Source of the DNA: Herpetosiphon giganteus | Lineage (GTDB): Bacteria; Chloroflexota; Chloroflexia; Chloroflexales; Herpetosiphonaceae | Assembly (NCBI RefSeq): GCF_016907925.1 | Contig: NZ_JAFBCZ010000003.1 | Coordinates: forward strand, 186,001-250,000 | DNA: 64,000 nucleotides | Direction of reading: 5' to 3' | Part shown: one piece after another, positions 1 to 64,000 of the stretch | Layout: each line of letters begins with the position of its first letter | Position numbering within the stretch: the first letter of the stretch is position 1 | Program-made: the position numbers and the translations under genes | Notes under the pieces: model-generated | The model's input: only the letters and a program-made list of their open reading frames with translations | Databases searched by the model: none | What the model was told of the DNA's origin: nothing

Positions 1-22
1 GACTTTGGCAATGTTATCTTCT

Positions 23-925
23 TTAGTCACGTATTCCCATGCAACAAAATTGATCATCACCAGGTAAGTGAAGTAGAGAAAGAACTTGCCATTCATTGCC
101 TACCATAAAAGGCCAATTCTCACAACGATAATATCCTCCTACCTTCCCTAAGTACAAATATTCATACTTCTCAGTAAAAACTCCTGTTGTTGCTGCCTCA
201 CAGATCGATGATTCATCTGATGCAGATTTATCACGAGGAATAAAAATATCCTTACTTTTAGTCATAACCCATTCAACTCGAAGCCGTTTGGGAACATTTC
301 TCTTTACTCCGGGAAATAGTGAAAGTTGTTCATCACATGACTTGTTGGAAATTTCCGAAGGCTTATTCTTCCAACTCCATAAAACAACAGCATGCTTGCC
401 AGATCCTACTAATACCATATTTACTAATGCTGCTGCCACTGATACGTTATATTTTTTTGCTAGATTCAATGCTGTTTTATAACAAATACCATAAGTTTTC
501 AGTTCTGGCAGGAATGTAGATTGTGGCATGAGAAGTTCCGCACCACCTAGATTACAGAGAGTTTCTTTTTCCTCTAAAGAGAAATTCCCATACCAACGTT
601 GCCCTCCTATAAACTTTCTTGGTATAGCATCAAAGAGAATTTCCATAAGCTCATGTGCAGCGGTAAAACGTTGCCTTAGGACTGGATCTTCAGCATTAAC
701 GATTATCTGTCCCTTTTTGGGAATTAGAAGACCTTGTTGTCCTGGCAAATCATCCACCTTTGGCATGGGCATGTTAAAATATTCATAGATTTTGTTTAGA
801 TTAATTGGAGGAATATCGCTTAGTCCTGCCTTCTCTCGAAGAAATTGTGCATATTGGAGAACATCATCACGAGTTTTTATAATACCCTTTGTTTGGATAA
901 ATAATTTCCCAGGATTCATGTACAT
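23..925 (-). CDS. ImmA/IrrE-family (CapP-like) protein, degenerate zinc motif
   Basis: A 300-residue protein of the ImmA/IrrE zinc-metallopeptidase family (COG2856). These cleave partner Xre-type repressors; CapP is the member known to derepress CBASS operons after DNA damage. The region RFTAAHELME (residues 86-95) aligns with the usual RxxxAHELGH helix, and the later AELLMP segment matches the family's third-ligand region. The canonical HExxH reads H91-E92-L-M-E95, so the second zinc histidine is replaced by Glu. The ATG is chosen for an AGGAG eight bases upstream. It lies 72 bp downstream of an Xre repressor gene on the same strand, the usual repressor-protease pairing. Family assignment is firm; the CapP role is inferred from position beside a CBASS operon, and activity is uncertain because of the altered motif. 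Confidence 0.75.
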   Translation of the reverse strand: MYMNPGKLFIQTKGIIKTRDDVLQYAQFLREKAGLSDIPPINLNKIYEYFNMPMPKVDDLPGQQGLLIPKKGQIIVNAEDPVLRQRFTAAHELMEILFDAIPRKFIGGQRWYGNFSLEEKETLCNLGGAELLMPQSTFLPELKTYGICYKTALNLAKKYNVSVAAALVNMVLVGSGKHAVVLWSWKNKPSEISNKSCDEQLSLFPGVKRNVPKRLRVEWVMTKSKDIFIPRDKSASDESSICEAATTGVFTEKYEYLYLGKVGGYYRCENWPFMVGNEWQVLSLLHLPGDDQFCCMGIRD

Positions 926-997
926 AGTTTCTTCTCCTAATAAAGAAGAATGAATATTATAATATATAATTCGAATATAAATAATTTAATTTATATA

Positions 998-1390
998 TTA
1001 TTCTTCATCATCTTCATCAAGATAATCTTTGACTTTATTATAAAGTTGTCGCCATTCATCAGATGTTTTTGGCTCTCTGCCTCTTCTAGGTATACTTAAT
1101 AACTTTTCAACTACTCCAAATCCAAGATTATCTTCTCGGGCAAATGTTCTTAATGAACTTGAAATTACAATACCTGAGTTTTCTATTTCTCCAGTTAATT
1201 CAGATGTGCTTGTTCCTAAGGCTTTTGCAAGGTTAGTAATAATTATTACTGACACATTAGAAGCTGCACCCCTCTCAATTAGTGAAATATAATTTCTAGA
1301 AATACCAACTTGTTTTGCGAGATTTTCTTGACTAATACCTAAATCTCTACGTCGTGAATGAACTTGGAACCCGAGTTCATGTGTATTCAT
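998..1390 (-). CDS. Xre-family HTH repressor (CapH-like)
   Basis: A 130-residue DNA-binding protein. Residues about 8-62 form a Cro/C1-type helix-turn-helix: the LGISQENLAKQVGISRNYIS stretch gives the two helices, followed by the usual 'LIERG' helix. The acidic C-terminus (DYLDEDDEE) has no recognisable domain and may be an oligomerisation or cleavage region. A very strong ribosome site (AAGGAGGG) lies five bases before the ATG. It is followed 72 bp later by the ImmA/IrrE-like gene, and it is divergent from the LexA-like gene and CBASS operon. Known CapH repressors have this layout, so it probably represses from the 1391-1723 intergenic region. HTH is certain; the CBASS link is inferred from context. 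Confidence 0.8.
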   Translation of the reverse strand: MNTHELGFQVHSRRRDLGISQENLAKQVGISRNYISLIERGAASNVSVIIITNLAKALGTSTSELTGEIENSGIVISSSLRTFAREDNLGFGVVEKLLSIPRRGREPKTSDEWRQLYNKVKDYLDEDDEE

Positions 1391-1679
1391 TGGAACCCTC
1401 CTTGGGCCTGTGATCTTCTATAAAACCGAAGTTTACCAACAAAGATTGAAGTCTCTTGATGTGGATAACAATATTATTTCCCTATGCTAAGCCATGAATT
1501 ACCTCTTGTCAACTACAGTGTGCATTTTACTAACCAATTGACATTAAGAATGGCTCATGATAAATTCATGACCACTGAATGACAACTGTACTATGCAAAT
1601 GAATATTCAGTATAATCAAAATCTATCTCAAAATAATTTTAGAGATAATCCAAACTTTCCCGACGAAAAGGTATTTTGA
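1391..1679. promoter_or_regulatory. Divergent regulatory region with candidate operators
   Basis: AT-rich intergenic region between two divergent regulators, with no gene in it. Two inverted repeats stand out: TCATGA-N5-TCATGA at 1555-1571, and TATCTC-N12-GAGATA at 1624-1647, whose inner part (AAAAT/ATTTT) is also symmetric. Either could be the operator of the Xre repressor. A TATAAT-like element lies near 1612. Assignment of repressor to site is inferred. Confidence 0.45.
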
Positions 1680-1708
1680 TTGACAAATAAGAACATATGT
1701 TCTATTTT
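1680..1708 (+). promoter_or_regulatory. Promoter with LexA-type box GAACATATGTTC
   Basis: TTGACA at 1680-1685 is followed after exactly 17 bases by TATTTT at 1703-1708. The spacer holds the perfect palindrome AGAACATATGTTCT (1690-1703). GAAC-N4-GTTC is the Gram-positive-type SOS box bound by LexA. Its place between -35 and -10 would block polymerase. The downstream gene encodes a LexA-like protein, so autoregulation is the simplest reading. Confidence 0.7.
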
Positions 1709-1771
1709 TGTAGGTAGTATTTCTTGATAAAGGGTTCTAATTATTCTTCATTAGTATCTGAGGACTTACAG

Positions 1772-2515
1772 ATGGGAATGAGCGAAAACGGTAAATCTAA
1801 GGATCGTCTAATCAAATCTCTCTATATTGCTGAGAAACATAAGCATCGGTTAAGTGTTACCTCACTTAGCCATAAACTTGGCCTCTCATCAAGCACCATC
1901 AGTGGACATCTCAGTGACCTTGCGAAAGTTGACCGAAACGCTGGTCGATTAGACCCACTTGTTCAAGAAACAGTAAAGCGAGGGTATTGGCTGTTAACAG
2001 AAGCAGGACGATATCATGCGCGATATCTCTTGGGTATTAGAGAGGAAGACGAAGCTAACCTATTACAAGGAATTCCCTACCGTGGCCTCATTGCAGCCGG
2101 GCCTGCAATCCTAGTTGAAGAGCCTGAGAATAGTTACTTACAAATTGATCACCTTAACCCTGAGACTCATTTTGCACTCCAAGTTCGTGGTACAAGCATG
2201 ATTGGCTATCACATTTGTGATGGCGATATCGTCATTATGCGTAAAGTAGATTTATTCGACCACGTGTCTGATGGACAAATTGTCGCAGTATTAGTACCTG
2301 AAGGTACTGATGTAGAAGTACCTGACTGGCATAGACGGTTGGAAAGTGCATTAAATAGCTCAGAAAGTGCTCACATACCAGCTCTGGATCATATTACTCT
2401 CAAGCAAATGGATCAACAATTGAACTGTCTCCGCGGCTCACAAGGAACTATTAAACCACCAGCGATGCAGATTATTGGCGTTATGACAGAGTTACGGCGA
2501 CAATCCATTAAATAG
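1772..2515 (+). CDS. LexA-like repressor (HTH plus S24 peptidase)
   Basis: A 247-residue SOS-type transcriptional repressor. An N-terminal winged helix-turn-helix (HKLGLSSSTISGHLSDLAK region) is followed by a LexA/S24 self-cleavage domain. This domain has an Ala-Gly cleavage site in 'IAAGPAIL', the nucleophile Ser in 'RGTSMIGYHICDGDIVI', and a candidate general-base Lys in 'ITLKQM'. LexA-like proteins cut themselves when RecA filaments form, releasing their operators. I place the start at the ATG at 1772 because GAGGA lies seven bases upstream; a TTG at 1724 in frame would add 16 residues. A GAAC-N4-GTTC box sits in its promoter. It lies upstream of the CBASS operon on the same strand and may control it. 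Domain call is firm; the targets are inferred. Confidence 0.85.
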   Translation: MGMSENGKSKDRLIKSLYIAEKHKHRLSVTSLSHKLGLSSSTISGHLSDLAKVDRNAGRLDPLVQETVKRGYWLLTEAGRYHARYLLGIREEDEANLLQGIPYRGLIAAGPAILVEEPENSYLQIDHLNPETHFALQVRGTSMIGYHICDGDIVIMRKVDLFDHVSDGQIVAVLVPEGTDVEVPDWHRRLESALNSSESAHIPALDHITLKQMDQQLNCLRGSQGTIKPPAMQIIGVMTELRRQSIK

Positions 2516-2605
2516 CAGCAGGTATTGATTTAGAGTCTGAAGGTAGAAAATATACAGTTGAATAACGATGGATAAGAACTCTTAGCCCTGAAAGGAATTT
2601 TAATT

Positions 2606-2791
2606 ATGCCGAAGAGCACACAAAAGCCAGGCCAGAAACCAGCAAAACCAGGTGAATATGTCGAACGAGGACCTCGTGGCGGCGAGGTTCCTAACCCTCG
2701 GCGTGTGACTATTGAACCTGGTGATAATCCTCTACCACCAACTCAAAAACCTGGACGAACATGGGAAAGAGAGGGCCCTCCAAAATCCTAA
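2606..2791 (+). CDS. YjzC-like small protein
   Basis: A 61-residue Pro-, Gly- and Lys-rich protein. The order 'KPGQKPAKPGEYVERGPRGG', then 'VTIEPGDNPLPPTQKPGRTWE', resembles the short YjzC family of Bacillus, whose function is unknown. AAAGGAATTTTAATT precedes the ATG, giving a plausible ribosome site. It sits between the LexA-like gene and the CBASS operon on the same strand, separated by 90 bp and 140 bp. No catalytic residues or membrane segment are visible. The family resemblance is from memory of the motif pattern; whether it belongs functionally to the CBASS is unknown. Confidence 0.6.
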   Translation: MPKSTQKPGQKPAKPGEYVERGPRGGEVPNPRRVTIEPGDNPLPPTQKPGRTWEREGPPKS

Positions 2792-2931
2792 AACATATCA
2801 ATTTCGTTCGATAACAGTAAGGAACAACATATTGGCTGAGCGAGATAATTTTGATTAGTATTAGCCATTGTAAATATATCTATGTACTATTAAATATCTT
2901 ATTCAGCCTTTTTTAGCTCAAAGGAGACATC

Positions 2932-3873
2932 TTGAATTCACACGATAGTAACACTTCATATCAACCACCAATCGATTGGACAGTTGATGCAAAAGGTATT
3001 CTTGATAGTCGTCGTTTGCCTGATGAAGCCTTCACCAAAATGTGGGATACGATTATCCTGAAACAGGAATCCAAAACTCGTCTGCTCTGTCAGGCATTAC
3101 TCAACTTCACTCTTCGAGCAAAAGTTGACCGCTCTATTGCTCCACTGCATGGAATTATTCTTCTTGTTGGGCCTCCTGGTACAGGGAAGACTTCACTTGC
3201 CCGTGGCTTAGCTTCTCGTATTGCAGAGGCCTTTCCAAAAGACGCCTATCGATATATTGAGGTTGAACCTCATGCACTAGCAAGTTCAGCTTTAGGAAAG
3301 AGTCAAAAAGCTGTGACTGAATTGCTTGGGGAAACGATAGCAGAGCAAGCTTCATTAGGTCCTTTAATCGTGCTGCTTGATGAGGTGGAAACACTAGCCG
3401 CCGATCGTAGTAAGCTCAGTTTGCAAGCTAATCCCGTTGATGTACACAGAGCTACTGATGCAGTATTGGCCCAACTAGATCAATTAGCTATGCGTTATCC
3501 AAAGATGTTGTTTATTGCCACCAGTAATTTTCCTCAGGCGATAGATACTGCATTCCTGTCCCGTGCCGACCTTATTCTTAACATTGACCGTCCAGATCAA
3601 GAAGCTCGTAGGGAAATTCTACAGTCCACATTGCATGGTTTAGCAAATACCTACCCTCCTATTGGGAGACTCGTAAATGATCAGAAATTCAATGCACTTG
3701 TTGCACTTTGCGATGGTTTGGATGGGAGACAGATTAGGAAAATGGTAATAAGTGCATGTGCATTCAATCGCAGTACAGCTTTAGATCCGAGCCAACTAAC
3801 CATTGAAAACTTGATTGCTGCGGCTAAGGAAGTGAAGGAAAATAGTCTCCAGAATAAGGAGTTGACCGCATGA
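2932..3873 (+). CDS. cap6: TRIP13/Pch2-like AAA+ ATPase (Cap6)
   Basis: A 313-residue AAA+ remodelling ATPase, the TRIP13-like component of type III CBASS. In that system it pulls open the HORMA protein to switch off cyclic-nucleotide synthesis. Walker A is GPPGTGKTS (about residues 80-88), Walker B is IVLLDEVE (about 146-153), and sensor 1 lies in FIATSNF. Arginines in 'AFLSRAD' fit the arginine-finger region. Translation starts at TTG 2932, supported by AAAGGAG five bases before it. It is the first gene of a tight five-gene operon; its stop overlaps the next start as ATGA. Length suits the family. Functional call rests on motifs plus the HORMA and CD-NTase neighbours. Confidence 0.88.
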   Translation: MNSHDSNTSYQPPIDWTVDAKGILDSRRLPDEAFTKMWDTIILKQESKTRLLCQALLNFTLRAKVDRSIAPLHGIILLVGPPGTGKTSLARGLASRIAEAFPKDAYRYIEVEPHALASSALGKSQKAVTELLGETIAEQASLGPLIVLLDEVETLAADRSKLSLQANPVDVHRATDAVLAQLDQLAMRYPKMLFIATSNFPQAIDTAFLSRADLILNIDRPDQEARREILQSTLHGLANTYPPIGRLVNDQKFNALVALCDGLDGRQIRKMVISACAFNRSTALDPSQLTIENLIAAAKEVKENSLQNKELTA

Positions 3874-4346
3874 CTGTCATGATGCGCAGAATCATTGCCA
3901 CACCAGCGCGTTCTGCATCGGATGCTTGGGGCATCGTTATTGAACTTCTTGCTGCTGAAAACAGTAATCCCGCAAGAAAAGAATTGGCTGCTGTAGCGAA
4001 TATCGCTAGCCTCATAATTGCAGATGAGGCAACAAAGTCATCACCGATTATTGTTTATGGATCTGGTCCTCGTATACGGATATATTGTCTGTACGATGAT
4101 GATGCAATAGAGGGTGATCAGGCAAAAGAGAGCCCTTTCGCTTTTAATCCAACCGAAGGAAACTGGCAGTTATCACTTCCCTGCCAAACTGATGATCTGG
4201 AGTGGGTGCACGCTGCCTTAAAAAAGCACTCTACCCGTATAACAGCACGCGATATGCTTAGTCCTCTTGTGGAAGAAGATACCACGAGTTCTTCTAAGAG
4301 TCAGTCAACAGGTGATATTAATATGGAGGCATTCTTTCGACCATGA
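3870..4346 (+). CDS. Unknown CBASS-operon protein (possible second HORMA-type component)
   Basis: A 158-residue protein that I do not recognise. The first 40 residues look helical (SDAWGIVIELLAAEN). A beta-rich middle follows (PIIVYGSGPRIRIYCLYDD, then NWQLSLPC). The last 35 residues are Ser/Thr-rich and end in 'INMEAFFRP', apparently disordered until the final motif. Both ends overlap neighbours by ATGA, so it is translationally coupled between the TRIP13-like and HORMA genes. Some type III CBASS operons encode two HORMA-related proteins, so this could be a divergent second one (Cap8-like). Its tail could instead be a closure-motif peptide for the HORMA protein. Both ideas are inference from position and shape. 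Confidence 0.7.
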   Translation: MTVMMRRIIATPARSASDAWGIVIELLAAENSNPARKELAAVANIASLIIADEATKSSPIIVYGSGPRIRIYCLYDDDAIEGDQAKESPFAFNPTEGNWQLSLPCQTDDLEWVHAALKKHSTRITARDMLSPLVEEDTTSSSKSQSTGDINMEAFFRP

Positions 4347-4843
4347 GTACTGCTGTTCGAGTAAACACTTATACCCAGTCCGTCACCTACGTGACAGACA
4401 AGATGCTTACCTCTATCAAGAATATTATCCGTTGGAGTGGTCTGAGTCCTGAGAAATTTACTAGTCAGTGGGATACACTAGAACGGGGAATCAAAGCATG
4501 GTTGAACTCCGAGCATCTCCAACAAGTACACTTGGAGGTATATAACCCTACTACTAATAAATTAATCGGTCGTTGGGATTTTGAGATTTACTACGGTTTT
4601 TCTGGCGATGGTGCCTTCTGGGTTGATCCCGACGCGATCAAGTACCATATCCAGAAGTCTGGGGCATGGCCAAGCACTTGTTCTTACCAGATTATTGTAA
4701 CAAATAAACCAGGTAGGCCTGATGTAGTTGGCTGGTCTAATGCTACATTGCGTTCAACAGATGGGTTCATAAGACAAAGTATTGGAACGGCTATCGATGG
4801 AAGTGGTTTATCTACTGGCACTACCTACTGGAGAAAGGCATAG
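4343..4843 (+). CDS. cap7: Bacterial HORMA-domain protein (Cap7)
   Basis: A 166-residue bacterial HORMA protein. In type III CBASS it binds a peptide and then activates the CD-NTase. It opens with the family's TQSVTYVTDKMLTSIKNIIRWSG-type helix, and the 'EVYNPTTNKLIGRWDFEI' strand pair is typical of bacterial HORMA proteins. The C-terminal part (SNATLRSTDGF to GTTYWRK) fits the mobile safety-belt region. Its start overlaps the preceding stop, and the CD-NTase begins three bases after its own stop. This keeps regulator and enzyme stoichiometric. The assignment uses overall pattern and the TRIP13-like partner; there are no catalytic residues to check. Confidence 0.85.
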   Translation: MSTAVRVNTYTQSVTYVTDKMLTSIKNIIRWSGLSPEKFTSQWDTLERGIKAWLNSEHLQQVHLEVYNPTTNKLIGRWDFEIYYGFSGDGAFWVDPDAIKYHIQKSGAWPSTCSYQIIVTNKPGRPDVVGWSNATLRSTDGFIRQSIGTAIDGSGLSTGTTYWRKA

Positions 4844-4846
4844 TCA

Positions 4847-5737
4847 ATGCTTACGGTTCAAGAAGCATTCAAGAAATTCCGCAGTCGGCTGGAACTTACA
4901 GAACGAAACCAGAAAGATGCTTCAAGGCGGCAAAAGGATATTCGGGAGGTAATGAATACAGCCTTCTCCATTGATCGTGATTTCCTCACTGGTTCTTACG
5001 CGCGTTGGACGAAGGTCAAGCCACTGAAAGATGTTGATATATTCTGTGTTCTTTCCGAAAACGAGAAACATTATCGAGATAAGCACCCCTCAGTCCTTCT
5101 CGCTGATGTTGAGAAGGTTTTAGTGAATAAGTATGGTCAATCTAATGTCTCTTGCCAGCGCCGTTCTGTCTTAGTATCCTTTGGAATCCAAGAAGTTAAT
5201 GGTGATACAGATGGGCTTGTTATGAGCTTTGATGTAGTACCAGCCTTCGTTAAAGGTGATCACTATGAGATTCCTGATACATCCACATCATCTGGTTGGA
5301 CAGCGACTGATCCAGAAATACATGCAAGAAAAGCTGTAGAATCTCAAAAAGCATATTCTGGTGAATGGAAAGGTCTTGTCCGCATGATGAAATCTTGGAA
5401 TCGTTACAATAATAAACCTATCAAACCCTCCTTCCTCATTGAAGTTATAGCTCTCGAAGCTTTAAATCCACCGTTTGGAGGCACATATAGTCGGGAAATG
5501 CAGGCTTTCTTTGCTACACTTGCCACAAGAATCAATGAAAATTGGCCTGATCCCGCAGGATTAGGGCCTGATGTCAGCGATAGCATGACGCAAGAGATGC
5601 GTCGTGGAGCAAGAGAGGCATTGCTCACTGCCGAACGACAAGCAGCCAATGCTATTAAATTTGAGAGGTCAAATCAAAACGGTGCAGCTCTCCGTGCCTG
5701 GCGCGATCTGCTTGGTCCACGATTTCCATTGTCATAA
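4847..5737 (+). CDS. CBASS CD-NTase (cGAS/DncV-like nucleotidyltransferase)
   Basis: A 296-residue CD-NTase, the phage-sensing synthase that makes a cyclic di- or trinucleotide messenger. The nucleotidyltransferase signature is G49-S50-Y, then D62-V-D64, with a third acidic residue D129 in 'SFDVVPAF'. These give the complete metal-binding triad, so the enzyme looks active. The C-terminal half has the helical segment 'RMMKSWNRYNNKPIKPSFLIEVIAL' region shared with OAS-like and CD-NTase folds. Size and the DIF signature resemble clades C or D, but I cannot assign the clade or product. It lies directly between the HORMA gene and the nuclease effector in one operon, and its product should be the ligand of the adjacent SAVED domain. 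Confidence 0.9.
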   Translation: MLTVQEAFKKFRSRLELTERNQKDASRRQKDIREVMNTAFSIDRDFLTGSYARWTKVKPLKDVDIFCVLSENEKHYRDKHPSVLLADVEKVLVNKYGQSNVSCQRRSVLVSFGIQEVNGDTDGLVMSFDVVPAFVKGDHYEIPDTSTSSGWTATDPEIHARKAVESQKAYSGEWKGLVRMMKSWNRYNNKPIKPSFLIEVIALEALNPPFGGTYSREMQAFFATLATRINENWPDPAGLGPDVSDSMTQEMRRGAREALLTAERQAANAIKFERSNQNGAALRAWRDLLGPRFPLS

Positions 5738-5755
5738 ATGATTAGGAGGTAGGTA

Positions 5756-7255
5756 GTGGCAAATCAGGTTGCAGCACGATTAAGTGGCGATGATTATCAA
5801 CATCTCTATGCTTGGTGGATCGTTCTCCAACTGCGTATGCCCCAAACGAAAGTTCGGCTAGTAGCTGTTGAGGATGAGTTAGCGGCATCGGTTGATGATG
5901 TTACGATTCTTCATGAACTTGATGCCGATATACCAGATAAGTTCTACCAACTGAAATACCATGTAGACCAAAGGGATGTTTACTCAACGAAATATTTTAT
6001 AAGCCATAAACCTGGGTCTACCAGCTTCCTTCAAAAGTTTTGGGATAGCTGGAGACAATTAACCACACAAGATCCTGAGCGTAAAGTCGAAATTTATTTG
6101 GTAAGCAATTGGACATGGGATAGTAATGATAAACTCAAGAACTGTATTAGTGGCCAAGATAATAGTTTTACAGAGGATTTTTTTGAAGCATCTGTGAAAT
6201 CTGATATAGGAAAACTAAGAGAAAGCTGGAAAAAGCACATAGATGCAGATGAAACTACATTCAAATCATTCATTCGATGCTTACGCTTGAGGCTTGGATA
6301 TGATTCTACCAAAGAGTTGGAAGAACGTGTATCAGAACGTATGGATAACCTTGGACTCAAATCTGATATCAATGCATTATTTGTTGCAATTGGTATTATT
6401 AAAGATTGGATAAAGAATAAAGTACAAAGGATTGATATTCAGGAACTTGATTCGATATTAAGAAAACACGATTTACTTAAGTCTTTAGATTCAGAAAAAT
6501 GTATCACAATATATTTGATGACCATCAAAAACCAGGAATTTGATCTTCCACCCGATCACCGTATTGATTGGCGTCACCACTTCGTAGGAACTCATAATAG
6601 AGGACATCAACTAAATGACCCAAATAATTGGAATAGCTTGTTACTTCCGGAGCTTCAGGATTTAGAAGAAAAAATCAATATGAGTAAATTTCGATTAATA
6701 AAAGCTAGAGGCTTAGCACGGTTATCAGTTTGGTTCGCGTTCGGATATACTTTCTCTGAAATGGTAAGATACACGATCGAGATTGATCAGCAAGAAAAAT
6801 TATGGCGAACAAGCGCCAAACCCAACCCAGATTTTATATTAAACAGTACCAATAATCAATCTCCACATTTAGGAGAACCATTAGGATTTGTTTCATCATC
6901 AGTTGCTGTGGGAATCAGCATTACTGGACCAATTGAGGATGATGTAAGGACGTATATTGCAGAAAGCAACGAAAAAGTTTCGGCATTACTCTTTTTGCGA
7001 CCTAATCATGAATTGGGTCGAGATTGCTTTCAGAGTGCAGGTGATGTGGTCGCTTTTGCAGATCAGGCAAAAATTCATATGCGTAACTTTTGCAAATATT
7101 GGAAGGCAAAAAAATTGCTTTTATTTTACTACGGGCCACTTAGTGGGGCTTGCTTTTTAGGCCATAAACTTAATGCAGTCTGTTCAGAAATTCAAATAAT
7201 GGAAAATCAACAACCAGGCTATGCCACATCCTTTCTGTTTACTTTAGAGCGTTGA
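5756..7255 (+). CDS. cap4: Cap4-type CBASS effector (DUF4297 nuclease-SAVED)
   Basis: A 499-residue effector. The N-terminal DUF4297 endonuclease shows GDDYQ (11-15), VDD (46-48) and Q65-L-K67, the PD-(D/E)xK-like core of Cap4. The C-terminal portion from about residue 380 is a SAVED cyclic-nucleotide sensor: 'VAVGISITGPI', a 'LLFLRP' strand, and the 'LLFYYGPLSGACFLGHKLNA' region. Once the messenger binds SAVED, such enzymes degrade double-stranded DNA and stop phage growth. Translation starts at GTG with AGGAGG six bases upstream, 18 bp after the CD-NTase gene, and a strong terminator follows. It is the last gene of the operon. I see no missing catalytic residue. Confidence 0.9.
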   Translation: MANQVAARLSGDDYQHLYAWWIVLQLRMPQTKVRLVAVEDELAASVDDVTILHELDADIPDKFYQLKYHVDQRDVYSTKYFISHKPGSTSFLQKFWDSWRQLTTQDPERKVEIYLVSNWTWDSNDKLKNCISGQDNSFTEDFFEASVKSDIGKLRESWKKHIDADETTFKSFIRCLRLRLGYDSTKELEERVSERMDNLGLKSDINALFVAIGIIKDWIKNKVQRIDIQELDSILRKHDLLKSLDSEKCITIYLMTIKNQEFDLPPDHRIDWRHHFVGTHNRGHQLNDPNNWNSLLLPELQDLEEKINMSKFRLIKARGLARLSVWFAFGYTFSEMVRYTIEIDQQEKLWRTSAKPNPDFILNSTNNQSPHLGEPLGFVSSSVAVGISITGPIEDDVRTYIAESNEKVSALLFLRPNHELGRDCFQSAGDVVAFADQAKIHMRNFCKYWKAKKLLLFYYGPLSGACFLGHKLNAVCSEIQIMENQQPGYATSFLFTLER

Positions 7256-7266
7256 TTATTGATGGG

Positions 7267-7319
7267 ATAAATAAAACCCTATGATACATATAGAGATCGT
7301 ATCATAGGGTTTTATTTAT
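7267..7319. terminator. Perfect hairpin terminator after CBASS operon
   Basis: Two perfectly complementary 21-base arms (7267-7287 and 7299-7319) around an 11-base loop, ending in TTTTATTTAT. The A-rich 5' arm and U-rich 3' arm allow use from either side. It lies 12 bp after the cap4 stop and 25 bp before the transposon end. Confidence 0.85.
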
Positions 7320-7344
7320 GTGGAAAACCTAGCTTGTATTTGAT

Positions 7345-7396
7345 TGTAGGGGTGCAGACGAATTGATCCAAACCAACCAATAAGCTCCTCCTTTAT
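7345..7396 (+). repeat. Transposon left end (tns-proximal) with TnsB-type sites
   Basis: Starts with TGTA, as Tn7-family ends do, and carries GACGAATTGATCC at 7357-7369. A weaker second copy with a GCTCCTCCTTTA core lies near 7383-7395. These correspond to the ACGGTTTGATCC and TTTGCTCCTTATAA units of the opposite end. Confidence 0.75.
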
Positions 7397-7445
7397 TGAC
7401 CAAGCAGATTGAGCCTATTCTAGTCTTTATAGGTGTGAAGAGGCA

Positions 7446-7775
7446 TTAGATTTCTGCCTCTTTGATCTCTACAATGACTTGAATCCTTTCTCCTGGAGAT
7501 GCTTGAACCGTGACATGTCTATGATCTACAATGTCATCGGAGTTCTTCCAGATAGCGGATACTGGTACTCCCAAGAACTGCATCAACGCCTCTAATTCCG
7601 GTACATTGATAGCCGCTGCACCCTTCTCAATGGCCGTGTAGCGCCGCCGCGAAGTTGATATGTGTTGCGCGCATTCAGACACAGTACGCTTCTGGGTCTG
7701 CCTCGCCAAGCTTAGAATGCGCCCTATTTCGGTATTTCGTTCTTGAAAGATATCAGCAGGATTCTTTGTATTCAT
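7446..7775 (-). CDS. Xre-family HTH regulator next to transposon end
   Basis: A 109-residue protein with a Cro/C1-type helix-turn-helix (residues about 17-70: GRILSLARQ, then SECAQHISTSRRRYTAIEKG). The strand-rich tail ends in 'RIQVIVEIKEAEI'. It lies just inside the left transposon end and is divergent from tnsA across a 370-bp gap. A 7-bp inverted repeat lies next to the tnsA-side -10 box. It is therefore a good candidate for the repressor of the transposition genes. The DNA-binding call is firm; the target is inferred. Confidence 0.75.
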   Translation of the reverse strand: MNTKNPADIFQERNTEIGRILSLARQTQKRTVSECAQHISTSRRRYTAIEKGAAAINVPELEALMQFLGVPVSAIWKNSDDIVDHRHVTVQASPGERIQVIVEIKEAEI

Positions 7776-7974
7776 ACTACCCTCAAGCTAAGCCATTGCC
7801 TTGCTAAGACATACCTATCATTCACCATGGCAGTATTGCCCAAGAATATGCCGCTTTTCCATTATCATTGATGCGTTTTTATGCCATTGTAGTGGTATAA
7901 AACCCCTCTGCCAACACAAGTGATCGGTATGTCTTACTCACCTATTGACTTAGTGTGCTACCCTCGGCGTTGAC

Positions 7975-8039
7975 TTGACAGATAGGGCATAGTAGGTAAT
8001 ATGAGACAAAATGTAACAGAGGTGATTCATCATGTCTCA
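7975..8039 (+). promoter_or_regulatory. Promoter and candidate operator for tnsABC-tniQ
   Basis: TTGACA (7975-7980), 16-base spacer, TAATAT (7997-8002): a near-consensus sigma-70-type promoter. Overlapping the end of the -10 is TGAGACA (8002-8008), repeated inverted as TGTCTCA at 8033-8039. This is an operator-like arrangement that would cover the transcription start. The rest of 7776-8145 holds no gene I can support. Confidence 0.6.
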
Positions 8040-8145
8040 AAATAAGACCTTATCTTACCACCCACCATAGTCCTAAATTCGATTCTATCCACATCTAAAC
8101 GATACACCGTACTCCCCTCGTAGGTCAATCTTTGACGGAGATTTT

Positions 8146-8784
8146 ATGCCGACCCGGAAAGTTCGTAACCGAGAGGGCAATATTATTGGTGCCTTCCCCA
8201 GCCTGAAAAACGGTCATACTGTCCACTACGAATCAACGATTGAGCGCGACCTTCTCTTCTTCCTCGAATTTGATCAAACTGTCCTTCGGTATGAACTACA
8301 GCCAATGGTGATTACCGGGCCAGACTCAGAAGGTAAACAGAGATCCTACACCCCTGACGTACTGATTACGCGCAAGTCAGGCAGAGAGCTGATTGAATGC
8401 AAGCCAGCCTCTCGGCTGGAGGATGATCACACCAAGCGCCAAATCGCTCTTGGTGTAACCTGGTGCGAGGCAAACGACTGCGACTACATTGTCATAACCG
8501 ACGCTGACCTTCGAGTTGGCAGTCAGCTCGCTAACCTGAAGCTCTTGTGGCGGTATGCCCGCATGGCTCCGCCATTATTCATTGTAGAGCATATTCGTCA
8601 GCTCCTCTTTCAAATCCCTGAGGGTAAATCTCTATCAGCGCTTGCTCAACGTCTGCTGGATGGGGGAGTAAGCCCTACTCCCGTAGCTACGATATACCAC
8701 TTGATTTTTCATCACATCCTTGCTGCTGATATTCACCAAGCTCTATCGCCTCAAAGTCTTATCACCTTGGCTTCGCCATCATAG
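8146..8784 (+). CDS. tnsA: TnsA endonuclease
   Basis: A 212-residue restriction-like endonuclease that nicks the 5' ends of the transposon while TnsB cuts the 3' ends. This makes transposition cut-and-paste rather than replicative. The TnsA core reads ESTIER (E33), YTPDVL (D71) and IECKP (E84, K86), so the E-D-E-K catalytic set is intact. The C-terminal part contains a helical TnsA-C-like region. It is the first gene of a tnsA-tnsB-tnsC-tniQ operon, with tnsB starting 8 bp after its stop. Length is shorter than E. coli TnsA (273 residues), as in many Tn7-like relatives. Confidence 0.9.
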   Translation: MPTRKVRNREGNIIGAFPSLKNGHTVHYESTIERDLLFFLEFDQTVLRYELQPMVITGPDSEGKQRSYTPDVLITRKSGRELIECKPASRLEDDHTKRQIALGVTWCEANDCDYIVITDADLRVGSQLANLKLLWRYARMAPPLFIVEHIRQLLFQIPEGKSLSALAQRLLDGGVSPTPVATIYHLIFHHILAADIHQALSPQSLITLASPS

Positions 8785-8792
8785 GAGGATTT

Positions 8793-10886
8793 ATGGCACG
8801 CATGCGGTTTCGAGTAGGCACGCGGTATCTGTTTAAAGAGCAGGTTTATCGGGTTGTACAGATGCTCGTCAACAACCAATTATTGATTGAAAATCAGAGT
8901 TTCGGAGGACAGTCCACCATCGCCTATGATGAACTGGTGGCACTATGGAAGGCTGGGGAATTGGTGTTTGAGGTTCCTTCGCCAATTGCGCGTCATCATT
9001 CCAAGAAACCTCTAGCAACGGAGTATACCCACGAGAGCTTTAGCCAGTTACCGAAAGCTTGGCGTGAAGAAGCTTGGAGACGCTACCAGCTACTCCTCCC
9101 CTTGCTGAAGAGACCAGAGGCCGAGCGTACCCGCGTGAACATCCAAGCATATACAGCTACATTGAATCCCACTGAACAGGAAAGTGCTACAAAGAGCCGA
9201 GGATTGGGAACAGCAATTAGTCCTCAAAGCATCGAGAGGTGGCTTCGACTATTTGAGCAAAGTGGCTATGATTTGAGAGCTTTGGTGCCCCGATTCCATC
9301 GAAGTTCTCGAAAGGGTGAGTCACGGCTGAATGCCGAGGTCAACGATATTATCCAGCAAGCCCTAACGGAATGCTCCATAAATCGACAGCATCGTACTGT
9401 TGATGATGTATATCTGAAGGTAGTAAACCTCATCGCTGAAGCCAATCGAACACGTCCTAAAACAGAGCAGTTGAAGCACCCTCATCCAAAAACGGTATAT
9501 CGCCGAATTAAGGCTTATGATCCTTCGCTTATTCATAGGCGATTATCGCGTGTAGAAGCTCAAGCCGATGCAACCGTGACTGGCGGAGTTACGGTGAGCC
9601 GTATCCTGGAACGTGTTGAGATTGATCATACTCTGCTTGATATCTTGCTTGTTGATGAAGAAGACGGGTTAGTAATCGGACGACCGACCCTCACCTTTGC
9701 TCTTGATGTGTATAGCGGCATGCCCTTTGGTTTTTACATCGGATTTGAACCTCCCAGTTACTACACTGTCGCTAGCTGCTTACTTCATGGAATATTGCCT
9801 AAACCGGATGTTTGCAAGTTATATGATACTGCTCATCAATGGCCCGTATATGGATTAGCTGAAACATTGATTATAGATAACGCTAAGGAGCTTATTGGTC
9901 GTGACCTGGAAGAAGCCTGTGGTCAGTTAGGTATTATTCTAGAGAGAATGCCAGTACGCACACCTTGGTTCAAGGCAGCAGTAGAGCGATACTTCAAGAC
10001 TCAAAACACAGGATTACTTCATCTTTTGCCAGGGACAACATTCTCTAATGTTCTCATGAAAGGTGATTACAATGCGGGTGGAGAAGCATGTCTGTCACTG
10101 GCAGCCTTTCTGAAGATCCTTCACATCTTTCTCTTGGATATCTATGCGCAGCGATGGAATAGCAGTAAGAAAGCAGTGCCCGCCAAACTATGGGAAGAGG
10201 GAATGCTCAGCGGTATTCTCCCATCCTTACACACTAGCGCTGAGGAAACACGTATCCTGCTAATGCGAACAGAGACTCGTGTGATTCAGCGCAGCGGGAT
10301 CGAATTTGAATGTCTTTACTATCGTAATCTTGAATTAGCACGTCTGCGTTCTCTCCTCCCGAAAAACGAACGGAGGGTCAAAATTAAATTTGATCCATCT
10401 GACATTAGCACTATCTATGTAATCGATCCAATCACAGGCAGCTCAATTCCTGTACCCGCTGCAAATCAGGAATATACAAAAGGTCTTTCATTATGGAAGC
10501 ACAGAATCATTAAGAATTTTACTCTCGCAGAGAAGAATGAGGTTGACATCGAGGGTCTGGCTGCGGCAAAAGCCAAAATTCAAAAAATTGTCGCTGATGA
10601 GTACATAAATAGCCGCCGTAACAAGGGGCGAAAAACCGCAGCACGATATTTGGACATTGGAACCTCACCTGTGGTAGGCGCGATCTCTCCTGATCAACCT
10701 ACACTTCCAGTCATAAATCATAAAGACCTCCCACCTATTCCTCAAGATCCTCCCCAGGCTTCGGTAGCTGCTGATGCTAATCCTTCAGCATCAACAGCTA
10801 CCGACCTATCCGCGATTTTTGGGGAGGGTTTAGATCTTGACATGACGGGATGGAGCGGTGACTACAATCTTCTTAGCAACAAGTGA
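8793..10886 (+). CDS. tnsB: TnsB transposase (DDE integrase)
   Basis: A 697-residue DDE/retroviral-integrase-fold transposase that binds the end repeats, cleaves 3' ends and joins them to target DNA. Catalytic residues are visible: D278 in 'VEIDHT', D362 in 'LIIDNAKEL', and E398 in 'WFKAAVERYF'. The first 250 residues hold helix-turn-helix DNA-binding domains. A Mu-transposase C-terminal beta-barrel follows the core, and the last 80 residues are Pro/Ala-rich, as expected for a TnsC-contacting tail. Preceded by AGGAGG; lies 8 bp after tnsA and 7 bp before the tnsC start. Length agrees with Tn7 TnsB (about 700). Confidence 0.93.
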   Translation: MARMRFRVGTRYLFKEQVYRVVQMLVNNQLLIENQSFGGQSTIAYDELVALWKAGELVFEVPSPIARHHSKKPLATEYTHESFSQLPKAWREEAWRRYQLLLPLLKRPEAERTRVNIQAYTATLNPTEQESATKSRGLGTAISPQSIERWLRLFEQSGYDLRALVPRFHRSSRKGESRLNAEVNDIIQQALTECSINRQHRTVDDVYLKVVNLIAEANRTRPKTEQLKHPHPKTVYRRIKAYDPSLIHRRLSRVEAQADATVTGGVTVSRILERVEIDHTLLDILLVDEEDGLVIGRPTLTFALDVYSGMPFGFYIGFEPPSYYTVASCLLHGILPKPDVCKLYDTAHQWPVYGLAETLIIDNAKELIGRDLEEACGQLGIILERMPVRTPWFKAAVERYFKTQNTGLLHLLPGTTFSNVLMKGDYNAGGEACLSLAAFLKILHIFLLDIYAQRWNSSKKAVPAKLWEEGMLSGILPSLHTSAEETRILLMRTETRVIQRSGIEFECLYYRNLELARLRSLLPKNERRVKIKFDPSDISTIYVIDPITGSSIPVPAANQEYTKGLSLWKHRIIKNFTLAEKNEVDIEGLAAAKAKIQKIVADEYINSRRNKGRKTAARYLDIGTSPVVGAISPDQPTLPVINHKDLPPIPQDPPQASVAADANPSASTATDLSAIFGEGLDLDMTGWSGDYNLLSNK

Positions 10887-10893
10887 GGCAACA

Positions 10894-11949
10894 ATGACTG
10901 CATATAAGCCACTTCCAGATCTTTCGCACGATGAAATCCTATTGTTACCTGCTGAGCAAAGGCTACCTTATGTTGAGGGTGTTCGCGTTAACTATCCCCG
11001 CTGGAATACTTTGCTTCAACTCATCGAAGAGTGCCACAATACACAGCCATATAGTGCTGAACCTCCCTGTATACTGATCGTCGGTCCAACCGGAGCAGGA
11101 AAAACAAAGCTGCATGAGTCTTATAGGCAGCGCTATAAGTCGATTACAACAGAGTTTGGAAGAATTATCCCTATCCTATGTGGTGAAATACCTGCATACG
11201 CGACTATCTCCTCTTTATTAACGGCACTTCTCACCGGACTAGGAGATCCACGTCCTGATCGAGGGACTATTGATGGAAAAACAATTCGATTAAAGAATCT
11301 AATTCGTGATTGCCAAGTTCAACTTTTTATCCTTGATGAAGTTCAGCACTTCATTGATCGGGATAACAAGAAAATTCTTCTTAACGTGAGTAATTGGCTC
11401 AAAGCTCTGATCAAAGACACGAAGGTCGCCTGCATACTTGTCGGACTGGAGGGAGAGGCAAACAAGGTTGTTGACGCAAATCCTCAACTCGCCCGACTCT
11501 TCGGCGATTCTCATTTGCTAGCCCCATTTCAATGGGACATTGACCAGCGAAACACAATCGCTGAGTTCATCAAATTTCTAACTCAGTTGCAAATGTTATT
11601 GCCGCTCCGTGAGGCAACAAAGTCAGATCTACACACATTCAATGTTGCCCTTCGATGCTTTTTGGCGAGCGAAGGACTTATGGCCCATCTTATGAAACTT
11701 ATTCGAGGTGCAACAGCAATGGCTCTTATAGATGGTCAAGAGTACCTTACACTAGAATACTTATCCCAAGCTTTCTTGAAATACTTAGCACCGGATCGAC
11801 GCAATATTAAGAATCCATTTACTGCTAATATGCCAGAGATGCCAAGAAAGAAATCAGATACACCATCAGTGGGAGAGGCTGCAACCAATAATCGTGCAAG
11901 TAAAAGGAAGCCTTCAGACCCTACGTTGGGCGATGTCATCAGGAGCTAA
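10894..11949 (+). CDS. tnsC: TnsC AAA+ target regulator
   Basis: A 351-residue AAA+ ATPase of the TnsC/TniB group. It polymerises on target DNA marked by TniQ and calls in the transposase. Walker A is GPTGAGKTK, Walker B LFILDEVQHF, and 'ACILVGLEGE' provides sensor 1. I use the ATG at 10894, seven bases after the tnsB stop with GTGAGG upstream; an in-frame ATG at 10858 would overlap tnsB by 29 bp. The C-terminal 40 residues are Pro-, Lys- and Ser-rich. It is shorter than Tn7 TnsC (555) and closer in size to TniB or CAST TnsC. tniQ follows after 2 bp. Confidence 0.9.
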   Translation: MTAYKPLPDLSHDEILLLPAEQRLPYVEGVRVNYPRWNTLLQLIEECHNTQPYSAEPPCILIVGPTGAGKTKLHESYRQRYKSITTEFGRIIPILCGEIPAYATISSLLTALLTGLGDPRPDRGTIDGKTIRLKNLIRDCQVQLFILDEVQHFIDRDNKKILLNVSNWLKALIKDTKVACILVGLEGEANKVVDANPQLARLFGDSHLLAPFQWDIDQRNTIAEFIKFLTQLQMLLPLREATKSDLHTFNVALRCFLASEGLMAHLMKLIRGATAMALIDGQEYLTLEYLSQAFLKYLAPDRRNIKNPFTANMPEMPRKKSDTPSVGEAATNNRASKRKPSDPTLGDVIRS

Positions 11950-11951
11950 GA

Positions 11952-14090
11952 ATGCTTATTAATCGCCTGAAACCATACAGTCTGGAAAGTCTATCAGGCT
12001 ATATGGAGAGGTTGCGAAGGGTAAACTATTATGAAGAAAGACTTTGGTACCTTGACTTCTTTCCCTCATCTTTGAGAGAACCGTTAGATCACCTTAAGCA
12101 ACCGAAAAATTATGAGATCCTATCAGAATTAACTGGGTTGTCTCCGATCCAAATCTACAGGATGACTGTTCATAGGTTCTGTGAGATGTATAACCCTCGA
12201 CATTTTGAGCAAAGAATAGTCGATAGAGAACGATCTTTTTGGAATCAGGGTGGTTTGAATGCATTTATTCATGGATCGAACACCTGGAAAATATGTCCTT
12301 GGTGTTGGGCTAAACACCAGACGCTATTCATACCATGGTCAGCACGTCCGGTTACAACCTGTTTCACTCATGAGGTGCTCCTGGTCGATACTTGCTCAAC
12401 CTGTCGGGAGCCACTTCAGATAAATCTTGTAGAAGGCAAGTGCAAAAGTTGTGCTACTCCCCTCGGCGAATTGCCCGTAATCTCCATCAGAGAGCATAAA
12501 AATAGTCTGCAACTGCAACATGTAGTATGGGGAGCTTTAGGCTTCGCACCCTCTTATCCAGTGGGAGAGTTGGCTGAAGATCATCCTTTCCTTATCGCGC
12601 CTCAATCGCACATCATACAGTTCTTATGGAGAGGGTATAATTTAATGCACATATATGATAGGCATAGCCCTCTATTGAACCAGTCGCAACTTCTTACAGG
12701 TACTCATTGGGAGTTTCCTCCACAGAATATCCGTACTGCTTCGATTGCAGAGGTTCATGGTGCTCTAACTGCAATGTGTCAGCTTTTGTACGGTTGGCCT
12801 CAATCTTGGTACGATTTGCTAGAACGCATCCTCAATGCTGATGATAGCAGAATCTCTAACTCTTTCCCAGCCGTACTAATGAAACGTTTCAGAGGAGATG
12901 ACTGGATATGGCTGCGCAAGAGCTGGGCGGATTTTGTGAGCCAAAATATGTATGATAATCCTGCCATGGTGCCGTGGCTCCGCTACTACCGTGCAATACA
13001 GCACGAGACTTCAACCTATAACCCTCCACTGTTATCACAAAAAGAGGCAGCGAAGATGTTAGGAGTAGCAGAGCTACGGCTCAAAAAGTTTGTTGAGCAG
13101 GGGATGCTCGTAGCCACTGCCAAACCAGAAAAACCAGAGCGATATATTTGGCAACTCATTGACGCAGGAAGCGTTGAAAAACTGCGAATTGAGCGTTCGC
13201 AATATTTCACACTGTATCAGGTGGCTGAGTACATTGGTCTTAGCAAACGGCATGTCGTTGCGCTGGTTGCAGCTGGAATCATTGAGGCAACCCATGGGCC
13301 ACTTGTTGACAACCAATCTACATGGGAATTCGACGTTAGGGATATTGATACTGCTATGAAAAGACTATTGGAGCATATTCCTGTACAACTTCCTACACGT
13401 AACCGTAATTCTAATAAAATAACTGACTTTCAACGCGGACAGCGCTCCATGACATTATATAACTTAGGGTTACCTCGACTCATTCTTGATATTTATCAGG
13501 GCATACTACCTGCATTCCGTGCCATCGATGAGCTGAGGTTTGATATCCTATGGTTTCATACTATCGACTTCTCACAGTACCAATCGGACTATCGAAATAC
13601 TTGCTCAGGAAGTCTGTCGGTTAATACGGTATGTGAGCGCTTAAACTGCAAACCAACAACGCTACGCCGATTATATGCAACAGGTTTACTAGTACCAATT
13701 ACAGATCAGACTGATACATTAACTATTAGACATCTTTATGCCGAGAACGATATAGCTATATTCCTTGCAAACTATATTGATTCACGTCAAGCAGCTGAAC
13801 TACTTAGTATTTCTCAAATAACTATTCAGAGTTGGGTACGCATAGGTCGATTAGTTGCGGTAACAGGGCCGGATATTGATGGAAGTCATGCTTACCGTTT
13901 TGACAGGGCGTCCTTAGTCCAATGGCGTTTTGAGCGCCTAACCTTTGGCGAAGCCATGAAGGTTCTACACATCAGTAAGGCCACGTTGCACCGCTGGGTA
14001 GCAAGTGGAAAATTACATCATATTGACGATATGGGAGGAAAACAGCGATGGTTCTGGAAAAAAGATATTTTGGAACTGGTGAATAAGTAA
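11952..14090 (+). CDS. tniQ: TniQ/TnsD-like target selector with five HTH modules
   Basis: A 712-residue target-site selector. The N-terminal TniQ domain (residues 1-180) has the 'LESLSGYMERLRR' start and zinc-ribbon cysteines (ICPWC, then CSTC and CKSC). From about residue 358, helix-turn-helix modules of the excisionase/MerR type follow one another, at roughly 359-390, 419-450, 556-585, 610-640 and 663-695. Each has the 'xxAAxxLgxsxxtlxxWvxxGxL' pattern. TnsD of Tn7 binds the glmS end through its C-terminal part; by analogy this array may read the gyrB end. It is the only TniQ protein here, and no Cas partner is present, so fixed-site insertion is the likely pathway. A hairpin ends the operon. 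Confidence 0.88.
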   Translation: MLINRLKPYSLESLSGYMERLRRVNYYEERLWYLDFFPSSLREPLDHLKQPKNYEILSELTGLSPIQIYRMTVHRFCEMYNPRHFEQRIVDRERSFWNQGGLNAFIHGSNTWKICPWCWAKHQTLFIPWSARPVTTCFTHEVLLVDTCSTCREPLQINLVEGKCKSCATPLGELPVISIREHKNSLQLQHVVWGALGFAPSYPVGELAEDHPFLIAPQSHIIQFLWRGYNLMHIYDRHSPLLNQSQLLTGTHWEFPPQNIRTASIAEVHGALTAMCQLLYGWPQSWYDLLERILNADDSRISNSFPAVLMKRFRGDDWIWLRKSWADFVSQNMYDNPAMVPWLRYYRAIQHETSTYNPPLLSQKEAAKMLGVAELRLKKFVEQGMLVATAKPEKPERYIWQLIDAGSVEKLRIERSQYFTLYQVAEYIGLSKRHVVALVAAGIIEATHGPLVDNQSTWEFDVRDIDTAMKRLLEHIPVQLPTRNRNSNKITDFQRGQRSMTLYNLGLPRLILDIYQGILPAFRAIDELRFDILWFHTIDFSQYQSDYRNTCSGSLSVNTVCERLNCKPTTLRRLYATGLLVPITDQTDTLTIRHLYAENDIAIFLANYIDSRQAAELLSISQITIQSWVRIGRLVAVTGPDIDGSHAYRFDRASLVQWRFERLTFGEAMKVLHISKATLHRWVASGKLHHIDDMGGKQRWFWKKDILELVNK

Positions 14091-14098
14091 AACTTTAT

Positions 14099-14150
14099 AC
14101 TATTGAATTCGGTATACTTATCTTAGGATGGATATACCGAATTCAATAGT
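14099..14150. terminator. Hairpin between tniQ and FtsK-like gene
   Basis: Perfect 18-base arms (14099-14116 and 14133-14150, ACTATTGAATTCGGTATA and its complement) with a 16-base loop. It lies 8 bp after tniQ, between convergent genes. It has no long U-tract, so termination may be weak or bidirectional. Confidence 0.6.
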
Positions 14151-14164
14151 AATTAACTTCAATA

Positions 14165-15232
14165 TCAATCACTTTCATGGATTAAACTTTCATTACTGTA
14201 TATTGATCGTATCAATTTTCTTTGGCCATTATCGTTAATCATACTAAATAAACCTTGATATGAATATGGAAGATCTAGAACCATTTTTGTATGGATTATA
14301 GAAGTATTTGGTATATCCTTCGTAGTATATCTATAGATAATAGGATGTATTTCCTTTGGAATCGGTCCAAGAATATGAGTATCAAGTAGTGTATACCACT
14401 GATGATAAATTTGATTGGAATAAATACTATCAATAATGACCCGAAATCCAAAATTTGGGGCAAATGTAATAAGCATTTTTATCCATTCGTTGAGAGTATC
14501 TTCTCCTATACAGAGACTGAGTAAGGGAATATCTGTGAGGTAAATAACGATAAGAGGTAAATCATCTTCTGGATAGTCTTTCCATGAAATAATATTCAAC
14601 TGTTCAAATAACTTTATACGATTAAGAATTTCCTGATAAATTAATCCAATAGATTTCTCAAAATCTGTAATAGTCGAAGCATAATAATAAGTGTAAGAAC
14701 TATTCTTTAGTTGCATAAAATCAAGGTTTTTTAAATCGATAATAATAAATTGAATTTCTTTAGAAGATCTATTGAGTATTAACGATAAAATTCCTGTATT
14801 AACTACAGTGGTTTTCCCATATCGCTTAGGCCCAAAGATACCAATACTATGGGTTGTTAATAGATTAGCACAAGCTAAATGGAAGGATAGTCTGTCATCA
14901 TCTACTTCATCTATATACCATCCTAATGGAAAAGGATATGAAGTTAGGGTATCTGATGGAAGTACATCTAATGCCATATCAAATGATGGAGAGGTAAGAG
15001 GAATTTTTTGAGGCTGAAAAGATGTTGTTTGTACAATAGTTGGTAAACTATCAGTATCTCCTTGAGTTGATCTATCACTATCATACCAAGCGTCAGTCAT
15101 TCGCTGAGGTATATCACGAAGAACCTTCCAGACATGGTGCGTTCTATCTGGATACCTCCAAAGGTACATTAACCCAATGAGTGTCCATATGATAACGAGA
15201 TCTCCAATATAGCTCCATATAAATTCCAGCAT
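14165..15232 (-). CDS. Membrane-anchored FtsK/HerA-like P-loop ATPase
   Basis: A 355-residue protein with an N-terminal hydrophobic helix (about residues 5-26), a 70-residue polar linker, and a P-loop ATPase domain. Walker A is GPKRYGKT (134-141), and a Walker B-like strand is PLIVIYLTD near residue 230. The 'IQFIIIDLKNLDFMQL' stretch matches the FtsK/SpoIIIE-type 'iDpKgvel' region. It is much shorter than cellular FtsK, lacks a gamma domain, and is strongly AT-biased. It is probably a membrane-tethered DNA pump or a cargo defence component. It stands alone on the minus strand between tniQ and an Xre gene. Family assignment is moderate; role unknown. Confidence 0.6.
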   Translation of the reverse strand: MLEFIWSYIGDLVIIWTLIGLMYLWRYPDRTHHVWKVLRDIPQRMTDAWYDSDRSTQGDTDSLPTIVQTTSFQPQKIPLTSPSFDMALDVLPSDTLTSYPFPLGWYIDEVDDDRLSFHLACANLLTTHSIGIFGPKRYGKTTVVNTGILSLILNRSSKEIQFIIIDLKNLDFMQLKNSSYTYYYASTITDFEKSIGLIYQEILNRIKLFEQLNIISWKDYPEDDLPLIVIYLTDIPLLSLCIGEDTLNEWIKMLITFAPNFGFRVIIDSIYSNQIYHQWYTLLDTHILGPIPKEIHPIIYRYTTKDIPNTSIIHTKMVLDLPYSYQGLFSMINDNGQRKLIRSIYSNESLIHESD

Positions 15233-15378
15233 AATACCTCGGATGCGACTCAGAGACTATATATATTTGCATAGGATTATTATCTATCCTGAGTATCTCA
15301 GTATACCATTAAGTCGTACTAATAGATCTATAGAATCACACCTATGAGTTCTGTATCTCGTACTATGTAGTTCATACA

Positions 15379-15618
15379 ATGTTGTTCATGATAAACGGTG
15401 TAGAACTACGAAAACAATTTGGCCGCCGTATCCGATATTTACGACGTCTTAATGATCTTACACAAAACCAACTTGCAGAAAGAACGAACTACTCAACGGA
15501 ATATATTAGTCGGATTGAACGAGGAATTGGAAATCCTTCTTTTGACACGATCGCAGCTTTAGCTACAGCGCTTGACGTTGAAGCAAGTACACTATTTATG
15601 TTTCCTCCCAATGTTTAG
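15379..15618 (+). CDS. Small Xre-family HTH regulator
   Basis: A 79-residue protein that is almost entirely a Cro/C1-type helix-turn-helix: RIRYLRRLNDLTQNQLAERT, then YSTEYISRIERG, then FDTIAALATALDV. Small repressors like this are common in mobile elements and restriction or defence cargo. It is divergent from the FtsK-like gene across 146 bp and convergent with the Ssp-like operon, from which a strong terminator separates it. The start could be the first ATG (15379) or the ATG at 15388; no clear ribosome site decides. It may regulate the FtsK-like gene or the defence operon; this is inferred. Confidence 0.75.
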   Translation: MLFMINGVELRKQFGRRIRYLRRLNDLTQNQLAERTNYSTEYISRIERGIGNPSFDTIAALATALDVEASTLFMFPPNV

Positions 15619-15772
15619 CCCCAGCTTGTAAAATATTCTTGGTTTAACGAGACAAGCACCATCTATCTGGTCTAATGAATCATAAAACCTTATTCATCAT
15701 TAATCATACTGCTAGCAATAATTATTCATATTATCAACGTACTAAATTAGAGTCAGATATTGCATAATAATC

Positions 15773-15824
15773 AAAAAAATAAATATGCGCGTATCAACTT
15801 CTATACGCGCATATTTATTTTTTA
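15773..15824. terminator. Bidirectional terminator at end of Ssp-like operon
   Basis: Arms of 21-22 bases (15773-15794 and 15803-15824) pair almost perfectly around the loop CAACTTCT, flanked by A7 and T6 runs. It serves the converging Xre gene and the five-gene minus-strand operon. Confidence 0.85.
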
Positions 15825-15873
15825 TTATTTTATATTACCTGTATTCATGATAAAATAAATAGTATCAAGCTAT

Positions 15874-16407
15874 TTAAATATTCAACTTAATTTGAGATGA
15901 TTCATCTGGCCGATTAGACTTTTTTTTGGCTTTTTGCGTTGTTGGTGAACTAGAAATAGGATTATAAAGTTTAATAAAATCCATTACTACATTTTCAGCT
16001 GTATTCTGAATATGGGCTAGAGTTGTTGCACTACTAGGCATAACGTTTGATATAATTCTCATCGCTGGTATGGTCTTTCCTCTAGCTCTATACAAACGGC
16101 TTTGAACAAGGTATTCCACCCCCTCTCGATGAGTTCTATCTATACCTATGAAACGAGCATCATTTGGTAAAGAGTAGGCAAAGACATTTAGATCACCAAC
16201 AGAATTTAAGTCTATTCCAGCATCAAACAATCTAGTTCTTAGGGTTCCATAAGTACTAATATGCGCAGCAAATCGACCAATAACGCCGTGACGATCATTA
16301 GTTTGACCTATATATAATGCTTTATGGGTATTAGAATAAATTATATATATATAGGCGCGTCCAATACCCATAAAGCAGTCGTTAAGCCTCAGTAGAATTG
16401 AACTCAT
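15874..16407 (-). CDS. GIY-YIG nuclease-domain protein
   Basis: A 177-residue protein with a GIY-YIG endonuclease fold. Evidence is the 'YIYII' strand near residue 19, 'LYIGQTND' as the YIG element, then 'GRFAAHI' supplying the catalytic Arg, and a candidate Glu in 'EGVEYLVQ'. The C-terminus is basic and Ser-rich (KAKKKSNRPDESS). It is the last gene of the operon, 13 bp after the GHKL ATPase. An AAGGAA precedes the ATG with an 8-9 base gap. In this setting a nuclease would be the DNA-cutting arm of the defence system. The fold call is good; which DNA it cuts is unknown. Confidence 0.75.
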   Translation of the reverse strand: MSSILLRLNDCFMGIGRAYIYIIYSNTHKALYIGQTNDRHGVIGRFAAHISTYGTLRTRLFDAGIDLNSVGDLNVFAYSLPNDARFIGIDRTHREGVEYLVQSRLYRARGKTIPAMRIISNVMPSSATTLAHIQNTAENVVMDFIKLYNPISSSPTTQKAKKKSNRPDESSQIKLNI

Positions 16408-16420
16408 TGATTACATTTCC

Positions 16421-18163
16421 TTAATCGCTTGGGAGAGACTCTCCTAACTCTCTGCACATATTTGCAAGAAATTCGGTAGTTACTCGTCGAAAATGCTCCA
16501 AGACATTTTCGACTTCTGCTATGTCATAACGTGAATTTTTTTGTACAAACTTCTCAGATCCAGCCAACTGTAAAAGAAATAGATTTATTACTGTTATTAG
16601 GGCAGTATTATTTTTATTATTCTCATAAACAAGCCGAGTAAATCGGTGTAATCTGTTGATTCGCACACAAGAACCCTTGGTTGCATCATAGTATGGTTCC
16701 CATAATACATTATCCGTAGTGAAGTTCACTAAGAAAATACGATCCCCCTCTTCAGCTTCTGGCCCTGCTATAACTGCTTTGACTTGTTCCTGAAGTATAT
16801 GCTCTATAGCTTCATCATTCTGCAAACTAGGCTGATCTATTTCTTCGCTTTGAGCAACCATTTCGAGAACTTTTCTCTTTTGAGTCTCGAGGATTTCTAG
16901 CTCTCTGCGCTCTGCTTCAGCATAATCAGACTCCGTTTCAGATACACCTGGCAATTCTTCTGGCATATCGACTTGTTGGGCTAGCGCATTAGAATGGACT
17001 AACGTATTCTGTCCTGCACGACGATTTATTACGGCTTTAGCATGATTCCAAGCTTGTTTACTTTTTCGCTTATATTCATAAGATAGATCATCAAGCATCT
17101 TTTGTGCTTCATCTGATAAGTGAATCTGTGATTTTTTGACATCAATATTAAATGCTTCATCGGCAGAATCATCAATAAGTATTCTTCCACGGAAAGAATA
17201 AAAATCTTGATCCCTTGGAATTATACCGAATGTTTCAGCCCACGAAAGAAGCCTTTCATTTCTATAAACATAGAAGCCATAATTTCCAGCCCCAATATTA
17301 TATTTATCTCTGATTTTTTTAGCACTTCCAGGAGTATCAACATCAAATGATGGAGGATGAGGAAGTTGTGTTACCTCAATTATGGCATCAACATCACTAT
17401 AAGTATCTATCTTCATCGTATCAGGATGCTGTATCCAGCATGTAGATAAACCATCCCATTCATGTTCGTCTAGATTACCATGTTGATCTGCTTCGTTCGT
17501 AAATAGCACATCAAATGGTTGGCATTCTACATTATTTACTTCAATCTTAAGATTTTGTTTGCTCATCATATAAAAATAGATTGCACCAATTTTCATACGT
17601 AACTCTTCAAGTGTTGACTTAATACTTGGATGATTATTCTTACGAATTTGTGTGATTCTAATGATAGATCCACTTACTCCGGAAAGATATTTATTAATAA
17701 GAATATGGTCTTCATCAGTTAATACTGCTTCTTCTGCACCATACGTATCTCTACGTTGAATCTCGGGAAGAGAAACTACAAATTTAGAGAAATTATACCC
17801 ATCTTTTGATGAAATAAGTTCAAGTACTTCACCTTGAGAAAAAGAAGCTGATTTAAGACCTAATCCAAACTTAGATAAACTTTTAGGTTCATATTCGTCC
17901 GATGGAGAGCCGAGAGTAAGAGCTTTCAGAATTCCGTCTTCATCCATTCCTTCCCCATCGTCAATAATTAGATATTCTTTTACATTATTCTGACGTGTAT
18001 CAGGAGCATCTTTTTCACGTTCAATTCTAATATAAATGTTCTTAGCCTTAGCACTTACAGCGTTATCAACAATATCGCAGATAGCGCTAGAGGGAGTATA
18101 ACCAATTCGACTTAGCCCATTAACAACACGTGCGGCATCCATCGGGATTGAAATAAAGCTCAT
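16421..18163 (-). CDS. GHKL (HSP90/MORC-like) ATPase in defence operon
   Basis: A 580-residue protein with an N-terminal GHKL ATP-binding domain. The N box is AICDIVDNAVSA, the G1 box IIDDGEGMDE, and the G2 box SKFGLGLKSAS; all ATP and Mg ligands appear present. An S5-like transducer domain probably follows. The middle (about 380-470) is charged and probably coiled-coil, rich in Glu, Arg and Lys. The organisation is like MORC and other DNA-clamping GHKL proteins rather than true chaperones. It is placed between a PAPS-reductase-family gene and the GIY-YIG nuclease in one operon. It may sense or clamp DNA and license the nuclease. Domain call is firm; the function is inferred. Confidence 0.85.
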   Translation of the reverse strand: MSFISIPMDAARVVNGLSRIGYTPSSAICDIVDNAVSAKAKNIYIRIEREKDAPDTRQNNVKEYLIIDDGEGMDEDGILKALTLGSPSDEYEPKSLSKFGLGLKSASFSQGEVLELISSKDGYNFSKFVVSLPEIQRRDTYGAEEAVLTDEDHILINKYLSGVSGSIIRITQIRKNNHPSIKSTLEELRMKIGAIYFYMMSKQNLKIEVNNVECQPFDVLFTNEADQHGNLDEHEWDGLSTCWIQHPDTMKIDTYSDVDAIIEVTQLPHPPSFDVDTPGSAKKIRDKYNIGAGNYGFYVYRNERLLSWAETFGIIPRDQDFYSFRGRILIDDSADEAFNIDVKKSQIHLSDEAQKMLDDLSYEYKRKSKQAWNHAKAVINRRAGQNTLVHSNALAQQVDMPEELPGVSETESDYAEAERRELEILETQKRKVLEMVAQSEEIDQPSLQNDEAIEHILQEQVKAVIAGPEAEEGDRIFLVNFTTDNVLWEPYYDATKGSCVRINRLHRFTRLVYENNKNNTALITVINLFLLQLAGSEKFVQKNSRYDIAEVENVLEHFRRVTTEFLANMCRELGESLPSD

Positions 18164-18195
18164 AGCGAATCCCTCTTAGTATATAAATGATCCAA

Positions 18196-19029
18196 TTAAT
18201 GAAGAGCACAAATGTTACAACCTGGATCATCATCTTCTTCATCAAAAACAACTTTATTGAGCTCATATAGAGTAATACCTGGCCGTCGTCGACGTTCCTC
18301 TTCCAAACGTTTTATGTGATCAGCGCGAACTTGTGCTAATCTTTCAGGTTGCTCTAACTCGACTAAACTTTCTCGTTGTCGCCATGTAAAGCGTTCACCC
18401 CCATTCTCAGTCTCATATTTTTTAGATTCTTCATAGAGATCTGGATGTCTATCTTTAAGTCCAACCCATTCGCCAGTTCGCTGAAAGAAACAGAAATAGC
18501 ATCCACTACGTTGTCTCCATTCATAATAAGTGGGCATTCCTAGCCCACTCTCAGCGAGTATACGCTCAACATCTCGAAGACCCAATCCATGATCTTTAAA
18601 GGGATATAAAGCTTGAATATTAGATTTAGTAGAGATATAACCACTCCGATTCTCATCACCACGAATACCAATATAGCTCCAAACTTTATCATTACCAACA
18701 TAGGCTTCGAACGGCTCGATCTTAAGTTTACGCGTACACCAACGAACTTGGCCCGATGGGAGCATACCGTTGTACATAGTCAACCAGTGATCAAATCCTC
18801 TATCTGGATTCAACCGAATGATTGGGCGCTGAAGGTATGCTTCTAGCCGATCTAAGTATTCATATGTTTCTTTCAGTTCTTTATGAGTATCACAAAAAAC
18901 ATACTCAAGTTGGGGAATATGGTCACGCAGATAGATGGCTAGAGCAGTACTATCCTTACCTCCGCTTAGACTAACAATATGTCTACCAGGAAGTTCTGAC
19001 CACTGACTAAATGTTGTTGGCATTACCAT
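18196..19029 (-). CDS. PAPS-reductase-family protein (SspD/DndC-like)
   Basis: A 277-residue ATP-pyrophosphatase-type protein. The PP-loop LSGGKDST (residues 21-28) binds ATP. Cysteines in WCTRK, GCYFC and the C-terminal CNIC tail resemble the DndC/SspD pattern, in which iron-sulfur or persulfide chemistry moves sulfur onto the DNA backbone. A true assimilatory PAPS reductase lacks these extra cysteines. It is the third gene of an operon whose first gene encodes DUF4007, a combination found in Ssp phosphorothioation systems. No cysteine desulfurase (SspA/DndA) is present here, so a chromosomal IscS would have to supply sulfur. Family assignment is firm; the phosphorothioation role is probable. 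Confidence 0.82.
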   Translation of the reverse strand: MVMPTTFSQWSELPGRHIVSLSGGKDSTALAIYLRDHIPQLEYVFCDTHKELKETYEYLDRLEAYLQRPIIRLNPDRGFDHWLTMYNGMLPSGQVRWCTRKLKIEPFEAYVGNDKVWSYIGIRGDENRSGYISTKSNIQALYPFKDHGLGLRDVERILAESGLGMPTYYEWRQRSGCYFCFFQRTGEWVGLKDRHPDLYEESKKYETENGGERFTWRQRESLVELEQPERLAQVRADHIKRLEEERRRRPGITLYELNKVVFDEEDDDPGCNICALH

Positions 19030-19034
19030 AATAT

Positions 19035-22000
19035 CTATTCCTTTATGTGATCAAGGAGTGGATTAAGAAGCATTGATAACACTCTTACTTGTTGTGCGGG
19101 CACTAGCATCGGATAGTTATTAAGAACATCCATAATGCGTTGATGAACTTCATCAATAAGATCATCTTCTGCACTAGTATGGATGACCATACTTCGTTCT
19201 CCTTGATAATTTGTTAACCCAATGCGTAAAACTGTTGATGCCGATTCTTGGGGAGCTATTGCGACTGCAAGATGTTCTGCATCTTGAAAGCGACGACCAA
19301 GATCCATAATTTGAGCAGTAAAAGAATTTATATCGTTATCATTCCATGAGGTAGTAGGCTTGCGTATTAAGAGTGCGCCAATGCTTTCAACCCATCCTGC
19401 ATCGTTACTGCCATTTTCGACACGAACACCAAAGGCACGTAACTGTATGTCTGATGTGACTCCAGAAATAAAACGATATCGTTCGGCAAGTTCCTCACGA
19501 AGTAGCATAAAGCTTTCTTGTTGAGTCTTAAAAGCTTTACGAATATCATTTACTAGATTCTGAACCAAGTTCGGATATGCGTCTTGAATCTCTACTAGAT
19601 ATTCTCTTAATGAGGTTATAAAGGTATCAACATGTTTTGGATCTTCATTACCAGCAATAAATGGTGGAAGATTACAAGCTTGTGGCAACAGATAAAACAG
19701 GAGTTGATCGGGCGTTTGTGCTGCCAATATTGCTTTCCTAACAGCTTTTGCTTGATCGCTAATTGTGTGAGTATTTTGACTAAACTCAGGAAGTTTAGCT
19801 ATGAATCGCATTAACGGAGTTGCCGCATCATTAATCAGAGGAATAGACCCATTTAGAGCCTTTTTCGGTGCCAATGCATGTATAATGCGTTCATAAATTG
19901 TGAGCCGACTTCCTCGAATTCGGCTGAGTCTCAATGAAAAATGTCCCGGCTGCCTTAGTAAGCGCTCAAAAACCGCGATACTGGGTACCTGTACATAGTT
20001 GCCATTTTCATACAGAACCATCTCACCAGCATTGGAAAGATATGCAGCAATAAACAATAAGGGAATTAAGCCAGCTTTCACACCATATGGAGGTTTCTCC
20101 AGTAGTGCATAAAGTGTTTCTAGGTCAATTGGTGCATCAGCAGTTCGATCAAAAAATCTATGAATAGCATCCCAAACTGGACGAAGATTAGTCGAATTAG
20201 TAGCATTAGGCTCAGCAATAATCCATTGACCATTTTCATCCTGACGATGTAGACCACTGTTGAGAAATACACTTTCATATATAGCACGCTCAGGTGGATA
20301 TCCAATTAGACCAACGCGCTCAATATGGCCATAATCAAGCATAGCTTCTACAAGATTTCGCCGTGCTTTTGCACCCATGGCAGTAAGTTGACGCCGATTG
20401 ATCAACTCATTCCAAATCCGTGGAGTCAATGAAAATACTTCATCACAAATATTTGATAAGAGTGCATCTACATCACGCATATTATTAATAGGCTGAATAG
20501 ACCCTTGCCAATACCAATGACTTGATCCAGGTCCGTATGCTTGAACTAATACATCGGCAAGTGCTTGCTGAGCATCTGATAAACGACTCGCTAATTCTCG
20601 TCGTGCCACACGATCATTTTCCAGTAGTGGTTCAGAGGCAAGTACGTGGCCAACAGCACTAACTTCTAGCAATAGTTCACGAAGTGATTGAACATGATTT
20701 GAGATAACTAAAATACGTTGTGCATCAGCTTGGCGATTCGGATGACGTAACAGTTCCATTACGCGTTCAAGTGCCTCTATATCAGAGGGTAAAATATAGA
20801 ATATCTCACCATCCCCGATAACCGGCATCGCTAGATAACGTGGAAGTTCATCATCTGTGACAAACCGAACCGAAAAATGACGAACAGCACCAGTTTCGTA
20901 ACTATGGCGTCGAGCAATGAAAGGAGTGGTTGATGCGTGCTCTTGAAGCAAATCAGTTGATGATACCTGATCCCCTAATGCATTAAGCTCATGTTGAATT
21001 ATTGTATCTAAATCCAGATCACTTCCTTCAAAAAGAGCATAACTATCGCGATGATGACGATAAGTAATGTGTTGTCGTGACTGAAGCTGTAATAATGCAC
21101 GGAGTACATCGGGATGATCGATATTGTCTTGAAGCGCAAAAGATAGATGATTAGAACTTGCTCTTAATGTCTGATTCTGTCCCAAGGCATTTAGAGTTCC
21201 AATAGTAACAAGCACATCATCAACCATACTATCAAAATGCTCGATGCGTTGGCGGGCTTCAGCAAGTTCAGACCATCGACGACCACGGGTTTGGTGAAAG
21301 AGACTTAGCCCCAACGATGACTCAATATAAGCATATAAATGTGTCATACGATAAATTGGTAATGTACCCGAAATCGCTGTAGTTATTCGAAGAACATCCT
21401 GAAGACTCCACGGCTCAGGTGTACTGAGAAACGCAAATAATGACCGTTCATTTTGAGCTAACTGACGAAATATAGCAGGCAAAGCTACTAGAACCATGGG
21501 ATGAATGGGATAAGCCTGAGCAACTAGCTCAGCCCAATCATAAGTCGAGATATCTTTTGGTCGTAAATTAAGCTGTTCAGTTAAAGGTAAAACTTGTCTC
21601 ACCCAGTCGGATCGGGCCTCAGCAAATTTATCATCTCCGTGTATTGACAAAGCATGGGCCACCATACGGATCAGTTGGCTTGCTGGCTCATTAAAAGGAA
21701 TATCAATAAACCTTCCTTGAACCTTAGCCCATTCAGCACGCTGGTGCGCACCAGCACTACCTGCATAACGCTCAAATGATTGATGTAGGATAGTAACAAA
21801 GAGACAAGGAATATCACCACTGCGAGCAGACATTTCGGCAACAGTTTGAAGCACGAAAAGATCGCGTTCTCCACGGCCTTGAGCTGCATAATCAAGATGT
21901 TGTCCTAATTCATCAACAATTATTAATAACCCATCCCAAGAGCTATATTGCTTTACAGCATTACCAACCGTTTCAATAAGAGAGGCAACACTCTCCGGAT

Positions 22001-22484
22001 CAATATCAGGATCAGCAAATGCACGGGTAAGGCTTGCCACTATATTTTTGATCGGCACACGTTGACGTGAAATGGTAGAAAGGGCATCATGTAGTGATCG
22101 AAGGAGTGCTAAACGTAAGGAACTGTTATTACCACTCACAATCACCGGCAAGAGTTGTGGTACTTCATATAGGGAGCTATCAATGGTCCCGGGAACCATA
22201 CTAGTGGGTAATAATTGCTCACGCTTGGATGGCGTACTCTGTAAGTACGAGGCAAGAAATAATCCAAAGGCCGATTTCCCAGATCCATATGGACCAATTA
22301 TAGAGAATGCCCTTCCTTTGGCATTGGGGGCCAAACTTGCTACAACACGCTCTAGAGTTGCAACTACTAAAGGTGTAACTTGATAACCTTCTAATGATGT
22401 ATCAAGGTCTATGAAATCACGCTGAATATGAACTGATCGCGTGTAACGGCCAGCAATAGGAAGAGACAAAGTAGTATTAGACAT
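19035..22484 (-). CDS. Large P-loop ATPase (SspC-like; BrxC/PglY-like alternative)
   Basis: A 1,149-residue ATPase. Walker A is GPYGSGKSA (residues 64-72), and Walker B is LLIIVDELGQHLD near residue 190. The remaining 900 residues are helical with no motif that I can name. The start at ATG 22484 overlaps the DUF4007 stop by 8 bp and gives the natural N-terminus MSNTTLSL. In SspBCD sets the ATPase couples sulfur insertion to DNA nicking; large BrxC/PglY ATPases of BREX have a similar layout. BREX hallmark genes such as PglZ are absent, so I favour the Ssp reading. It lies between DUF4007 and the PAPS-reductase-family gene. Confidence 0.75.
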   Translation of the reverse strand: MSNTTLSLPIAGRYTRSVHIQRDFIDLDTSLEGYQVTPLVVATLERVVASLAPNAKGRAFSIIGPYGSGKSAFGLFLASYLQSTPSKREQLLPTSMVPGTIDSSLYEVPQLLPVIVSGNNSSLRLALLRSLHDALSTISRQRVPIKNIVASLTRAFADPDIDPESVASLIETVGNAVKQYSSWDGLLIIVDELGQHLDYAAQGRGERDLFVLQTVAEMSARSGDIPCLFVTILHQSFERYAGSAGAHQRAEWAKVQGRFIDIPFNEPASQLIRMVAHALSIHGDDKFAEARSDWVRQVLPLTEQLNLRPKDISTYDWAELVAQAYPIHPMVLVALPAIFRQLAQNERSLFAFLSTPEPWSLQDVLRITTAISGTLPIYRMTHLYAYIESSLGLSLFHQTRGRRWSELAEARQRIEHFDSMVDDVLVTIGTLNALGQNQTLRASSNHLSFALQDNIDHPDVLRALLQLQSRQHITYRHHRDSYALFEGSDLDLDTIIQHELNALGDQVSSTDLLQEHASTTPFIARRHSYETGAVRHFSVRFVTDDELPRYLAMPVIGDGEIFYILPSDIEALERVMELLRHPNRQADAQRILVISNHVQSLRELLLEVSAVGHVLASEPLLENDRVARRELASRLSDAQQALADVLVQAYGPGSSHWYWQGSIQPINNMRDVDALLSNICDEVFSLTPRIWNELINRRQLTAMGAKARRNLVEAMLDYGHIERVGLIGYPPERAIYESVFLNSGLHRQDENGQWIIAEPNATNSTNLRPVWDAIHRFFDRTADAPIDLETLYALLEKPPYGVKAGLIPLLFIAAYLSNAGEMVLYENGNYVQVPSIAVFERLLRQPGHFSLRLSRIRGSRLTIYERIIHALAPKKALNGSIPLINDAATPLMRFIAKLPEFSQNTHTISDQAKAVRKAILAAQTPDQLLFYLLPQACNLPPFIAGNEDPKHVDTFITSLREYLVEIQDAYPNLVQNLVNDIRKAFKTQQESFMLLREELAERYRFISGVTSDIQLRAFGVRVENGSNDAGWVESIGALLIRKPTTSWNDNDINSFTAQIMDLGRRFQDAEHLAVAIAPQESASTVLRIGLTNYQGERSMVIHTSAEDDLIDEVHQRIMDVLNNYPMLVPAQQVRVLSMLLNPLLDHIKE

Positions 22485-23430
22485 CACGCACCTCGCGTTC
22501 AAACATTCGCTGAAGAAGAGCCATGGCAGTATCATCTCCCATAGCGCCAGTCCAAGCAACCTGCCGAATGCCAGCCTGATCGGTATAGTAAGCATCTCCG
22601 CCAGTAATTGATGTAAGCTTATGAAGACGACTCAGTAATGAATCCTCATCTAGGCGAAATACGCGACCTGGTGACCTTGGAGCATAGGCTAGATCACTGA
22701 AAGCAATTGTACGGCGTTGTTGTCTTACCATCATCGAATGAATAGCATAAGCAACTAAGTCATCAGGCAAAGTTGGATGTGCTCCCGATAGAGTGTGGTA
22801 GATACGCTCTCCCGGTAGTGTATCAAGCAACCCTAATTCGCTTAATGGGCAGAGCAGGCTATCTTCCGCACCAGCGGCAATTTGTTTAATAGTTGGTCGT
22901 GCATAACAACGAATCATACAATCTATATCACGTTCAAGGGTTGAATCCGAGGGTATACGCCAACCCTGATCGCTGGTAAATGATTGTAATTGTGCTGTAA
23001 GATTCGCTATTGTGAATTCACCCCCACGAAGTAGATTGAAGACATAGAACCAGGTGAATGCTGCCTCAGGATTCGAGGCAACATTCCAATGTAATAGCCA
23101 CCAACTCGCTGGGGATACAAAGTATGGATCCCATCCATCAAGACTATTCAGCCAACAATGGCCAAGGTTCGTTGCACCATAATGGTCACCTTGTGCGGAT
23201 CGCTGAAACACTCCACATACACGACCCCAGAAACGAATCGACTGAACCATGTTCTTGCCTACACCCAAGCGTACAATGGCATCATCACGAGCAAAGAGGT
23301 CAGGGTAGACAAGAAGCACGTCATATGCCTTCTTCAACCACGTGCTTCTTAAAGCAAATGTCTCATGCCCACTGAATGTTGGAGTAAAATCGCCAGGGAA
23401 TAAACCAACCGGCATAGTAGCGATCGTCAC
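22477..23430 (-). CDS. DUF4007 protein (SspB-like)
   Basis: A 317-residue DUF4007 protein. The family hallmark 'FSGHETFALRSTWLKKAYD' is near the N-terminus, followed by 'LGVGKNMVQSIRFW' and 'HYGATNLG', also typical. SspB proteins of this family are reported to nick DNA during single-strand phosphorothioation. I choose the GTG at 23430, five bases after AAGGA. The first gene of a five-gene operon on the same strand as gyrB, it begins about 350 bp inside the transposon end. Readthrough from gyrB could therefore reach it. The DUF4007 call is strong; the SspB equivalence relies on my knowledge of the family and the linked PAPS-reductase gene. Confidence 0.83.
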   Translation of the reverse strand: MTIATMPVGLFPGDFTPTFSGHETFALRSTWLKKAYDVLLVYPDLFARDDAIVRLGVGKNMVQSIRFWGRVCGVFQRSAQGDHYGATNLGHCWLNSLDGWDPYFVSPASWWLLHWNVASNPEAAFTWFYVFNLLRGGEFTIANLTAQLQSFTSDQGWRIPSDSTLERDIDCMIRCYARPTIKQIAAGAEDSLLCPLSELGLLDTLPGERIYHTLSGAHPTLPDDLVAYAIHSMMVRQQRRTIAFSDLAYAPRSPGRVFRLDEDSLLSRLHKLTSITGGDAYYTDQAGIRQVAWTGAMGDDTAMALLQRMFEREVRDV

Positions 23431-23688
23431 ACAAATCCTTCCTAAGATTGCGAAAATGTATAGTAGTTGTTCCAAATCCCTAGCAAATTATGCTTTTACT
23501 ATATGAGAACAGGTAAATTATTGAGCTAAGAAATATTGTTATGGTTATAAAAATGATATTTACATATCATTCAGTTCTATATTGAAGATTTTATAATAAG
23601 AACAGGGACTTTGCTTTTGATATTATGCATTGTCCCTGTTCATTACTACTTCATCCCAATAATCCTTATGAATTAACCTATTAGATGT
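23431..23688. promoter_or_regulatory. Upstream region of Ssp-like operon with inverted repeat
   Basis: AT-rich non-coding stretch between the DUF4007 gene and the transposon end. It holds a perfect 10-base inverted repeat GAACAGGGAC (23600-23609) and GTCCCTGTTC (23632-23641) around a 22-base AT-rich loop. This could be a regulator-binding site or a hairpin that blunts incoming gyrB transcription. No gene seen. Confidence 0.45.
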
Positions 23689-23784
23689 CTATAGGAGCAA
23701 CTGGTATCAATTATAAGGAGCAAACTGTTTGCACTAAATGATCAACCCGTGAGTCCTTAGGATCAAACCGTCTGCACCCTTACA
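23689..23784 (-). repeat. Transposon right end with three TnsB-type repeats
   Basis: The outermost 25 bases mirror the left end. Within 100 bases are three related units: CTATAGGAGCAACTGG (23689-23704), TTATAAGGAGCAAACTGTTT (23711-23730) and CCTTAGGATCAAACCGTC (23755-23772). They share the core TWAGGAKCAAAC. Multiple TnsB sites per end are the Tn7 pattern. Confidence 0.8.
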
Positions 23785-23798
23785 ACTATTTGAATCGC

Positions 23799-26700
23799 CT
23801 AAACATCCAAGTTTTTCACGTCGGCGGCGTGGGTTTGGATAAAGCGTTTGCGCGGCAAGACGATTTCACCCATCAACATTGAGAAGGTTTCATCGGCAGC
23901 CATCGCATCTTCAATTGTCACTTGCAAAATCATGCGATTGCCAGGGTTGAGCGTCGTGTCCCACAATTGGTCGGGATTCATTTCGCCAAGCCCTTTAAAG
24001 CGCTGAACGATGACCTTGGTGCCAGCTGGCAATGAACGAATATATTCATCGCGGGTTGCTTCATCGTAGACATATTTGTAGGCCTTTCCATGTTGCACCC
24101 GGAACAATGGTGGTTGGGCAACATACAAGTGGCCATTGGTAATCAAATCACGCATATGGCGGAAGAAGAAGGTCAGTAGCAAGGTGCGGATGTGACTTCC
24201 ATCCACATCAGCATCAGTATTGTGAGCATACAAACCACCAGTGCCACACAAGAAGTTTTCGTCTTCTTCGACTGAGAAGTCGTAGACAAACTCACCAGTT
24301 GGGTCTAATTCTTCAACCGCTAAGACTTCTAAGCCAACCATATCATCGCTGATTGGCGTAAAGGCTTGGGCTTTGGTCGTTGGTTTCGCCAAATGGGCTT
24401 CGACTTTGGCGGCCAGATGATGGCGTTGCCAAACGCTGCGCAATTGTTCTAGCTGTTGCTTGCCACTAATTGCAATGTTGTAGTAGTCGTGCACAGTTTG
24501 AATTGGTGCATCGGCTGGCAAGTTGGGCTTGATGTTGCTCACGCCAGCAAAAATGCCAAGTTGGCCAAACACATAGAGCAAGCCATCTTTGAGTTCTGGC
24601 GAGTTGGTTGTCATGCTAATGGTGCTATCGCTGAGCGTGCCATCACCAAGGAAGTAGCCTTCAAGATAGCTACGCTGTAAATCGCTGCTCAAGCTGAAGA
24701 GCATATTAGGCACTTGCTTTTGATGGGCAACCGCACCCAAGCCCAAAGCACGAATCAAACGAGCTGCCAAAACGCTATGGAAGTAGCATTTGATGCCGCC
24801 ATTATCGGGCGATTGGTAGAAACGTGGCGTTTCACCAAAAAGCTGTTCAATCGTGGTTTTTAGTTCAGCGAAGAAGGCTGCATCTTTTTGACCTAACGAT
24901 AAACTAACTTGATGTTTGCTCAATGAACCTTCGGCAGTAAACCAGCCCAAGAACCACAGCAATTCAGGCGTGATCGCCAACATGCGTGGGAAGGCGCGAT
25001 CGTCGTGGGCTTGCGGCACAAGCTCGACATCACGATCAAGCAAATCTAGCTCATCGTTGTTGAAGCTATTAAAAGCTTTGTAGTTACTGACTTCACGCCA
25101 GCGTGCGTTGCCACTACTATCATCTTGTAACAACAAACGCTCGATCTTTGAAGGCACCAGCTCATAGCTAATTGGTTCTTCCCAGCCAATCGTTGCCAAG
25201 TAGTTATCGAATTGCGATTGAATAGGCCGTAGCATGCCACGTTCCCATTGGCTAATCGTAATTGCTTGCTTCACTCCAAGCCGTTGGGCAACCATTTTTT
25301 GGCTTAAGCCATGGGCTTGGCGATATTCAACCAAACGTTCCCAAGCAGCAGTATGCAAGCTGATTCGGGCTTCGTTCCATTGCTCAGGCTGCGAAACATT
25401 GTTCAGCACTCGCTGAGCAGCAATCGCGCGCACACTTTCACCCCGCAGATAAAGATTATCAATCAAGCCTGCTTCAGCAAACAACTTGATCAGGTCGATT
25501 TCGCGAGGTTGGATTGCTGGTCGTGGAATCCGGCGACTGGCAACCAATTGATCGCCAAGTTTGATTTGATCGCCTTTTTTCAAGAATGGCTGGCCATTCT
25601 CAAGCACAAACACACTATGCGAGGCGGTTACTTTGACCGAACGGCCATAGCGCGTGCTAAGTTTGTACATCGGCTCGTGGTTGGCGTGGCGCATCACTGC
25701 TTTGAGTGGGCGGAAGCGCGCAAGATTGCGTTTTTGGTCGAAGCTAATTACTTCGTACTCGCTTGCCTGGCGTTGGCCTGCAATACATTGATCGATAAAT
25801 TCGCCAATGCGCACAAACTCAGTATGGCCTTGACCATTGCGAATCAGGGTTGGTTCATCGCCAGCAACGCTCATAATCAAAATGCGATGGTAGCGCAAAC
25901 GCGATAAATCAAATGTTTCGCCAATACCAGTGCCAAGTGCAGTAATTAATGCACGAACTTCGTTATTGGCAAGCATTTTATCCAAACGCGATTTTTCGAC
26001 GTTCAGAATTTTACCGCGCAAAGGCAAAATTGCTTGGAACCGACGATCACGGCCTTGCTTCGCGCTTCCACCTGCACTATCGCCTTCGACGATGAAGATT
26101 TCGCAGTGAGCTGGCTCTTTATCCGAGCAGTCAGCGAGCTTGCCAGGCAAGGCAAAGCCTTCGAGTGCACCTTTGCGTTGCACCAAATCGCGAGCTTTGC
26201 GGGCTGCATCACGCGCCCGTGAGGCCAAGAGCGATTTTTCGATGATGCGGCGGGCTTCGTTGGGATTTTCATCCAAAAAGCCCGAAAGCGCTTCATTCAG
26301 CACCGTTTCGACTGCGGTTTTGGCTTCTGGCGTGGCCAATTTCGATTTAGTTTGGCTTTCGAATTGTGGGCGGAACAGTTTGATGCTAATAATTGCGGTC
26401 AAACCTTCGCGCACATCTTCGCCAGAGAGCGTATCGCCTTCTTTGAGCAAGCCTTTGCTGCGACCATAGGCATTGATCGTGCGGGTTAGGGCTGCGCGAT
26501 AGCCAGTAACGTGCGTGCCACCATCAGGATTGGCAATGTTATTAGTAAAGGCTAAAAGATTTTCGTTGAAATCGCCAGTGTATTGCATGGCAATTTCAAC
26601 ATTAACATTTTCATGAGCTTTTTCAACATAGAATGGTTGCGCGAGCAATGGGCCTTTTTCGCGGGTCAGATGACGCACGAACGAGACAATCCCACCATCG

Positions 26701-27365
26701 AAATAGTAGGTTACTTCGCGATCGTTGTTGTAATCAACCAGTTTGAAGCGCAGGCTCTTGTTGAGATAGGCCATATCGCGCAAACGGTTCGACAGCGTGC
26801 GATAGTTGAATTCAACGGTGGTAAATAATTGGGCATCTGGTTTGAAGATAATCGTCGTGCCCGTGCCTTCGGCATCGCCAACCTGATGCACAGGAGCTTG
26901 GGGCATGCCGAGGCGAAAATCTTGCGCCCACAATTTACCATCGCGTTTAACTTCGGCGCGCAAGAATTCGGAAACCGCGTTAACTGCCGAAACCCCGACC
27001 CCGTGCAAACCACCTGAGACTTTATAGCCTTGCGAGCCCTTGAATTTACCGCCAGCGTGTAGCTCGGTCAGCACAATTTCGAGCGCTGAACGACCTTCGA
27101 CGGGGTGAATATCGGTAGGAATCCCGCGCCCATTATCGACGACAGCAATTGAACCGTCAGTGCGCATTTCGACGATAATCGTATCGCAGTAGCCAGCCAA
27201 AGCCTCGTCCACCGAGTTATCGACAACTTCATAGACCAAGTGATGCAAGGCCGATGTGTCTTGGCCACCGAGATACATCCCCATGTTTTCGCGTACTGCT
27301 TCCAAGCCGCGCAACATTTGAATCTGAGCGGCATCGTATGTACTCTGATTAGGATTTGTCGCCAT
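23799..27365 (-). CDS. gyrB: DNA gyrase subunit B containing an intein
   Basis: 1,188 residues as encoded; removing the 551-residue intein leaves a normal 637-residue GyrB. This is the ATPase subunit that, with GyrA, introduces negative supercoils. Host signatures are the GHKL ATP site ([35 protein letters not shown]), the TOPRIM [26 protein letters not shown]-type region, and the split TOPRIM [9 protein letters not shown]. The C-terminus 'RRKFI-type' reads [18 protein letters not shown]. The ATG at 27365 is chosen because GAGG lies nine bases upstream; an in-frame GTG at 27380 overlaps the preceding gene. The intein interrupts exactly before TDADVDG, the metal-binding loop. Its 3' end lies 14 bp from the Tn7-like transposon. 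Confidence 0.96.
   Translation of the reverse strand: [1188 protein letters not shown]
24219..25871 (-). other. Intein in GyrB with LAGLIDADG endonuclease and Xre-like HTH
   Basis: A protein insertion running from Ser (25871-25869) to the terminal His-Asn (codon ending 24219), followed by extein Thr. Splicing block A is [11 protein letters not shown], block B is VTASHSVFV, and the end is LYAHN followed by T. Two LAGLIDADG motifs are visible ([12 protein letters not shown] and [12 protein letters not shown]), so the homing endonuclease looks intact. Between block B and the endonuclease is an unusual Xre-type helix-turn-helix, [20 protein letters not shown] onward (25206-25343). Block A begins with Ser rather than Cys, so splicing would start by an N-O shift. 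Boundaries are set by the uninterrupted GyrB family sequence. Confidence 0.92.
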
Positions 27366-27376
27366 CGAATCGAACC

Positions 27377-28330
27377 TCACTTTTGTGTTAGGGCAACAGG
27401 AAAACGGTGGGCAAGTGAGCCAACACGTTCGTTATAAAAGACTAATTTGGCTGCTTGTAAACTACAGCTGAGCAACCCAAACAGGGCGCTTGCTGCAAGA
27501 ATGCTGATTATGTTGGTGGCTAGGGGCCGCAGCAAAAAGGCCGTCCCATGAATCAAAACCCCGCTAGCGAGAATCAGCGACAGGGCTTCGCGTGGTTGTT
27601 GACGCACCAAGTTGTAGCTCTGATAGAGCGCAATCAAGGCTGATTGTTGGCCAAGCATAATTGCTGCTGGCGCAAGGCTGGCATAGACCCAGAGGGCAAT
27701 GAGCACCATGCCAAAGGCGGCGAGCACCAATTGCGCCCCAAACGCGCTGGCAGAGAGCAAAAAGCTTGCTGTAAAAAACGCAGGGATGCCAAATAACAAG
27801 CCTAAGCCAACGATAATCAGGCTTAGTTTGGCTAAGTTCCAGAGCTGTTTTGGCAGGGCAGACCATCCAGGCTGCGCCTGATCGAGATTGCGTCCCAGCC
27901 AGAACAAAACGATTGCGCTGAAACCAAGCCCCAGCACATTCAACCCAAGCACCAAGAGCAAGGTCAACCAGCCATCGAACAGCCATGGCGCGCCGCTATG
28001 CAGCGAGGGCGAGCCAGCACCGCTAAACAAACTTGGCACAAGGTAAGTTCCAACGGCACTCGAACGCAAATCGACGGTTTGCAATAGCTCGTTGGCCTGC
28101 GCCCAAAGTTGTTGGCCTTGCGCACGGCTAAATCGGTTGACCACGCTGCTAATGCTGGCAAGCCAACGATTAGGCGCTAAAGCTGGCATTAACCTCAGCC
28201 AGATGTCAAGCAAAATGGGCATTAAAATAACCCAAGGTGCGCGACGAACGATGCGAAATCCTTGGCTTAGACGTTCCGGAAGATTACGCCGTTGTGGCTC
28301 TTGGGCTTGTGGTTGTAAACGTCTATTCAT
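27377..28330 (-). CDS. Multi-pass membrane protein upstream of gyrB
   Basis: A 317-residue integral membrane protein with about six hydrophobic segments (for example WVILMPILLDIWL, LTLLLVLGLNVLGLGFSAIVLFW, LSLIIVGLGLLFGIP). The basic N-terminus (MNRRLQPQAQEPQRRN) suggests an inside start. The ATG at 28330 is chosen because TATAAT lies six bases upstream, so the transcript could be leaderless; longer in-frame starts run into that promoter. The stop lies 11 bp before the gyrB ATG, so the two genes are probably co-transcribed. I recognise no family or active site; function unknown. Confidence 0.75.
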   Translation of the reverse strand: MNRRLQPQAQEPQRRNLPERLSQGFRIVRRAPWVILMPILLDIWLRLMPALAPNRWLASISSVVNRFSRAQGQQLWAQANELLQTVDLRSSAVGTYLVPSLFSGAGSPSLHSGAPWLFDGWLTLLLVLGLNVLGLGFSAIVLFWLGRNLDQAQPGWSALPKQLWNLAKLSLIIVGLGLLFGIPAFFTASFLLSASAFGAQLVLAAFGMVLIALWVYASLAPAAIMLGQQSALIALYQSYNLVRQQPREALSLILASGVLIHGTAFLLRPLATNIISILAASALFGLLSCSLQAAKLVFYNERVGSLAHRFPVALTQK

Positions 28331-28336
28331 GGCTTT

Positions 28337-28342
28337 ATTATA
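28337..28342 (-). promoter_or_regulatory. TATAAT -10 box, likely leaderless transcript
   Basis: A consensus -10 hexamer read on the minus strand, ending six bases before the ATG at 28330. Transcription starting about seven bases downstream would begin at or near the start codon. No good -35 hexamer is visible. Confidence 0.5.
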
Positions 28343-28379
28343 CCACAAAAGCCCTATTCTAACATAATATTTTAGCACA

Positions 28380-28850
28380 TAGTTTCTATATTTAGAACAT
28401 CGAGCAAAGAGCATAGAACAGAGAATTGAGAGCTAGCTTTTAGCCACAGATTATTGTTGATTATGTCATCCTAGCCCAAAGCCAATAGCCGATAGCCATC
28501 AGTGCTCTGCGCCTCTGGGTTAAAATTACGAGTCATGAGGGCTTTTTTTAACTACGAAGAACACGAAGCGCACGAAGGTTTCGTTTTTAGCCACGAATTG
28601 CACGAATTGCACGAACAATATTCCGATAGCCCAAAGCCAATAGCCATTATTGCTCTGCGCCTCTGCGTTAAACCTACGATCCACGAAGCACGATTTTTTT
28701 GCCACAGATTCCACAGATAGGTTTGATTATTGATGTCATCCCTCATCCTTCATCCTTCATCCTTCATCCCTCATCCCTCATCCTTCATCCTTCATCCCTC
28801 ATCCTTGTTCTATGCTCTATGTTCTATGTTCGTTTCCCTATGCTACAATA
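28380..28850. repeat. Intergenic repeat mosaic
   Basis: Non-coding stretch made of modules found again elsewhere in the window. It has CACGAA-type units (28550-28615), 'gatagcccaaagccaatagcc', CTCTGCGCCTCTGCGTTAAA (28503 and 28653), and 'ctatgttctatgttc'. Between 28738 and 28806 is a tandem heptamer array CATCCYT of about ten copies. No convincing gene is present. Confidence 0.75.
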
Positions 28851-28874
28851 GCGCTCACGACCAACGGAGGCCCA

Positions 28875-29753
28875 ATGTCGCTGCTTGCTTTTCATCAACT
28901 TGAAACCCCTGAACGCCGGTTATTGCAACGCCCGCCATGGCGCTATGGCCTGACAATTGGCTTGACGTTGCTTGGTGCCGCGGCCATGATTTTGTGGGGC
29001 GCGACGTTTGAAGGCCAAGTCGCGCAAGGGATTGTGACCGAAGTTGGTTCGTGGGTGCTGTTTACAACTGTTTTTTGTGGGCTGGCTTGGTTTCGCCAGC
29101 CGCGCGCCAAACGCCGGACGGCTGTGCTTTTCGGATTTTGGGCGGCAGTGGCAATTGTGGTCAATGCTGCTGCCAAACATGGCCTAAATCAGCATTTTCT
29201 GGCCGCAGGCTTGGGCGATTCGCCACGCTTGTATTGGGCTGGCTTATTTTTTATTCCCCCAACATTGCTGCTTTGGTACTCGCAACGCGATCAACAAATG
29301 CAACAGCATGGCTTGCACCTGCGCAAGTGGCGCGATCAAGTGTTGCTTGGTTTGTTGGCAGGGGTGTTCATTGCGCTGCATTTTTTATCGACGGTGCGCT
29401 TTAGTGGCATCGTTGGCCTCAGTATCAAACCTTTGCAATATATGTTTTGGTCGCTGGGCTTCGAAGTTTTTCAATCGCTCGGCGAAGAATTATTTTTTCG
29501 CGGCGTGCTCTTGCGTTCGTTGCAAACGATCTATAAGCTTAATTTTTGGCTCGCTACTGCTGTCACCACAGTGGCAAATCTGAGCATTTATTTAATTCGT
29601 AGCCAATGGCAAAATCCGATTCAAATGGTGGGCGTGGTGATTTATTTGTCGATGATGTCGATTGCTGCCTCACTGTTATTTCGCCGCTATCAAAGCGTCG
29701 TGCCAGGCTATCTGTGTAATATTGTGTTTAGTTTTAGTGCGATTTTACGCTGA
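28875..29753 (+). CDS. CPBP-family intramembrane protease (CAAX-type)
   Basis: A 292-residue multi-pass membrane protein of the CPBP (CAAX protease and bacteriocin-processing) family. The glutamate motif EExxxR is seen in 'LGEELFFRGVLLRS', within a transmembrane helix. The second motif (FxxxH) is unclear: the equivalent helix reads 'TAVTTVANLSIYL', so a histidine may be missing. About seven hydrophobic segments are present. The ATG at 28875 has GGAGG five bases upstream, and TACAAT near 28851 may be its -10. The stop overlaps the start of the SpoIIE phosphatase gene as ATGA-type coupling. Family membership is good; protease activity is uncertain. Confidence 0.75.
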   Translation: MSLLAFHQLETPERRLLQRPPWRYGLTIGLTLLGAAAMILWGATFEGQVAQGIVTEVGSWVLFTTVFCGLAWFRQPRAKRRTAVLFGFWAAVAIVVNAAAKHGLNQHFLAAGLGDSPRLYWAGLFFIPPTLLLWYSQRDQQMQQHGLHLRKWRDQVLLGLLAGVFIALHFLSTVRFSGIVGLSIKPLQYMFWSLGFEVFQSLGEELFFRGVLLRSLQTIYKLNFWLATAVTTVANLSIYLIRSQWQNPIQMVGVVIYLSMMSIAASLLFRRYQSVVPGYLCNIVFSFSAILR

Positions 29754-31303
29754 TGAATCGTGCTCACCGCCAGCGTGATGTGATTAGCATCAGCCTTTTG
29801 CTCTTGGCCATTACGATTGTGATGTACCTTGGCGAAGGGCGTTGGACGGCTGCGCCTGCCTTGCGCTACCTCTATTTAATTCCAATTGCCCACGCCGCAA
29901 TGGGTTTTGGCGTGATGGGCAGCATGGCGGTGGCGATTTTGGCCGATCTGCTGTTTGCACCGCTCGTCGCAACCTCATTAGCCAAATATGGAATGTTGGG
30001 TGCGCCAACAATCGAGATTATTGTAACCTTGGTTTTGATGCCAGTCTTGGCTTATTTTGCTGGCAGCGGTTGGGGTCGGCTAAGTCGCCAGCGCGAGCTA
30101 TATCAATTTTTGAGCCGCATGGGCGATTTATTTGGCCGTTCATTGCCGCGCGATCAGCTGCTTGGCGAGATTTTACAACAGGGCGGCACGTTGATCGATG
30201 CCCAAGCAGGCGAGATTATTTTGCTTGAAAACGGCCAAGCCCGAATTGCCGCTAGTTGGGGTTTTGAAGCCCAAGCCACCGCCGCCTACCAAACCAGCTT
30301 GGCTGCCTATATTCTCAAACGCAACGAACCTTGGTCGGCGACCAGCCTCGAAAATAACAGCGATTTTCAGCGGGTTGGCTTTGGCCAGCGCATCGATGCC
30401 GCCTTGGCTGTGCCGCTGCGCTTAGAAGGCAAACCAATCGGCTTATTGGCCTTCTACAATCGGCTTGGCGGCTTTAGCAAACAAGAGCAAGCCACCGTCG
30501 AAGCCATGGGCAGCAAAGTCGAAGTTGTCTTGGAGAACTTCCGCCAAATTGAGGAACGCTCAGAGCGTGCTCGTTTGCAACGGGAGTTTGATTTGGCGGC
30601 TGAGGTGCAGCAACGCTTTTTGCCCCAGCAATTGCCAACCATCAGCGGCTACGAAATTGCTGGCTTTACCCAACCAGCCCGCGAAGTTGGCGGCGATTTC
30701 TTCAATGTTATCGATTTAGCTGATGATCGTTGGTATCTTGGGGTTGGCGATGTTTCGGGCAAAGGCGTGGTCGGGGCATTTTTTATGGCCATCGCCATGA
30801 GCGTGATCGATTTATATTTGCACGATAGCCCGCCCAGCAACCAATTGAGCCTTGCCAATCGGCTCAATCCGCTGTTTTATCGCCGCATGGCGCAGCAAAA
30901 AATCAATACCGGCTTGGCCTATGCCATGCTCGATGCCAAATCTGGTCAGCTGCAATTGGGCAATGCAGGCTTGATTTCGCCCTTGCATATGCGCAAAGAC
31001 GGCCAATGCGAGTATCTTGATTTGACAGGGTTTCCCTTGGGCGCTGTGGCCAACGCTCAGTATCACGAAGCAGCTTTGGAGCTTCACGCTGGCGAGAGCT
31101 TAATTTTCGTCAGCGATGGCGTGGTTGAGGCCGCCAACAACGAGCGCGAATTATTCGGCCTGAATCGGCTGCGCAATTTAATTAGTATGCTCAGCCAACG
31201 CCCAGCAGCGCAGTTGGTCAGCGAAATTATGAGCGCTGCCAACCATTGGAGCGACGGCCAATACCAAGACGATATGACCGTCGTCGTGCTGCGCCGCAAC
31301 TAA
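29753..31303 (+). CDS. SpoIIE/PP2C-type phosphatase with GAF domain
   Basis: A 516-residue regulator. N-terminal membrane segments span residues 8-110, followed by a GAF-like domain (about 130-270, 'DLFGRSLPRDQLLGEILQQG' onward). Then comes a short coiled coil and a SpoIIE/RsbU-type Ser/Thr phosphatase (about 290-515). Metal-binding motifs are intact: EVGGDFF, GVGDVSGKG, SDGVVEA and DDMTVVVLR. Such proteins dephosphorylate anti-sigma-factor antagonists in stress signalling; no such partner is encoded nearby. Translationally coupled to the CPBP gene. Its stop overlaps the stop of the converging HSP90-like gene by a few bases. Confidence 0.88.
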   Translation: MNRAHRQRDVISISLLLLAITIVMYLGEGRWTAAPALRYLYLIPIAHAAMGFGVMGSMAVAILADLLFAPLVATSLAKYGMLGAPTIEIIVTLVLMPVLAYFAGSGWGRLSRQRELYQFLSRMGDLFGRSLPRDQLLGEILQQGGTLIDAQAGEIILLENGQARIAASWGFEAQATAAYQTSLAAYILKRNEPWSATSLENNSDFQRVGFGQRIDAALAVPLRLEGKPIGLLAFYNRLGGFSKQEQATVEAMGSKVEVVLENFRQIEERSERARLQREFDLAAEVQQRFLPQQLPTISGYEIAGFTQPAREVGGDFFNVIDLADDRWYLGVGDVSGKGVVGAFFMAIAMSVIDLYLHDSPPSNQLSLANRLNPLFYRRMAQQKINTGLAYAMLDAKSGQLQLGNAGLISPLHMRKDGQCEYLDLTGFPLGAVANAQYHEAALELHAGESLIFVSDGVVEAANNERELFGLNRLRNLISMLSQRPAAQLVSEIMSAANHWSDGQYQDDMTVVVLRRN

Positions 31304-33816
31304 GCGTCGCGATCTTCCTGCAACGCGCGCTGCAATTCCTCGATTAAGCCCAATGGTGCTAAGCGCACGCCCAGCAAATTGCTGACTTCCGCCGGATCGG
31401 CGTTCAGCACTTCGTCGATGCTGCGGAAGTGTTCGGCCAAGGCTTGGGCCAAACGCTCGCTCACAAATTCGTAGCGCAGAAAATCGGCTGCACTCAGGCG
31501 GCTGGCTGCTTGGGCGAGATTCAGTTCCTGCAAAGCGCCACGCAATGCAGCACCCCGCACGCCCAAATCGTAGACCGCATCAATCGCCGGAATCGCCAAG
31601 CGATCAGCTTCGCCAGCACGCAAGGCGATAATTGGCACATTCGGCGCAAGCGCCCAAACTGCGCCCAAAGCCAGCAAACTTGCTTGGGCTGGCTCGCTGG
31701 CATCAACCACAATACACGCCGCCTGTTGCAAGCTCTGCAAACTATGCTCAGTCAACGAAAGCGCCGCGTCAATCCCAACAACACGCAGGAAAAACGGCGC
31801 ACTCTCCAGCACAGCGCGCAATTCTTGATTAGCTTGGGCATTGCCAAGCGTGTTAATCAACAAGGCATAGGGTGCAACGGTTGATGGCGGCAGATCAATC
31901 GCGCCAGTCGTGCCCGTAATTGCATTCATCAACGCGCTGGCCACCCGATTATTAGCATCAAAAATTTGCTTGGCATGTTCGGGTTTGACGAGCCGCTGCG
32001 CGCCTTGGGCACTCAACATCAACGCATTGTTATAGAGAAAAATCAATACATCGCGCATTTGAGGGTCGCTGTAGTGGTTTAATGTTGCCACTTGATTAAT
32101 CACTGGATTGCGCGCATTCAAATAGAGCATGCCTTTGTTGGCAGAACTTTTGCGCTCAGCTTTGCGCTCATCGAGCATCGCCCGCAACAATTGCTTAATC
32201 GATTGGCTCAAATTGGGATCGGCTAAAAGTGTATCAACCTGCTCGGTCGTTTCGGAGTTTTCGGCAAAAATCAAAACCGCTGGAATCGATTCGGGCAGAT
32301 ATTGCGCAACTTGGGCTTGCACGCCCATTTCGGCGTAGCGTTCTTCAAGTTCCAGCCAACGCTCATCTTTATTGGTCAGCGCCTCGAAGATAAAATCGCC
32401 GCCAACATCTAAGCGCCGCAGGCCAATATGTTCGGTTAGCTCAGCGTAGCGGCGCAAAAACGGCTCATCGGGGAAATATTGAGCATCGATCACGCGCAAC
32501 CCTTTGGCTGCAAACAACACCGCATGTTGGCCAATGCCGCCAGGCGTGGTGAAATAGAACAACAGCCGTTGATGGGGATCGTCGCTATTGATGCCGCTAC
32601 GTGAAAGTTGCGATTGCTCAAAATAGCGCGGCAAATTCATGCGCCCTGCATCGGTATCAAACAGCACAATATCTTTGATCCGCGCAAACAGTTCGTCGGA
32701 AATTAACGCCCACGATTTAATCACCCGATTGTGCTGGGTAACGATCTCGCGGAACAAGCGTTGATCGTTGAGCGCTAGTTGCTCAAGATAAGTGAGAATC
32801 ACTTGGCCAAGCGTGCGCTGCACCCGCTCGAAATATTCATCGCGGCGCAAAGCCTCGCGCGAGGTGGTTTCGCGCAAATTGGGACTTTCGACTACGCCTT
32901 TGACAAACTTGGCCCACTCTGGCAGCAGGCTGCGCTCGCCACGACAAACAAACATGCGCCGCACATAAACAATCAAATCGCCATGTTCACGCACATTCAA
33001 ATAGGGCTGTTTGGGAATAAACAGCACCCCGCCAAGCTTGAAGGCTCCGTTATCTTCCTCGACATTCAGCGGAATCACCGCCAACACCGATTCGCTTGGA
33101 TACAGCTCGTTCAAATAGCGAATATAGTCGCTTTCGCTGGCATCGCTATGCCATGGCGCTTGCATCACATTGACTGGGCGCGGCGATGGGTCAAGGTAAA
33201 TCGGCACGCTGAGCAAATCGGCAAATAAACGAATCAGCCGACTCAGCTCATCTTCGCGCAGCAAATGCACTTGGCCTGGTTTGATCGCCACCGTGACGGT
33301 TGTGCCAGCAGTGGCGCGGGTAGTTTGGCCCATGCGATACGATTGCTCGCCGGTACATTCCCACCAAACTGCCGCCTCGCCTTCGCTACGAAACGAACGG
33401 GTCACAAACTCAATTCGCTCGCCAATGATAAACGCGGCCAGCATGCCCAAGCCAAAGCGTCCAATCAAGCGCTCGGCCAAACTGCGCTCGCCAAGCGCCT
33501 CAAGCCGCGAGCGTACAGCATCGGTGTTGCTTGCGCCAATCACCGAGAGAAATTGCTCGACTTCGGCCTCGGTCATGCCTGTGCCGTTATCTTCAATCGT
33601 CAGGCTGCGGCCAAATGGGTCGTAGCGCACATGAATTTCGGGCACTGGAGCGTTGGGATCATCGGCCTGGCGCACGAGGCAGGTATCGTGGGCATTTTGC
33701 AGCAACTCACGAATTGCCACATGCGGATCGGCGTATAAACTTTCGCCAAGCGTGCGAATCACGCCAGGCACATTAATCGTCATTTGACCTTGGCGAATTC
33801 CATGAGGTCGTTGCAT
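31300..33816 (-). CDS. HSP90-like ATPase with C-terminal nucleotide-binding-like and HhH-like regions
   Basis: 838 residues, much longer than HtpG (about 630). The N-terminal GHKL domain is HSP90-like: IRELLQNAHDTC, IEDNGTGMTE, and GRFGLGMLAAF. The HtpG-like middle follows to about residue 600. After about 630 there is extra sequence. Residues roughly 690-770 contain 'ACIVVDASEPAQASLLALGAVWAL...VPIIALR', which resembles TIR-like or nucleoside-deoxyribosyltransferase folds. The last 60 residues look like a helix-hairpin-helix. This fusion is unusual for a chaperone. It is the last gene of a cluster with TPR and HSP90 genes, 9 bp after its paralogue. The ATPase domain is certain; the tail domains are tentative. 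Confidence 0.8.
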   Translation of the reverse strand: MQRPHGIRQGQMTINVPGVIRTLGESLYADPHVAIRELLQNAHDTCLVRQADDPNAPVPEIHVRYDPFGRSLTIEDNGTGMTEAEVEQFLSVIGASNTDAVRSRLEALGERSLAERLIGRFGLGMLAAFIIGERIEFVTRSFRSEGEAAVWWECTGEQSYRMGQTTRATAGTTVTVAIKPGQVHLLREDELSRLIRLFADLLSVPIYLDPSPRPVNVMQAPWHSDASESDYIRYLNELYPSESVLAVIPLNVEEDNGAFKLGGVLFIPKQPYLNVREHGDLIVYVRRMFVCRGERSLLPEWAKFVKGVVESPNLRETTSREALRRDEYFERVQRTLGQVILTYLEQLALNDQRLFREIVTQHNRVIKSWALISDELFARIKDIVLFDTDAGRMNLPRYFEQSQLSRSGINSDDPHQRLLFYFTTPGGIGQHAVLFAAKGLRVIDAQYFPDEPFLRRYAELTEHIGLRRLDVGGDFIFEALTNKDERWLELEERYAEMGVQAQVAQYLPESIPAVLIFAENSETTEQVDTLLADPNLSQSIKQLLRAMLDERKAERKSSANKGMLYLNARNPVINQVATLNHYSDPQMRDVLIFLYNNALMLSAQGAQRLVKPEHAKQIFDANNRVASALMNAITGTTGAIDLPPSTVAPYALLINTLGNAQANQELRAVLESAPFFLRVVGIDAALSLTEHSLQSLQQAACIVVDASEPAQASLLALGAVWALAPNVPIIALRAGEADRLAIPAIDAVYDLGVRGAALRGALQELNLAQAASRLSAADFLRYEFVSERLAQALAEHFRSIDEVLNADPAEVSNLLGVRLAPLGLIEELQRALQEDRDA

Positions 33817-33825
33817 ACCAACTCC

Positions 33826-35613
33826 TTAGCCTTGAGTAAGTGCCAGTTCTAGCAGCGACATTTGGGAGTTTTGCACTGCCTCGCCTAGCTCGGGGGTTAG
33901 TTCGATGCCACTAGAAAGCAAAGCATAGCCCCACAAAGCGCGAACAACAGTTGCCCAACGTTGGTCGCTCGGTTGGCCATCGCGCAATTGCTGAATCAGT
34001 GGATTAAGCGTGTTGAGACACAGCACATAATCATCGCTGCGCTTGCGCCCCACCGATTGGACGAAATCAAGCAGGCTTCCACTACCTTTCAACAGGCTAT
34101 CCACAACTTGTTCACGTTTATAATCGCTGTCACGCATCGCCAAAGCCGCCAAATTAGTTGGCTCGAAACGCATCGCATAGACCTGCATGCCCAATTGTGC
34201 GCAGTGTTGTTCAAGTTTGCGCCATTGGGAGTCGGTTTCAGCTTCGAGCAATTCGGCGATGCCAGCGGTGAGCGGCTGAAAACTTACGCCATGGCGCGCT
34301 GCACAATATTTTTTCAGAAATTTTTCTTCGATTAAATTAACGTGCAGCACTGGCACGCCGCGTGCGCCGACGATCGCTCGTTGCTGGGCACTGGGCGGCA
34401 AATCGTTGAGCACATAAAAAATTGTGCGTTCGCCAGCAGCGCGTACTGGAATTCGCTCCAGATAGCGGCTCAAGGTAATTGGCCCAATATCGCTCTCGAA
34501 GGTTAGCAAATCGGCAACTGCGGCAAAAAATTGACTATCATTCACCGCTGCTTGCTTGATGCCGCTGTTATATTGTTTGACCACTTGCAGAAACGTGGCT
34601 GGCTCGCGCTGGGCCAAACGAATTAAGAACGAACGCACTGCGTCGGCCAAAGCTTCGCGCAAGGCCCGATAGTTGGGCCGATCGATCATAAAGCCTTCGC
34701 GGCTGGCAACCAATTCGAGCAACGGCGCATCGATAATGCCACAGACAAACGTCGCCCAATCGGGCAACAATTGCAGATCTTCGCAAACATACATGCGTCG
34801 CTGAAAGACATCGAGCTTGCGCGGGCGAATTTTCAGGGCTGCTGAACTTGGCATAATTGCCAAAACCCCGCTACATTCTGCATTGTGCTGCTTGATGGCG
34901 ATTGGCTCAACCGCCAAAGGCACCGAGCCAAAGCGATGCTTCACATAGTCGATATATTCATGCTCCGAGCCATCCAAATGCCATGGCCCGTTCATGCGAT
35001 TGATTGGACGCGCATCGTCGCCAAGGTAGACCGGAAACTGAATAAAATCGGCATAGCGAATGATCGTTGAGCGCAACGTGCTTTCATCGAGCAAATTGTA
35101 GAACGCTGGCTCCAACTCAATCGTGACCGTAGTGCCGATAGTTTGGCGCGTGCCTAGCTCAAGGCTATAATCGGCACTACCCTGCGAGCGCCACAACACC
35201 GATTGCTCGCTGCCTTCGGCCAAGGTATCGACGGTTACTTGCTGGCCAATCACAAAGGTCGAGAGAAAGCCAATCCCAAATTGACCAATTAACATTTGAG
35301 CGGCGTTCTGATCGGCGGTTGAAAATTTGACTTGGCGGGTTTGGCTGGCTCCAATTGTGGCCAAATAGCGCACCACATCGTCGCGAGCCATGCCAGTGCC
35401 ATTATCTTCAACAATTAACAAGCGTTGGTTTGGCTCGATGCGCACATGAATCGCTGGCTTAAACAGCGCTTGTTGGGCAATCCGCCGCACACACGAATCG
35501 CTGGCATTCTGAATTAGCTCACGAATCGCAACATGCGGATCGCTATACAAATTTTCAGCCAATAAACGAATGAGATGTTCAAAATCAACCTGAAATGTTC
35601 CAGTACTCATCAC
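33826..35613 (-). CDS. HSP90-family (HtpG-like) ATPase
   Basis: A 595-residue HSP90-type chaperone ATPase, paralogous to the next gene. The ATP site has IRELIQNASDSC (N box), VEDNGTGMARD (G1) and IGQFGIGFLSTF (G2). The 'RRMYVCEDLQLLPDW' segment marks the middle domain, as in HtpG. The C-terminal dimerisation region is short. Start is GTG at 35613 or the ATG one codon on; it directly abuts the TPR gene stop, so coupling is likely. Eukaryotic HSP90 works with TPR co-chaperones, and the adjacent TPR gene is suggestive of a similar pairing here. Chaperone clients are unknown. Confidence 0.88.
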   Translation of the reverse strand: MMSTGTFQVDFEHLIRLLAENLYSDPHVAIRELIQNASDSCVRRIAQQALFKPAIHVRIEPNQRLLIVEDNGTGMARDDVVRYLATIGASQTRQVKFSTADQNAAQMLIGQFGIGFLSTFVIGQQVTVDTLAEGSEQSVLWRSQGSADYSLELGTRQTIGTTVTIELEPAFYNLLDESTLRSTIIRYADFIQFPVYLGDDARPINRMNGPWHLDGSEHEYIDYVKHRFGSVPLAVEPIAIKQHNAECSGVLAIMPSSAALKIRPRKLDVFQRRMYVCEDLQLLPDWATFVCGIIDAPLLELVASREGFMIDRPNYRALREALADAVRSFLIRLAQREPATFLQVVKQYNSGIKQAAVNDSQFFAAVADLLTFESDIGPITLSRYLERIPVRAAGERTIFYVLNDLPPSAQQRAIVGARGVPVLHVNLIEEKFLKKYCAARHGVSFQPLTAGIAELLEAETDSQWRKLEQHCAQLGMQVYAMRFEPTNLAALAMRDSDYKREQVVDSLLKGSGSLLDFVQSVGRKRSDDYVLCLNTLNPLIQQLRDGQPSDQRWATVVRALWGYALLSSGIELTPELGEAVQNSQMSLLELALTQG

Positions 35614-36702
35614 TCAGCGCTTTCCGATTAGACGATCAAACCATGAGCCTTGTTTGTTGGTGGCGGTGGGCGCTGATTGTTTTTTGGTCAGCGTTTCGAT
35701 CCATTCGCGAGCTTCTTTCAGCCGATGCTCAAACTGTTGGGTTTGGGCAAAATGATAGGCTTCGTTGGCAAAATACCAGGCTTCGTCGCTACGATTCAAT
35801 TTATGCAACGCCCGCACATTAGCTAACAACGCCCAAGCCTCATCGCGAGCGTGCAAGCGTTGGCGAGCCAAAGCCAGCGCTTCGCGGGCAAACTCCAAGG
35901 CTTGTTCGCCCATCTCTAATTGTAGGGCAATTTCGGCGCGCCACATGGTTGCATCTTGATGATCGTTGGCACAATCGTAGGCTAAGGCTGCGGCAACATT
36001 TTCGCTAAATAAATTAAACGCTTCTTGCAAATTGCCTTGTTGATAGTGGAGATGGGCCAAATAGCGCCGCGCCAGCACAACCCAAGCTGGGTTGCCCTCG
36101 CGCTGAGCATACTCAAACGAGAGCAAGCCATAGCGCAAAGCATCGGCATGGTCTTCCCGTTGCGAATGCAGGCGTTGCAGCACGCGATAAAAGACATAGC
36201 GGTAGAAATCGGCGGAGTAGGTATCGTGGCGAATGATGCTCAAGCCCTGTTGGGCATAGCTCAGGGCATCATCATACTCTTGCATAGTCATGGCATTGCC
36301 AGCAAGCAAGCGCAAACAATCGAGTTGCCAAGCGCTGGTATTGCGGGCTTCGGCTTGGTGCAAACAATCGCGCAACAAGGTCTTGATTTCGGGCCAACGA
36401 CCTTTGAGATCAAGGTCGATCAACGCGCTACAGAGCCGAATCGTGGCGACTAATTCATAGTGTGGCTCGTTCAGCTGCCGTGCGCGTGCCAACATCGTGG
36501 TTGCCAACTCCAAGGCCTGCTGACTTTGGTCCAAGTTCATCAGGGCTGCGGTGAGCTTTTGGTAGCACAGCAATTCATTATCGCTATCGGCCTCCTGCCG
36601 CGCAACGACAATTCCCTGCTCCAACAAACTCGCAGCGCTGCGAAACTGGCCTTGCCGAAAAAGCTGAGTTGCTTGATTACAAAGATCGGCGGCGTATCCC
36701 AT
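35614..36702 (-). CDS. TPR-repeat protein linked to HSP90-like genes
   Basis: A 362-residue all-helical protein made of tetratricopeptide-type repeats from residue 5 to about 330 ('AADLCNQATQLFRQGQFRSA', 'DALSYAQQGLSIIRHD', 'WVVLARRYLAHLHYQQGN'). TPRs mediate protein-protein contacts. The last 30 residues are basic and Ser/Thr-rich. The stop directly abuts the first HSP90-like gene, so it is probably its partner or adaptor. No catalytic domain is visible. It starts 71 bp after apt and may form a separate transcription unit. Repeat assignment is firm; the co-chaperone idea is inferred from position. Confidence 0.85.
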   Translation of the reverse strand: MGYAADLCNQATQLFRQGQFRSAASLLEQGIVVARQEADSDNELLCYQKLTAALMNLDQSQQALELATTMLARARQLNEPHYELVATIRLCSALIDLDLKGRWPEIKTLLRDCLHQAEARNTSAWQLDCLRLLAGNAMTMQEYDDALSYAQQGLSIIRHDTYSADFYRYVFYRVLQRLHSQREDHADALRYGLLSFEYAQREGNPAWVVLARRYLAHLHYQQGNLQEAFNLFSENVAAALAYDCANDHQDATMWRAEIALQLEMGEQALEFAREALALARQRLHARDEAWALLANVRALHKLNRSDEAWYFANEAYHFAQTQQFEHRLKEAREWIETLTKKQSAPTATNKQGSWFDRLIGKR

Positions 36703-36773
36703 CGCACCAACCTCCCGCCATTGGACAACCTAAGACCAGCATGCTTGGGGCGCGTGCTGGCCTCATTGTCGGT

Positions 36774-37292
36774 TTAGTATTGAATTTGGGCGTAATATGG
36801 CCGATCGCCAAGTTTTTCGCGCCCACCTAAAAAGGTCAATTCAATTAAAAATGCTGCCTCAACTACCTCGGCCCCAAGCTGATTGAGCAAATCGCAGGCC
36901 GCGACCACGGTTCCGCCTGTTGCCAAAAGATCGTCGATCACAACCACGCGATCACCAGCTTGCAAGGCATCGTGGTGAATTTCCAAGCGATTAGTGCCAT
37001 ATTCCAAGCTATAATCAACGCCGATGGTTTGGGCTGGCAATTTGCCTGGTTTACGAATTGGCACAAAGCCAATTCCCAAACGCAACGCTAATGGCGCGCC
37101 AAAAATAAAGCCCCGCGATTCAATGCCGACAATCGCTTGTAATTGCTGGTTGGCATAGCGCTGGGCGAAGTGCTCAATCGCTGCATCGAAGGCTGCTGCA
37201 TTGCCCAACAACGGCGTAATATCTTTAAATTGAATCCCTGGAATTGGAAAATCGGGGATATTGCGAACAAACTGGGTTAAATCGAGGCTCAT
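36774..37292 (-). CDS. apt: Adenine phosphoribosyltransferase
   Basis: A 172-residue purine-salvage enzyme that makes AMP from adenine and PRPP in the cytoplasm. The PRPP-binding loop VVVIDDLLATGGT (about residues 118-130) and the family's 'FPIPGIQFKDITPLL' and 'VGIESRGFIFGAPLA' regions are all present. Length is typical. The ATG overlaps the stop of the upstream hypothetical gene by 4 bp, so the two are coupled. The TPR gene follows 71 bp downstream. Nothing unusual. Confidence 0.95.
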   Translation of the reverse strand: MSLDLTQFVRNIPDFPIPGIQFKDITPLLGNAAAFDAAIEHFAQRYANQQLQAIVGIESRGFIFGAPLALRLGIGFVPIRKPGKLPAQTIGVDYSLEYGTNRLEIHHDALQAGDRVVVIDDLLATGGTVVAACDLLNQLGAEVVEAAFLIELTFLGGREKLGDRPYYAQIQY

Positions 37293-37726
37293 TCAATAAT
37301 TTCCTTGGCCGAACCCGGCCCAGCTTCAATATAACGACGAGCAGCCGCCACCAATTGGGTTAGCCGACCATCAACAATTTTGCGCCATTCAGCTGACTCT
37401 TGATCAGTTAATGCGCCGCCGCCATAATGCAACTCCATGGCCAGCTCCCAGCCACGGCGTAAAGCAAATTTTTCGATAATCGCTTGGCGATCTTCGGGCC
37501 AGCGCTTGATATAGCGTTGAAAGGCAGTTACTAATTTTTTGGAGCCATCAGCGTTGAGTGCGGGCAAGTCGAAATAGTTATTATTGGCATCTTCCGGCGC
37601 AGGGCTTTTGGCGCTCGAAAAGTAAATTGTTTGGGTGGTAAAACAATAGCGTGCCTGACCTGCCTTCTCATAATCGCCGGGATTGCTGGCAATTGCCCCA
37701 ATCAACATGCGATCAGTGATTGTCAT
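37289..37726 (-). CDS. Hypothetical protein upstream of apt
   Basis: A 145-residue soluble protein of no family that I recognise. The N-terminal half contains aromatic-rich strands ('RYCFTTQTIYFSS'), and the C-terminal half is helical, with 'YIKRWPEDRQAIIEKFALRRGWELAMELHYGGGALTD'-type sequence. No signal peptide, membrane segment or cysteine cluster is visible. It is translationally coupled to apt through an overlap of 4 bp, so a role in nucleotide metabolism is possible but unsupported. The ATG lacks a strong ribosome site in the few bases upstream, apart from AGGAG about seven bases before. Confidence 0.7.
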   Translation of the reverse strand: MTITDRMLIGAIASNPGDYEKAGQARYCFTTQTIYFSSAKSPAPEDANNNYFDLPALNADGSKKLVTAFQRYIKRWPEDRQAIIEKFALRRGWELAMELHYGGGALTDQESAEWRKIVDGRLTQLVAAARRYIEAGPGSAKEIIE

Positions 37727-37791
37727 AGGCTACTCCTGTCTGGATTGTGCTATAGCGAGTCTAGCATAGCCAACACGCCATCGCAAGTTGC

Positions 37792-38532
37792 TCAGCATGC
37801 TGCCCGAATCGTTATAGCTTCGGCTACTAGCGCAGTACGAACCGCTTGGGCAAAAGCGAGCGCTTGCGGTGTATCGCTATGCAAGCACAAACTTTGCACG
37901 GTTAACCTGATTGGTACATTAGTATAACTTGGAAATGGCATGCCTTTGGCAAGCGCTAAAGCCTGTTGGAGTGCCACCGTTTGGTCGTGATGCACAGCTC
38001 CCGCCAATGTTCGCGAACGTAATTGGCCATCATGTTCATAGGCTCGGTCGATAAAGCCTTCGGCGATTGTCTGCACGCCTGCCGCTGCCGCTTGTTCAAG
38101 CAAGCTGCTGCCAGCCAAGCCCATCAAGGCAAGCGTCGGGTCGAGCTGCTTGATGCTGGCGATCAGCAATTGAGCTAAGTCGGAATCAACCGCAGCTTGA
38201 TTATATAAAGCACCATGCGGTTTAACATAGCGTACCTTAGTCCCTTGCTCACTCGCCAAACGTTGTAACTGGGAAATTTGCTCAATGATGCTCGCTTGGA
38301 GTAGGCTTGGCTCAAGCGCAATCACCACCCGCCCAAATTGCGCCCGATCTGGGTAACTTGGATGAGCACCAACACAAACATTGTGCTGCTGCGCTAAACT
38401 CAAGGCCTTGCGCATGCTCGTTTCGTCGCCAGCATGGCCGCCGCAGGCAATATTGCACGACGAAAGCAGCGGCATCAACTGGGCATCAAACGCGCTGCCT
38501 TCGCCCAAATCTGCATTGAGATCGATGCTCAT
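37792..38532 (-). CDS. pxpA: 5-oxoprolinase subunit A (LamB/YcsF family)
   Basis: A 246-residue PxpA. Together with PxpB and PxpC it opens 5-oxoproline to glutamate using ATP. Signature motifs are LNADLGEG at the N-terminus, CNIACGGHAGD, and GAHPSYPD. The start at ATG 38532 overlaps the mscS stop as ATGA and begins MSIDLNADLG, as in the family. The pxpB gene is 12 kb away at 49752, and pxpC is not in the window, so the usual pxpABC cluster is broken up. The coupling to mscS is odd for this enzyme. Confidence 0.92.
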   Translation of the reverse strand: MSIDLNADLGEGSAFDAQLMPLLSSCNIACGGHAGDETSMRKALSLAQQHNVCVGAHPSYPDRAQFGRVVIALEPSLLQASIIEQISQLQRLASEQGTKVRYVKPHGALYNQAAVDSDLAQLLIASIKQLDPTLALMGLAGSSLLEQAAAAGVQTIAEGFIDRAYEHDGQLRSRTLAGAVHHDQTVALQQALALAKGMPFPSYTNVPIRLTVQSLCLHSDTPQALAFAQAVRTALVAEAITIRAAC

Positions 38533-39317
38533 GCCAGCCAATCCTCGGCTAGGGCTTTGGCTCGCAAACGCCCAGCCAAATTCGAGCGCACCAGATTGCT
38601 ATCCACGCCCTTCGATGGCAACCAAAAACGGGTTTCGACCATCAGGCCATCGGCTTTAACCGCCGTAATCAACACTTCGGCGGCGGGTTTTTCGAGCACA
38701 TGCTCAGTGGTGCGGGCAATTTCAGTTAAGGCTTGTAAAACAGGGGCAAAATCAACATCACGTTTGAGCGTTAATTCAACACTATGGCGGCGTTGCACGT
38801 AGCGGGTCAAATTGGTGATTGTGCCAGTGTAAATCGTGGCGTTTGGCACCATTACCTCGCGACCATCGGCAGTGCGCATGGTCGTTGCACGTACTGCAAT
38901 ATCGGTCACAGTGCCTTCATCATTGCCAATCAAAATCCGATCGCCAACCCGAAACGGGCGCTGAAACAACAACAAAATTCCCGCCGCTAAGTTTTTGGTG
39001 ATGTCTTGCAGCGCAAAACCGATGATTAAGCCGCTAACGCCTAAGCCAGCCACAAACGAGAGCGCCAACTGGCCCCAGCCCATCACCAGCAACACAATCA
39101 CCAAGCCTGCGACGATCACCAAAATCCGCACCAAGCGCAAAATTAAGCTTTCGGCTTCGCTCGGTAGCTCAACTCGCTTCAATACGCGATTGGTCGCACC
39201 GTTGGCCAGCCGAATGCCATAGCGCAAAGTTAATAAGATGACGATTGCGGCCAGCACCCGTGGCAGCACCCGAATCGCAAACTCCTGTGCCTGCTGCCCC
39301 CATAGATTCCAATCCAT
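38529..39317 (-). CDS. mscS: MscS-family mechanosensitive channel
   Basis: A 262-residue small-conductance channel that opens under membrane tension to release solutes during osmotic downshock. N-terminal helices include 'VLAAIVILLTLRYGIRLANG' and 'LVRILVIVAGLVIVLLVMGW'. The pore-lining TM3 is Gly/Ala-rich: 'FVAGLGVSGLIIGFALQDI'. This continues into the MscS beta-domain with 'RPFRVGDRI' and 'VPNATIYTGTI'. Size fits the short MscS type. The stop overlaps pxpA, and the gene starts 20 bp after the DUF4230 gene, so these three are probably one operon. No missing element is seen. Confidence 0.93.
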   Translation of the reverse strand: MDWNLWGQQAQEFAIRVLPRVLAAIVILLTLRYGIRLANGATNRVLKRVELPSEAESLILRLVRILVIVAGLVIVLLVMGWGQLALSFVAGLGVSGLIIGFALQDITKNLAAGILLLFQRPFRVGDRILIGNDEGTVTDIAVRATTMRTADGREVMVPNATIYTGTITNLTRYVQRRHSVELTLKRDVDFAPVLQALTEIARTTEHVLEKPAAEVLITAVKADGLMVETRFWLPSKGVDSNLVRSNLAGRLRAKALAEDWLA

Positions 39318-39337
39318 AGACGATCCTCATACTTGGC

Positions 39338-40000
39338 TTATTGCGGTTTGGTTGAGTAGAGAACTGAGCCGTTCGAGGCCCGAATAGTGATGTTTTTGTA
39401 GCCAACATCAGTTAATAAACGCCCAAGCTCTTCGCTCGCTTGTTGTTGCGATTGTGAAAGAATGCCTTTTTCGAGCGCATCTTGACGAACTTGCTCACGC
39501 AGCGTATTTTGGGCTTCGATGGTCATATCGGCAATTTCATGGGAGCAGCCAGGCAACCACTTGGGCGTATCTTGGGCGATCAGTCGGCTATTTTGGGTAT
39601 CAAGCTCGTTGCTCAACAGCTCAGCATCAGGCAGCACAATTTCGACGGTAGCTTGGTCGGGGTAGCCATCGTTGCTGACAATTAAGCGTTCTTCGCTAAT
39701 TTTGCTTAAATCGATGCCTGCTTGCACATTGAAATAGCCAAGATAGGTAATTTCTTCTGTGCATGCACCAAGCAAGCCATGTTCGCGAATAATTGTCGTA
39801 TCTTTGGTGAAGTTCATCGAGAGGGTTGAGAGTTTAGATTGGCGGCGGATTGCTTGAAGTACAGTCATACCTGGTTTAATCGTTGAGGTTGGTTTGGCCA
39901 TAATCCCATCAACACCAAATGATGGCGAGAGAAATGCATACCCAACTACACCAATCAGCGCCAATACCAACACCAACATAAGCGTCGTCCGAATTCGCAT
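39338..40000 (-). CDS. DUF4230 membrane-anchored protein
   Basis: A 220-residue protein with an N-terminal transmembrane anchor (LMLVLVLALIGVVGYAFL), the rest being probably extracytoplasmic. The pattern fits DUF4230: 'VLQAIRRQSKLSTLSMNFTKD', then 'YLGYFNVQAGIDLSKI', then 'VEIVLPDAELLS', with a late helix and a short strand (KNITIRASNGS). The function of that family is unknown. It has two cysteines (LLGAC and LPGC), perhaps a disulfide. It lies directly upstream of mscS and pxpA on the same strand, with a terminator of the NlpC/P60 gene just behind it. Confidence 0.7.
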   Translation of the reverse strand: MRIRTTLMLVLVLALIGVVGYAFLSPSFGVDGIMAKPTSTIKPGMTVLQAIRRQSKLSTLSMNFTKDTTIIREHGLLGACTEEITYLGYFNVQAGIDLSKISEERLIVSNDGYPDQATVEIVLPDAELLSNELDTQNSRLIAQDTPKWLPGCSHEIADMTIEAQNTLREQVRQDALEKGILSQSQQQASEELGRLLTDVGYKNITIRASNGSVLYSTKPQ

Positions 40001-40060
40001 AGGGTTATCCTCCCCACTATGAAATAGCCTTACGCGTGATTATAGTAGCCGAGATTAAGC

Positions 40061-40104
40061 CAAAAAACAAAAGAAGCGTCCCACAATATTGTGGAACGCT
40101 TCTT
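40061..40104 (-). terminator. Rho-independent terminator after NlpC/P60 gene
   Basis: Minus-strand hairpin with 9-plus-7-base arms (one mismatch) over 40071-40104, followed on the minus strand by a U-rich run (40061-40070). It lies 29 bp after the stop of the gene at 40133. Confidence 0.85.
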
Positions 40105-40132
40105 GCTTCTATGATTGTCTATGGAACAGCAA

Positions 40133-41809
40133 CTAGCGATAAGGCCGCAGCGCGCCATAATAGTGATTGAGCCAGTAGCTGCTGTAGATGCTGACAGCAC
40201 CAACACCCGAAGCGGGAGTCATTGCATTGACCATAATGCCATCGCCAACGTAGATGCCTACGTGGGTGATGCCAGGGCCAGCAGTGCCAGCGTAGAACAA
40301 CAAGTCGCCTGGTTGCAAGTTGCTCATGCTACCAATGAAGGTACCATAGGCGCTGCTATATTGGCCAGCAGCACTGTGAGGCAAGCTCACCCCAACTTGG
40401 CGATACAAATACTTGGTCAAGCCGCTGCAATCAAAGCCGCTTGGGCTTTCGCCACCCCAGCGATAGCTGTAGCCAACATAGGCCCACGCCATCGAGGCAA
40501 CGTCACCACTTGCCGTACCGCCGCCACCGCCACCGCCGCCACCAGCAGGTTGTTGAGGCTTGGCGGGATTGCTCTTTTTAGGAGCAGGTGCAACCGGCAG
40601 TGAAGGAACGTTATCGGTAAATGGCACCCGGCGGAACACAAAGTTGCTAACATCAACCAAATCTTGTGAGATCCAGCCTTTGGTTCCCTTGGCTGTTTCG
40701 ACTTTGACCCATTCTTTGTAACGAGCCAACAAGCCTAATTCAGCGCCTTTGCTCAGTTTACCCAATGAATCGAACTTGGTGCTTGGGCCAGAGCGCAGGT
40801 TTACGCCTTCGTCAGTTGCCCAACCAACCAAAGCTGGGTTGGCTGATGGAATCGATTCGGCTTCGGCGATGCGATCAGCAACCCCAGCTTCAAGATTCAA
40901 GAATTCTGCTGAAACCCAACCAACAGTACCTTCACCAGTTTCAATTTGATACCAGCCTTGATAGCGGGCCAACAATGAAACTTGGTTATCAAGGCCCAGC
41001 TTCTTCATACTGATATAGTCAGTACCGGGGCCATCACGCAAGTTCAAATTGTCTTGGGTGATTTTGCCCACTTTGGCTGGTGGTGGGGTTGGCACGTTTG
41101 GCGCATCGGGCAACGCATCGATCACTGCTTGATCTAAATCGACCAAATCAGCGGCGAGCCAGCCTTCTTGGCCACCTTCGGTGCGCACTTGCACCCAGTC
41201 GGCGTGGCGAGCCACAACCTTTACCTTAGTGCCAGAATCTAATTTATCTAAGCGATCGAATTCAGTGCTAGGGCCATTGCGCAAATTGGCAATATCGCCG
41301 CTAATAACTGCTTCGGGATAGGTCGGAGTATTATTGACAGGTCGGCCTACAGGAATAACCAACGAATCATCAAAGTCTGGACTCGTAATTGGCCCATCGC
41401 CAACACCTGGATCAGGCGTGGCCTCTGAATCATTGAGGGCTGTCAACGGTGCTGGTTCGTTACGGTGGGTCATGGTCATCAAACCAAGGGCTGGCCGAAC
41501 TTGGCGTTCAGCAGTTGGTGATGCGCTGACCAGAATTGCTGTATCGACCTGAGGCGTGGTGGCGTTTTTGTTGACCACTAAACCAACAGGCAACAGCGAA
41601 AGCACCATGAGATGAAGTAGGTAGCGACGTGGAGCTTTACGCAGGTACGATGGAACCGCACGAAGTGCAGAAACAGAACGGGTATTTACGCGTTGGCGTA
41701 AACCGGTCGTTCGTAAAAGCGAATTTTCGTTGTTCACAGCCCGCTGCTGGAAGTCTTGGAGATCATGATCTTCTTGGATCAGATCATTCGAGGACTTAGC
41801 ATCTTGCAT
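40133..41809 (-). CDS. SH3b-NlpC/P60 cell-wall hydrolase
   Basis: A 558-residue exported peptidoglycan hydrolase. A long cytoplasmic N-terminus (about 60 residues) precedes one membrane helix (LLHLMVLSLLPVGLVV). A low-complexity linker and three bacterial SH3 domains follow, each with 'NLRxGPxTxFD'-type starts and ending in 'GWL/V/ISxxxV'. A Gly-run hinge (PAGGGGGGGGG) then leads to the NlpC/P60 domain. Catalytic Cys is in 'GFDCSG', and His is in 'GITHVGIYVG'. Such enzymes cut the peptide stem of peptidoglycan. GGAGG lies about ten bases before the ATG; a terminator follows. The length of the cytoplasmic segment is unusual. Confidence 0.9.
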   Translation of the reverse strand: MQDAKSSNDLIQEDHDLQDFQQRAVNNENSLLRTTGLRQRVNTRSVSALRAVPSYLRKAPRRYLLHLMVLSLLPVGLVVNKNATTPQVDTAILVSASPTAERQVRPALGLMTMTHRNEPAPLTALNDSEATPDPGVGDGPITSPDFDDSLVIPVGRPVNNTPTYPEAVISGDIANLRNGPSTEFDRLDKLDSGTKVKVVARHADWVQVRTEGGQEGWLAADLVDLDQAVIDALPDAPNVPTPPPAKVGKITQDNLNLRDGPGTDYISMKKLGLDNQVSLLARYQGWYQIETGEGTVGWVSAEFLNLEAGVADRIAEAESIPSANPALVGWATDEGVNLRSGPSTKFDSLGKLSKGAELGLLARYKEWVKVETAKGTKGWISQDLVDVSNFVFRRVPFTDNVPSLPVAPAPKKSNPAKPQQPAGGGGGGGGGTASGDVASMAWAYVGYSYRWGGESPSGFDCSGLTKYLYRQVGVSLPHSAAGQYSSAYGTFIGSMSNLQPGDLLFYAGTAGPGITHVGIYVGDGIMVNAMTPASGVGAVSIYSSYWLNHYYGALRPYR

Positions 41810-42263
41810 GCAGCTGTAACCTCCCTATTATCAAACGCGGCTTAATGATATCGCGCTGACAATTAAATAATTAACGTTTATGCATCGTGCAATGCCGAAA
41901 GGGAAGTTAACATATTTGTTCCATGTTTGCAAATCTCAGCTATTTTTCAGACTCCTCGCTTAAGCTTTTCAGCTGCTTGTCAGATAGGACTTTTAGGCCA
42001 TTCCAAAGCCATAAATTGCCTGATTTTCGCTCATTTTAGAACATACTTTCTTGAAAATGGATGAGAAAACTCTAATCATTATGTGATGTTAAGCACAAAG
42101 TTGACCATAATTTAGTTGTAAAATTAAGCTCATTTTTACCAATTTTCGCAGCTTTATTAATATTATTTAACTAAAATATGAACCTGAGATAGCCCATGCT
42201 GAAGCGATTAATCGCGCTTTTAACGGATTTAGGGCTATCTAATCATCCAAACGTGATCATGAA
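41810..42263. other. AT-rich gap with palindrome at 42188-42240
   Basis: A 454-bp non-coding stretch, clearly more AT-rich than its surroundings. AGATAGCCC...GGGCTATCT forms the outer arms of a hairpin, with inner GCGATTAATCGC, close behind the glycosyltransferase stop. There is no U-run, so termination is uncertain. The rest presumably holds the promoter of the NlpC/P60 gene. No gene seen. Confidence 0.5.
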
Positions 42264-43415
42264 CTAGGCTTTCTCATAAACCTTAATCATCTGGGCTGCA
42301 AAGCTGTGCCAATTAAATTGGCTGGCCCGTTGCAAACCACGTTGGCGATATTCGGTATTTAATGCTTGATCATTTAACATGCGCAGCATTGCCATGGCCC
42401 ACGCTTCAGTATCGTGCGGCGGCAGCAAAATTCCAGCTTCACCAACGATTTCGGGCATGCTACTGGCGTTTGAAGAAATAACGGGCGTGCCACAACTCAT
42501 CGCTTCTAATGGTGGCAAGCCAAAACCTTCATAGGTGGAGGGCCAAACAAATGCACTCGCGCCAGCAAAGAGCGCCGCATTTTCTGCATTCGATACGCGA
42601 CCAGTAAAAATAATATCAGCAGCTAAATCTTCATCGAGGATTGTGGTTTCTAAAGCAGGGAAAAATGCTGAATTCACTTTGGGGCGGTTGCCAGCAATCA
42701 CTAATTTAATTGGTTGCTCGATGCGGCGACGCACGCGGCCAAATGCACGCAACAGCGTCGTGAGATTTTTACGCACATCAAAGCCGCCAATATAATAAAA
42801 ATAGGGCTGGGTAATATTAAATCGTTGCAGGGTTTGGCTAATTTGTGCTTCGCTCTGCGGTTGATAATCAGGAGCAACGCCTTCATAAATCGTATGCACT
42901 TGTAAGGCGTTGACCTTCAAAATATCAATAATATCATCACGAGTATGGTCGGAGACCGCAACTAATTGACGGCAACGCCGTACAGCGCTGGTTGCTAGCG
43001 CCGTGTATGCCCGCATCACCATCGAGCCACGATAAACCGGCAAAATTAATGGAATCAAATCGTGCACCGTGACCACGGTGGGCACTAATTGGCGGCGTGG
43101 CGGTGCATAATAGGGCACGTGCAACATATCAACCGCCAAACGCAGCGCAGCCCGTGGCAACTCAATTTGCTCATACCAGATTTTGGCCAATTTTGGGTGC
43201 AGCTTATCGAATGGAGTTGGCACCAAATCGACCGCAATATGCGGAATTTGGGGAATTTCGGCATGGGTGTAGGCGGGCAAGAAAAGCACATATTCATGCT
43301 GAGGCCCAACGTGGGGCAAATGTTCAATTAAATGGCGTAAATATTGGCCGCTGCCGACCATTGGTTCAGCCCAGAACGTGCCACTAATCCCAATCCGCAC
43401 AATAAATACTCCCAT
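42264..43415 (-). CDS. Glycosyltransferase family 4
   Basis: A 383-residue GT-B-fold glycosyltransferase that moves sugar from a nucleotide donor, probably in exopolysaccharide or glycolipid synthesis. The C-terminal GT4 signature is seen: 'FVWPSTYEGFGLPPLEAMSCGTPVI' with the E-x7-E pair. 'FYYIGGFDVRKNLTTLLRAF' is the donor-domain start. The N-terminal acceptor domain has 'TVVTVHDLIPLI'. There is no membrane segment, so it acts peripherally. It stands alone without other polysaccharide genes, so the substrate is unknown. The start could be a few codons in (VRIGISG). Confidence 0.9.
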   Translation of the reverse strand: MGVFIVRIGISGTFWAEPMVGSGQYLRHLIEHLPHVGPQHEYVLFLPAYTHAEIPQIPHIAVDLVPTPFDKLHPKLAKIWYEQIELPRAALRLAVDMLHVPYYAPPRRQLVPTVVTVHDLIPLILPVYRGSMVMRAYTALATSAVRRCRQLVAVSDHTRDDIIDILKVNALQVHTIYEGVAPDYQPQSEAQISQTLQRFNITQPYFYYIGGFDVRKNLTTLLRAFGRVRRRIEQPIKLVIAGNRPKVNSAFFPALETTILDEDLAADIIFTGRVSNAENAALFAGASAFVWPSTYEGFGLPPLEAMSCGTPVISSNASSMPEIVGEAGILLPPHDTEAWAMAMLRMLNDQALNTEYRQRGLQRASQFNWHSFAAQMIKVYEKA

Positions 43416-43464
43416 TGCTGCTAGCGATCAAGCTGCATTATACCAGTGCTCAAGCCGATTGCTG

Positions 43465-43785
43465 CTAGTTGCCAAACATTGCCACAACCCAGGTGATCAG
43501 AAAAATCGAGAGAATCGTTGGAATAGCGGTAATTAATGGAAAAATACTTTGCAGCACCTGAAAGCTCGCCCGCTTGCCAGTGCTCAATTTAGCAGCATCA
43601 TTCGGATGAATTTCCCAGGTTTTGCCTTTAAAGCGCTCGCTGCGCCGAATTTCGACCTGCCAATGCTGGCTTAGCCACTGGCCAAAAAACCAATTTTCGC
43701 TGGCTCGAACCCCACGCAACCACCACAACACATTGCCCGCCAAAATCAAGGCAGTTAAGAATAATTGGCTGCCATTCATCAGCAT
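43465..43785 (-). CDS. Small two-helix membrane protein
   Basis: A 106-residue protein with an N-terminal hydrophobic helix (LFLTALILAGNVLWWL) and a C-terminal one (FPLITAIPTILSIFLITWVVAMF). They enclose a basic soluble loop ('RRSERFKGKTWEIHPND'). No family is recognised. A hydrophilic loop between two helices with Arg-rich character suggests it faces the cytoplasm. It lies 53 bp before an SDR gene in map order and about 50 bp behind the glycosyltransferase, all on the minus strand. The function cannot be inferred. Confidence 0.65.
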   Translation of the reverse strand: MLMNGSQLFLTALILAGNVLWWLRGVRASENWFFGQWLSQHWQVEIRRSERFKGKTWEIHPNDAAKLSTGKRASFQVLQSIFPLITAIPTILSIFLITWVVAMFGN

Positions 43786-43838
43786 GCTCCTAAAAAACCA
43801 AGGCAGTGGTAGATTGTACCACTGCCCACGCTCGCTGT

Positions 43839-44606
43839 TTACTTATAACCCATACGGAGTGCACCATCCAAACGAATGGTCTCACCGTTTAACATTGGGT
43901 TTTCGAGAATATGCTGGGCCAACATAGCAAACTCAGCAGGGTCGCCCAAGCGCGGCGGGAAGGGCACTTGAGCGGCTAAAGTTTGGCGCGCTGGTTCTGG
44001 TAAGCCAGCCAATAATGGCGTATCAAACGTACCTGGGGCAATCGTCATAACCCGAATGCCATGGCGCGCCAATTCGCGGGCAGCAGGCAAGGTTAGGCCA
44101 ACAATCGCACCTTTCGAGGCACTATACGCTACTTGGCCAATTTGGCCATCGAAGGCAGCAATCGACGCAGTGTTGATAATGACCCCACGTTCGCCAGCGG
44201 CGTTTGGCTCATTTTGGCTGATGCGTTCAGCGCCCAAGCGCAGCGCATTAAACACCCCATTTAAGTTAACTTGCATGACTCGATTAAATGATTCGAGGCT
44301 ATGCACACCATTACGGCCCAGAATTTTCTCGGCACTACCAACGCCAGCGCAGCTAATAACTGCTTGTAAACGGCCATTAATCGCAATCGCTTGATCCAAA
44401 GCGGCGGCCAGCGAGGCTTCATCGGTTACATCGCAAGCCACAAATTGGGCATTTGAACCTAATTCATTGGCCAGTGCCATCCCAACCTCTGCATTGCGAT
44501 CGGCAATCACGACCTTGGCTCCAGCGCTATGCAAGCGGCGCACGGTCGCGCCACCCAAGCCCGAAGCTCCACCAGTCACCACCACACTCAAAGCTTGAAT
44601 TTCCAT
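43839..44606 (-). CDS. Short-chain dehydrogenase (3-hydroxyacyl-CoA type)
   Basis: A 255-residue NAD(P)-dependent SDR. The cofactor loop is [10 protein letters not shown] (residues 11-20); catalytic residues are Ser in '[10 protein letters not shown]' and Tyr-Lys in 'YSASK'. It resembles the 3-hydroxyacyl-CoA dehydrogenase type II (HSD17B10) group, by the '[12 protein letters not shown]' and '[12 protein letters not shown]' regions. Context supports this: the thiolase gene at 44801 is upstream on the same strand, so the pair could complete the last two steps of beta-oxidation. A repeat-filled 194-bp gap separates them. Exact substrate is not determined. Confidence 0.85.
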
Positions 44607-44800
44607 TGTGGTTCCTTATTTAATGGGGGCCAGTTGCTGGGGGCTGAGATCGGGCGCAAGGTGGCTTTTGGCTTTTAGTGTTATTGGAATACGCCAAAAC
44701 ATTCCTATAGCCTCATGCCTATAGCCCATAGCCATTATTGCTCTGCGCCTCTGCGTTAAATCTAATACTGATCCCTGTCCCCTAACCCCTGGCCCCTACT
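44607..44800. repeat. Repeat mosaic between SDR and thiolase
   Basis: Carries CTCTGCGCCTCTGCGTTAAA (about 44740-44760), 'tatagcccatagccattattg' and a 'ccctaacccctggcccct' run. All recur in other gaps of the window. No gene seen. Confidence 0.7.
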
Positions 44801-45955
44801 CTATACTCGCTCAATAATTGTGGCGGTTGCTTGGCCATGGCCGATGCACATCACTTGCAGGCCAAATTGGGCATCGCGGCGTTCGAGTTCGTTGAGCATT
44901 TTGCTCATCAACACCGCGCCAGTTGCGCCCAAAGGATGGCCGTGGGCAATCGCGCCGCCATTGGGATTGACCCGATTTGGATCAAGTTTGAATTCGCGCA
45001 GCCATGCCAACACCACCGAAGCAAAAGCCTCGTTAATTTCCACCAGATCAATATCGTTGATGCTCAAACCTGCTTTGGCCAGCGCTTTGTGGGTTGCAGG
45101 AATCACTTCGAGCAACTGCATGCGCGGATCGCCAGCGGCAACCACTCGCGCCCGAAATTTGGCACGCGGCTTGAAGCCATCGGCGAGAGCTTGTTCACGT
45201 TCGCCAATTAATACCACCGCAGCACCATCGGAAATTTGGCTGGCATTGGCGGCAGTCACCACGCCATCGGCGCGAAACGCGGTTCTGAGCGTGCCCATTT
45301 TGGCGCGATCAACCTCAAAGCGAATGCCTTCATCGTAGATCAATTCGTGGGCATTGCCAGCTTTATCGCTGCCAACAATTGGCATAATTTGGCTGCTAAA
45401 CCAACCAGCTTTGGTGGCAGCGGCAGCACGCTGATGGCTCTCGAAACTCCAATCGTCAAGCTCGGTGCGCGACAATTGATATTTCTCGGCAATCAATTCG
45501 GCGGATTCGCCTTGATGCACAAGCTGGTGTTTTTCATTAATTGCAGGATTGAAGGTGGCGAAATCGCCAGTTACATCGCTGAACATCGGCACACGGCTCA
45601 TCGATTCGACACCGCCTGCAATAACATACTTTGCATCGCCTGCAGCAACTGCTTGCGAGCCAAAATGAATCGCCTGTTGGGCCGAGCCACACATGCGGTT
45701 GAGCGTAACCGCAGGCACCGTAATTGGTAAATTTGAAAGCATCACGCCCAAACGACCAATATTTGCGCCTTGTTCACCAGTGTTGGTAACGCAACCAGTC
45801 ACCACATCTTCAATTAAGCTTGGGTCAATTCCAGTGCGTTCAATGAGGGCATTGAGCACATGCGCATACAAAACATCGGGGCGCACGTCGCGCAAGCTGC
45901 CCTGTTGGCGACCAATCGGCGTGCGAACTGCATCAATTAACACTGCTTCAGCCAC
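44801..45955 (-). CDS. Acetyl-CoA acetyltransferase (thiolase)
   Basis: A 384-residue thiolase that cleaves or forms 3-ketoacyl-CoA. The acyl-accepting Cys is in 'LNRMCGSAQQ' (about residue 88). The catalytic His is in 'NPNGGAIAHGHPLGATG', and the second Cys in 'MCIGHGQA', so all three active-site elements are intact. Length matches the family. The companion SDR downstream suggests a fatty-acid oxidation or ketoacyl pathway. Degradative versus biosynthetic type cannot be decided from sequence alone. It has its own upstream gap filled with REP-like sequence. Confidence 0.93.
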   Translation of the reverse strand: MAEAVLIDAVRTPIGRQQGSLRDVRPDVLYAHVLNALIERTGIDPSLIEDVVTGCVTNTGEQGANIGRLGVMLSNLPITVPAVTLNRMCGSAQQAIHFGSQAVAAGDAKYVIAGGVESMSRVPMFSDVTGDFATFNPAINEKHQLVHQGESAELIAEKYQLSRTELDDWSFESHQRAAAATKAGWFSSQIMPIVGSDKAGNAHELIYDEGIRFEVDRAKMGTLRTAFRADGVVTAANASQISDGAAVVLIGEREQALADGFKPRAKFRARVVAAGDPRMQLLEVIPATHKALAKAGLSINDIDLVEINEAFASVVLAWLREFKLDPNRVNPNGGAIAHGHPLGATGAVLMSKMLNELERRDAQFGLQVMCIGHGQATATIIERV

Positions 45956-46030
45956 GAGGCTACCTCCTTGGAGCTACTGACCACCTGTGTTATCAGCGAG
46001 TATAGCAGATTCTAGCGCGAGGATTAGATG

Positions 46031-46246
46031 CCCTCACCCCAACCCCTCTCCCGTGGCGCGGGCGAGGGGCTTTTTCGCTCTGTGGTGCAGCCATGAATTG
46101 GCGCGGGCGAGGGGCTTTTCGCTCTGTGGTGGTTTCGTGATTTTTGGTGGCTCCCCCTCGCCCGCATTTTCGTGAACGAGTGGGAACCACGGAGTCGGTG
46201 CTCCCCCTCGCCCGCGTTCAGTGGGAGAGGGGCTGGGGGGTGAGGG
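46031..46246. repeat. REP-like GC-rich palindromic repeat
   Basis: The outer arms CCCTCACCCCAACCCCTCTC and its imperfect inverse (near 46221-46246) enclose repeated CTCGCCCGC/GCGGGCGAG units. A related palindrome recurs at 60614-60717. It forms most of the 337-bp gap between thiolase and serS; no gene seen. Confidence 0.8.
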
Positions 46247-46292
46247 AAATCCATTCAGCAACGGCTATATTCTTTGCTCTATGTTCTTTGCT

Positions 46293-47573
46293 TTACGCTT
46301 TCGATTTAGTAATCCGTTCGATGCCGCCCATGTATGGCCGCAGCACTTCGGGAATCGTCACGCTCCCATCGGCATTTTGGTAATTTTCGAGAATTGAAAT
46401 AATTACCCGTGGCAAGGCCAAGCCCGAACCATTCAGCGTATGCACAAACTCTGGTTTTGCGCCAGCTTCTGGCCGATAGCGAATGTTGGCGCGCCGCGAT
46501 TGATAATCGCCGAACAGGCCACACGACGAAACTTCAAGCCATTCGTTCATGCCAGGTGCCCACATCTCCAAATCGTATTTGACGGTGGCAGTGCCCAAAT
46601 CGGCGGTGCACAATTGCAACAAACGATAGGGAATATTCAAGCCTTTGCAGACATCTTCGGCGTTGCTAATTAGCGAGAACAGCTCATCGTAGCTAGTAGC
46701 AGGCTCGACCAATTTAACCATTTCGACCTTATCGAATTGATACAGCCGCTTGATGCCACGGACATCGCGTCCAGCGCTCATTTGCTCGTTGCGGAAACAT
46801 GGCGTGTGGGCAACATAGCGCAATGGCAATTGAGCTTTATCCAAAATTTCTTCGCGATGCAAGTTGGTTACTGGCACTTCAGCGGTCGGAATCAGCCACA
46901 AATCGGTATCTTCGATGTGAAAAATGGTGTCGGCAAATTTGGGCAAGTTGCCAGTGCCAACCATAGCATCGGCTTTCACCAAGTAGGGCACGGCCAATTC
47001 GGTATAGCCATGCTGATCGACGTGCATATCGATCATCCAGCTGATCAAGGCTCGTTGCAAGCGCACGCCCAAGCCTTTCATCACGAAAAAGCGGGTTCCG
47101 CTCATGCGCACACCACGCTCAAAATCGAGAATCCCTAGCTCTTCGCCAAGCTCCCAGTGTGGCTTCACCGCAAAATCGGCTTCTTTAATTGCACCTTCGA
47201 CGCGCACCACCACATTATCGTGTTCATCTTTGCCAACAGGCACTTCGGGCAACGGCAAGTTGGGCAAATCGAGCATCAAATTATTAAGCTCAAGATCAAT
47301 TGCATTGGCTTGAACATCAAGCTCGCTAATTTGATCACCAACCAGTTTCATGGCCGCAATTTTCGCATCGCGTTCGGCTTTATCTTTGGTGCGGGCAACA
47401 TCTTTCGAGCCAGCGTTGCGCTCGGCCTTAAGCCGTTCAACTTCGGTAATCGCCTCACGGCGTTTCACATCCAAGTCGAGCACTTGATCGACTAAGCCAG
47501 GATCGCGGCCAACTTTGGCAAAACCTTCACGCACAACATCGGGCTGTTCACGAAATAAACGAATATCAAGCAT
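46293..47573 (-). CDS. serS: Seryl-tRNA synthetase
   Basis: A 426-residue class II aminoacyl-tRNA synthetase charging tRNA-Ser. The N-terminal coiled-coil arm (about residues 30-100, rich in Lys/Glu/Ala) binds the tRNA variable arm. Motif 2 is 'FRNEQMSAG', and motif 3 is GSGLALPRVIISILENYQ with its Arg. The 'TAEVPVTNLHREEIL' segment is diagnostic for SerRS. Last gene of a minus-strand operon, 20 bp after a small membrane-protein gene. The operon begins with a T-box leader whose UGGC bulge matches the tRNA-Ser end, so serS expression should rise when uncharged tRNA-Ser accumulates. Confidence 0.96.
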   Translation of the reverse strand: MLDIRLFREQPDVVREGFAKVGRDPGLVDQVLDLDVKRREAITEVERLKAERNAGSKDVARTKDKAERDAKIAAMKLVGDQISELDVQANAIDLELNNLMLDLPNLPLPEVPVGKDEHDNVVVRVEGAIKEADFAVKPHWELGEELGILDFERGVRMSGTRFFVMKGLGVRLQRALISWMIDMHVDQHGYTELAVPYLVKADAMVGTGNLPKFADTIFHIEDTDLWLIPTAEVPVTNLHREEILDKAQLPLRYVAHTPCFRNEQMSAGRDVRGIKRLYQFDKVEMVKLVEPATSYDELFSLISNAEDVCKGLNIPYRLLQLCTADLGTATVKYDLEMWAPGMNEWLEVSSCGLFGDYQSRRANIRYRPEAGAKPEFVHTLNGSGLALPRVIISILENYQNADGSVTIPEVLRPYMGGIERITKSKA

Positions 47574-47592
47574 GCTGAAACTCCTTGAATAG

Positions 47593-48174
47593 CTATGCCT
47601 CGATTGAGGCAGGAACTTGATCTAATGCTTCAATTGCCACCACAATTCCTGGCCGAATTACGCCAAATGCCACATAGAAGCGATAGGCTTGCTCGGGCTT
47701 GGGCAGGGTTTTGCTGTGTTGATCGTTGAGCAAAAACATATATAAACTATCGCGGTGCAAGGTGGCCGAAACGGCCTCAGAGCGATGCACCTTAACCTGA
47801 TTAACGCTGCCGTCGATCGTTTCGACTTTGGCTTTTTTCAAGCGCTGGCGGGCTAACGCGCCATTAATTGCGCTGATTAATGGAAACAAAGCGATTGCCA
47901 AAGGAACCCAAAATTGCCACGAATTGGTGCGTTGGGTCAGGGCAAAAACCAGAAAGAACCCACCAAAGGCCAAGCGAATCCAAATATCAAAAATTGAAAT
48001 TTTCAAAATCCGCTTGATTTGATCAGGGTGCAGCTCGCCCCGCCGATTGCTTTGCAACTCGGCCTTGATGCCCCAAACCAGATCAGTTGCTTGTTGCGGG
48101 GCGATTTGGGCGTTGTGTTCGAGAATTCTGGTTAGTGCTTCGCCGCTGGGGCGTTTGGATTGACGCTTGCTCAT
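47593..48174 (-). CDS. Small membrane protein in serS operon (paralogue 1)
   Basis: A 193-residue protein with two transmembrane helices (about residues 70-115) and a C-terminal soluble domain ending '...YRFYVAFGVIRPGIVVAIEAL'. Its layout matches the neighbour at 48171: 'NRRGELHPDQ' versus 'NREGRLAPDQ', two helices, then a beta-rich domain with a terminal 'IVVAIE/IIVAVE' strand. The two are paralogues from a tandem duplication. The start overlaps the preceding stop by 4 bp. No known family is recognised. Co-transcription with serS under a T-box is inferred from the tight spacing. Confidence 0.75.
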   Translation of the reverse strand: MSKRQSKRPSGEALTRILEHNAQIAPQQATDLVWGIKAELQSNRRGELHPDQIKRILKISIFDIWIRLAFGGFFLVFALTQRTNSWQFWVPLAIALFPLISAINGALARQRLKKAKVETIDGSVNQVKVHRSEAVSATLHRDSLYMFLLNDQHSKTLPKPEQAYRFYVAFGVIRPGIVVAIEALDQVPASIEA

Positions 48175-48632
48175 GCTGTTTCAACCGCCACAATAATGCC
48201 CATCCGTGAAACGCCTTTGGCGACATAGATTGTATAGTTTTGGCCGACGGTGAGCGGCTGATCGCCTAATTTGGCCAAAAGCGCATACGAGCGTTTGTTG
48301 ATCACCAACTCCGATTCAAACATCGCAAAGGGCACTGGGCGAATTTTTTCGAGCTGGCCGGTAATTGCCTGCACAACCCCAGTTTTGAGTGCAGCCTGGC
48401 TTTGGCGGCGCGTCCAAGCGTTGAAAAGCAGCACCGCGCCTAAAGCCACCACCACCCAGCCCAGCCCATCGGCGCGCGATATGCCAAAACTGATCAGGGC
48501 AAGCCCAACCAACAGCATTGGCAAAAATGGCACGCGAAAGGCCCGCATTGCTTGGAGATGGCGTTGTTGGTCGGGGGCAAGTCGGCCTTCGCGATTATGA
48601 ATTAAATCGGATGCATCGCCACGCATAATCAT
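48171..48632 (-). CDS. Small membrane protein in serS operon (paralogue 2)
   Basis: A 153-residue protein with 'HNREGRLAPDQQRHL' near the N-terminus. Two hydrophobic helices follow (FLPMLLVGLALISFGI and LGWVVVALGAVLLFNAW), then a beta-rich domain ending in 'RMGIIVAVETA'. It looks like a shorter version of its downstream paralogue. Its start overlaps the stop of the zinc-motif gene, and its stop overlaps the next start (ATGA-type), so all three are coupled. Function unknown; a membrane-sensor or scaffold role would be a guess. Confidence 0.75.
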   Translation of the reverse strand: MIMRGDASDLIHNREGRLAPDQQRHLQAMRAFRVPFLPMLLVGLALISFGISRADGLGWVVVALGAVLLFNAWTRRQSQAALKTGVVQAITGQLEKIRPVPFAMFESELVINKRSYALLAKLGDQPLTVGQNYTIYVAKGVSRMGIIVAVETA

Positions 48633-49144
48633 ACATGTTCCTCTGGTTCTGGCTCATTCAGCGCTTCTGCTACCAAGCTCCGCTGGGGCTGGGGAATTGC
48701 GCTCAATGTGCTATAGATGATTGTTTCGATTTCGTACAGGCGGCGTTGACCGCGCCGCAAGACCGCAAATTCAAGCACTTGGTGGCTGCCTTGATGCAGA
48801 ATTGCTTGGCGAATCCAGCTTTGCAGCACACCTTCACAATGCGGACAGATCGATTTAAGCTCGCCGCTTTCGCTACTAGCTTGCGCAACCGAGGCCAAAA
48901 AAGCTGGCATTTTGCTAATATCAGGCAGCGCATGACTAAAATTACATTGTTTACAGCGCACCACAATCGATTCTTGATCAGGTTGGGCAAATTGGGTGCT
49001 CATTAGCCGCTCTTTGGTTGGGTTGAGCAAATCGTATGATGGTTGTTGCATGCCGCCACCCCAGGCCAAGCGGCTAAAAATCCAGAGAATAATGACCAAC
49101 CCAAGAATGCTACCGAAGGTAACTAAGCCGACTTCCCATGACAT
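48629..49144 (-). CDS. Membrane-anchored CxxC zinc-motif protein, first gene of serS operon
   Basis: A 171-residue protein with an N-terminal transmembrane helix (LVTFGSILGLVIILWIF), and a cytoplasmic part. CKQC and CPHC motifs are about 45 residues apart, typical of a zinc ribbon. Helices at the C-terminus (RRGQRRLYEIETIIY) are basic. I set the start at ATG 49144 (MSWEVG). The longer in-frame reading to 49261 would translate through the T-box leader and its terminator, so it is unlikely. First in a coupled group with two paralogous membrane proteins and serS. The function is unknown. Confidence 0.75.
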   Translation of the reverse strand: MSWEVGLVTFGSILGLVIILWIFSRLAWGGGMQQPSYDLLNPTKERLMSTQFAQPDQESIVVRCKQCNFSHALPDISKMPAFLASVAQASSESGELKSICPHCEGVLQSWIRQAILHQGSHQVLEFAVLRRGQRRLYEIETIIYSTLSAIPQPQRSLVAEALNEPEPEEHV

Positions 49145-49186
49145 ATAAAACCTCAAACGCTTGGTTGAGCAAACATTTCGCCAATT

Positions 49187-49417
49187 AAAAACGCTCTTCG
49201 TCCCTAGAGAAGGACGAAGAGCGTAAAACTCTCGTGGTGCCACCTTCGTTCGTCGTTGCATGGCAACAACCTCGAAAAGCTTGCTAACGGAAGCAACCCG
49301 AACGCGGGGCGTTAAGACTCAGAAATTGGATAGTTTGGCAATGTTCGCCGCAATCGCAGCAGCTGCGGCTCTCTGAAGAACAAAAACGCTCAAACCACGG
49401 ATTTCGTCAACGTCAAT
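49187..49417 (-). ncRNA. T-box riboswitch, probably serine-specific
   Basis: Minus-strand leader. The core GGTGGCACCACG (49233-49244) is the T-box antiterminator sequence. A 12-base-arm terminator hairpin (49192-49223) with U5 (49187-49191) follows and competes with it. The UGGC in the bulge pairs with GCCA, the 3' end expected of tRNA-Ser, whose discriminator is G. A UCU triplet at 49321-49323 lies in the Stem I region and is a candidate serine specifier. TATAAT at 49424-49429 puts the start near 49417. The regulated operon ends with serS. Overall class is firm; specificity is inferred from the match. Confidence 0.87.
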
Positions 49418-49439
49418 AGGCCCATTATACCACGAAGCC

Positions 49440-49751
49440 TCAGCAGCCCGTGAGGCTTATTGGCGATGCTGGTTCCGCCAAAAGACCGATTCGATTGATC
49501 CACGAAGAGCACGAAGGACACGAAGGAGGGAAACCGCGAAGGCCACGAAGAGCGCGAAGCACAAAAACTACCAAGCTTTATTTTTCGCCACGAATTCCAC
49601 GAATTGTACGAACAAGGTTCCGATAGCCAATCGCCTATAGCCATCGTTTCTCTGCGCCGCTGCGTTAAATCTTTTTGCCTTATGCCTTCATACTTATGCT
49701 CTATGTTCTATGCTCTCTGTTCTTTTTCGCCTTTTGACTTTGCTTCATCCC
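49440..49751. repeat. Intergenic repeat mosaic
   Basis: CACGAAG-type units at 49500-49565, then 'cgccacgaattccacgaattgtacgaac' and CTCTGCGCCGCTGCGTTAAA near 49650. A CTATGTTCTATG run and CATCCYT heptamers come just before the pxpB stop. No gene is supported. Confidence 0.7.
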
Positions 49752-50366
49752 TCATCCTTCATCCTTCATATTTTCAAAATAGACAATATCGCCAGCATTG
49801 AGCAGGGCTGGTGGGGAAGCAGTTGAATCAAACAAGTGCAAGGGGGTTGTGCCTAAAATATGCCAGCCGCCAGGCGAGCTTTGTGGATAAATCCCAGTTT
49901 GATCGTTGGCAATTGCAACCGAGCCAGCAGCAACTTTGGCTCGTGGGGTGGCGCGACGCGGCAAATGCAAGGCCGCAGGCAAGCCATCGAGATAGGGAAA
50001 GCCAGGCAAAAAGCCAACCATCGCCACGCGATATTCGGCGCTAGCATGCAACTCAATCACTTGATTAACGGTTAATTGGCAGCGCTCGGCAACTTCAGCC
50101 AAATCAATGCCATCGTAACGTATTGGAATTCGATGGATGGTCGGCGTTGGCAAGGTTTGCTGAGTAACTTGGAGCCGATGAATGCTCCGCCGCACTTGGC
50201 GAGCATTGGTCTTAGCCACATTAAATACAACAGTGACTGTTTCTAACCCAGCAACCACATCAAGAACCCCAAATAATTGGGCATTGCGCAGCGTCAAGGC
50301 TAATTGAGCTGGCTGCGCGGTTGTAATCAACAAGGCACTATCGCCAAATAGTTCAATCTTTAGCAT
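49752..50366 (-). CDS. pxpB: 5-oxoprolinase subunit B (KipI/PxpB family)
   Basis: A 204-residue PxpB, the carboxyltransferase-fold subunit that works with PxpA and PxpC to hydrolyse 5-oxoproline. Diagnostic motifs are 'VGFLPGFPYLDGLP' and 'GSVAIANDQTGIYPQSSPGGW'. The N-terminal 'IELFGDSALLI' matches KipI-type starts. It lies alone here, 12 kb from pxpA and with no adjacent pxpC, although the three usually form one cluster. The last residues run into the repeat-rich gap, where CATCCTTCATCC repeats encode the tail 'FENMKDEG'. The C-terminus may therefore be altered by repeat insertion. Confidence 0.9.
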   Translation of the reverse strand: MLKIELFGDSALLITTAQPAQLALTLRNAQLFGVLDVVAGLETVTVVFNVAKTNARQVRRSIHRLQVTQQTLPTPTIHRIPIRYDGIDLAEVAERCQLTVNQVIELHASAEYRVAMVGFLPGFPYLDGLPAALHLPRRATPRAKVAAGSVAIANDQTGIYPQSSPGGWHILGTTPLHLFDSTASPPALLNAGDIVYFENMKDEG

Positions 50367-50867
50367 ACGTAGAACCTAGAGCAAAGAACATAGAACATAG
50401 ATAAAAACAAAAGGCAGAAGTCAAAAATCAAAAAAGCGCTGAAAGCATGTTGGCTATCAGCTTTGGGATTTTCATCCTTCAGCCTTTCGCTCTCTGCAAC
50501 TCTGCGTTAAATCCTGATCCACGAAGGACACGAAGAACGAGAAACCACGAAGCACACGAAGACCAATTTTTAGCCACAGATTGGCACAGATTTGTATGAT
50601 TTGCTTCTTGCTTTCCCATAGCCTAGAGCCAATCGCCCATAGCCATCGTTTCTCTGCGCCTCTGCATTAAACATCTGATCCACTAAGGGCACGAAGCGCA
50701 CGAAGGGCAAAAACTACCAAGCTTTATTTTTCGCCACGAATTCCACGAATTGCACGAACAATGTTCCGATAGCCCAAAGCCTATCGCCTATAGCCTCGTC
50801 TCTTTTGACTTGTGACTTCTGACTTTGCCTTTTCTTTCATCCTTCATAATTCATCCTTCATCCTTTT
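50367..50867. repeat. Intergenic repeat mosaic
   Basis: A 500-bp gap built of the same modules in two rounds: CTCTGCG...TTAAA (about 50490 and 50652), CACGAAG arrays (50517-50565 and 50688-50705), CCACGAATTCCACGAATTGC near 50735, and CATCCTT heptamers at the end. No gene seen. Confidence 0.75.
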
Positions 50868-52760
50868 CTAAAATGGTTCCGGTGGGCGAATTTTATAGAC
50901 CATAGCTGCAAACCAAATAATCATGCCAAAAATTGCACAACCACTGGTAATGAGAATTGCTGGCCAACGGCCCCAGCGCGTGTGTTGCCACAGCCAATCG
51001 AGGGCAATTCCGGTAGTCAGGGCAATCGCCCAAGCGCTAAACATCAACCAGCGGGTGGTAATGGTCGAGCCATTGATAATTGGGAAGGCCGCCAAAACGA
51101 GGCTAACCACAAAGGTTGCGCCAGCTACCAAGTGCAAACCACGATGCTTGCGCGCCAGCCACCAGCCAAATGGTGCAATGAGCACGGGCAACAAGCCATA
51201 GTGTCGCCAAAAACCAAGCTCAATCATATCCCACAGCAATTGCATGCGCGGCACAGCTTCGCGCTGATTGACCGCGTTCATGCCGCCTTCGGCAAACGAT
51301 TGGCCTTGCTGCAAAAATAGCCCGATAAAGCTAGAATAATAGACAGCCCAGACCAGCACTTGGGTTGCCACAAGGCTGGCTAAGAGTGCCCAACCCTGCG
51401 AACGCGGGCCGCGCCACCACAGCCACAGCACCAACAAACCGCCCATCAAGCCAGTGTTGAGATAAAAGCCAAAGTGGCCGAGGGCAATCGTGCTCAAACC
51501 AAGCGTAATCCAAAGCCAATTCCGTCGCTCATGCCAATGTTCCCACGTCCAAACCATAAACGTCGCCAACAGCAAAGCCACAAATTGGCTAAAAATATGC
51601 GAATCAAACGACCAAGCGTTGGTCATAAAGCCAGCTGGCACAAGCCCATAGATGATTGCGCCAATGAGCGACCCGCGCTGTGAGCCAGTTGCCCGCAAGC
51701 CCAAGCAAAACAACACTGGCAAGGCCAAGGCTTCACAAGCAGCTGCGGTTAATTGCAACAACCATTCTGCCGAAATTCCGGTCAGAGTCAGCGGTTGCAA
51801 CAAGGCATACAAGACTGGTGGATACGGAAAATCAATGCCGCGATGGCGCGAGGGTCGAAACAAATCGCCAAGATTGGTCGCATGAATCCGGTTACGATGA
51901 AAGCCAATGTCGCCTGGCATATGTTCGAGCAGCAAACGCCCGCCCAACTTGAGCGACCACACCAGCACCGTCGCCAAAATGAGCCAACGCAAGACATCGC
52001 GATTTACTGCTAAGCCCAAGCGCTGCAACATTGGCGGCAAGGCCCAACGCAACAGCAGAAGCGCAGCCAAACCGTATAATGTTGTTTGGGCAACCGCTGG
52101 CGCTGCATAGCTCGCACGCAACGGCGCAAACCAGGTCGCCGCCACAATGCCCAAGCCAGTTAAGCCAACCGCCAAGCCAATTTCAAGGCTCGAGCCACCA
52201 AGCCAGAGCACACTTAGGCCAAGCGTTGTGAGCAAAAAGAGCCACGCCAAAGTTGGCCAAAGTGCTGGCCAAGCCCAACCGCTGCTGCTCAATTGCCCAC
52301 CGCTAAATGCCGCCCCCAATTCACGCGGGTCGTCGGTAGCAATTGGCTGATCAACCTTAATCGCCACCTTACCAGCAGCATCTGCAGGCAGCAGCACGTG
52401 CAAAATTCGCCCAGCAGTGCTAGAAAATTGGCTAGTGCCTATGATCAAATTTGCTGGATTGCCTGTGAGTTGCGGCAAATCGAGCCAATAGTTGCGCTGC
52501 GCCACATAGGGGAAACGCAATTCTGCATTCAGGCTCGACCAACGGTAGCGCGCAGAACGATCGGGCAATTGTTCGCCAGCATTAAAGCCTACGACAAATG
52601 GAGCATCGTTGTTGATGCCCTCTTCCAAGCCAATATTCAACGGTACTTGCCATTGGCGATTGGAGACAAGCCCCAAGCCAATTAATAGGCCAATTAACAA
52701 CGTAACCAGCGTCAACCATTGGCGACGCTGGCTTAATACATTCAGTGTATCAACTACCAT
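50868..52760 (-). CDS. Multi-pass membrane glycosyltransferase-like protein
   Basis: A 630-residue integral membrane protein with roughly a dozen hydrophobic segments. After an extracytoplasmic N-terminal region, residues from about 270 hold a GT-C-like layout. An acidic residue pair lies near 'LEHMPGDIGFHRNRIH', a large loop, and 'GSTITTRWLMFSAWAIALTTGIALDWLW'. This resembles the ArnT/PMT (GT39/GT83) or DUF2029 groups, which use polyprenyl-phosphate sugars. I cannot choose between them. The start overlaps the alcohol dehydrogenase stop by 7 bp. The family call is moderate and the substrate unknown. Confidence 0.7.
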   Translation of the reverse strand: MVVDTLNVLSQRRQWLTLVTLLIGLLIGLGLVSNRQWQVPLNIGLEEGINNDAPFVVGFNAGEQLPDRSARYRWSSLNAELRFPYVAQRNYWLDLPQLTGNPANLIIGTSQFSSTAGRILHVLLPADAAGKVAIKVDQPIATDDPRELGAAFSGGQLSSSGWAWPALWPTLAWLFLLTTLGLSVLWLGGSSLEIGLAVGLTGLGIVAATWFAPLRASYAAPAVAQTTLYGLAALLLLRWALPPMLQRLGLAVNRDVLRWLILATVLVWSLKLGGRLLLEHMPGDIGFHRNRIHATNLGDLFRPSRHRGIDFPYPPVLYALLQPLTLTGISAEWLLQLTAAACEALALPVLFCLGLRATGSQRGSLIGAIIYGLVPAGFMTNAWSFDSHIFSQFVALLLATFMVWTWEHWHERRNWLWITLGLSTIALGHFGFYLNTGLMGGLLVLWLWWRGPRSQGWALLASLVATQVLVWAVYYSSFIGLFLQQGQSFAEGGMNAVNQREAVPRMQLLWDMIELGFWRHYGLLPVLIAPFGWWLARKHRGLHLVAGATFVVSLVLAAFPIINGSTITTRWLMFSAWAIALTTGIALDWLWQHTRWGRWPAILITSGCAIFGMIIWFAAMVYKIRPPEPF

Positions 52761-53911
52761 GCTGCTTGCAAAATCCCCAGTAAATCTTCAACTGATGGGG
52801 CCAACGGGTTATGATAAACCGCCCCATCGCTAAATGCCTGTTCTGCCAACATCGGCAAGGCATCCTTGGGAATGCCCAAATCGCGCAATTGGGTAATCAG
52901 GCCGCAATCGCTGGCCAACTGGCGCAAGCCTGCAATCAAATCGTCGATCACTTCTTCACGCGAGCGGCCACCAGTGTTGATCCCAAAGGCCCGCGCAATC
53001 CGCGCATAGCGATCAGGCACGGTGTTGGCGTTGAATGCTACCACATGCGGCAAGAAAATTGAATTCAGCAAGCCATGATGCAATGGGAAATGGCCACCAG
53101 TCGCGTGAGCCAAGGCATGCACCGCACCCAAATAGGAGTTGGTAAAGGCAATTCCTGCCATACACGAAGCAATTAACATCTGTCCGCGCGCTTCTTCGTT
53201 GGTTGGGCCGTGGTGAGTTGCATCGCGCAGATAATTGGAAACAATCTCGATTGCGCCCAAGGCCAAAGCATCGCTCATTGGCTCAGCTTCGGTCGAGACA
53301 TAGGTTTCAAAGCCATGAGTCAGCGCATCCATGCCCGTGGCAGCGGCCAAATGTGGTGGCAAGCTTTGGGTCACTTGTGGGTCGAGAATTGCCAATTCTG
53401 GCGCAAGATATGGGCTGGTAAACGAGAGCTTAACATTATTAACTTCATCTTTGATCACAGCAAAATTGCTAGCCTCAGAGCCAGTGCCAGCCGTCGTTGG
53501 AATCGCCACCATTGGAATTAAGCGCCGCTCAAGCACATTAATTCCTTCGTAATCGAGCAAGTTGCCGCCTTCGGTAATCACAATTCGCATCGCTTTGGCG
53601 GTATCAATCGGCGAGCCACCACCAAGCGCAATCAGCAAATCGGCTCCAGCCTCGCGGGCTTGGGCAGCAGCAGCTTCGACCACCGCAACTGATGAATTCG
53701 GTGGCACATCGCTATACACGCCAACAATTTCGATCGTTTCGGCCAACGCTTGTTGTACTTGCTCAACCAAGCCCGATTTGACCAAGCCTGCATCGGTCAC
53801 AATAAAGCCTTTGGTTGCACCAAGCGAGCTTAATTCAGCTCCCATTTCAGCCACCAAGCCAGCTTTATACAGAACCCGTGGAATCAACCGAAATTCAAAG
53901 AATTCTTGCAT
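52754..53911 (-). CDS. Iron-containing alcohol dehydrogenase
   Basis: A 385-residue Fe-ADH (group III) oxidising or reducing alcohols with NAD(P). The dinucleotide motif is 'GGGSPIDTAKA'. Iron ligands are visible in 'DALTHGFE' and 'HALAHATGGHFPLHHG', giving the Asp/His set. The ATG at 53911 is chosen for AAGGAG six bases upstream; a TTG two codons earlier is possible. It is coupled to the membrane glycosyltransferase gene by a 7-bp overlap, an uncommon neighbour. The substrate cannot be judged. The upstream 200 bp hold only repeat modules. Confidence 0.93.
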   Translation of the reverse strand: MQEFFEFRLIPRVLYKAGLVAEMGAELSSLGATKGFIVTDAGLVKSGLVEQVQQALAETIEIVGVYSDVPPNSSVAVVEAAAAQAREAGADLLIALGGGSPIDTAKAMRIVITEGGNLLDYEGINVLERRLIPMVAIPTTAGTGSEASNFAVIKDEVNNVKLSFTSPYLAPELAILDPQVTQSLPPHLAAATGMDALTHGFETYVSTEAEPMSDALALGAIEIVSNYLRDATHHGPTNEEARGQMLIASCMAGIAFTNSYLGAVHALAHATGGHFPLHHGLLNSIFLPHVVAFNANTVPDRYARIARAFGINTGGRSREEVIDDLIAGLRQLASDCGLITQLRDLGIPKDALPMLAEQAFSDGAVYHNPLAPSVEDLLGILQAAW

Positions 53912-53929
53912 AATCAACTCCTTGTATGT

Positions 53930-54132
53930 TGGGGTCGGGGATCGGGGACTGGGGATTAGAAGCTGAAACCACGAAGAGCACGAAGGACTATTTATCCAGA
54001 TTTTATGCGTGATCCTTGCACCTGATCCCTGACCCCTAATCCCTGAACCCTAGCTCTATGTTCTATGTTCTTTGCTCTATGTTCTCTCTCCCCAAACCCT
54101 ATGTTCTATGTTCTTTGCTCTATGTTCTTAAT
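53930..54132. repeat. Intergenic repeat mosaic
   Basis: GGGGATCGGGGACTGGGG, CACGAAGAGCACGAAGG, 'ccctgacccctaatccctgaaccct', and CTATGTTCTATGTTC runs fill the gap. No gene seen. Confidence 0.65.
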
Positions 54133-55080
54133 TTAGCGTTCGCCGCGCAAAACCGCTCGGGCCTCGCCAATCAGTTGCGCTCCACCTAAATCGCCAACAT
54201 CGCGCAAGGCTTGTTGATCTTCGGCCAGCCACGCATCAGCATCTGCACTTGCCAAAATTGGATACTCGGCGCGCAAAGCAGCCAACTCGCTAGCATCTTC
54301 ACAGGCCAAAACTGCCCGCCGAATTGTATTCCAATTGGCTGGCGGCGGCGCACTTGCTTGCACAACCGTAGCAGTTGGCTTGGGGTTGGCGCGGCTTTGG
54401 CTCGATTGATCAAGGGTTTGGCGCAATTGAGTTAAGCTAATTCTAGCGCGCTCAAAGGCTTGGCTAATTTCAAATTCGCCAGCGTCAACCGCTGCTTCGG
54501 CCAAACCAGCCAAGCCCTCGTCCATCGCCTCGTCAAGCAAGAAGGGATATTCATGCAACACAGCTTGCAATTCTTCGGGCGTTTCAGCGGCCAGCATGCG
54601 CATAATCGCTTCGGCCAAAGGCGGCAACTCGTCTGAATCATCGGAGCCAAGCGCATCGCCAATTGCTTCAGCCGCCGATTGTGGCGTGTAATTGAGTTGA
54701 TCTAATGCCTCGGCCACGCCAGCAACCCCAGCTTCTGCTTGCACATTGCCAAGGTAGGGCAATTGATCTTCGCGCGGCAAAGCTCCAATCAACATCCACA
54801 ACAGGCCTTGGGCCAATTCATTCCATTCGGCTTCGGGCATTTCGTAGGGCACGCCAAACAACACCGCGCGCGCCCGCCGATCGTGCAGCAAAATTGGTGC
54901 AGGCACAACCCCTGTTTGGCCACAGCTTGGGCAACGGGTATCGTGCAATGTCACATCGCGAATCGCCTGCACCAAATCAGGCCGTTCCTCGGCATCAACA
55001 ATCAACCAAGCTTCGGCCACAAACGGCGTTTGGCAGGTTGGGCAAACAAGTTCATAGGGTTGGCTATATGAAATTGGCAT
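54133..55080 (-). CDS. CpXC-domain protein
   Basis: A 315-residue protein with an N-terminal CpXC domain. CPTC (residues 13-16) and CPSC (about 51-54) flank 'FVAEAWLIVDAEERPDL', the zinc-binding half. The 'PEAEWNELAQGLLWMLIGAL' region follows. The rest consists of Glu-, Leu- and Ala-rich helical repeats ('LAGLAEAAVDAGEFEI', 'ASELAALRAEYPIL'). The domain's function is unknown; the zinc ribbon suggests binding. A shorter CpXC paralogue lies 12 bp upstream on the same strand, followed by fadD, so the three are probably one operon. Confidence 0.85.
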   Translation of the reverse strand: MPISYSQPYELVCPTCQTPFVAEAWLIVDAEERPDLVQAIRDVTLHDTRCPSCGQTGVVPAPILLHDRRARAVLFGVPYEMPEAEWNELAQGLLWMLIGALPREDQLPYLGNVQAEAGVAGVAEALDQLNYTPQSAAEAIGDALGSDDSDELPPLAEAIMRMLAAETPEELQAVLHEYPFLLDEAMDEGLAGLAEAAVDAGEFEISQAFERARISLTQLRQTLDQSSQSRANPKPTATVVQASAPPPANWNTIRRAVLACEDASELAALRAEYPILASADADAWLAEDQQALRDVGDLGGAQLIGEARAVLRGER

Positions 55081-55092
55081 ATGCGGCTCTCG

Positions 55093-55725
55093 CTAGGCTA
55101 TGAATCGACGCAAAAAATCGCCAAGCCCACTGTCCATTGGCACAACTGTGGCTAAGCGATCGAGCATCAACGTTAAGTCAGATTGTTGGGCAACAGTTAA
55201 GCTTTGCCAGAATGCTTGTTGCTGATCAGGGTCATGGCTTTGCAGCAAGCCCTCCAGCAATTCAATCGTTGCTGGTTGTGGCCACGACCATGCTGAGTTT
55301 GCCATAAAAGCAGCCAATTCGCGCTGCTTGGCAGCATGATCAAGCAGCGCTTGCAAATCGTCAAGGTCAGCAGCAAGCTGCACATGGCCCAAATATTCAG
55401 CCTCGGCCAGCTGTTCGAGCAGCAATTGCTGATGCAACAAGCCAACCAAATGCTGCGCCAAAGCCTCAGCTTCGCTAGCACTCGCAACCGACAATGGCAA
55501 GGCCAAAATCAATTGCGCATAACGTGCATCGTGGTAAAGCAGTGGCGCAATTAACGAGCCAATCGCATCGCAATAGGGGCATTGGGTTTCGCGCAAACGG
55601 CCATCAAGCAGCTGTTGCAACAAACCAGGCTGCTCCTCGCCATCGAGAATCAGCCAAAGGGGCGCATCGAATTGCGCCCCACAAGCGGGGCATTGCACCA
55701 CGGCAACTTCATGGCGAGAACGCAT
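55093..55725 (-). CDS. CpXC-domain protein, shorter paralogue
   Basis: A 210-residue CpXC-domain protein with CPAC (residues 12-15) and CPYC (about 50-53). It shares the layout of its neighbour: 'FDAPLWLILDGEEQPGL' versus 'FVAEAWLIVDAEERPDL'. The helical C-terminus is cut to about 100 residues and lacks the neighbour's repeats. The two probably arose by tandem duplication. It begins about 20 bp after the fadD stop, and the longer paralogue starts 12 bp after its own stop. The function is unknown. Confidence 0.85.
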   Translation of the reverse strand: MRSRHEVAVVQCPACGAQFDAPLWLILDGEEQPGLLQQLLDGRLRETQCPYCDAIGSLIAPLLYHDARYAQLILALPLSVASASEAEALAQHLVGLLHQQLLLEQLAEAEYLGHVQLAADLDDLQALLDHAAKQRELAAFMANSAWSWPQPATIELLEGLLQSHDPDQQQAFWQSLTVAQQSDLTLMLDRLATVVPMDSGLGDFLRRFIA

Positions 55726-55745
55726 ATTCCAACGTTAGGTTGAGC

Positions 55746-57482
55746 CTAACTTGCCTCCTGTTGAACTTGCTGAGCCTGCTTTTGCTTTTCCATCTCGACC
55801 AAAACCCGCCGCAGCACTTTGCCAACTTGGGTTTTGGGCAGTTCCTCGATAAATTCTACTTGGGTTGGAACTTTATAGGGCGCGAGATTTTCTTTGCAAA
55901 AGTCGCGAATTTCTTTGACCGTGGCGGCTGCATCTGGTTTAAGCACCACAAAAGCCTTAACTGTTTCCCCACGATAGGTATCGGGAATGCCTGCCACCGC
56001 CGCTTCGAGCACGGCTGGGTGCATAAACAGCACTTCCTCAACTTCGCGTGGCACAATATTATAGCCCGAAGCGATAATTAAGTCTTTTTTGCGATCAACA
56101 ACATAGAAGTAGCCATCGCTATCGGTTTTGACAATATCGCCAGTGCGTAGCCAACCATCTTCGGTCAGCACCTTGGCGGTTTCATCATCGCGGCCCCAAT
56201 AGCCTTTCATAATTTGCGGCGCACGAATCAGCAATTCGCCTTCGCGCTCCGAGCCAATCGGCAGTGGCTCTTCGGTCTCAAGATCCAAAATTTGCACTTC
56301 GACATCGGGCATCGGCACACCGATTGAGCCAGATTTACGCACCCCAAATACTGGATTACAGTGGGTTACTGGTGCAGCTTCGGTTAGGCCATAGCCTTCG
56401 ACCAATCGCCCGCCAGTTAGATCGCCAAATTTTTCTTGAACTTCCATTGGCAAGGCAGCCGAGCCACTGATACAGGCTTTGATCGAGCGCAAATTGTATT
56501 TATCAATATCTTTGTGATTGATAATCCCAATGTAGAGTGCTGGCACGCCCGGGAAGATCGTCGCTCGCTCGTTGTGCAAGGCTTCGAGCACGCCATCGAC
56601 AGGCCGTGGATTGGGAATGATGACCATTTCTGCGCCAATTGCGACCGCGAAACACATGCCAACCGTCATGCCATAGACATGGAAAAACGGAATTGCACAC
56701 ATCACGCGCTCTTGGCCAGGCTTGAGGCCATTCATCCAATTCAACAATTGGCTGGTATTGGCCATAATGTTGTAGTGGGTCAGCATTGCAGCTTTGGGTG
56801 CGCCAGTCGTGCCGCCGGTATATTGAAACAGCGCCACATCTTGGCCTTCGACCACAACTTTAGGTGGGGCTGGTGGATATTCAGCCAACAAGCTGCTAAA
56901 TAAGAGCGTCGTGCGATCGGGCGTAATCTCAACCCAGGTTGGGTCTTTTTGTTGGGTTCGGCGCACGAGCATGCTTTGGGGAAAGGCTAAAACATCGTGA
57001 ACATAGGTCACAATCACCCGCTTGAGCGGCGTTTCGGCCAAAATTTCTTGCACTTTGGGGTAGAACGAACTAAGCACAAAAATTGATTCGGCCCCAGAAT
57101 CGGCCAATTGGTGTTTGAGTTCGCGGGGTGAGTAGGTTGGGTTGATATTGACGACGGTTGCGCCTAATCGGAGCGCAGCAAAAAAGCCAATCACAAATTG
57201 CGGCGTATTGGGCAGCATAATCGCAAAACGATCGCCCTTGCGCACGCCCAACCCGTGCAATGCCGTCGCAAATCGATCAACAGCTTCCTTCAATTGCCGA
57301 TAGGTCAGCGAACCGCCAATTGCCACCCGACCACCAAGTACATATTTCAGCACAAAGTTAGTAGCCACCTGATTGGGATAATTGGCAACGGCGTTATCCA
57401 ATAACGAAATCAACGGCTCGCTGGAGTATTGCAATGAGGGCTTGACCGTTGGCTCGTAGTGTGTTGTCCATGGCGTATCCAC
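55746..57482 (-). CDS. fadD: Long-chain acyl-CoA ligase
   Basis: A 578-residue AMP-forming acyl-CoA synthetase that activates fatty acids via an acyl-adenylate. The ATP loop is FQYTGGTTGAPKAAMLTH, then 'GYGLTEAAP', 'WLRTGDI', 'DRKKDLIIASGYNI', and the catalytic Lys in 'KTQVGKVLRR'. All core motifs are intact. The GTG start is supported by GGAGG seven bases upstream. First gene of an operon with two CpXC proteins. The thiolase and SDR at 44-46 kb could act on its product. A long N-terminal extension does not occur, so it is soluble or peripheral. Confidence 0.93.
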   Translation of the reverse strand: MDTPWTTHYEPTVKPSLQYSSEPLISLLDNAVANYPNQVATNFVLKYVLGGRVAIGGSLTYRQLKEAVDRFATALHGLGVRKGDRFAIMLPNTPQFVIGFFAALRLGATVVNINPTYSPRELKHQLADSGAESIFVLSSFYPKVQEILAETPLKRVIVTYVHDVLAFPQSMLVRRTQQKDPTWVEITPDRTTLLFSSLLAEYPPAPPKVVVEGQDVALFQYTGGTTGAPKAAMLTHYNIMANTSQLLNWMNGLKPGQERVMCAIPFFHVYGMTVGMCFAVAIGAEMVIIPNPRPVDGVLEALHNERATIFPGVPALYIGIINHKDIDKYNLRSIKACISGSAALPMEVQEKFGDLTGGRLVEGYGLTEAAPVTHCNPVFGVRKSGSIGVPMPDVEVQILDLETEEPLPIGSEREGELLIRAPQIMKGYWGRDDETAKVLTEDGWLRTGDIVKTDSDGYFYVVDRKKDLIIASGYNIVPREVEEVLFMHPAVLEAAVAGIPDTYRGETVKAFVVLKPDAAATVKEIRDFCKENLAPYKVPTQVEFIEELPKTQVGKVLRRVLVEMEKQKQAQQVQQEAS

Positions 57483-57551
57483 AATGATACCTCCTCAACA
57501 GCGGACAAGCAAAAGATTTAGAGAGGCAACTGGGCGAACAGGGTGGTGGGT

Positions 57552-57740
57552 TTAGGATGCAGGTGTTTCCTCAGCGTTGGCTTCAAACCAACCCCGTTCT
57601 TGGGCAATGAATTTAATCGTGGCATCATCGGGGGGATACAAACCCGCCACCTGATAGGCATAGGCCAAGAGGGCTGCGCCGCCAACTAAACCCACAACTG
57701 CGCCAATAACAAAGGCTAGAATCGCTCCAAAACGCCGCAT
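57552..57740 (-). CDS. Small single-helix membrane protein
   Basis: A 62-residue protein with one Gly/Ala-rich transmembrane helix (FGAILAFVIGAVVGLVGGAALLAYAY), followed by a short acidic tail ('ERGWFEANAEETPAS'). The ATG at 57740 has AAGGAG eight bases upstream; a longer in-frame reading to 57878 lacks this. The tail contains 'PPDDATIKFIAQERGWF', which is not recognised as a known domain. It stands alone upstream of fadD, separated by about 70 bp from fadD's start. Function unknown. Confidence 0.65.
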   Translation of the reverse strand: MRRFGAILAFVIGAVVGLVGGAALLAYAYQVAGLYPPDDATIKFIAQERGWFEANAEETPAS

Positions 57741-57902
57741 GCTGGAAACTCCTTGTGTGTCGGTGGAGACCATTGTGATGGCAGATTCTGCCCATCCCAA
57801 CGGTAGAAACGCGCTACCATCATAACGCATAGCAGCATTAAGCGCAACCGCCACTCCAACTTTAAGCCCAAAGCTCAATTCAAATCGGGTTTGGCCAAAA
57901 GC

Positions 57903-59336
57903 CTAGCGATTCGGCGCTTTAACTTCGTATTCACCAAGACAATCAATCCGTGCTATTTCGTGATAGCTGCGATCAGTTGCTTGCAATACATCAAGATCAT
58001 AGGCTTCACCTTGAAAAATAATCAGATCGTAGGTTTTGGCATCGATTGTTTGAATAAAATTATCAACCGGAGCATCCCAGCCTTTGCGCCGAAAAAACTT
58101 AAGCACCGCCGCATTACCAATCACCTCTTTGCGATTGATCACCGCAAAGCCTGGGTTTTCAACCAAAATCGGCCCTGTAGCTGCTTGAATATACGCATTG
58201 AGTTGATCGCATGCTTGACGATCTGCTTGGCTTGGATTCAGGCCAAAATCCGGCGTAGTTTTATTAAACCAGCTAACAGGCTTGATATTTGGCAAGGCAA
58301 AGAAGCCAATTTGAATCAGAATTAGGCTAGCAAAGCCAGTTCGTAATCGCAGGTTGGAGTTTTCTAAAATATCCTTGCTGATAATCCCCAGCAAAATGGC
58401 GGTAATTGCAATCGACTCAATAAAATAGTTGGTCGAAGCACCATCGCGGCCCGTTGAAATAGTGGTTATTAATGCAATTGTTGCATAAAACAGCAGCAAT
58501 TGCTTGCGTTTGAAATACTTAATCGCAAACCACGTGTAAGCCAATACGAAGATAAAATGGGTGGCTACAAAATTTTTGGCTTGGCCAAGAAACACACGCG
58601 GATACCATTCCAATTGGTTATAGGTGATGATATGGCGCAGAAATTCGCCATCGGTGCTGGAATTCAACCAAAGCGTTGCTGGAATGAGCAGGCTTGCCCA
58701 AGCACTCAAAAAAATTATCAGGAGCTTGCGATCATTAATCAGCAGATATAGCGCGATTGCTGCAACCGCAGCTAAGGCACTTTGTTTGGTAGCAACTGCG
58801 GCAAAACACGCCAGCGCCGCCAAAAGCACCGAACGCATATTCAATTTAATCTCAAGCGCAATAATTGCCATCAAACTAAAACAAACCGCTAAGCCATCAA
58901 CCCTGCTCCAAGCGCTCCAATAATAAACATAGATCGAATTAAAGAAGAGCAATGCAGCGAATATACAATAGCTCAGGGCGAAATTCTTTTTATGTAGTAG
59001 ATAGAAGATTAAACCTGATGTAGCGATAAATGCGAGCGCTGAAAGCATCCTGGTTGCAATAAATGTCGGCCCAGTAAGCAGCATAATTTTTGAGGCTAGC
59101 CAAGCAAAGAGCGGTGGATAATTCGAAACCAAAAATGGGCTTTGCTCAATCGGTTGATAAATTGCTGAGCCTTGCGCGAGCAACGCAGCATCACGCAGAA
59201 CAAAGCCTTCGCCGTTGGTAATATCATACGGAAACGCAATAACCGCATACATATGATAAAAACCACGCAACGCTAAAATAACTAAAATGCCGTTAATCGC
59301 AACTAAAAGCCAATATCCAAATTTTGTGCGAGCCAT
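57903..59336 (-). CDS. ArnT-like membrane glycosyltransferase
   Basis: A 477-residue integral membrane protein with about ten hydrophobic segments. The first extracytoplasmic loop has 'NGEGFVLRDAALLAQG', and 'YYWSAWSRVDGLAVCF' resembles the acidic-loop motifs of GT39/GT83 (ArnT/PMT) enzymes, which use polyprenyl-phosphate donors. The C-terminal 100 residues are soluble ('KTYDLIIFQGEAYDLDVL'). The gene stands alone on the minus strand, with an 18-bp start region of no clear ribosome site. The exact donor and acceptor cannot be told. Confidence 0.7.
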   Translation of the reverse strand: MARTKFGYWLLVAINGILVILALRGFYHMYAVIAFPYDITNGEGFVLRDAALLAQGSAIYQPIEQSPFLVSNYPPLFAWLASKIMLLTGPTFIATRMLSALAFIATSGLIFYLLHKKNFALSYCIFAALLFFNSIYVYYWSAWSRVDGLAVCFSLMAIIALEIKLNMRSVLLAALACFAAVATKQSALAAVAAIALYLLINDRKLLIIFLSAWASLLIPATLWLNSSTDGEFLRHIITYNQLEWYPRVFLGQAKNFVATHFIFVLAYTWFAIKYFKRKQLLLFYATIALITTISTGRDGASTNYFIESIAITAILLGIISKDILENSNLRLRTGFASLILIQIGFFALPNIKPVSWFNKTTPDFGLNPSQADRQACDQLNAYIQAATGPILVENPGFAVINRKEVIGNAAVLKFFRRKGWDAPVDNFIQTIDAKTYDLIIFQGEAYDLDVLQATDRSYHEIARIDCLGEYEVKAPNR

Positions 59337-59545
59337 TGCCTGCTCCTTCTCTCAAACTTGCGGGCAATCTTACAATAGTTTTGGTGATTAAGCTTTTAGC
59401 GTCAAGTGGCTGTGGATTGAAGGCATGGCAATTGCCAGCGACCAGCTAGCAACCTTTGACCAAACAGCAACGTACTAGACGAAGGTTGTACAATGCAATT
59501 ACCTATCGTGTTGCACTTTTTTGTGCTAGCATTGAGGAGCGTGTG

Positions 59546-60502
59546 ATGTCTGAGAACGACTATCGTCCTAAATTTGATCCTCAAACGGGTCAACCAATTC
59601 CAAATCAGCCCAACTACAATCAGCCTCAAGGTGGCTATCCACCGCCGCCACCACAGCCAAACTATGGCGCACCGCCAGAAGGTGCATACACCGTGGCCAG
59701 CGAACCAGGCCGCCCGCTTGATTTGCCCGAACCACAAGTTGCCTTGAGTGGCCGTGGCATGACCACTGGTTTGCGCTACAAAGTGATTGGCTCAGTGCTG
59801 CAAGCGGTGATCATCGAGCTTGATCCAGGCCAGATGATCTTCTCGGAAAGCGGCGGCATGTCGTGGATGAGCGGCAACGTGCAGATGAACACCAACTCTG
59901 GTGGTGGCATCGGCAAGATGTTCAAACGCGCCTTCTCTGGCGAATCGTTGTTCATCGTCGATTTCACGGTTGCTGGTGGCACGGGATTGATCGGCTTTGC
60001 CAGCGAAATGCCTGGCAAGGTTGTGCCATTGCACCTCGCACCTGGCCAAGAAATCATCATGCAAAAAGACTCGTTTATGTGTGCCGAAAAATCGGTGCAG
60101 CTTGATATTCACTTCCGCCGCAAATTAGGCGCAGGCCTGTTTGGTGGCGAAGGGTTTATTATGCAACGAGCCACCGGCCCGGGCGTGGTTTTTGCCGAGC
60201 TTGATGGCGAAGTAGTTGAATACTACTTGCAACCAGGCCAAGTGATGAAGGTCGATACTGGCCACGTGGCGATGTACGAGCCAAGCGTCCAATTCGATAT
60301 TGAAATGGTACGCGGCTTCAAGAACATTCTGTTTGGTGGCGAAGGTTTGTTCCTTGCAACCTTACGCGGCCCTGGCAAAATTTGGCTGCAAACCATGCCA
60401 GTCATGAACGTGGCCAAGAAACTGGCCGAATATATGCCAGCCAGTGGTGGCGGCGGCAGCGCTGGTGGCAACATCATCGGCAGCCTGCTTGGCGGCGACT
60501 AA
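59546..60502 (+). CDS. AIM24-family protein
   Basis: A 318-residue AIM24 (TIGR00266-type) protein. A Pro/Gln/Gly-rich N-terminus of about 70 residues ('[16 protein letters not shown]') is followed by beta-rich AIM24 repeats with '[28 protein letters not shown]'-like segments. The C-terminus has a glycine-rich tail. Bacterial AIM24 proteins have no settled function; a membrane-associated or tubular assembly role has been proposed. The ATG at 59546 has GAGGAG nearby. A strong terminator follows directly, so it is probably monocistronic. Confidence 0.85.
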
Positions 60503-60517
60503 TTAGCAGTACGGTTC

Positions 60518-60556
60518 CAGCGATGAAGGCCCACCAACCTTCATCGCTGTTTTTTT
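60518..60556 (+). terminator. Rho-independent terminator after AIM24 gene
   Basis: Perfect 12-base arms (CAGCGATGAAGG at 60518-60529 and its complement at 60538-60549) with an eight-base loop and T7 tract. It lies 16 bp after the stop codon. Confidence 0.95.
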
Positions 60557-60613
60557 AATCCTTTAGCTTTGGGCTATTTGTAATGGTTCATTGGATTGAC
60601 AACGATGAGCATG

Positions 60614-60717
60614 CCCTCACCCCCAGCCCCGCTCCCACTGAACGCGGGCGAGGGGAGCACGGATTGTGTGGTTCCCCCTCGCCCGTTCGATGGGAGCGGG
60701 GGCTAGGGGGTGAGGGG
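60614..60717. repeat. REP-like GC-rich palindrome
   Basis: CCCTCACCCCCAGCCCCGCT pairs with the inverted GGGGGCTAGGGGGTGAGGG arm, around repeated CGGGCGAGGGG elements. It is the same family as 46031-46246. It occupies the AIM24-GNAT gap; the rest of the gap contains 'ttttgacttttgactttt' runs and no gene. Confidence 0.8.
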
Positions 60718-60824
60718 ACACAGTTGCCAACCTCATGTACCAATACAGCGATTGGCTTTTGATTTTTGACTTTTGACTTTTGCTTTTGGCTTCATCCTTC
60801 GTACTTCGGAATGGGAGTTTTAGA

Positions 60825-61268
60825 ATGGCAACGATTCGCTTAGAACCAATTACCGAGGAAAACTTTCGGCCTGTACTTAAACTCAAAGTCCGCGACGATC
60901 AAACCCAATTTGTGGCCCAAAATATGTTTTCGGTTGCCGAAGCCTATGTTCACCCCGATTGGGAGCCACGGGCAATTTATGCCGATACCGATTTGGTGGG
61001 CTTTGTGCTGATGGGTCGTGATCCTGAAACTGGCCACGATTGGATTATTCGCTTTATGATTGGCGCTGAACACCAAGGCAAGGGCTATTCCAAGCCAGCG
61101 CTGTTGGCAGTCATTGATCATCTTAAACATAAATCGTATCGCACCGAAATTCGCCTAAGCTATGTGCCAGGCAATGCGGTTGCTGAAAAGCTCTATCAAA
61201 AAGTTGGCTTCGAAGCAACCGGCGAAGTTGAGGATGACGAAATCGTTATGCGCTTAGTCGAAGCATAA
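60825..61268 (+). CDS. GNAT-family acetyltransferase
   Basis: A 147-residue N-acetyltransferase of the GNAT fold. The acetyl-CoA loop Q/HxxGxG is 'HQGKGYSKPAL' (about residues 85-95). The core strand 'EIRLSYVPGNAVAEKLYQKVGF' fits motif B. The sequence resembles BltD/SpeG-type polyamine acetyltransferases ('EDDEIVMRL' end), but substrate choice is not proven. The ATG at 60825 has GGGAG seven bases upstream. The gene stands alone, 80 bp before a lipoprotein gene. The family is certain; the substrate is an inference. Confidence 0.88.
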   Translation: MATIRLEPITEENFRPVLKLKVRDDQTQFVAQNMFSVAEAYVHPDWEPRAIYADTDLVGFVLMGRDPETGHDWIIRFMIGAEHQGKGYSKPALLAVIDHLKHKSYRTEIRLSYVPGNAVAEKLYQKVGFEATGEVEDDEIVMRLVEA

Positions 61269-61351
61269 TCACCCTATCAGCATAGCATCATAGCAATCTC
61301 ACCCCGAAGCGATCAAAGGCGGCGTATACTGCACGATGAAAGGAGGCCATC

Positions 61352-62386
61352 GTGCACCGTTATTCACGTCTGATGATTATTTTGGGGCTTGGATTGCTAA
61401 CGGCCTGTAGCAATAGCACCCCCACCCCGATACAACCTCTGCCAGAACAAGCAACTGCCAGTATTCCTGCTGCCAGTAGCGAGCCAACTCAGCCACTCCC
61501 AACCCAAGCTGCTGTCGCTCCTGCAGTCGATGAAACTGCGGTTGTTGTGACCGAACCAGCGCCACCAAGCAAAGCAGATGTAGCCGTTTTCGATGATCAA
61601 CAAAGCCCGCTGAGCTTGTTGGCCAGTTTTTACAACGCCGTCAATCGCGCCGAATATCAACGCGCCTACGGCTATTTTGAGCTTGAGCCAATGCCCTTCG
61701 ATCAATTCGAGCAAGGCTACGAGCAAACGCTGAGCGTCGATGTCTTAGTCAATCCCAATGTTGTGATTGATGTAGGAGCTGGCAACCAACATGCGCGGGT
61801 TGCCGCCGCCTTAATTGCCTATGATCGCCAAGCAGGCTGGCAATATTTTGTTGGTTGCTACGATTTGCATCGAGTTAATATCAATGGCCCAAGCGAGCCA
61901 TGGCAAATTCGCGGCAGCCAATTCGAGCTGGTCAACGATTTGCAAACGTTAAATCAGCGCGTTGGCCAGGTTTGCCCAGCAACCAGCCAACCAAACGCAG
62001 CCCAAACCCCAGAACAATTGCTAACGCTCTACACGAATGCACTCAATCAAGCAGATTATGCCCAAGCATTCAGCTATTGGCGCGAGCAACCAGCTAGCGA
62101 TGTGGCAACTTGGAGTCAACAATTTGCTGCCAAACAGTTCAACCAAGTCTTGATCAACCCGCAAGCCTTGAGCGATGCTGGCGCTGGCAATATTTATTAT
62201 TCGACCAATCTGGTTTGGTTTAGCCCCGATCAAACTGGGCAATTGCAATTTGAGGCGGGCTGCGTCACGCTGCATCGCAACAACACCGAGCCAGATCAGC
62301 CTTGGCAAATTCAACGTGTTGCGCTAGAAGCGATTGAACAAAGCCCTGCCGTGATTAACCAAGCCCTAGCTACAAGCTGCCAATAA
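61352..62386 (+). CDS. Lipoprotein with duplicated NTF2-like domain
   Basis: A 344-residue lipoprotein. The signal peptide ends in the lipobox LLTAC (Cys 19). A Pro/Thr/Ala-rich linker is followed by two similar domains (about 90-200 and 220-340). Each starts 'LLxxFYNAVNRAEYQRAYGYF' or 'LLTLYTNALNQADYAQAFSYW' and contains '...VDVGAGNQHARVA' or 'LSDAGAGNIYYSTN', a pattern typical of NTF2/SnoaL-like folds. The C-terminal halves have a Cys (FVGCYDLHR and EAGCVTLHR). GTG start with AGGAGG upstream. It sits on the outer membrane face; function unknown. A palindrome follows. Confidence 0.75.
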   Translation: MHRYSRLMIILGLGLLTACSNSTPTPIQPLPEQATASIPAASSEPTQPLPTQAAVAPAVDETAVVVTEPAPPSKADVAVFDDQQSPLSLLASFYNAVNRAEYQRAYGYFELEPMPFDQFEQGYEQTLSVDVLVNPNVVIDVGAGNQHARVAAALIAYDRQAGWQYFVGCYDLHRVNINGPSEPWQIRGSQFELVNDLQTLNQRVGQVCPATSQPNAAQTPEQLLTLYTNALNQADYAQAFSYWREQPASDVATWSQQFAAKQFNQVLINPQALSDAGAGNIYYSTNLVWFSPDQTGQLQFEAGCVTLHRNNTEPDQPWQIQRVALEAIEQSPAVINQALATSCQ

Positions 62387-62435
62387 ATTTAATTCAGCTG
62401 ACAAGCTATTGTGCGAATTACTCAATAGCTTATTG

Positions 62436-62539
62436 CTATTGACAAAAAGTACCCATTTCTGTCAATAGAAATTGAGATTATCCAAAACATAGATAGCCTA
62501 TTGACAAAAATAAAGGCTTTTTGTCAATAGGCTATCTAT
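62436..62539. repeat. Nested palindromes sharing CTATTGACA
   Basis: One perfect palindrome has 22-base arms (62489-62510 and 62518-62539) around a 7-base loop. Just upstream, CTATTGACA (62436-62444) pairs with TGTCAATAG (62460-62468) around 15 bases. CTATTGACA(AAAA) therefore occurs four times in both orientations. It may be a terminator, operator or mobile remnant. The gap between 62387 and 62624 holds no gene. Confidence 0.8.
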
Positions 62540-62624
62540 TTGCTCGCTATATTTCCCGCAAACAAAGCAGAATCAGCTACACTATCTCAAATGAAGCAAA
62601 TTTAAATGCTGAGGAATGCTAGTT

Positions 62625-63068
62625 ATGCCAGTTGCCAAACGTCTCCGTGGCTTGTGGGTTGATGCAGTGTTGTTAGTGCTTGCGATTTCGCTTTTTATTC
62701 CAGCAGTTGGCGCGGCTCAAATGACGGGCGTTTCGCTTGGCCTCACCATGACGTTGCTGATAGCGCTGATTGCGGGCTTAATATTCAAGGCAATTCGCCA
62801 TGGAATGCACTTATACAGCCCGCCAGCAGAACGCGAAGCCAAGCTTAACGGCAAAATTCAAACCGCAAGGGTGCTGAGCGCAACGCCAACCGGTTGGTTG
62901 CGTGGCACCTATGGCCGTCGAATTTTCGAATTTGAGCTTGAATTACAACTCGAACAAACCACCCTCAAAATCTATCCCTTCCTTGAGTTGCTCAAGGCTC
63001 CCGATGCTGGCGATACCGTTCAGGTCAAAATTCACCAGCAAAATCCTACGGTAGTTGTGCTCGCTTAA
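62625..63068 (+). CDS. Two-helix membrane protein, DUF3592-like
   Basis: A 147-residue protein with two N-terminal transmembrane helices (LWVDAVLLVLAISLFIPAVG and LGLTMTLLIALIAGLIFKAI). A soluble beta domain follows: 'NGKIQTARVLSATPTGWLRGTYGRRIFEFELELQLE', which resembles DUF3592. The ATG at 62625 is favoured because GAGGA lies nine bases upstream, not touching the start as it would for 62616. It is the first gene after the perfect palindrome at 62489-62539. Function unknown. Confidence 0.65.
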   Translation: MPVAKRLRGLWVDAVLLVLAISLFIPAVGAAQMTGVSLGLTMTLLIALIAGLIFKAIRHGMHLYSPPAEREAKLNGKIQTARVLSATPTGWLRGTYGRRIFEFELELQLEQTTLKIYPFLELLKAPDAGDTVQVKIHQQNPTVVVLA

Positions 63069-63167
63069 TCGCTTGAAGCGCCTTTGTTTATTCCAACAAG
63101 GGCGCTTCAAACCTATTGAATAGCGCAAAAAGACCAAATTCAAACAATAACAACAATGCTGGGGCAA

Positions 63168-63764
63168 TTATGAGAGCAAGGCTTCAGCATCGATAATGGT
63201 TTGGGCGACATCTTTGAGTTTAACCCGCTTTTCACGAGCACGATGGCGCAACCGCTCATAGGCATCGTGTTCGCTAATATTCAGGCGTTGCATCAAAATA
63301 CCCTTAGCCCGTTCAATCAATTTGCGTGCTTCCAGCGATTCGTGCAAGGCATCGACTTCTTGGCGCAAGGCCCGAATTTCGGCAAAGCGCGCTAAGGCAA
63401 TATCGATTGCTGGCGTTAAGGCTTCCATCGTTACAGGTTTGACCAAATATCCCAGTGCGCCAGCTCGTTCAGCTTTGCGAATGGTGTCACGGTCGGTAAA
63501 CGCCGTCACCATTACAATTGGCATTGGCCGCTCAGCATACAGGCGCGCGGCAACCTCGGTGCCTTCCAATTCTGGCAACTTCACATCAAGAATCGCCATG
63601 TCGGGATCTAATTGGCGCGCCAACTCCAAGGCTTGGGTTCCGGTGCGGGCAACACCCACAACCTGATAGCCCAAATCGGTCAAATATTCTTCCATGGTCA
63701 AGGCCACAAGTTCGTTATCTTCGGCCAATAAAATCCGAATTGTGGCTCGCTGCTCGTCAGACAT
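63168..63764 (-). CDS. Response regulator with ANTAR RNA-binding domain
   Basis: A 198-residue two-component regulator. The receiver domain (residues 9-125) has the phospho-acceptor D60 in 'AILDVKLPE', with T87 and K108 also present. The ANTAR domain (about 135-190, 'LIERAKGILMQRLNISEHDAYERLR') binds RNA hairpins to stop termination, so this protein is a phosphorylation-controlled antiterminator. No histidine kinase gene is adjacent. It is alone on the minus strand at the window end. Its targets would be twin hairpin leaders; none is recognised here. Confidence 0.93.
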   Translation of the reverse strand: MSDEQRATIRILLAEDNELVALTMEEYLTDLGYQVVGVARTGTQALELARQLDPDMAILDVKLPELEGTEVAARLYAERPMPIVMVTAFTDRDTIRKAERAGALGYLVKPVTMEALTPAIDIALARFAEIRALRQEVDALHESLEARKLIERAKGILMQRLNISEHDAYERLRHRAREKRVKLKDVAQTIIDAEALLS

Positions 63765-64000
63765 AACAAAGCTCCGTCTTCACTAGAAATGGCTAACTAC
63801 ATCCTAGCATACTTTAAAAAGCATTTACACAGATTAAATACAGGCAAATAAACATCTAAATATATAGATAATGATAAAAAATTATATTTTAGGGCTACGT
63901 TGATCTCGTTGATTTGAATATTCTGTTGCGTTACTTTCCAATCGGGCTTAATCCAATGCGCAGCATTGGGGATTTCCCCAATATATTATTTAATTAGGAT
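63765..64000. other. AT-rich end of window, no gene seen
   Basis: The 236 bp upstream of the ANTAR regulator are AT-rich, with poly-A and 'TATATAGATAATGATAAAAA'-type stretches. They probably contain its promoter, but I cannot set boxes confidently. No complete gene is visible. Confidence 0.5.

What the first reader, a model, noticed from the sequence alone, without database searches (positions are those of the whole stretch)
15874..23430. Ssp-like phosphorothioation genes with a GHKL ATPase and GIY-YIG nuclease in place of SspE
DUF4007, a large ATPase and a PP-loop PAPS-reductase-like protein match SspB, SspC and SspD. Instead of SspE the operon ends with a GHKL (MORC-like) ATPase and a GIY-YIG nuclease, all tightly spaced. 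This could be an undescribed DNA-modification-dependent or modification-sensing restriction module.
Basis: partly seen in the sequence, partly recalled or inferred. Interest (0 to 1): 0.82.

Follow-up and report, generated by a model that had tools for sequence, protein, structure and literature searches.

The report
Sulfur-DNA defence with MORC-nuclease effector
This bacterium has an operon that very likely swaps an oxygen for sulfur in its own DNA backbone and pairs that mark with a two-gene cutting module (a MORC-like ATPase plus a GIY-YIG nuclease) that I could not find described, and which recurs beside sulfur-modification genes in at least four bacterial phyla, so it is probably a new kind of phage-restriction partner for these systems.

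Summary
On the minus strand, 23430 to 15874, five tightly spaced genes encode SspB (DUF4007), SspC, SspD, a MORC-like GHKL ATPase and a GIY-YIG nuclease. A terminator-like hairpin follows. No SspE or SspFGH lies in the 64 kb window.

A scan of one genome per species (84,980 species), anchored on the GHKL protein and not conditioned on neighbours, found a distinct clade of 17 loci. Fifteen are linked to phosphorothioate (PT) genes: 13 Ssp, 2 Dnd. The same GIY-YIG gene follows in all 14 loci where the GHKL gene is complete. The two unlinked loci have incomplete GHKL genes and no GIY-YIG gene. In contrast, 0 of the next 63 paraMORC loci had PT genes, and 59 of 63 had a 5-methylcytosine methyltransferase. 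GIY-anchored searches recovered only PT-type pairs. The clade is monophyletic (100/100), with Dnd-linked members at two separate places among Ssp-linked ones.

Best reading: a PT-gated restriction effector, absent from PADLOC and the searchable literature; a new variant of a known kind (PT-based defence). Whether PT protects self DNA or triggers cutting is unknown. Modification, nuclease activity and phage protection are inferred, not shown.

The parts
22477..23430 (-). sspB-like gene (DUF4007; DNA-binding component of PT modification), GTG start
   Evidence: Pfam PF13182 E=4.6e-77; PADLOC SspB E=9.8e-88
19035..22484 (-). sspC-like gene (BrxC/Orc-type AAA+ ATPase), ATG 22484 overlapping the sspB stop by 8 bases; Walker A GPYGSGKS and Walker B LIIVDE readable
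   Evidence: PADLOC SspC, 1070 bits; sequence
18196..19029 (-). sspD-like gene (PAPS-reductase/PP-loop sulfurtransferase, SGGKDS motif)
   Evidence: PADLOC SspD E=1.5e-112; PF01507 E=1.8e-11
16421..18163 (-). paraMORC GHKL+S5 ATPase with coiled coil and C-terminal domain (putative effector ATPase), member of the PT-linked clade
   Evidence: PF13589 E=3.3e-24; invariant N-box, DxGxG, FGLGLK motifs; predicted fold matches MORC3/4/2 at Z about 21; clade support 100/100
15874..16407 (-). GIY-YIG nuclease (putative effector nuclease)
   Evidence: PF01541 E=2.4e-4; invariant Y21, Y32, R45, H49, E98 in 14 aligned sequences; fold matches I-TevI, PD-T4-3, UvrC, Slx1
15775..15822 (-). intrinsic-terminator-like hairpin (20 pairs) closing the operon
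   Evidence: consensus match only
23431..23798 (-). gap between gyrB and sspB, presumed to hold the operon promoter
   Evidence: inference from gene order; the promoter scan gave no excess over shuffles

Best explanation
A phosphorothioate-based restriction-modification operon with an apparently undescribed effector. SspB, SspC and SspD, with a cysteine desulfurase supplied in trans, put sulfur into the DNA backbone at a short motif in self DNA (inferred from homology). The GHKL paraMORC forms an ATP-closed dimer on DNA, as MutL and MORC proteins do, and recruits or licenses the partner GIY-YIG nuclease to nick or cut. The PT mark gates this step. I commit to PT as a self mark that holds the effector back, so that unmarked phage DNA is cut (about 0.55, given that this is a PT-gated effector). 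The alternative, PT-stimulated cutting as in SspE, gets about 0.35. Shown by sequence: gene content, operon structure, intact active-site residues, specific and recurrent linkage to PT genes. Inferred: PT modification, nuclease activity, direction of gating, phage defence. The confidence given is for a PT-linked restriction effector, whichever the sign of the gate.
For: The modification genes are strong SspB/C/D matches. A GHKL-anchored scan, not conditioned on PT genes, found a clade of 17 loci. PT genes lie in the locus for 14 of 17 and on the same contig for a fifteenth, L071/L149. The full order SspB-SspC-SspD-GHKL-GIY occurs in L060, L062-L065, L073, L075 and L076. Other pairings are SspBCD-SspFGH-GHKL-GIY (L150), DndFGH-GHKL-GIY with DndBCDE elsewhere in the genome (L066/L154) and DndD-DndE-GHKL-GIY (L072). 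The contrast set of 63 other paraMORCs has 0 PT genes, 0 such GIY genes, 59 m5C methyltransferases and 35 Vsr genes. GIY-anchored whole-genome searches: 6 of 397, 1 of 399 and 2 of 391 genomes, each hit next to the PT-type GHKL gene. Flavobacterial copies add a cysteine desulfurase beside the operon and sit next to conjugative-transposon genes. Catalytic residues are conserved and the folds agree. paraMORCs in general belong to restriction-modification operons (PMC2292703).
Against: No experiment. No recognisable PT-reading domain (DUF262 or sulfur-binding domain) was found in the GHKL or GIY protein, so how PT is read is open. There is no cysteine desulfurase gene in the operon. Several flavobacterial loci are close relatives (84-95% DNA identity), so independent events are fewer than 17. 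Many linked genomes are draft or metagenome assemblies.
Confidence: 0.78

Rival explanations
1. PT-stimulated effector: the GHKL-GIY pair is inactive without PT and is switched on by PT in the cell, as SspE is, then damages incoming DNA. This differs from the main reading only in the sign of the gate.
For: SspE works this way with the same modification genes (PMC8092258, PMC11662687). GHKL-GIY coexists in operons with SspFGH and DndFGH, and SspFGH and SspE are known to be compatible and additive (PMC8092258).
Against: No DUF262-type PT reader in either protein. paraMORCs otherwise sit with m5C methyltransferases, where the mark is expected to protect. The two loci lacking modification genes have an incomplete GHKL gene and no GIY gene, which fits toxicity without the mark, though it also fits simple uselessness.
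Confidence: 0.28
2. Maintenance rather than defence: a MutL-like ATPase with a UvrC/Slx1-like nuclease that removes or repairs oxidised or mis-inserted PT sites.
For: The GHKL fold is shared with MutL, and the GIY-YIG fold with UvrC and Slx1. The association with both Ssp and Dnd would fit a need common to all PT DNA.
Against: Rare and patchy: 1 of 400 genomes in the window's phylum, 6 of 397 Flavobacteriaceae; SspBCD loci of related genomes do without it. It travels with restriction modules and beside conjugative-transposon genes. Its sister clades are restriction-linked.
Confidence: 0.1
3. GHKL-GIY is part of the modification machinery (for example nicking to allow sulfur insertion), not an effector.
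For: Directly downstream of sspD in one operon.
Against: SspBCD plus IscS suffices for PT in E. coli (PMC8092258). The pair also joins Dnd systems with a different modification machine, and SspBCD loci of related genomes lack it.
Confidence: 0.06
4. Chance neighbours: SspBCD plus an unrelated paraMORC restriction cassette in a defence island.
For: Defence genes cluster in islands (general knowledge).
Against: The same adjacency recurs in several phyla, with the same GIY gene wherever the GHKL gene is complete, and never with a methyltransferase in this clade.
Confidence: 0.03

Closest known systems
SspABCD-SspE and SspABCD-SspFGH PT defence
   Same: Same modification genes SspB, SspC, SspD in the same order; an effector follows in the operon.
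   Different: The effector is a GHKL ATPase plus a separate GIY-YIG nuclease, with no DUF262/DUF1524 protein and no SspF/G/H. The operon here carries no SspA, although flavobacterial copies have a desulfurase beside it.
DndFGH, DndI and PbeABCD effectors of Dnd systems
   Same: PT-linked effectors attached to a modification module; DndI is also an ATPase-nuclease (PMC11662687).
   Different: Unrelated protein families; GHKL-GIY is found with both Dnd and Ssp.
MZA and other paraMORC restriction modules (MzaB; Iyer 2008, PMC2292703)
   Same: Same GHKL+S5 ATPase superfamily placed directly downstream of a DNA-modification gene and before nuclease genes.
   Different: Those use an m5C methyltransferase with Vsr and Z1, helicase or HNH genes. 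This clade uses phosphorothioation and a single small GIY-YIG nuclease.
GIY-YIG nucleases near Dnd cores (Rakesh 2024, PMC10853773)
   Same: That survey mentions URI/GIY-YIG nucleases among those incorporated alongside Dnd modification genes.
   Different: No GHKL, MORC or MutL partner and no Ssp pairing with GIY-YIG appear in the main text (supplements not read).
PD-T4-3-type GIY-YIG restriction enzymes
   Same: GIY-YIG fold; among the closest solved structures.
   Different: Titled 5hmC-specific restriction endonucleases, acting on modified cytosine, not operon partners of PT genes.

Membership tests
Ssp phosphorothioation module (SspBCD) | SspB, SspC and SspD homologues in one operon | tested here: met
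   PADLOC hits E=9.8e-88, 1070 bits, E=1.5e-112; spacing -8 and 5 bases
Ssp phosphorothioation module (SspBCD) | Sulfur donor (SspA or IscS-type cysteine desulfurase) available | tested here: inconclusive
   None in the operon. The genome encodes a NifS/IscS-like protein (L172, with SSGSACTSG motif) and SufS-like ones in trans; use by SspD not shown
Ssp phosphorothioation module (SspBCD) | Phosphorothioate present in DNA | not testable with these tools
   needs mass spectrometry
SspABCD-SspE system | SspE (DUF262 plus DUF1524) beside sspBCD | tested here: not met
   no SspE homologue in the 64 kb window; rest of the genome not tested
SspABCD-SspFGH system | SspF, SspG, SspH beside sspBCD | tested here: not met
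   none in the window; SspFGH proven by PADLOC in related L024, same layout in L030, L032-L034
BREX type 4 | PglZ and BrxL with a PAPS reductase | tested here: not met
   none among the 10 proteins around the operon
paraMORC GHKL ATPases | GHKL motifs plus S5 domain, MORC-like fold | tested here: met
   invariant D30, N34, D68, G70, G72, K98, G100, G102, L103, K104; MORC3/4/2 Z about 21
MZA system | MTase and Z1/AIPR genes beside MzaB-like protein | tested here: not met
   0 of 17 loci of this clade have an MTase, Vsr, Z1 or AIPR match; none near the operon
GIY-YIG nucleases | GIY...YIG strands with catalytic Tyr, Tyr, Arg, Glu | tested here: met
   invariant Y21, Y32, R45, H49, E98; I-TevI Z=6.3 over 87 residues, other top rows PD-T4-3, UvrC, Slx1
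PT-dependent restriction effectors | Activity on DNA that depends on PT status | not testable with these tools
   needs in vivo and in vitro assays

The most novel reading that the evidence does not exclude
GHKL-GIY is a motif-independent reader of backbone sulfur: a MORC-type clamp that slides along DNA and senses the presence or density of PT whether laid down by Ssp (single-stranded, 5'-CCA) or Dnd (double-stranded, GAAC/GTTC), and releases a GIY-YIG nuclease on DNA lacking it. That would explain how partly modified genomes avoid self-cutting, and how one effector works with two unrelated modification machines.
Probability: 0.25. Interest if true: 0.85.

Novelty: new variant of a known kind. 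Interest (0 to 1): 0.74.

Why it matters
A 2021 survey found that 2,211 of 2,678 sspBCD loci have neither SspE nor SspFGH, and asked whether other restriction partners exist (PMC8092258). This is a concrete, conserved candidate spanning several phyla. It is also an effector that has moved between Ssp and Dnd systems, from an ATPase family that elsewhere sits with cytosine methylation but here sits with backbone sulfur. That gives a direct way to ask how PT is read at partly modified sites. With two genes totalling about 760 codons it is small enough to test in a laboratory E. coli.

Tried and rejected
Single-protein scans of viral contigs with the GHKL and GIY proteins found no relatives. tblastn of the GIY protein against plasmids found nothing, and the GHKL protein found only distant paraMORCs, several of them in methyltransferase/Vsr or MZA contexts. 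A profile search of solved structures found no sequence relative of the GIY protein, and plain Foldseek gave no significant hit for it; only the second look by VIA-align showed the GIY-YIG fold. I considered MZA membership for the GHKL gene because of weak MzaB hits and rejected it: no methyltransferase, Vsr, Z1 or AIPR partner. I considered the FtsK/EssC-like gene at 14165-15232 as a sixth member (cf. SspH): it is separated by more than 600 bases and a terminator-like hairpin, and matched none of the SspH queries used. The GHKL-anchored count is not free of relatedness: L063, L064, L065, L073 and L075 are closely related flavobacterial copies. Literature searches found no description of the pair, but only open-access papers are held and no preprints or supplements were read.

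Full report
WHAT IS THERE. The minus strand from 23430 to 15874 carries five genes. SspB-like DUF4007: Pfam E=4.6e-77, PADLOC SspB E=9.8e-88. SspC-like AAA+ ATPase: PADLOC, 1070 bits. SspD-like PAPS-reductase protein with SGGKDS: PADLOC E=1.5e-112. GHKL ATPase of 580 aa: HATPase_c_3 E=3.3e-24. GIY-YIG protein of 177 aa: Pfam E=2.4e-4, just under the curated cut-off. Gaps are -8, 5, 32 and 13 bases, and a 20-pair terminator-like hairpin follows at 15822-15775. Neither SspE nor SspFGH lies in the window.

ARE THE TWO EXTRA GENES REAL ENZYMES? Fourteen aligned GIY sequences keep Y21, Y32, G34, R45, H49 and E98 invariant; these sit where GIY-YIG catalytic residues are expected (the mapping to I-TevI/Eco29kI-type sites rests on my own knowledge). 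The AlphaFold model (mean pLDDT 82.7) matched I-TevI best (Z 6.3, 87 residues, 2.8 A), and the first 12 rows are all GIY-YIG enzymes: I-TevI, PD-T4-3, UvrC, Slx1. Z 6.3 is middling, but the unrelated rows fall to about 2. The GHKL protein keeps the N-box (with Asp rather than Glu at the usual general-base position, as in related paraMORCs), DxGxG and FGLGLK motifs. Its model (mean pLDDT 79.4) matches MORC3/4/2 at Z about 21, above Hsp90, topoisomerase VI-B and MutL; sequence profiles also hit MORC2/3/4.

IS THE LINK TO PHOSPHOROTHIOATION REAL? A scan of one genome per species for 84,980 species, anchored on an alignment of general paraMORCs with the window protein first, returned 80 loci. The first 17 (L060-L076) form a class of their own. 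In 14 of them PT genes lie in the same locus. In a fifteenth (L071, extended as L149) SspB, SspC, a PAPS-reductase-like protein and a cysteine desulfurase lie upstream in the same run of genes. The complete order SspB-SspC-SspD-GHKL-GIY occurs in L060, L062-L065, L073, L075 and L076 (in L076 the GIY gene encodes a longer, divergent protein that aligns). L074 shows SspC-SspD-GHKL-GIY at a contig edge. L067 has SspB nearby, and its contig ends within the GHKL gene.

OTHER PAIRINGS. L061/L150 (Paenibacillus): SspB-SspC-SspD-DUF6997-SspFGH-GHKL-GIY. L066 (Clostridium): DndFGH-GHKL-GIY, with DndB-DndC-DndD and a likely DndE elsewhere in the genome (L154). L072: DndD-DndE-GHKL-GIY, with DndC on another contig. 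L069/L148 (Streptosporangium): GHKL-GIY beside SspE, with SspBCD on the same contig.

EXCEPTIONS AND CONTRAST. The two exceptions, L068 and L070, have an incomplete or broken-looking GHKL gene, no GIY gene, and no DUF4007 or DndC in their assemblies. The 63 lower-ranked paraMORC loci have no PT gene and no such GIY gene; 59 have an m5C methyltransferase and 35 a Vsr gene, while the 17 have neither. The tree puts the PT-linked set on one branch with 100/100 support, and the two Dnd-linked members fall in separate places inside it, so partners have been exchanged.

RECIPROCAL TEST. Searching whole genomes with the GIY profile gave 6 of 397 Flavobacteriaceae, 1 of 399 in the class of the Paenibacillus genome and 2 of 391 in the class of the Eubacterium genome; each of these samples includes its centre genome. 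Every hit sits next to the PT-type GHKL gene: the flavobacterial ones in the full five-gene operon, and the new clostridial one (L178) in the L149-type arrangement with a cysteine-desulfurase-like fragment. A single-sequence search of 400 genomes of the window's phylum found only the window. In Flavobacteriaceae a cysteine desulfurase gene converges on the operon, and TraG and TraM genes of a conjugative transposon lie nearby. The six flavobacterial operons compared are 84-95% identical in DNA, so they are few independent events.

LOCAL CONTEXT. In genomes of the same order or genus as the window, SspBCD is followed by SspFGH (L024 by PADLOC; same layout in L030, L032-L034), by SspE plus a different paraMORC and a small protein (L035, L058), or by another GIY-YIG protein plus a DndB-like protein (L023). 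The window's arrangement is therefore one of several effectors attached to the same modification core.

MECHANISM. Known from papers: SspBCD with IscS makes PT in 5'-CCA, SspE is PT-dependent, and SspFGH and DndFGH damage unmodified DNA (PMC8092258, PMC11662687). paraMORCs were proposed to loop DNA between recognition and cleavage sites in restriction systems (PMC2292703). Inference: the GHKL protein acts as an ATP-dependent clamp that licenses the GIY-YIG nuclease, gated by PT. I favour PT as a protective self mark, because the sister clades sit with methyltransferases and because no intact copy was found without modification genes. No PT-reading domain was recognised, so the direction of gating stays open.

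NOVELTY. PADLOC 2.0 has no model that matches the GIY protein and only distant MzaB hits for the GHKL protein. Searches of open-access papers found no description of this pair with Ssp or Dnd. The nearest statement is that GIY-YIG (URI) nucleases occur among the nucleases near Dnd cores (PMC10853773). A survey left 2,211 of 2,678 sspBCD loci without a known partner and suggested that more exist (PMC8092258). I rate it a new variant of a known kind.

Noticed in passing
L035:10427-15068; L058:1268-6835: SspBCD followed by SspE, a different paraMORC (Glu in the N-box) and a 164-175 aa protein with an 'APYKALLLL' start resembling the N-terminal part of sulfur-binding/HNH proteins (by eye): apparently a second, independent recruitment of a paraMORC to Ssp.
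   Followed up: partly
L023:14937-18222: SspBCD followed by another, unrelated-looking GIY-YIG protein (164 aa) and a DndB-like (PF14072) protein of 412 aa: possibly another PT-linked module.
   Followed up: partly
L149:682-17628; L178:9646-19501: Clostridial version: SspB, SspC, PAPS reductase, cysteine desulfurase, PLD/SF2 helicase, DndD/PbeC-like ABC ATPase, two unknown genes, HNH nuclease, GHKL, GIY in one run; a composite of Ssp- and Pbe-like parts.
   Followed up: partly
window 23799-27380 (-): gyrB gene next to the operon carries an intein with a LAGLIDADG domain.
   Followed up: no
window 14165-15232 (-): FtsK/EssC-like protein of 355 aa with a hydrophobic N-terminus, downstream of the operon; function unknown.
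   Followed up: no
window 15379-15618 (+): XRE-type helix-turn-helix protein of 79 aa convergent with the operon; flavobacterial copies have an XRE gene directly upstream of sspB, so a regulator is possible.
   Followed up: no
L064:1832-4330: 832 aa protein upstream of the flavobacterial operon with a GHKL-like N-box (LIEKVTNAIDA) but no Pfam match.
   Followed up: no
window 15874-18163: The GHKL-GIY pair is A+T-rich (36% G+C) against 43% for sspBCD and 47% for the window, consistent with a separate origin.
   Followed up: no
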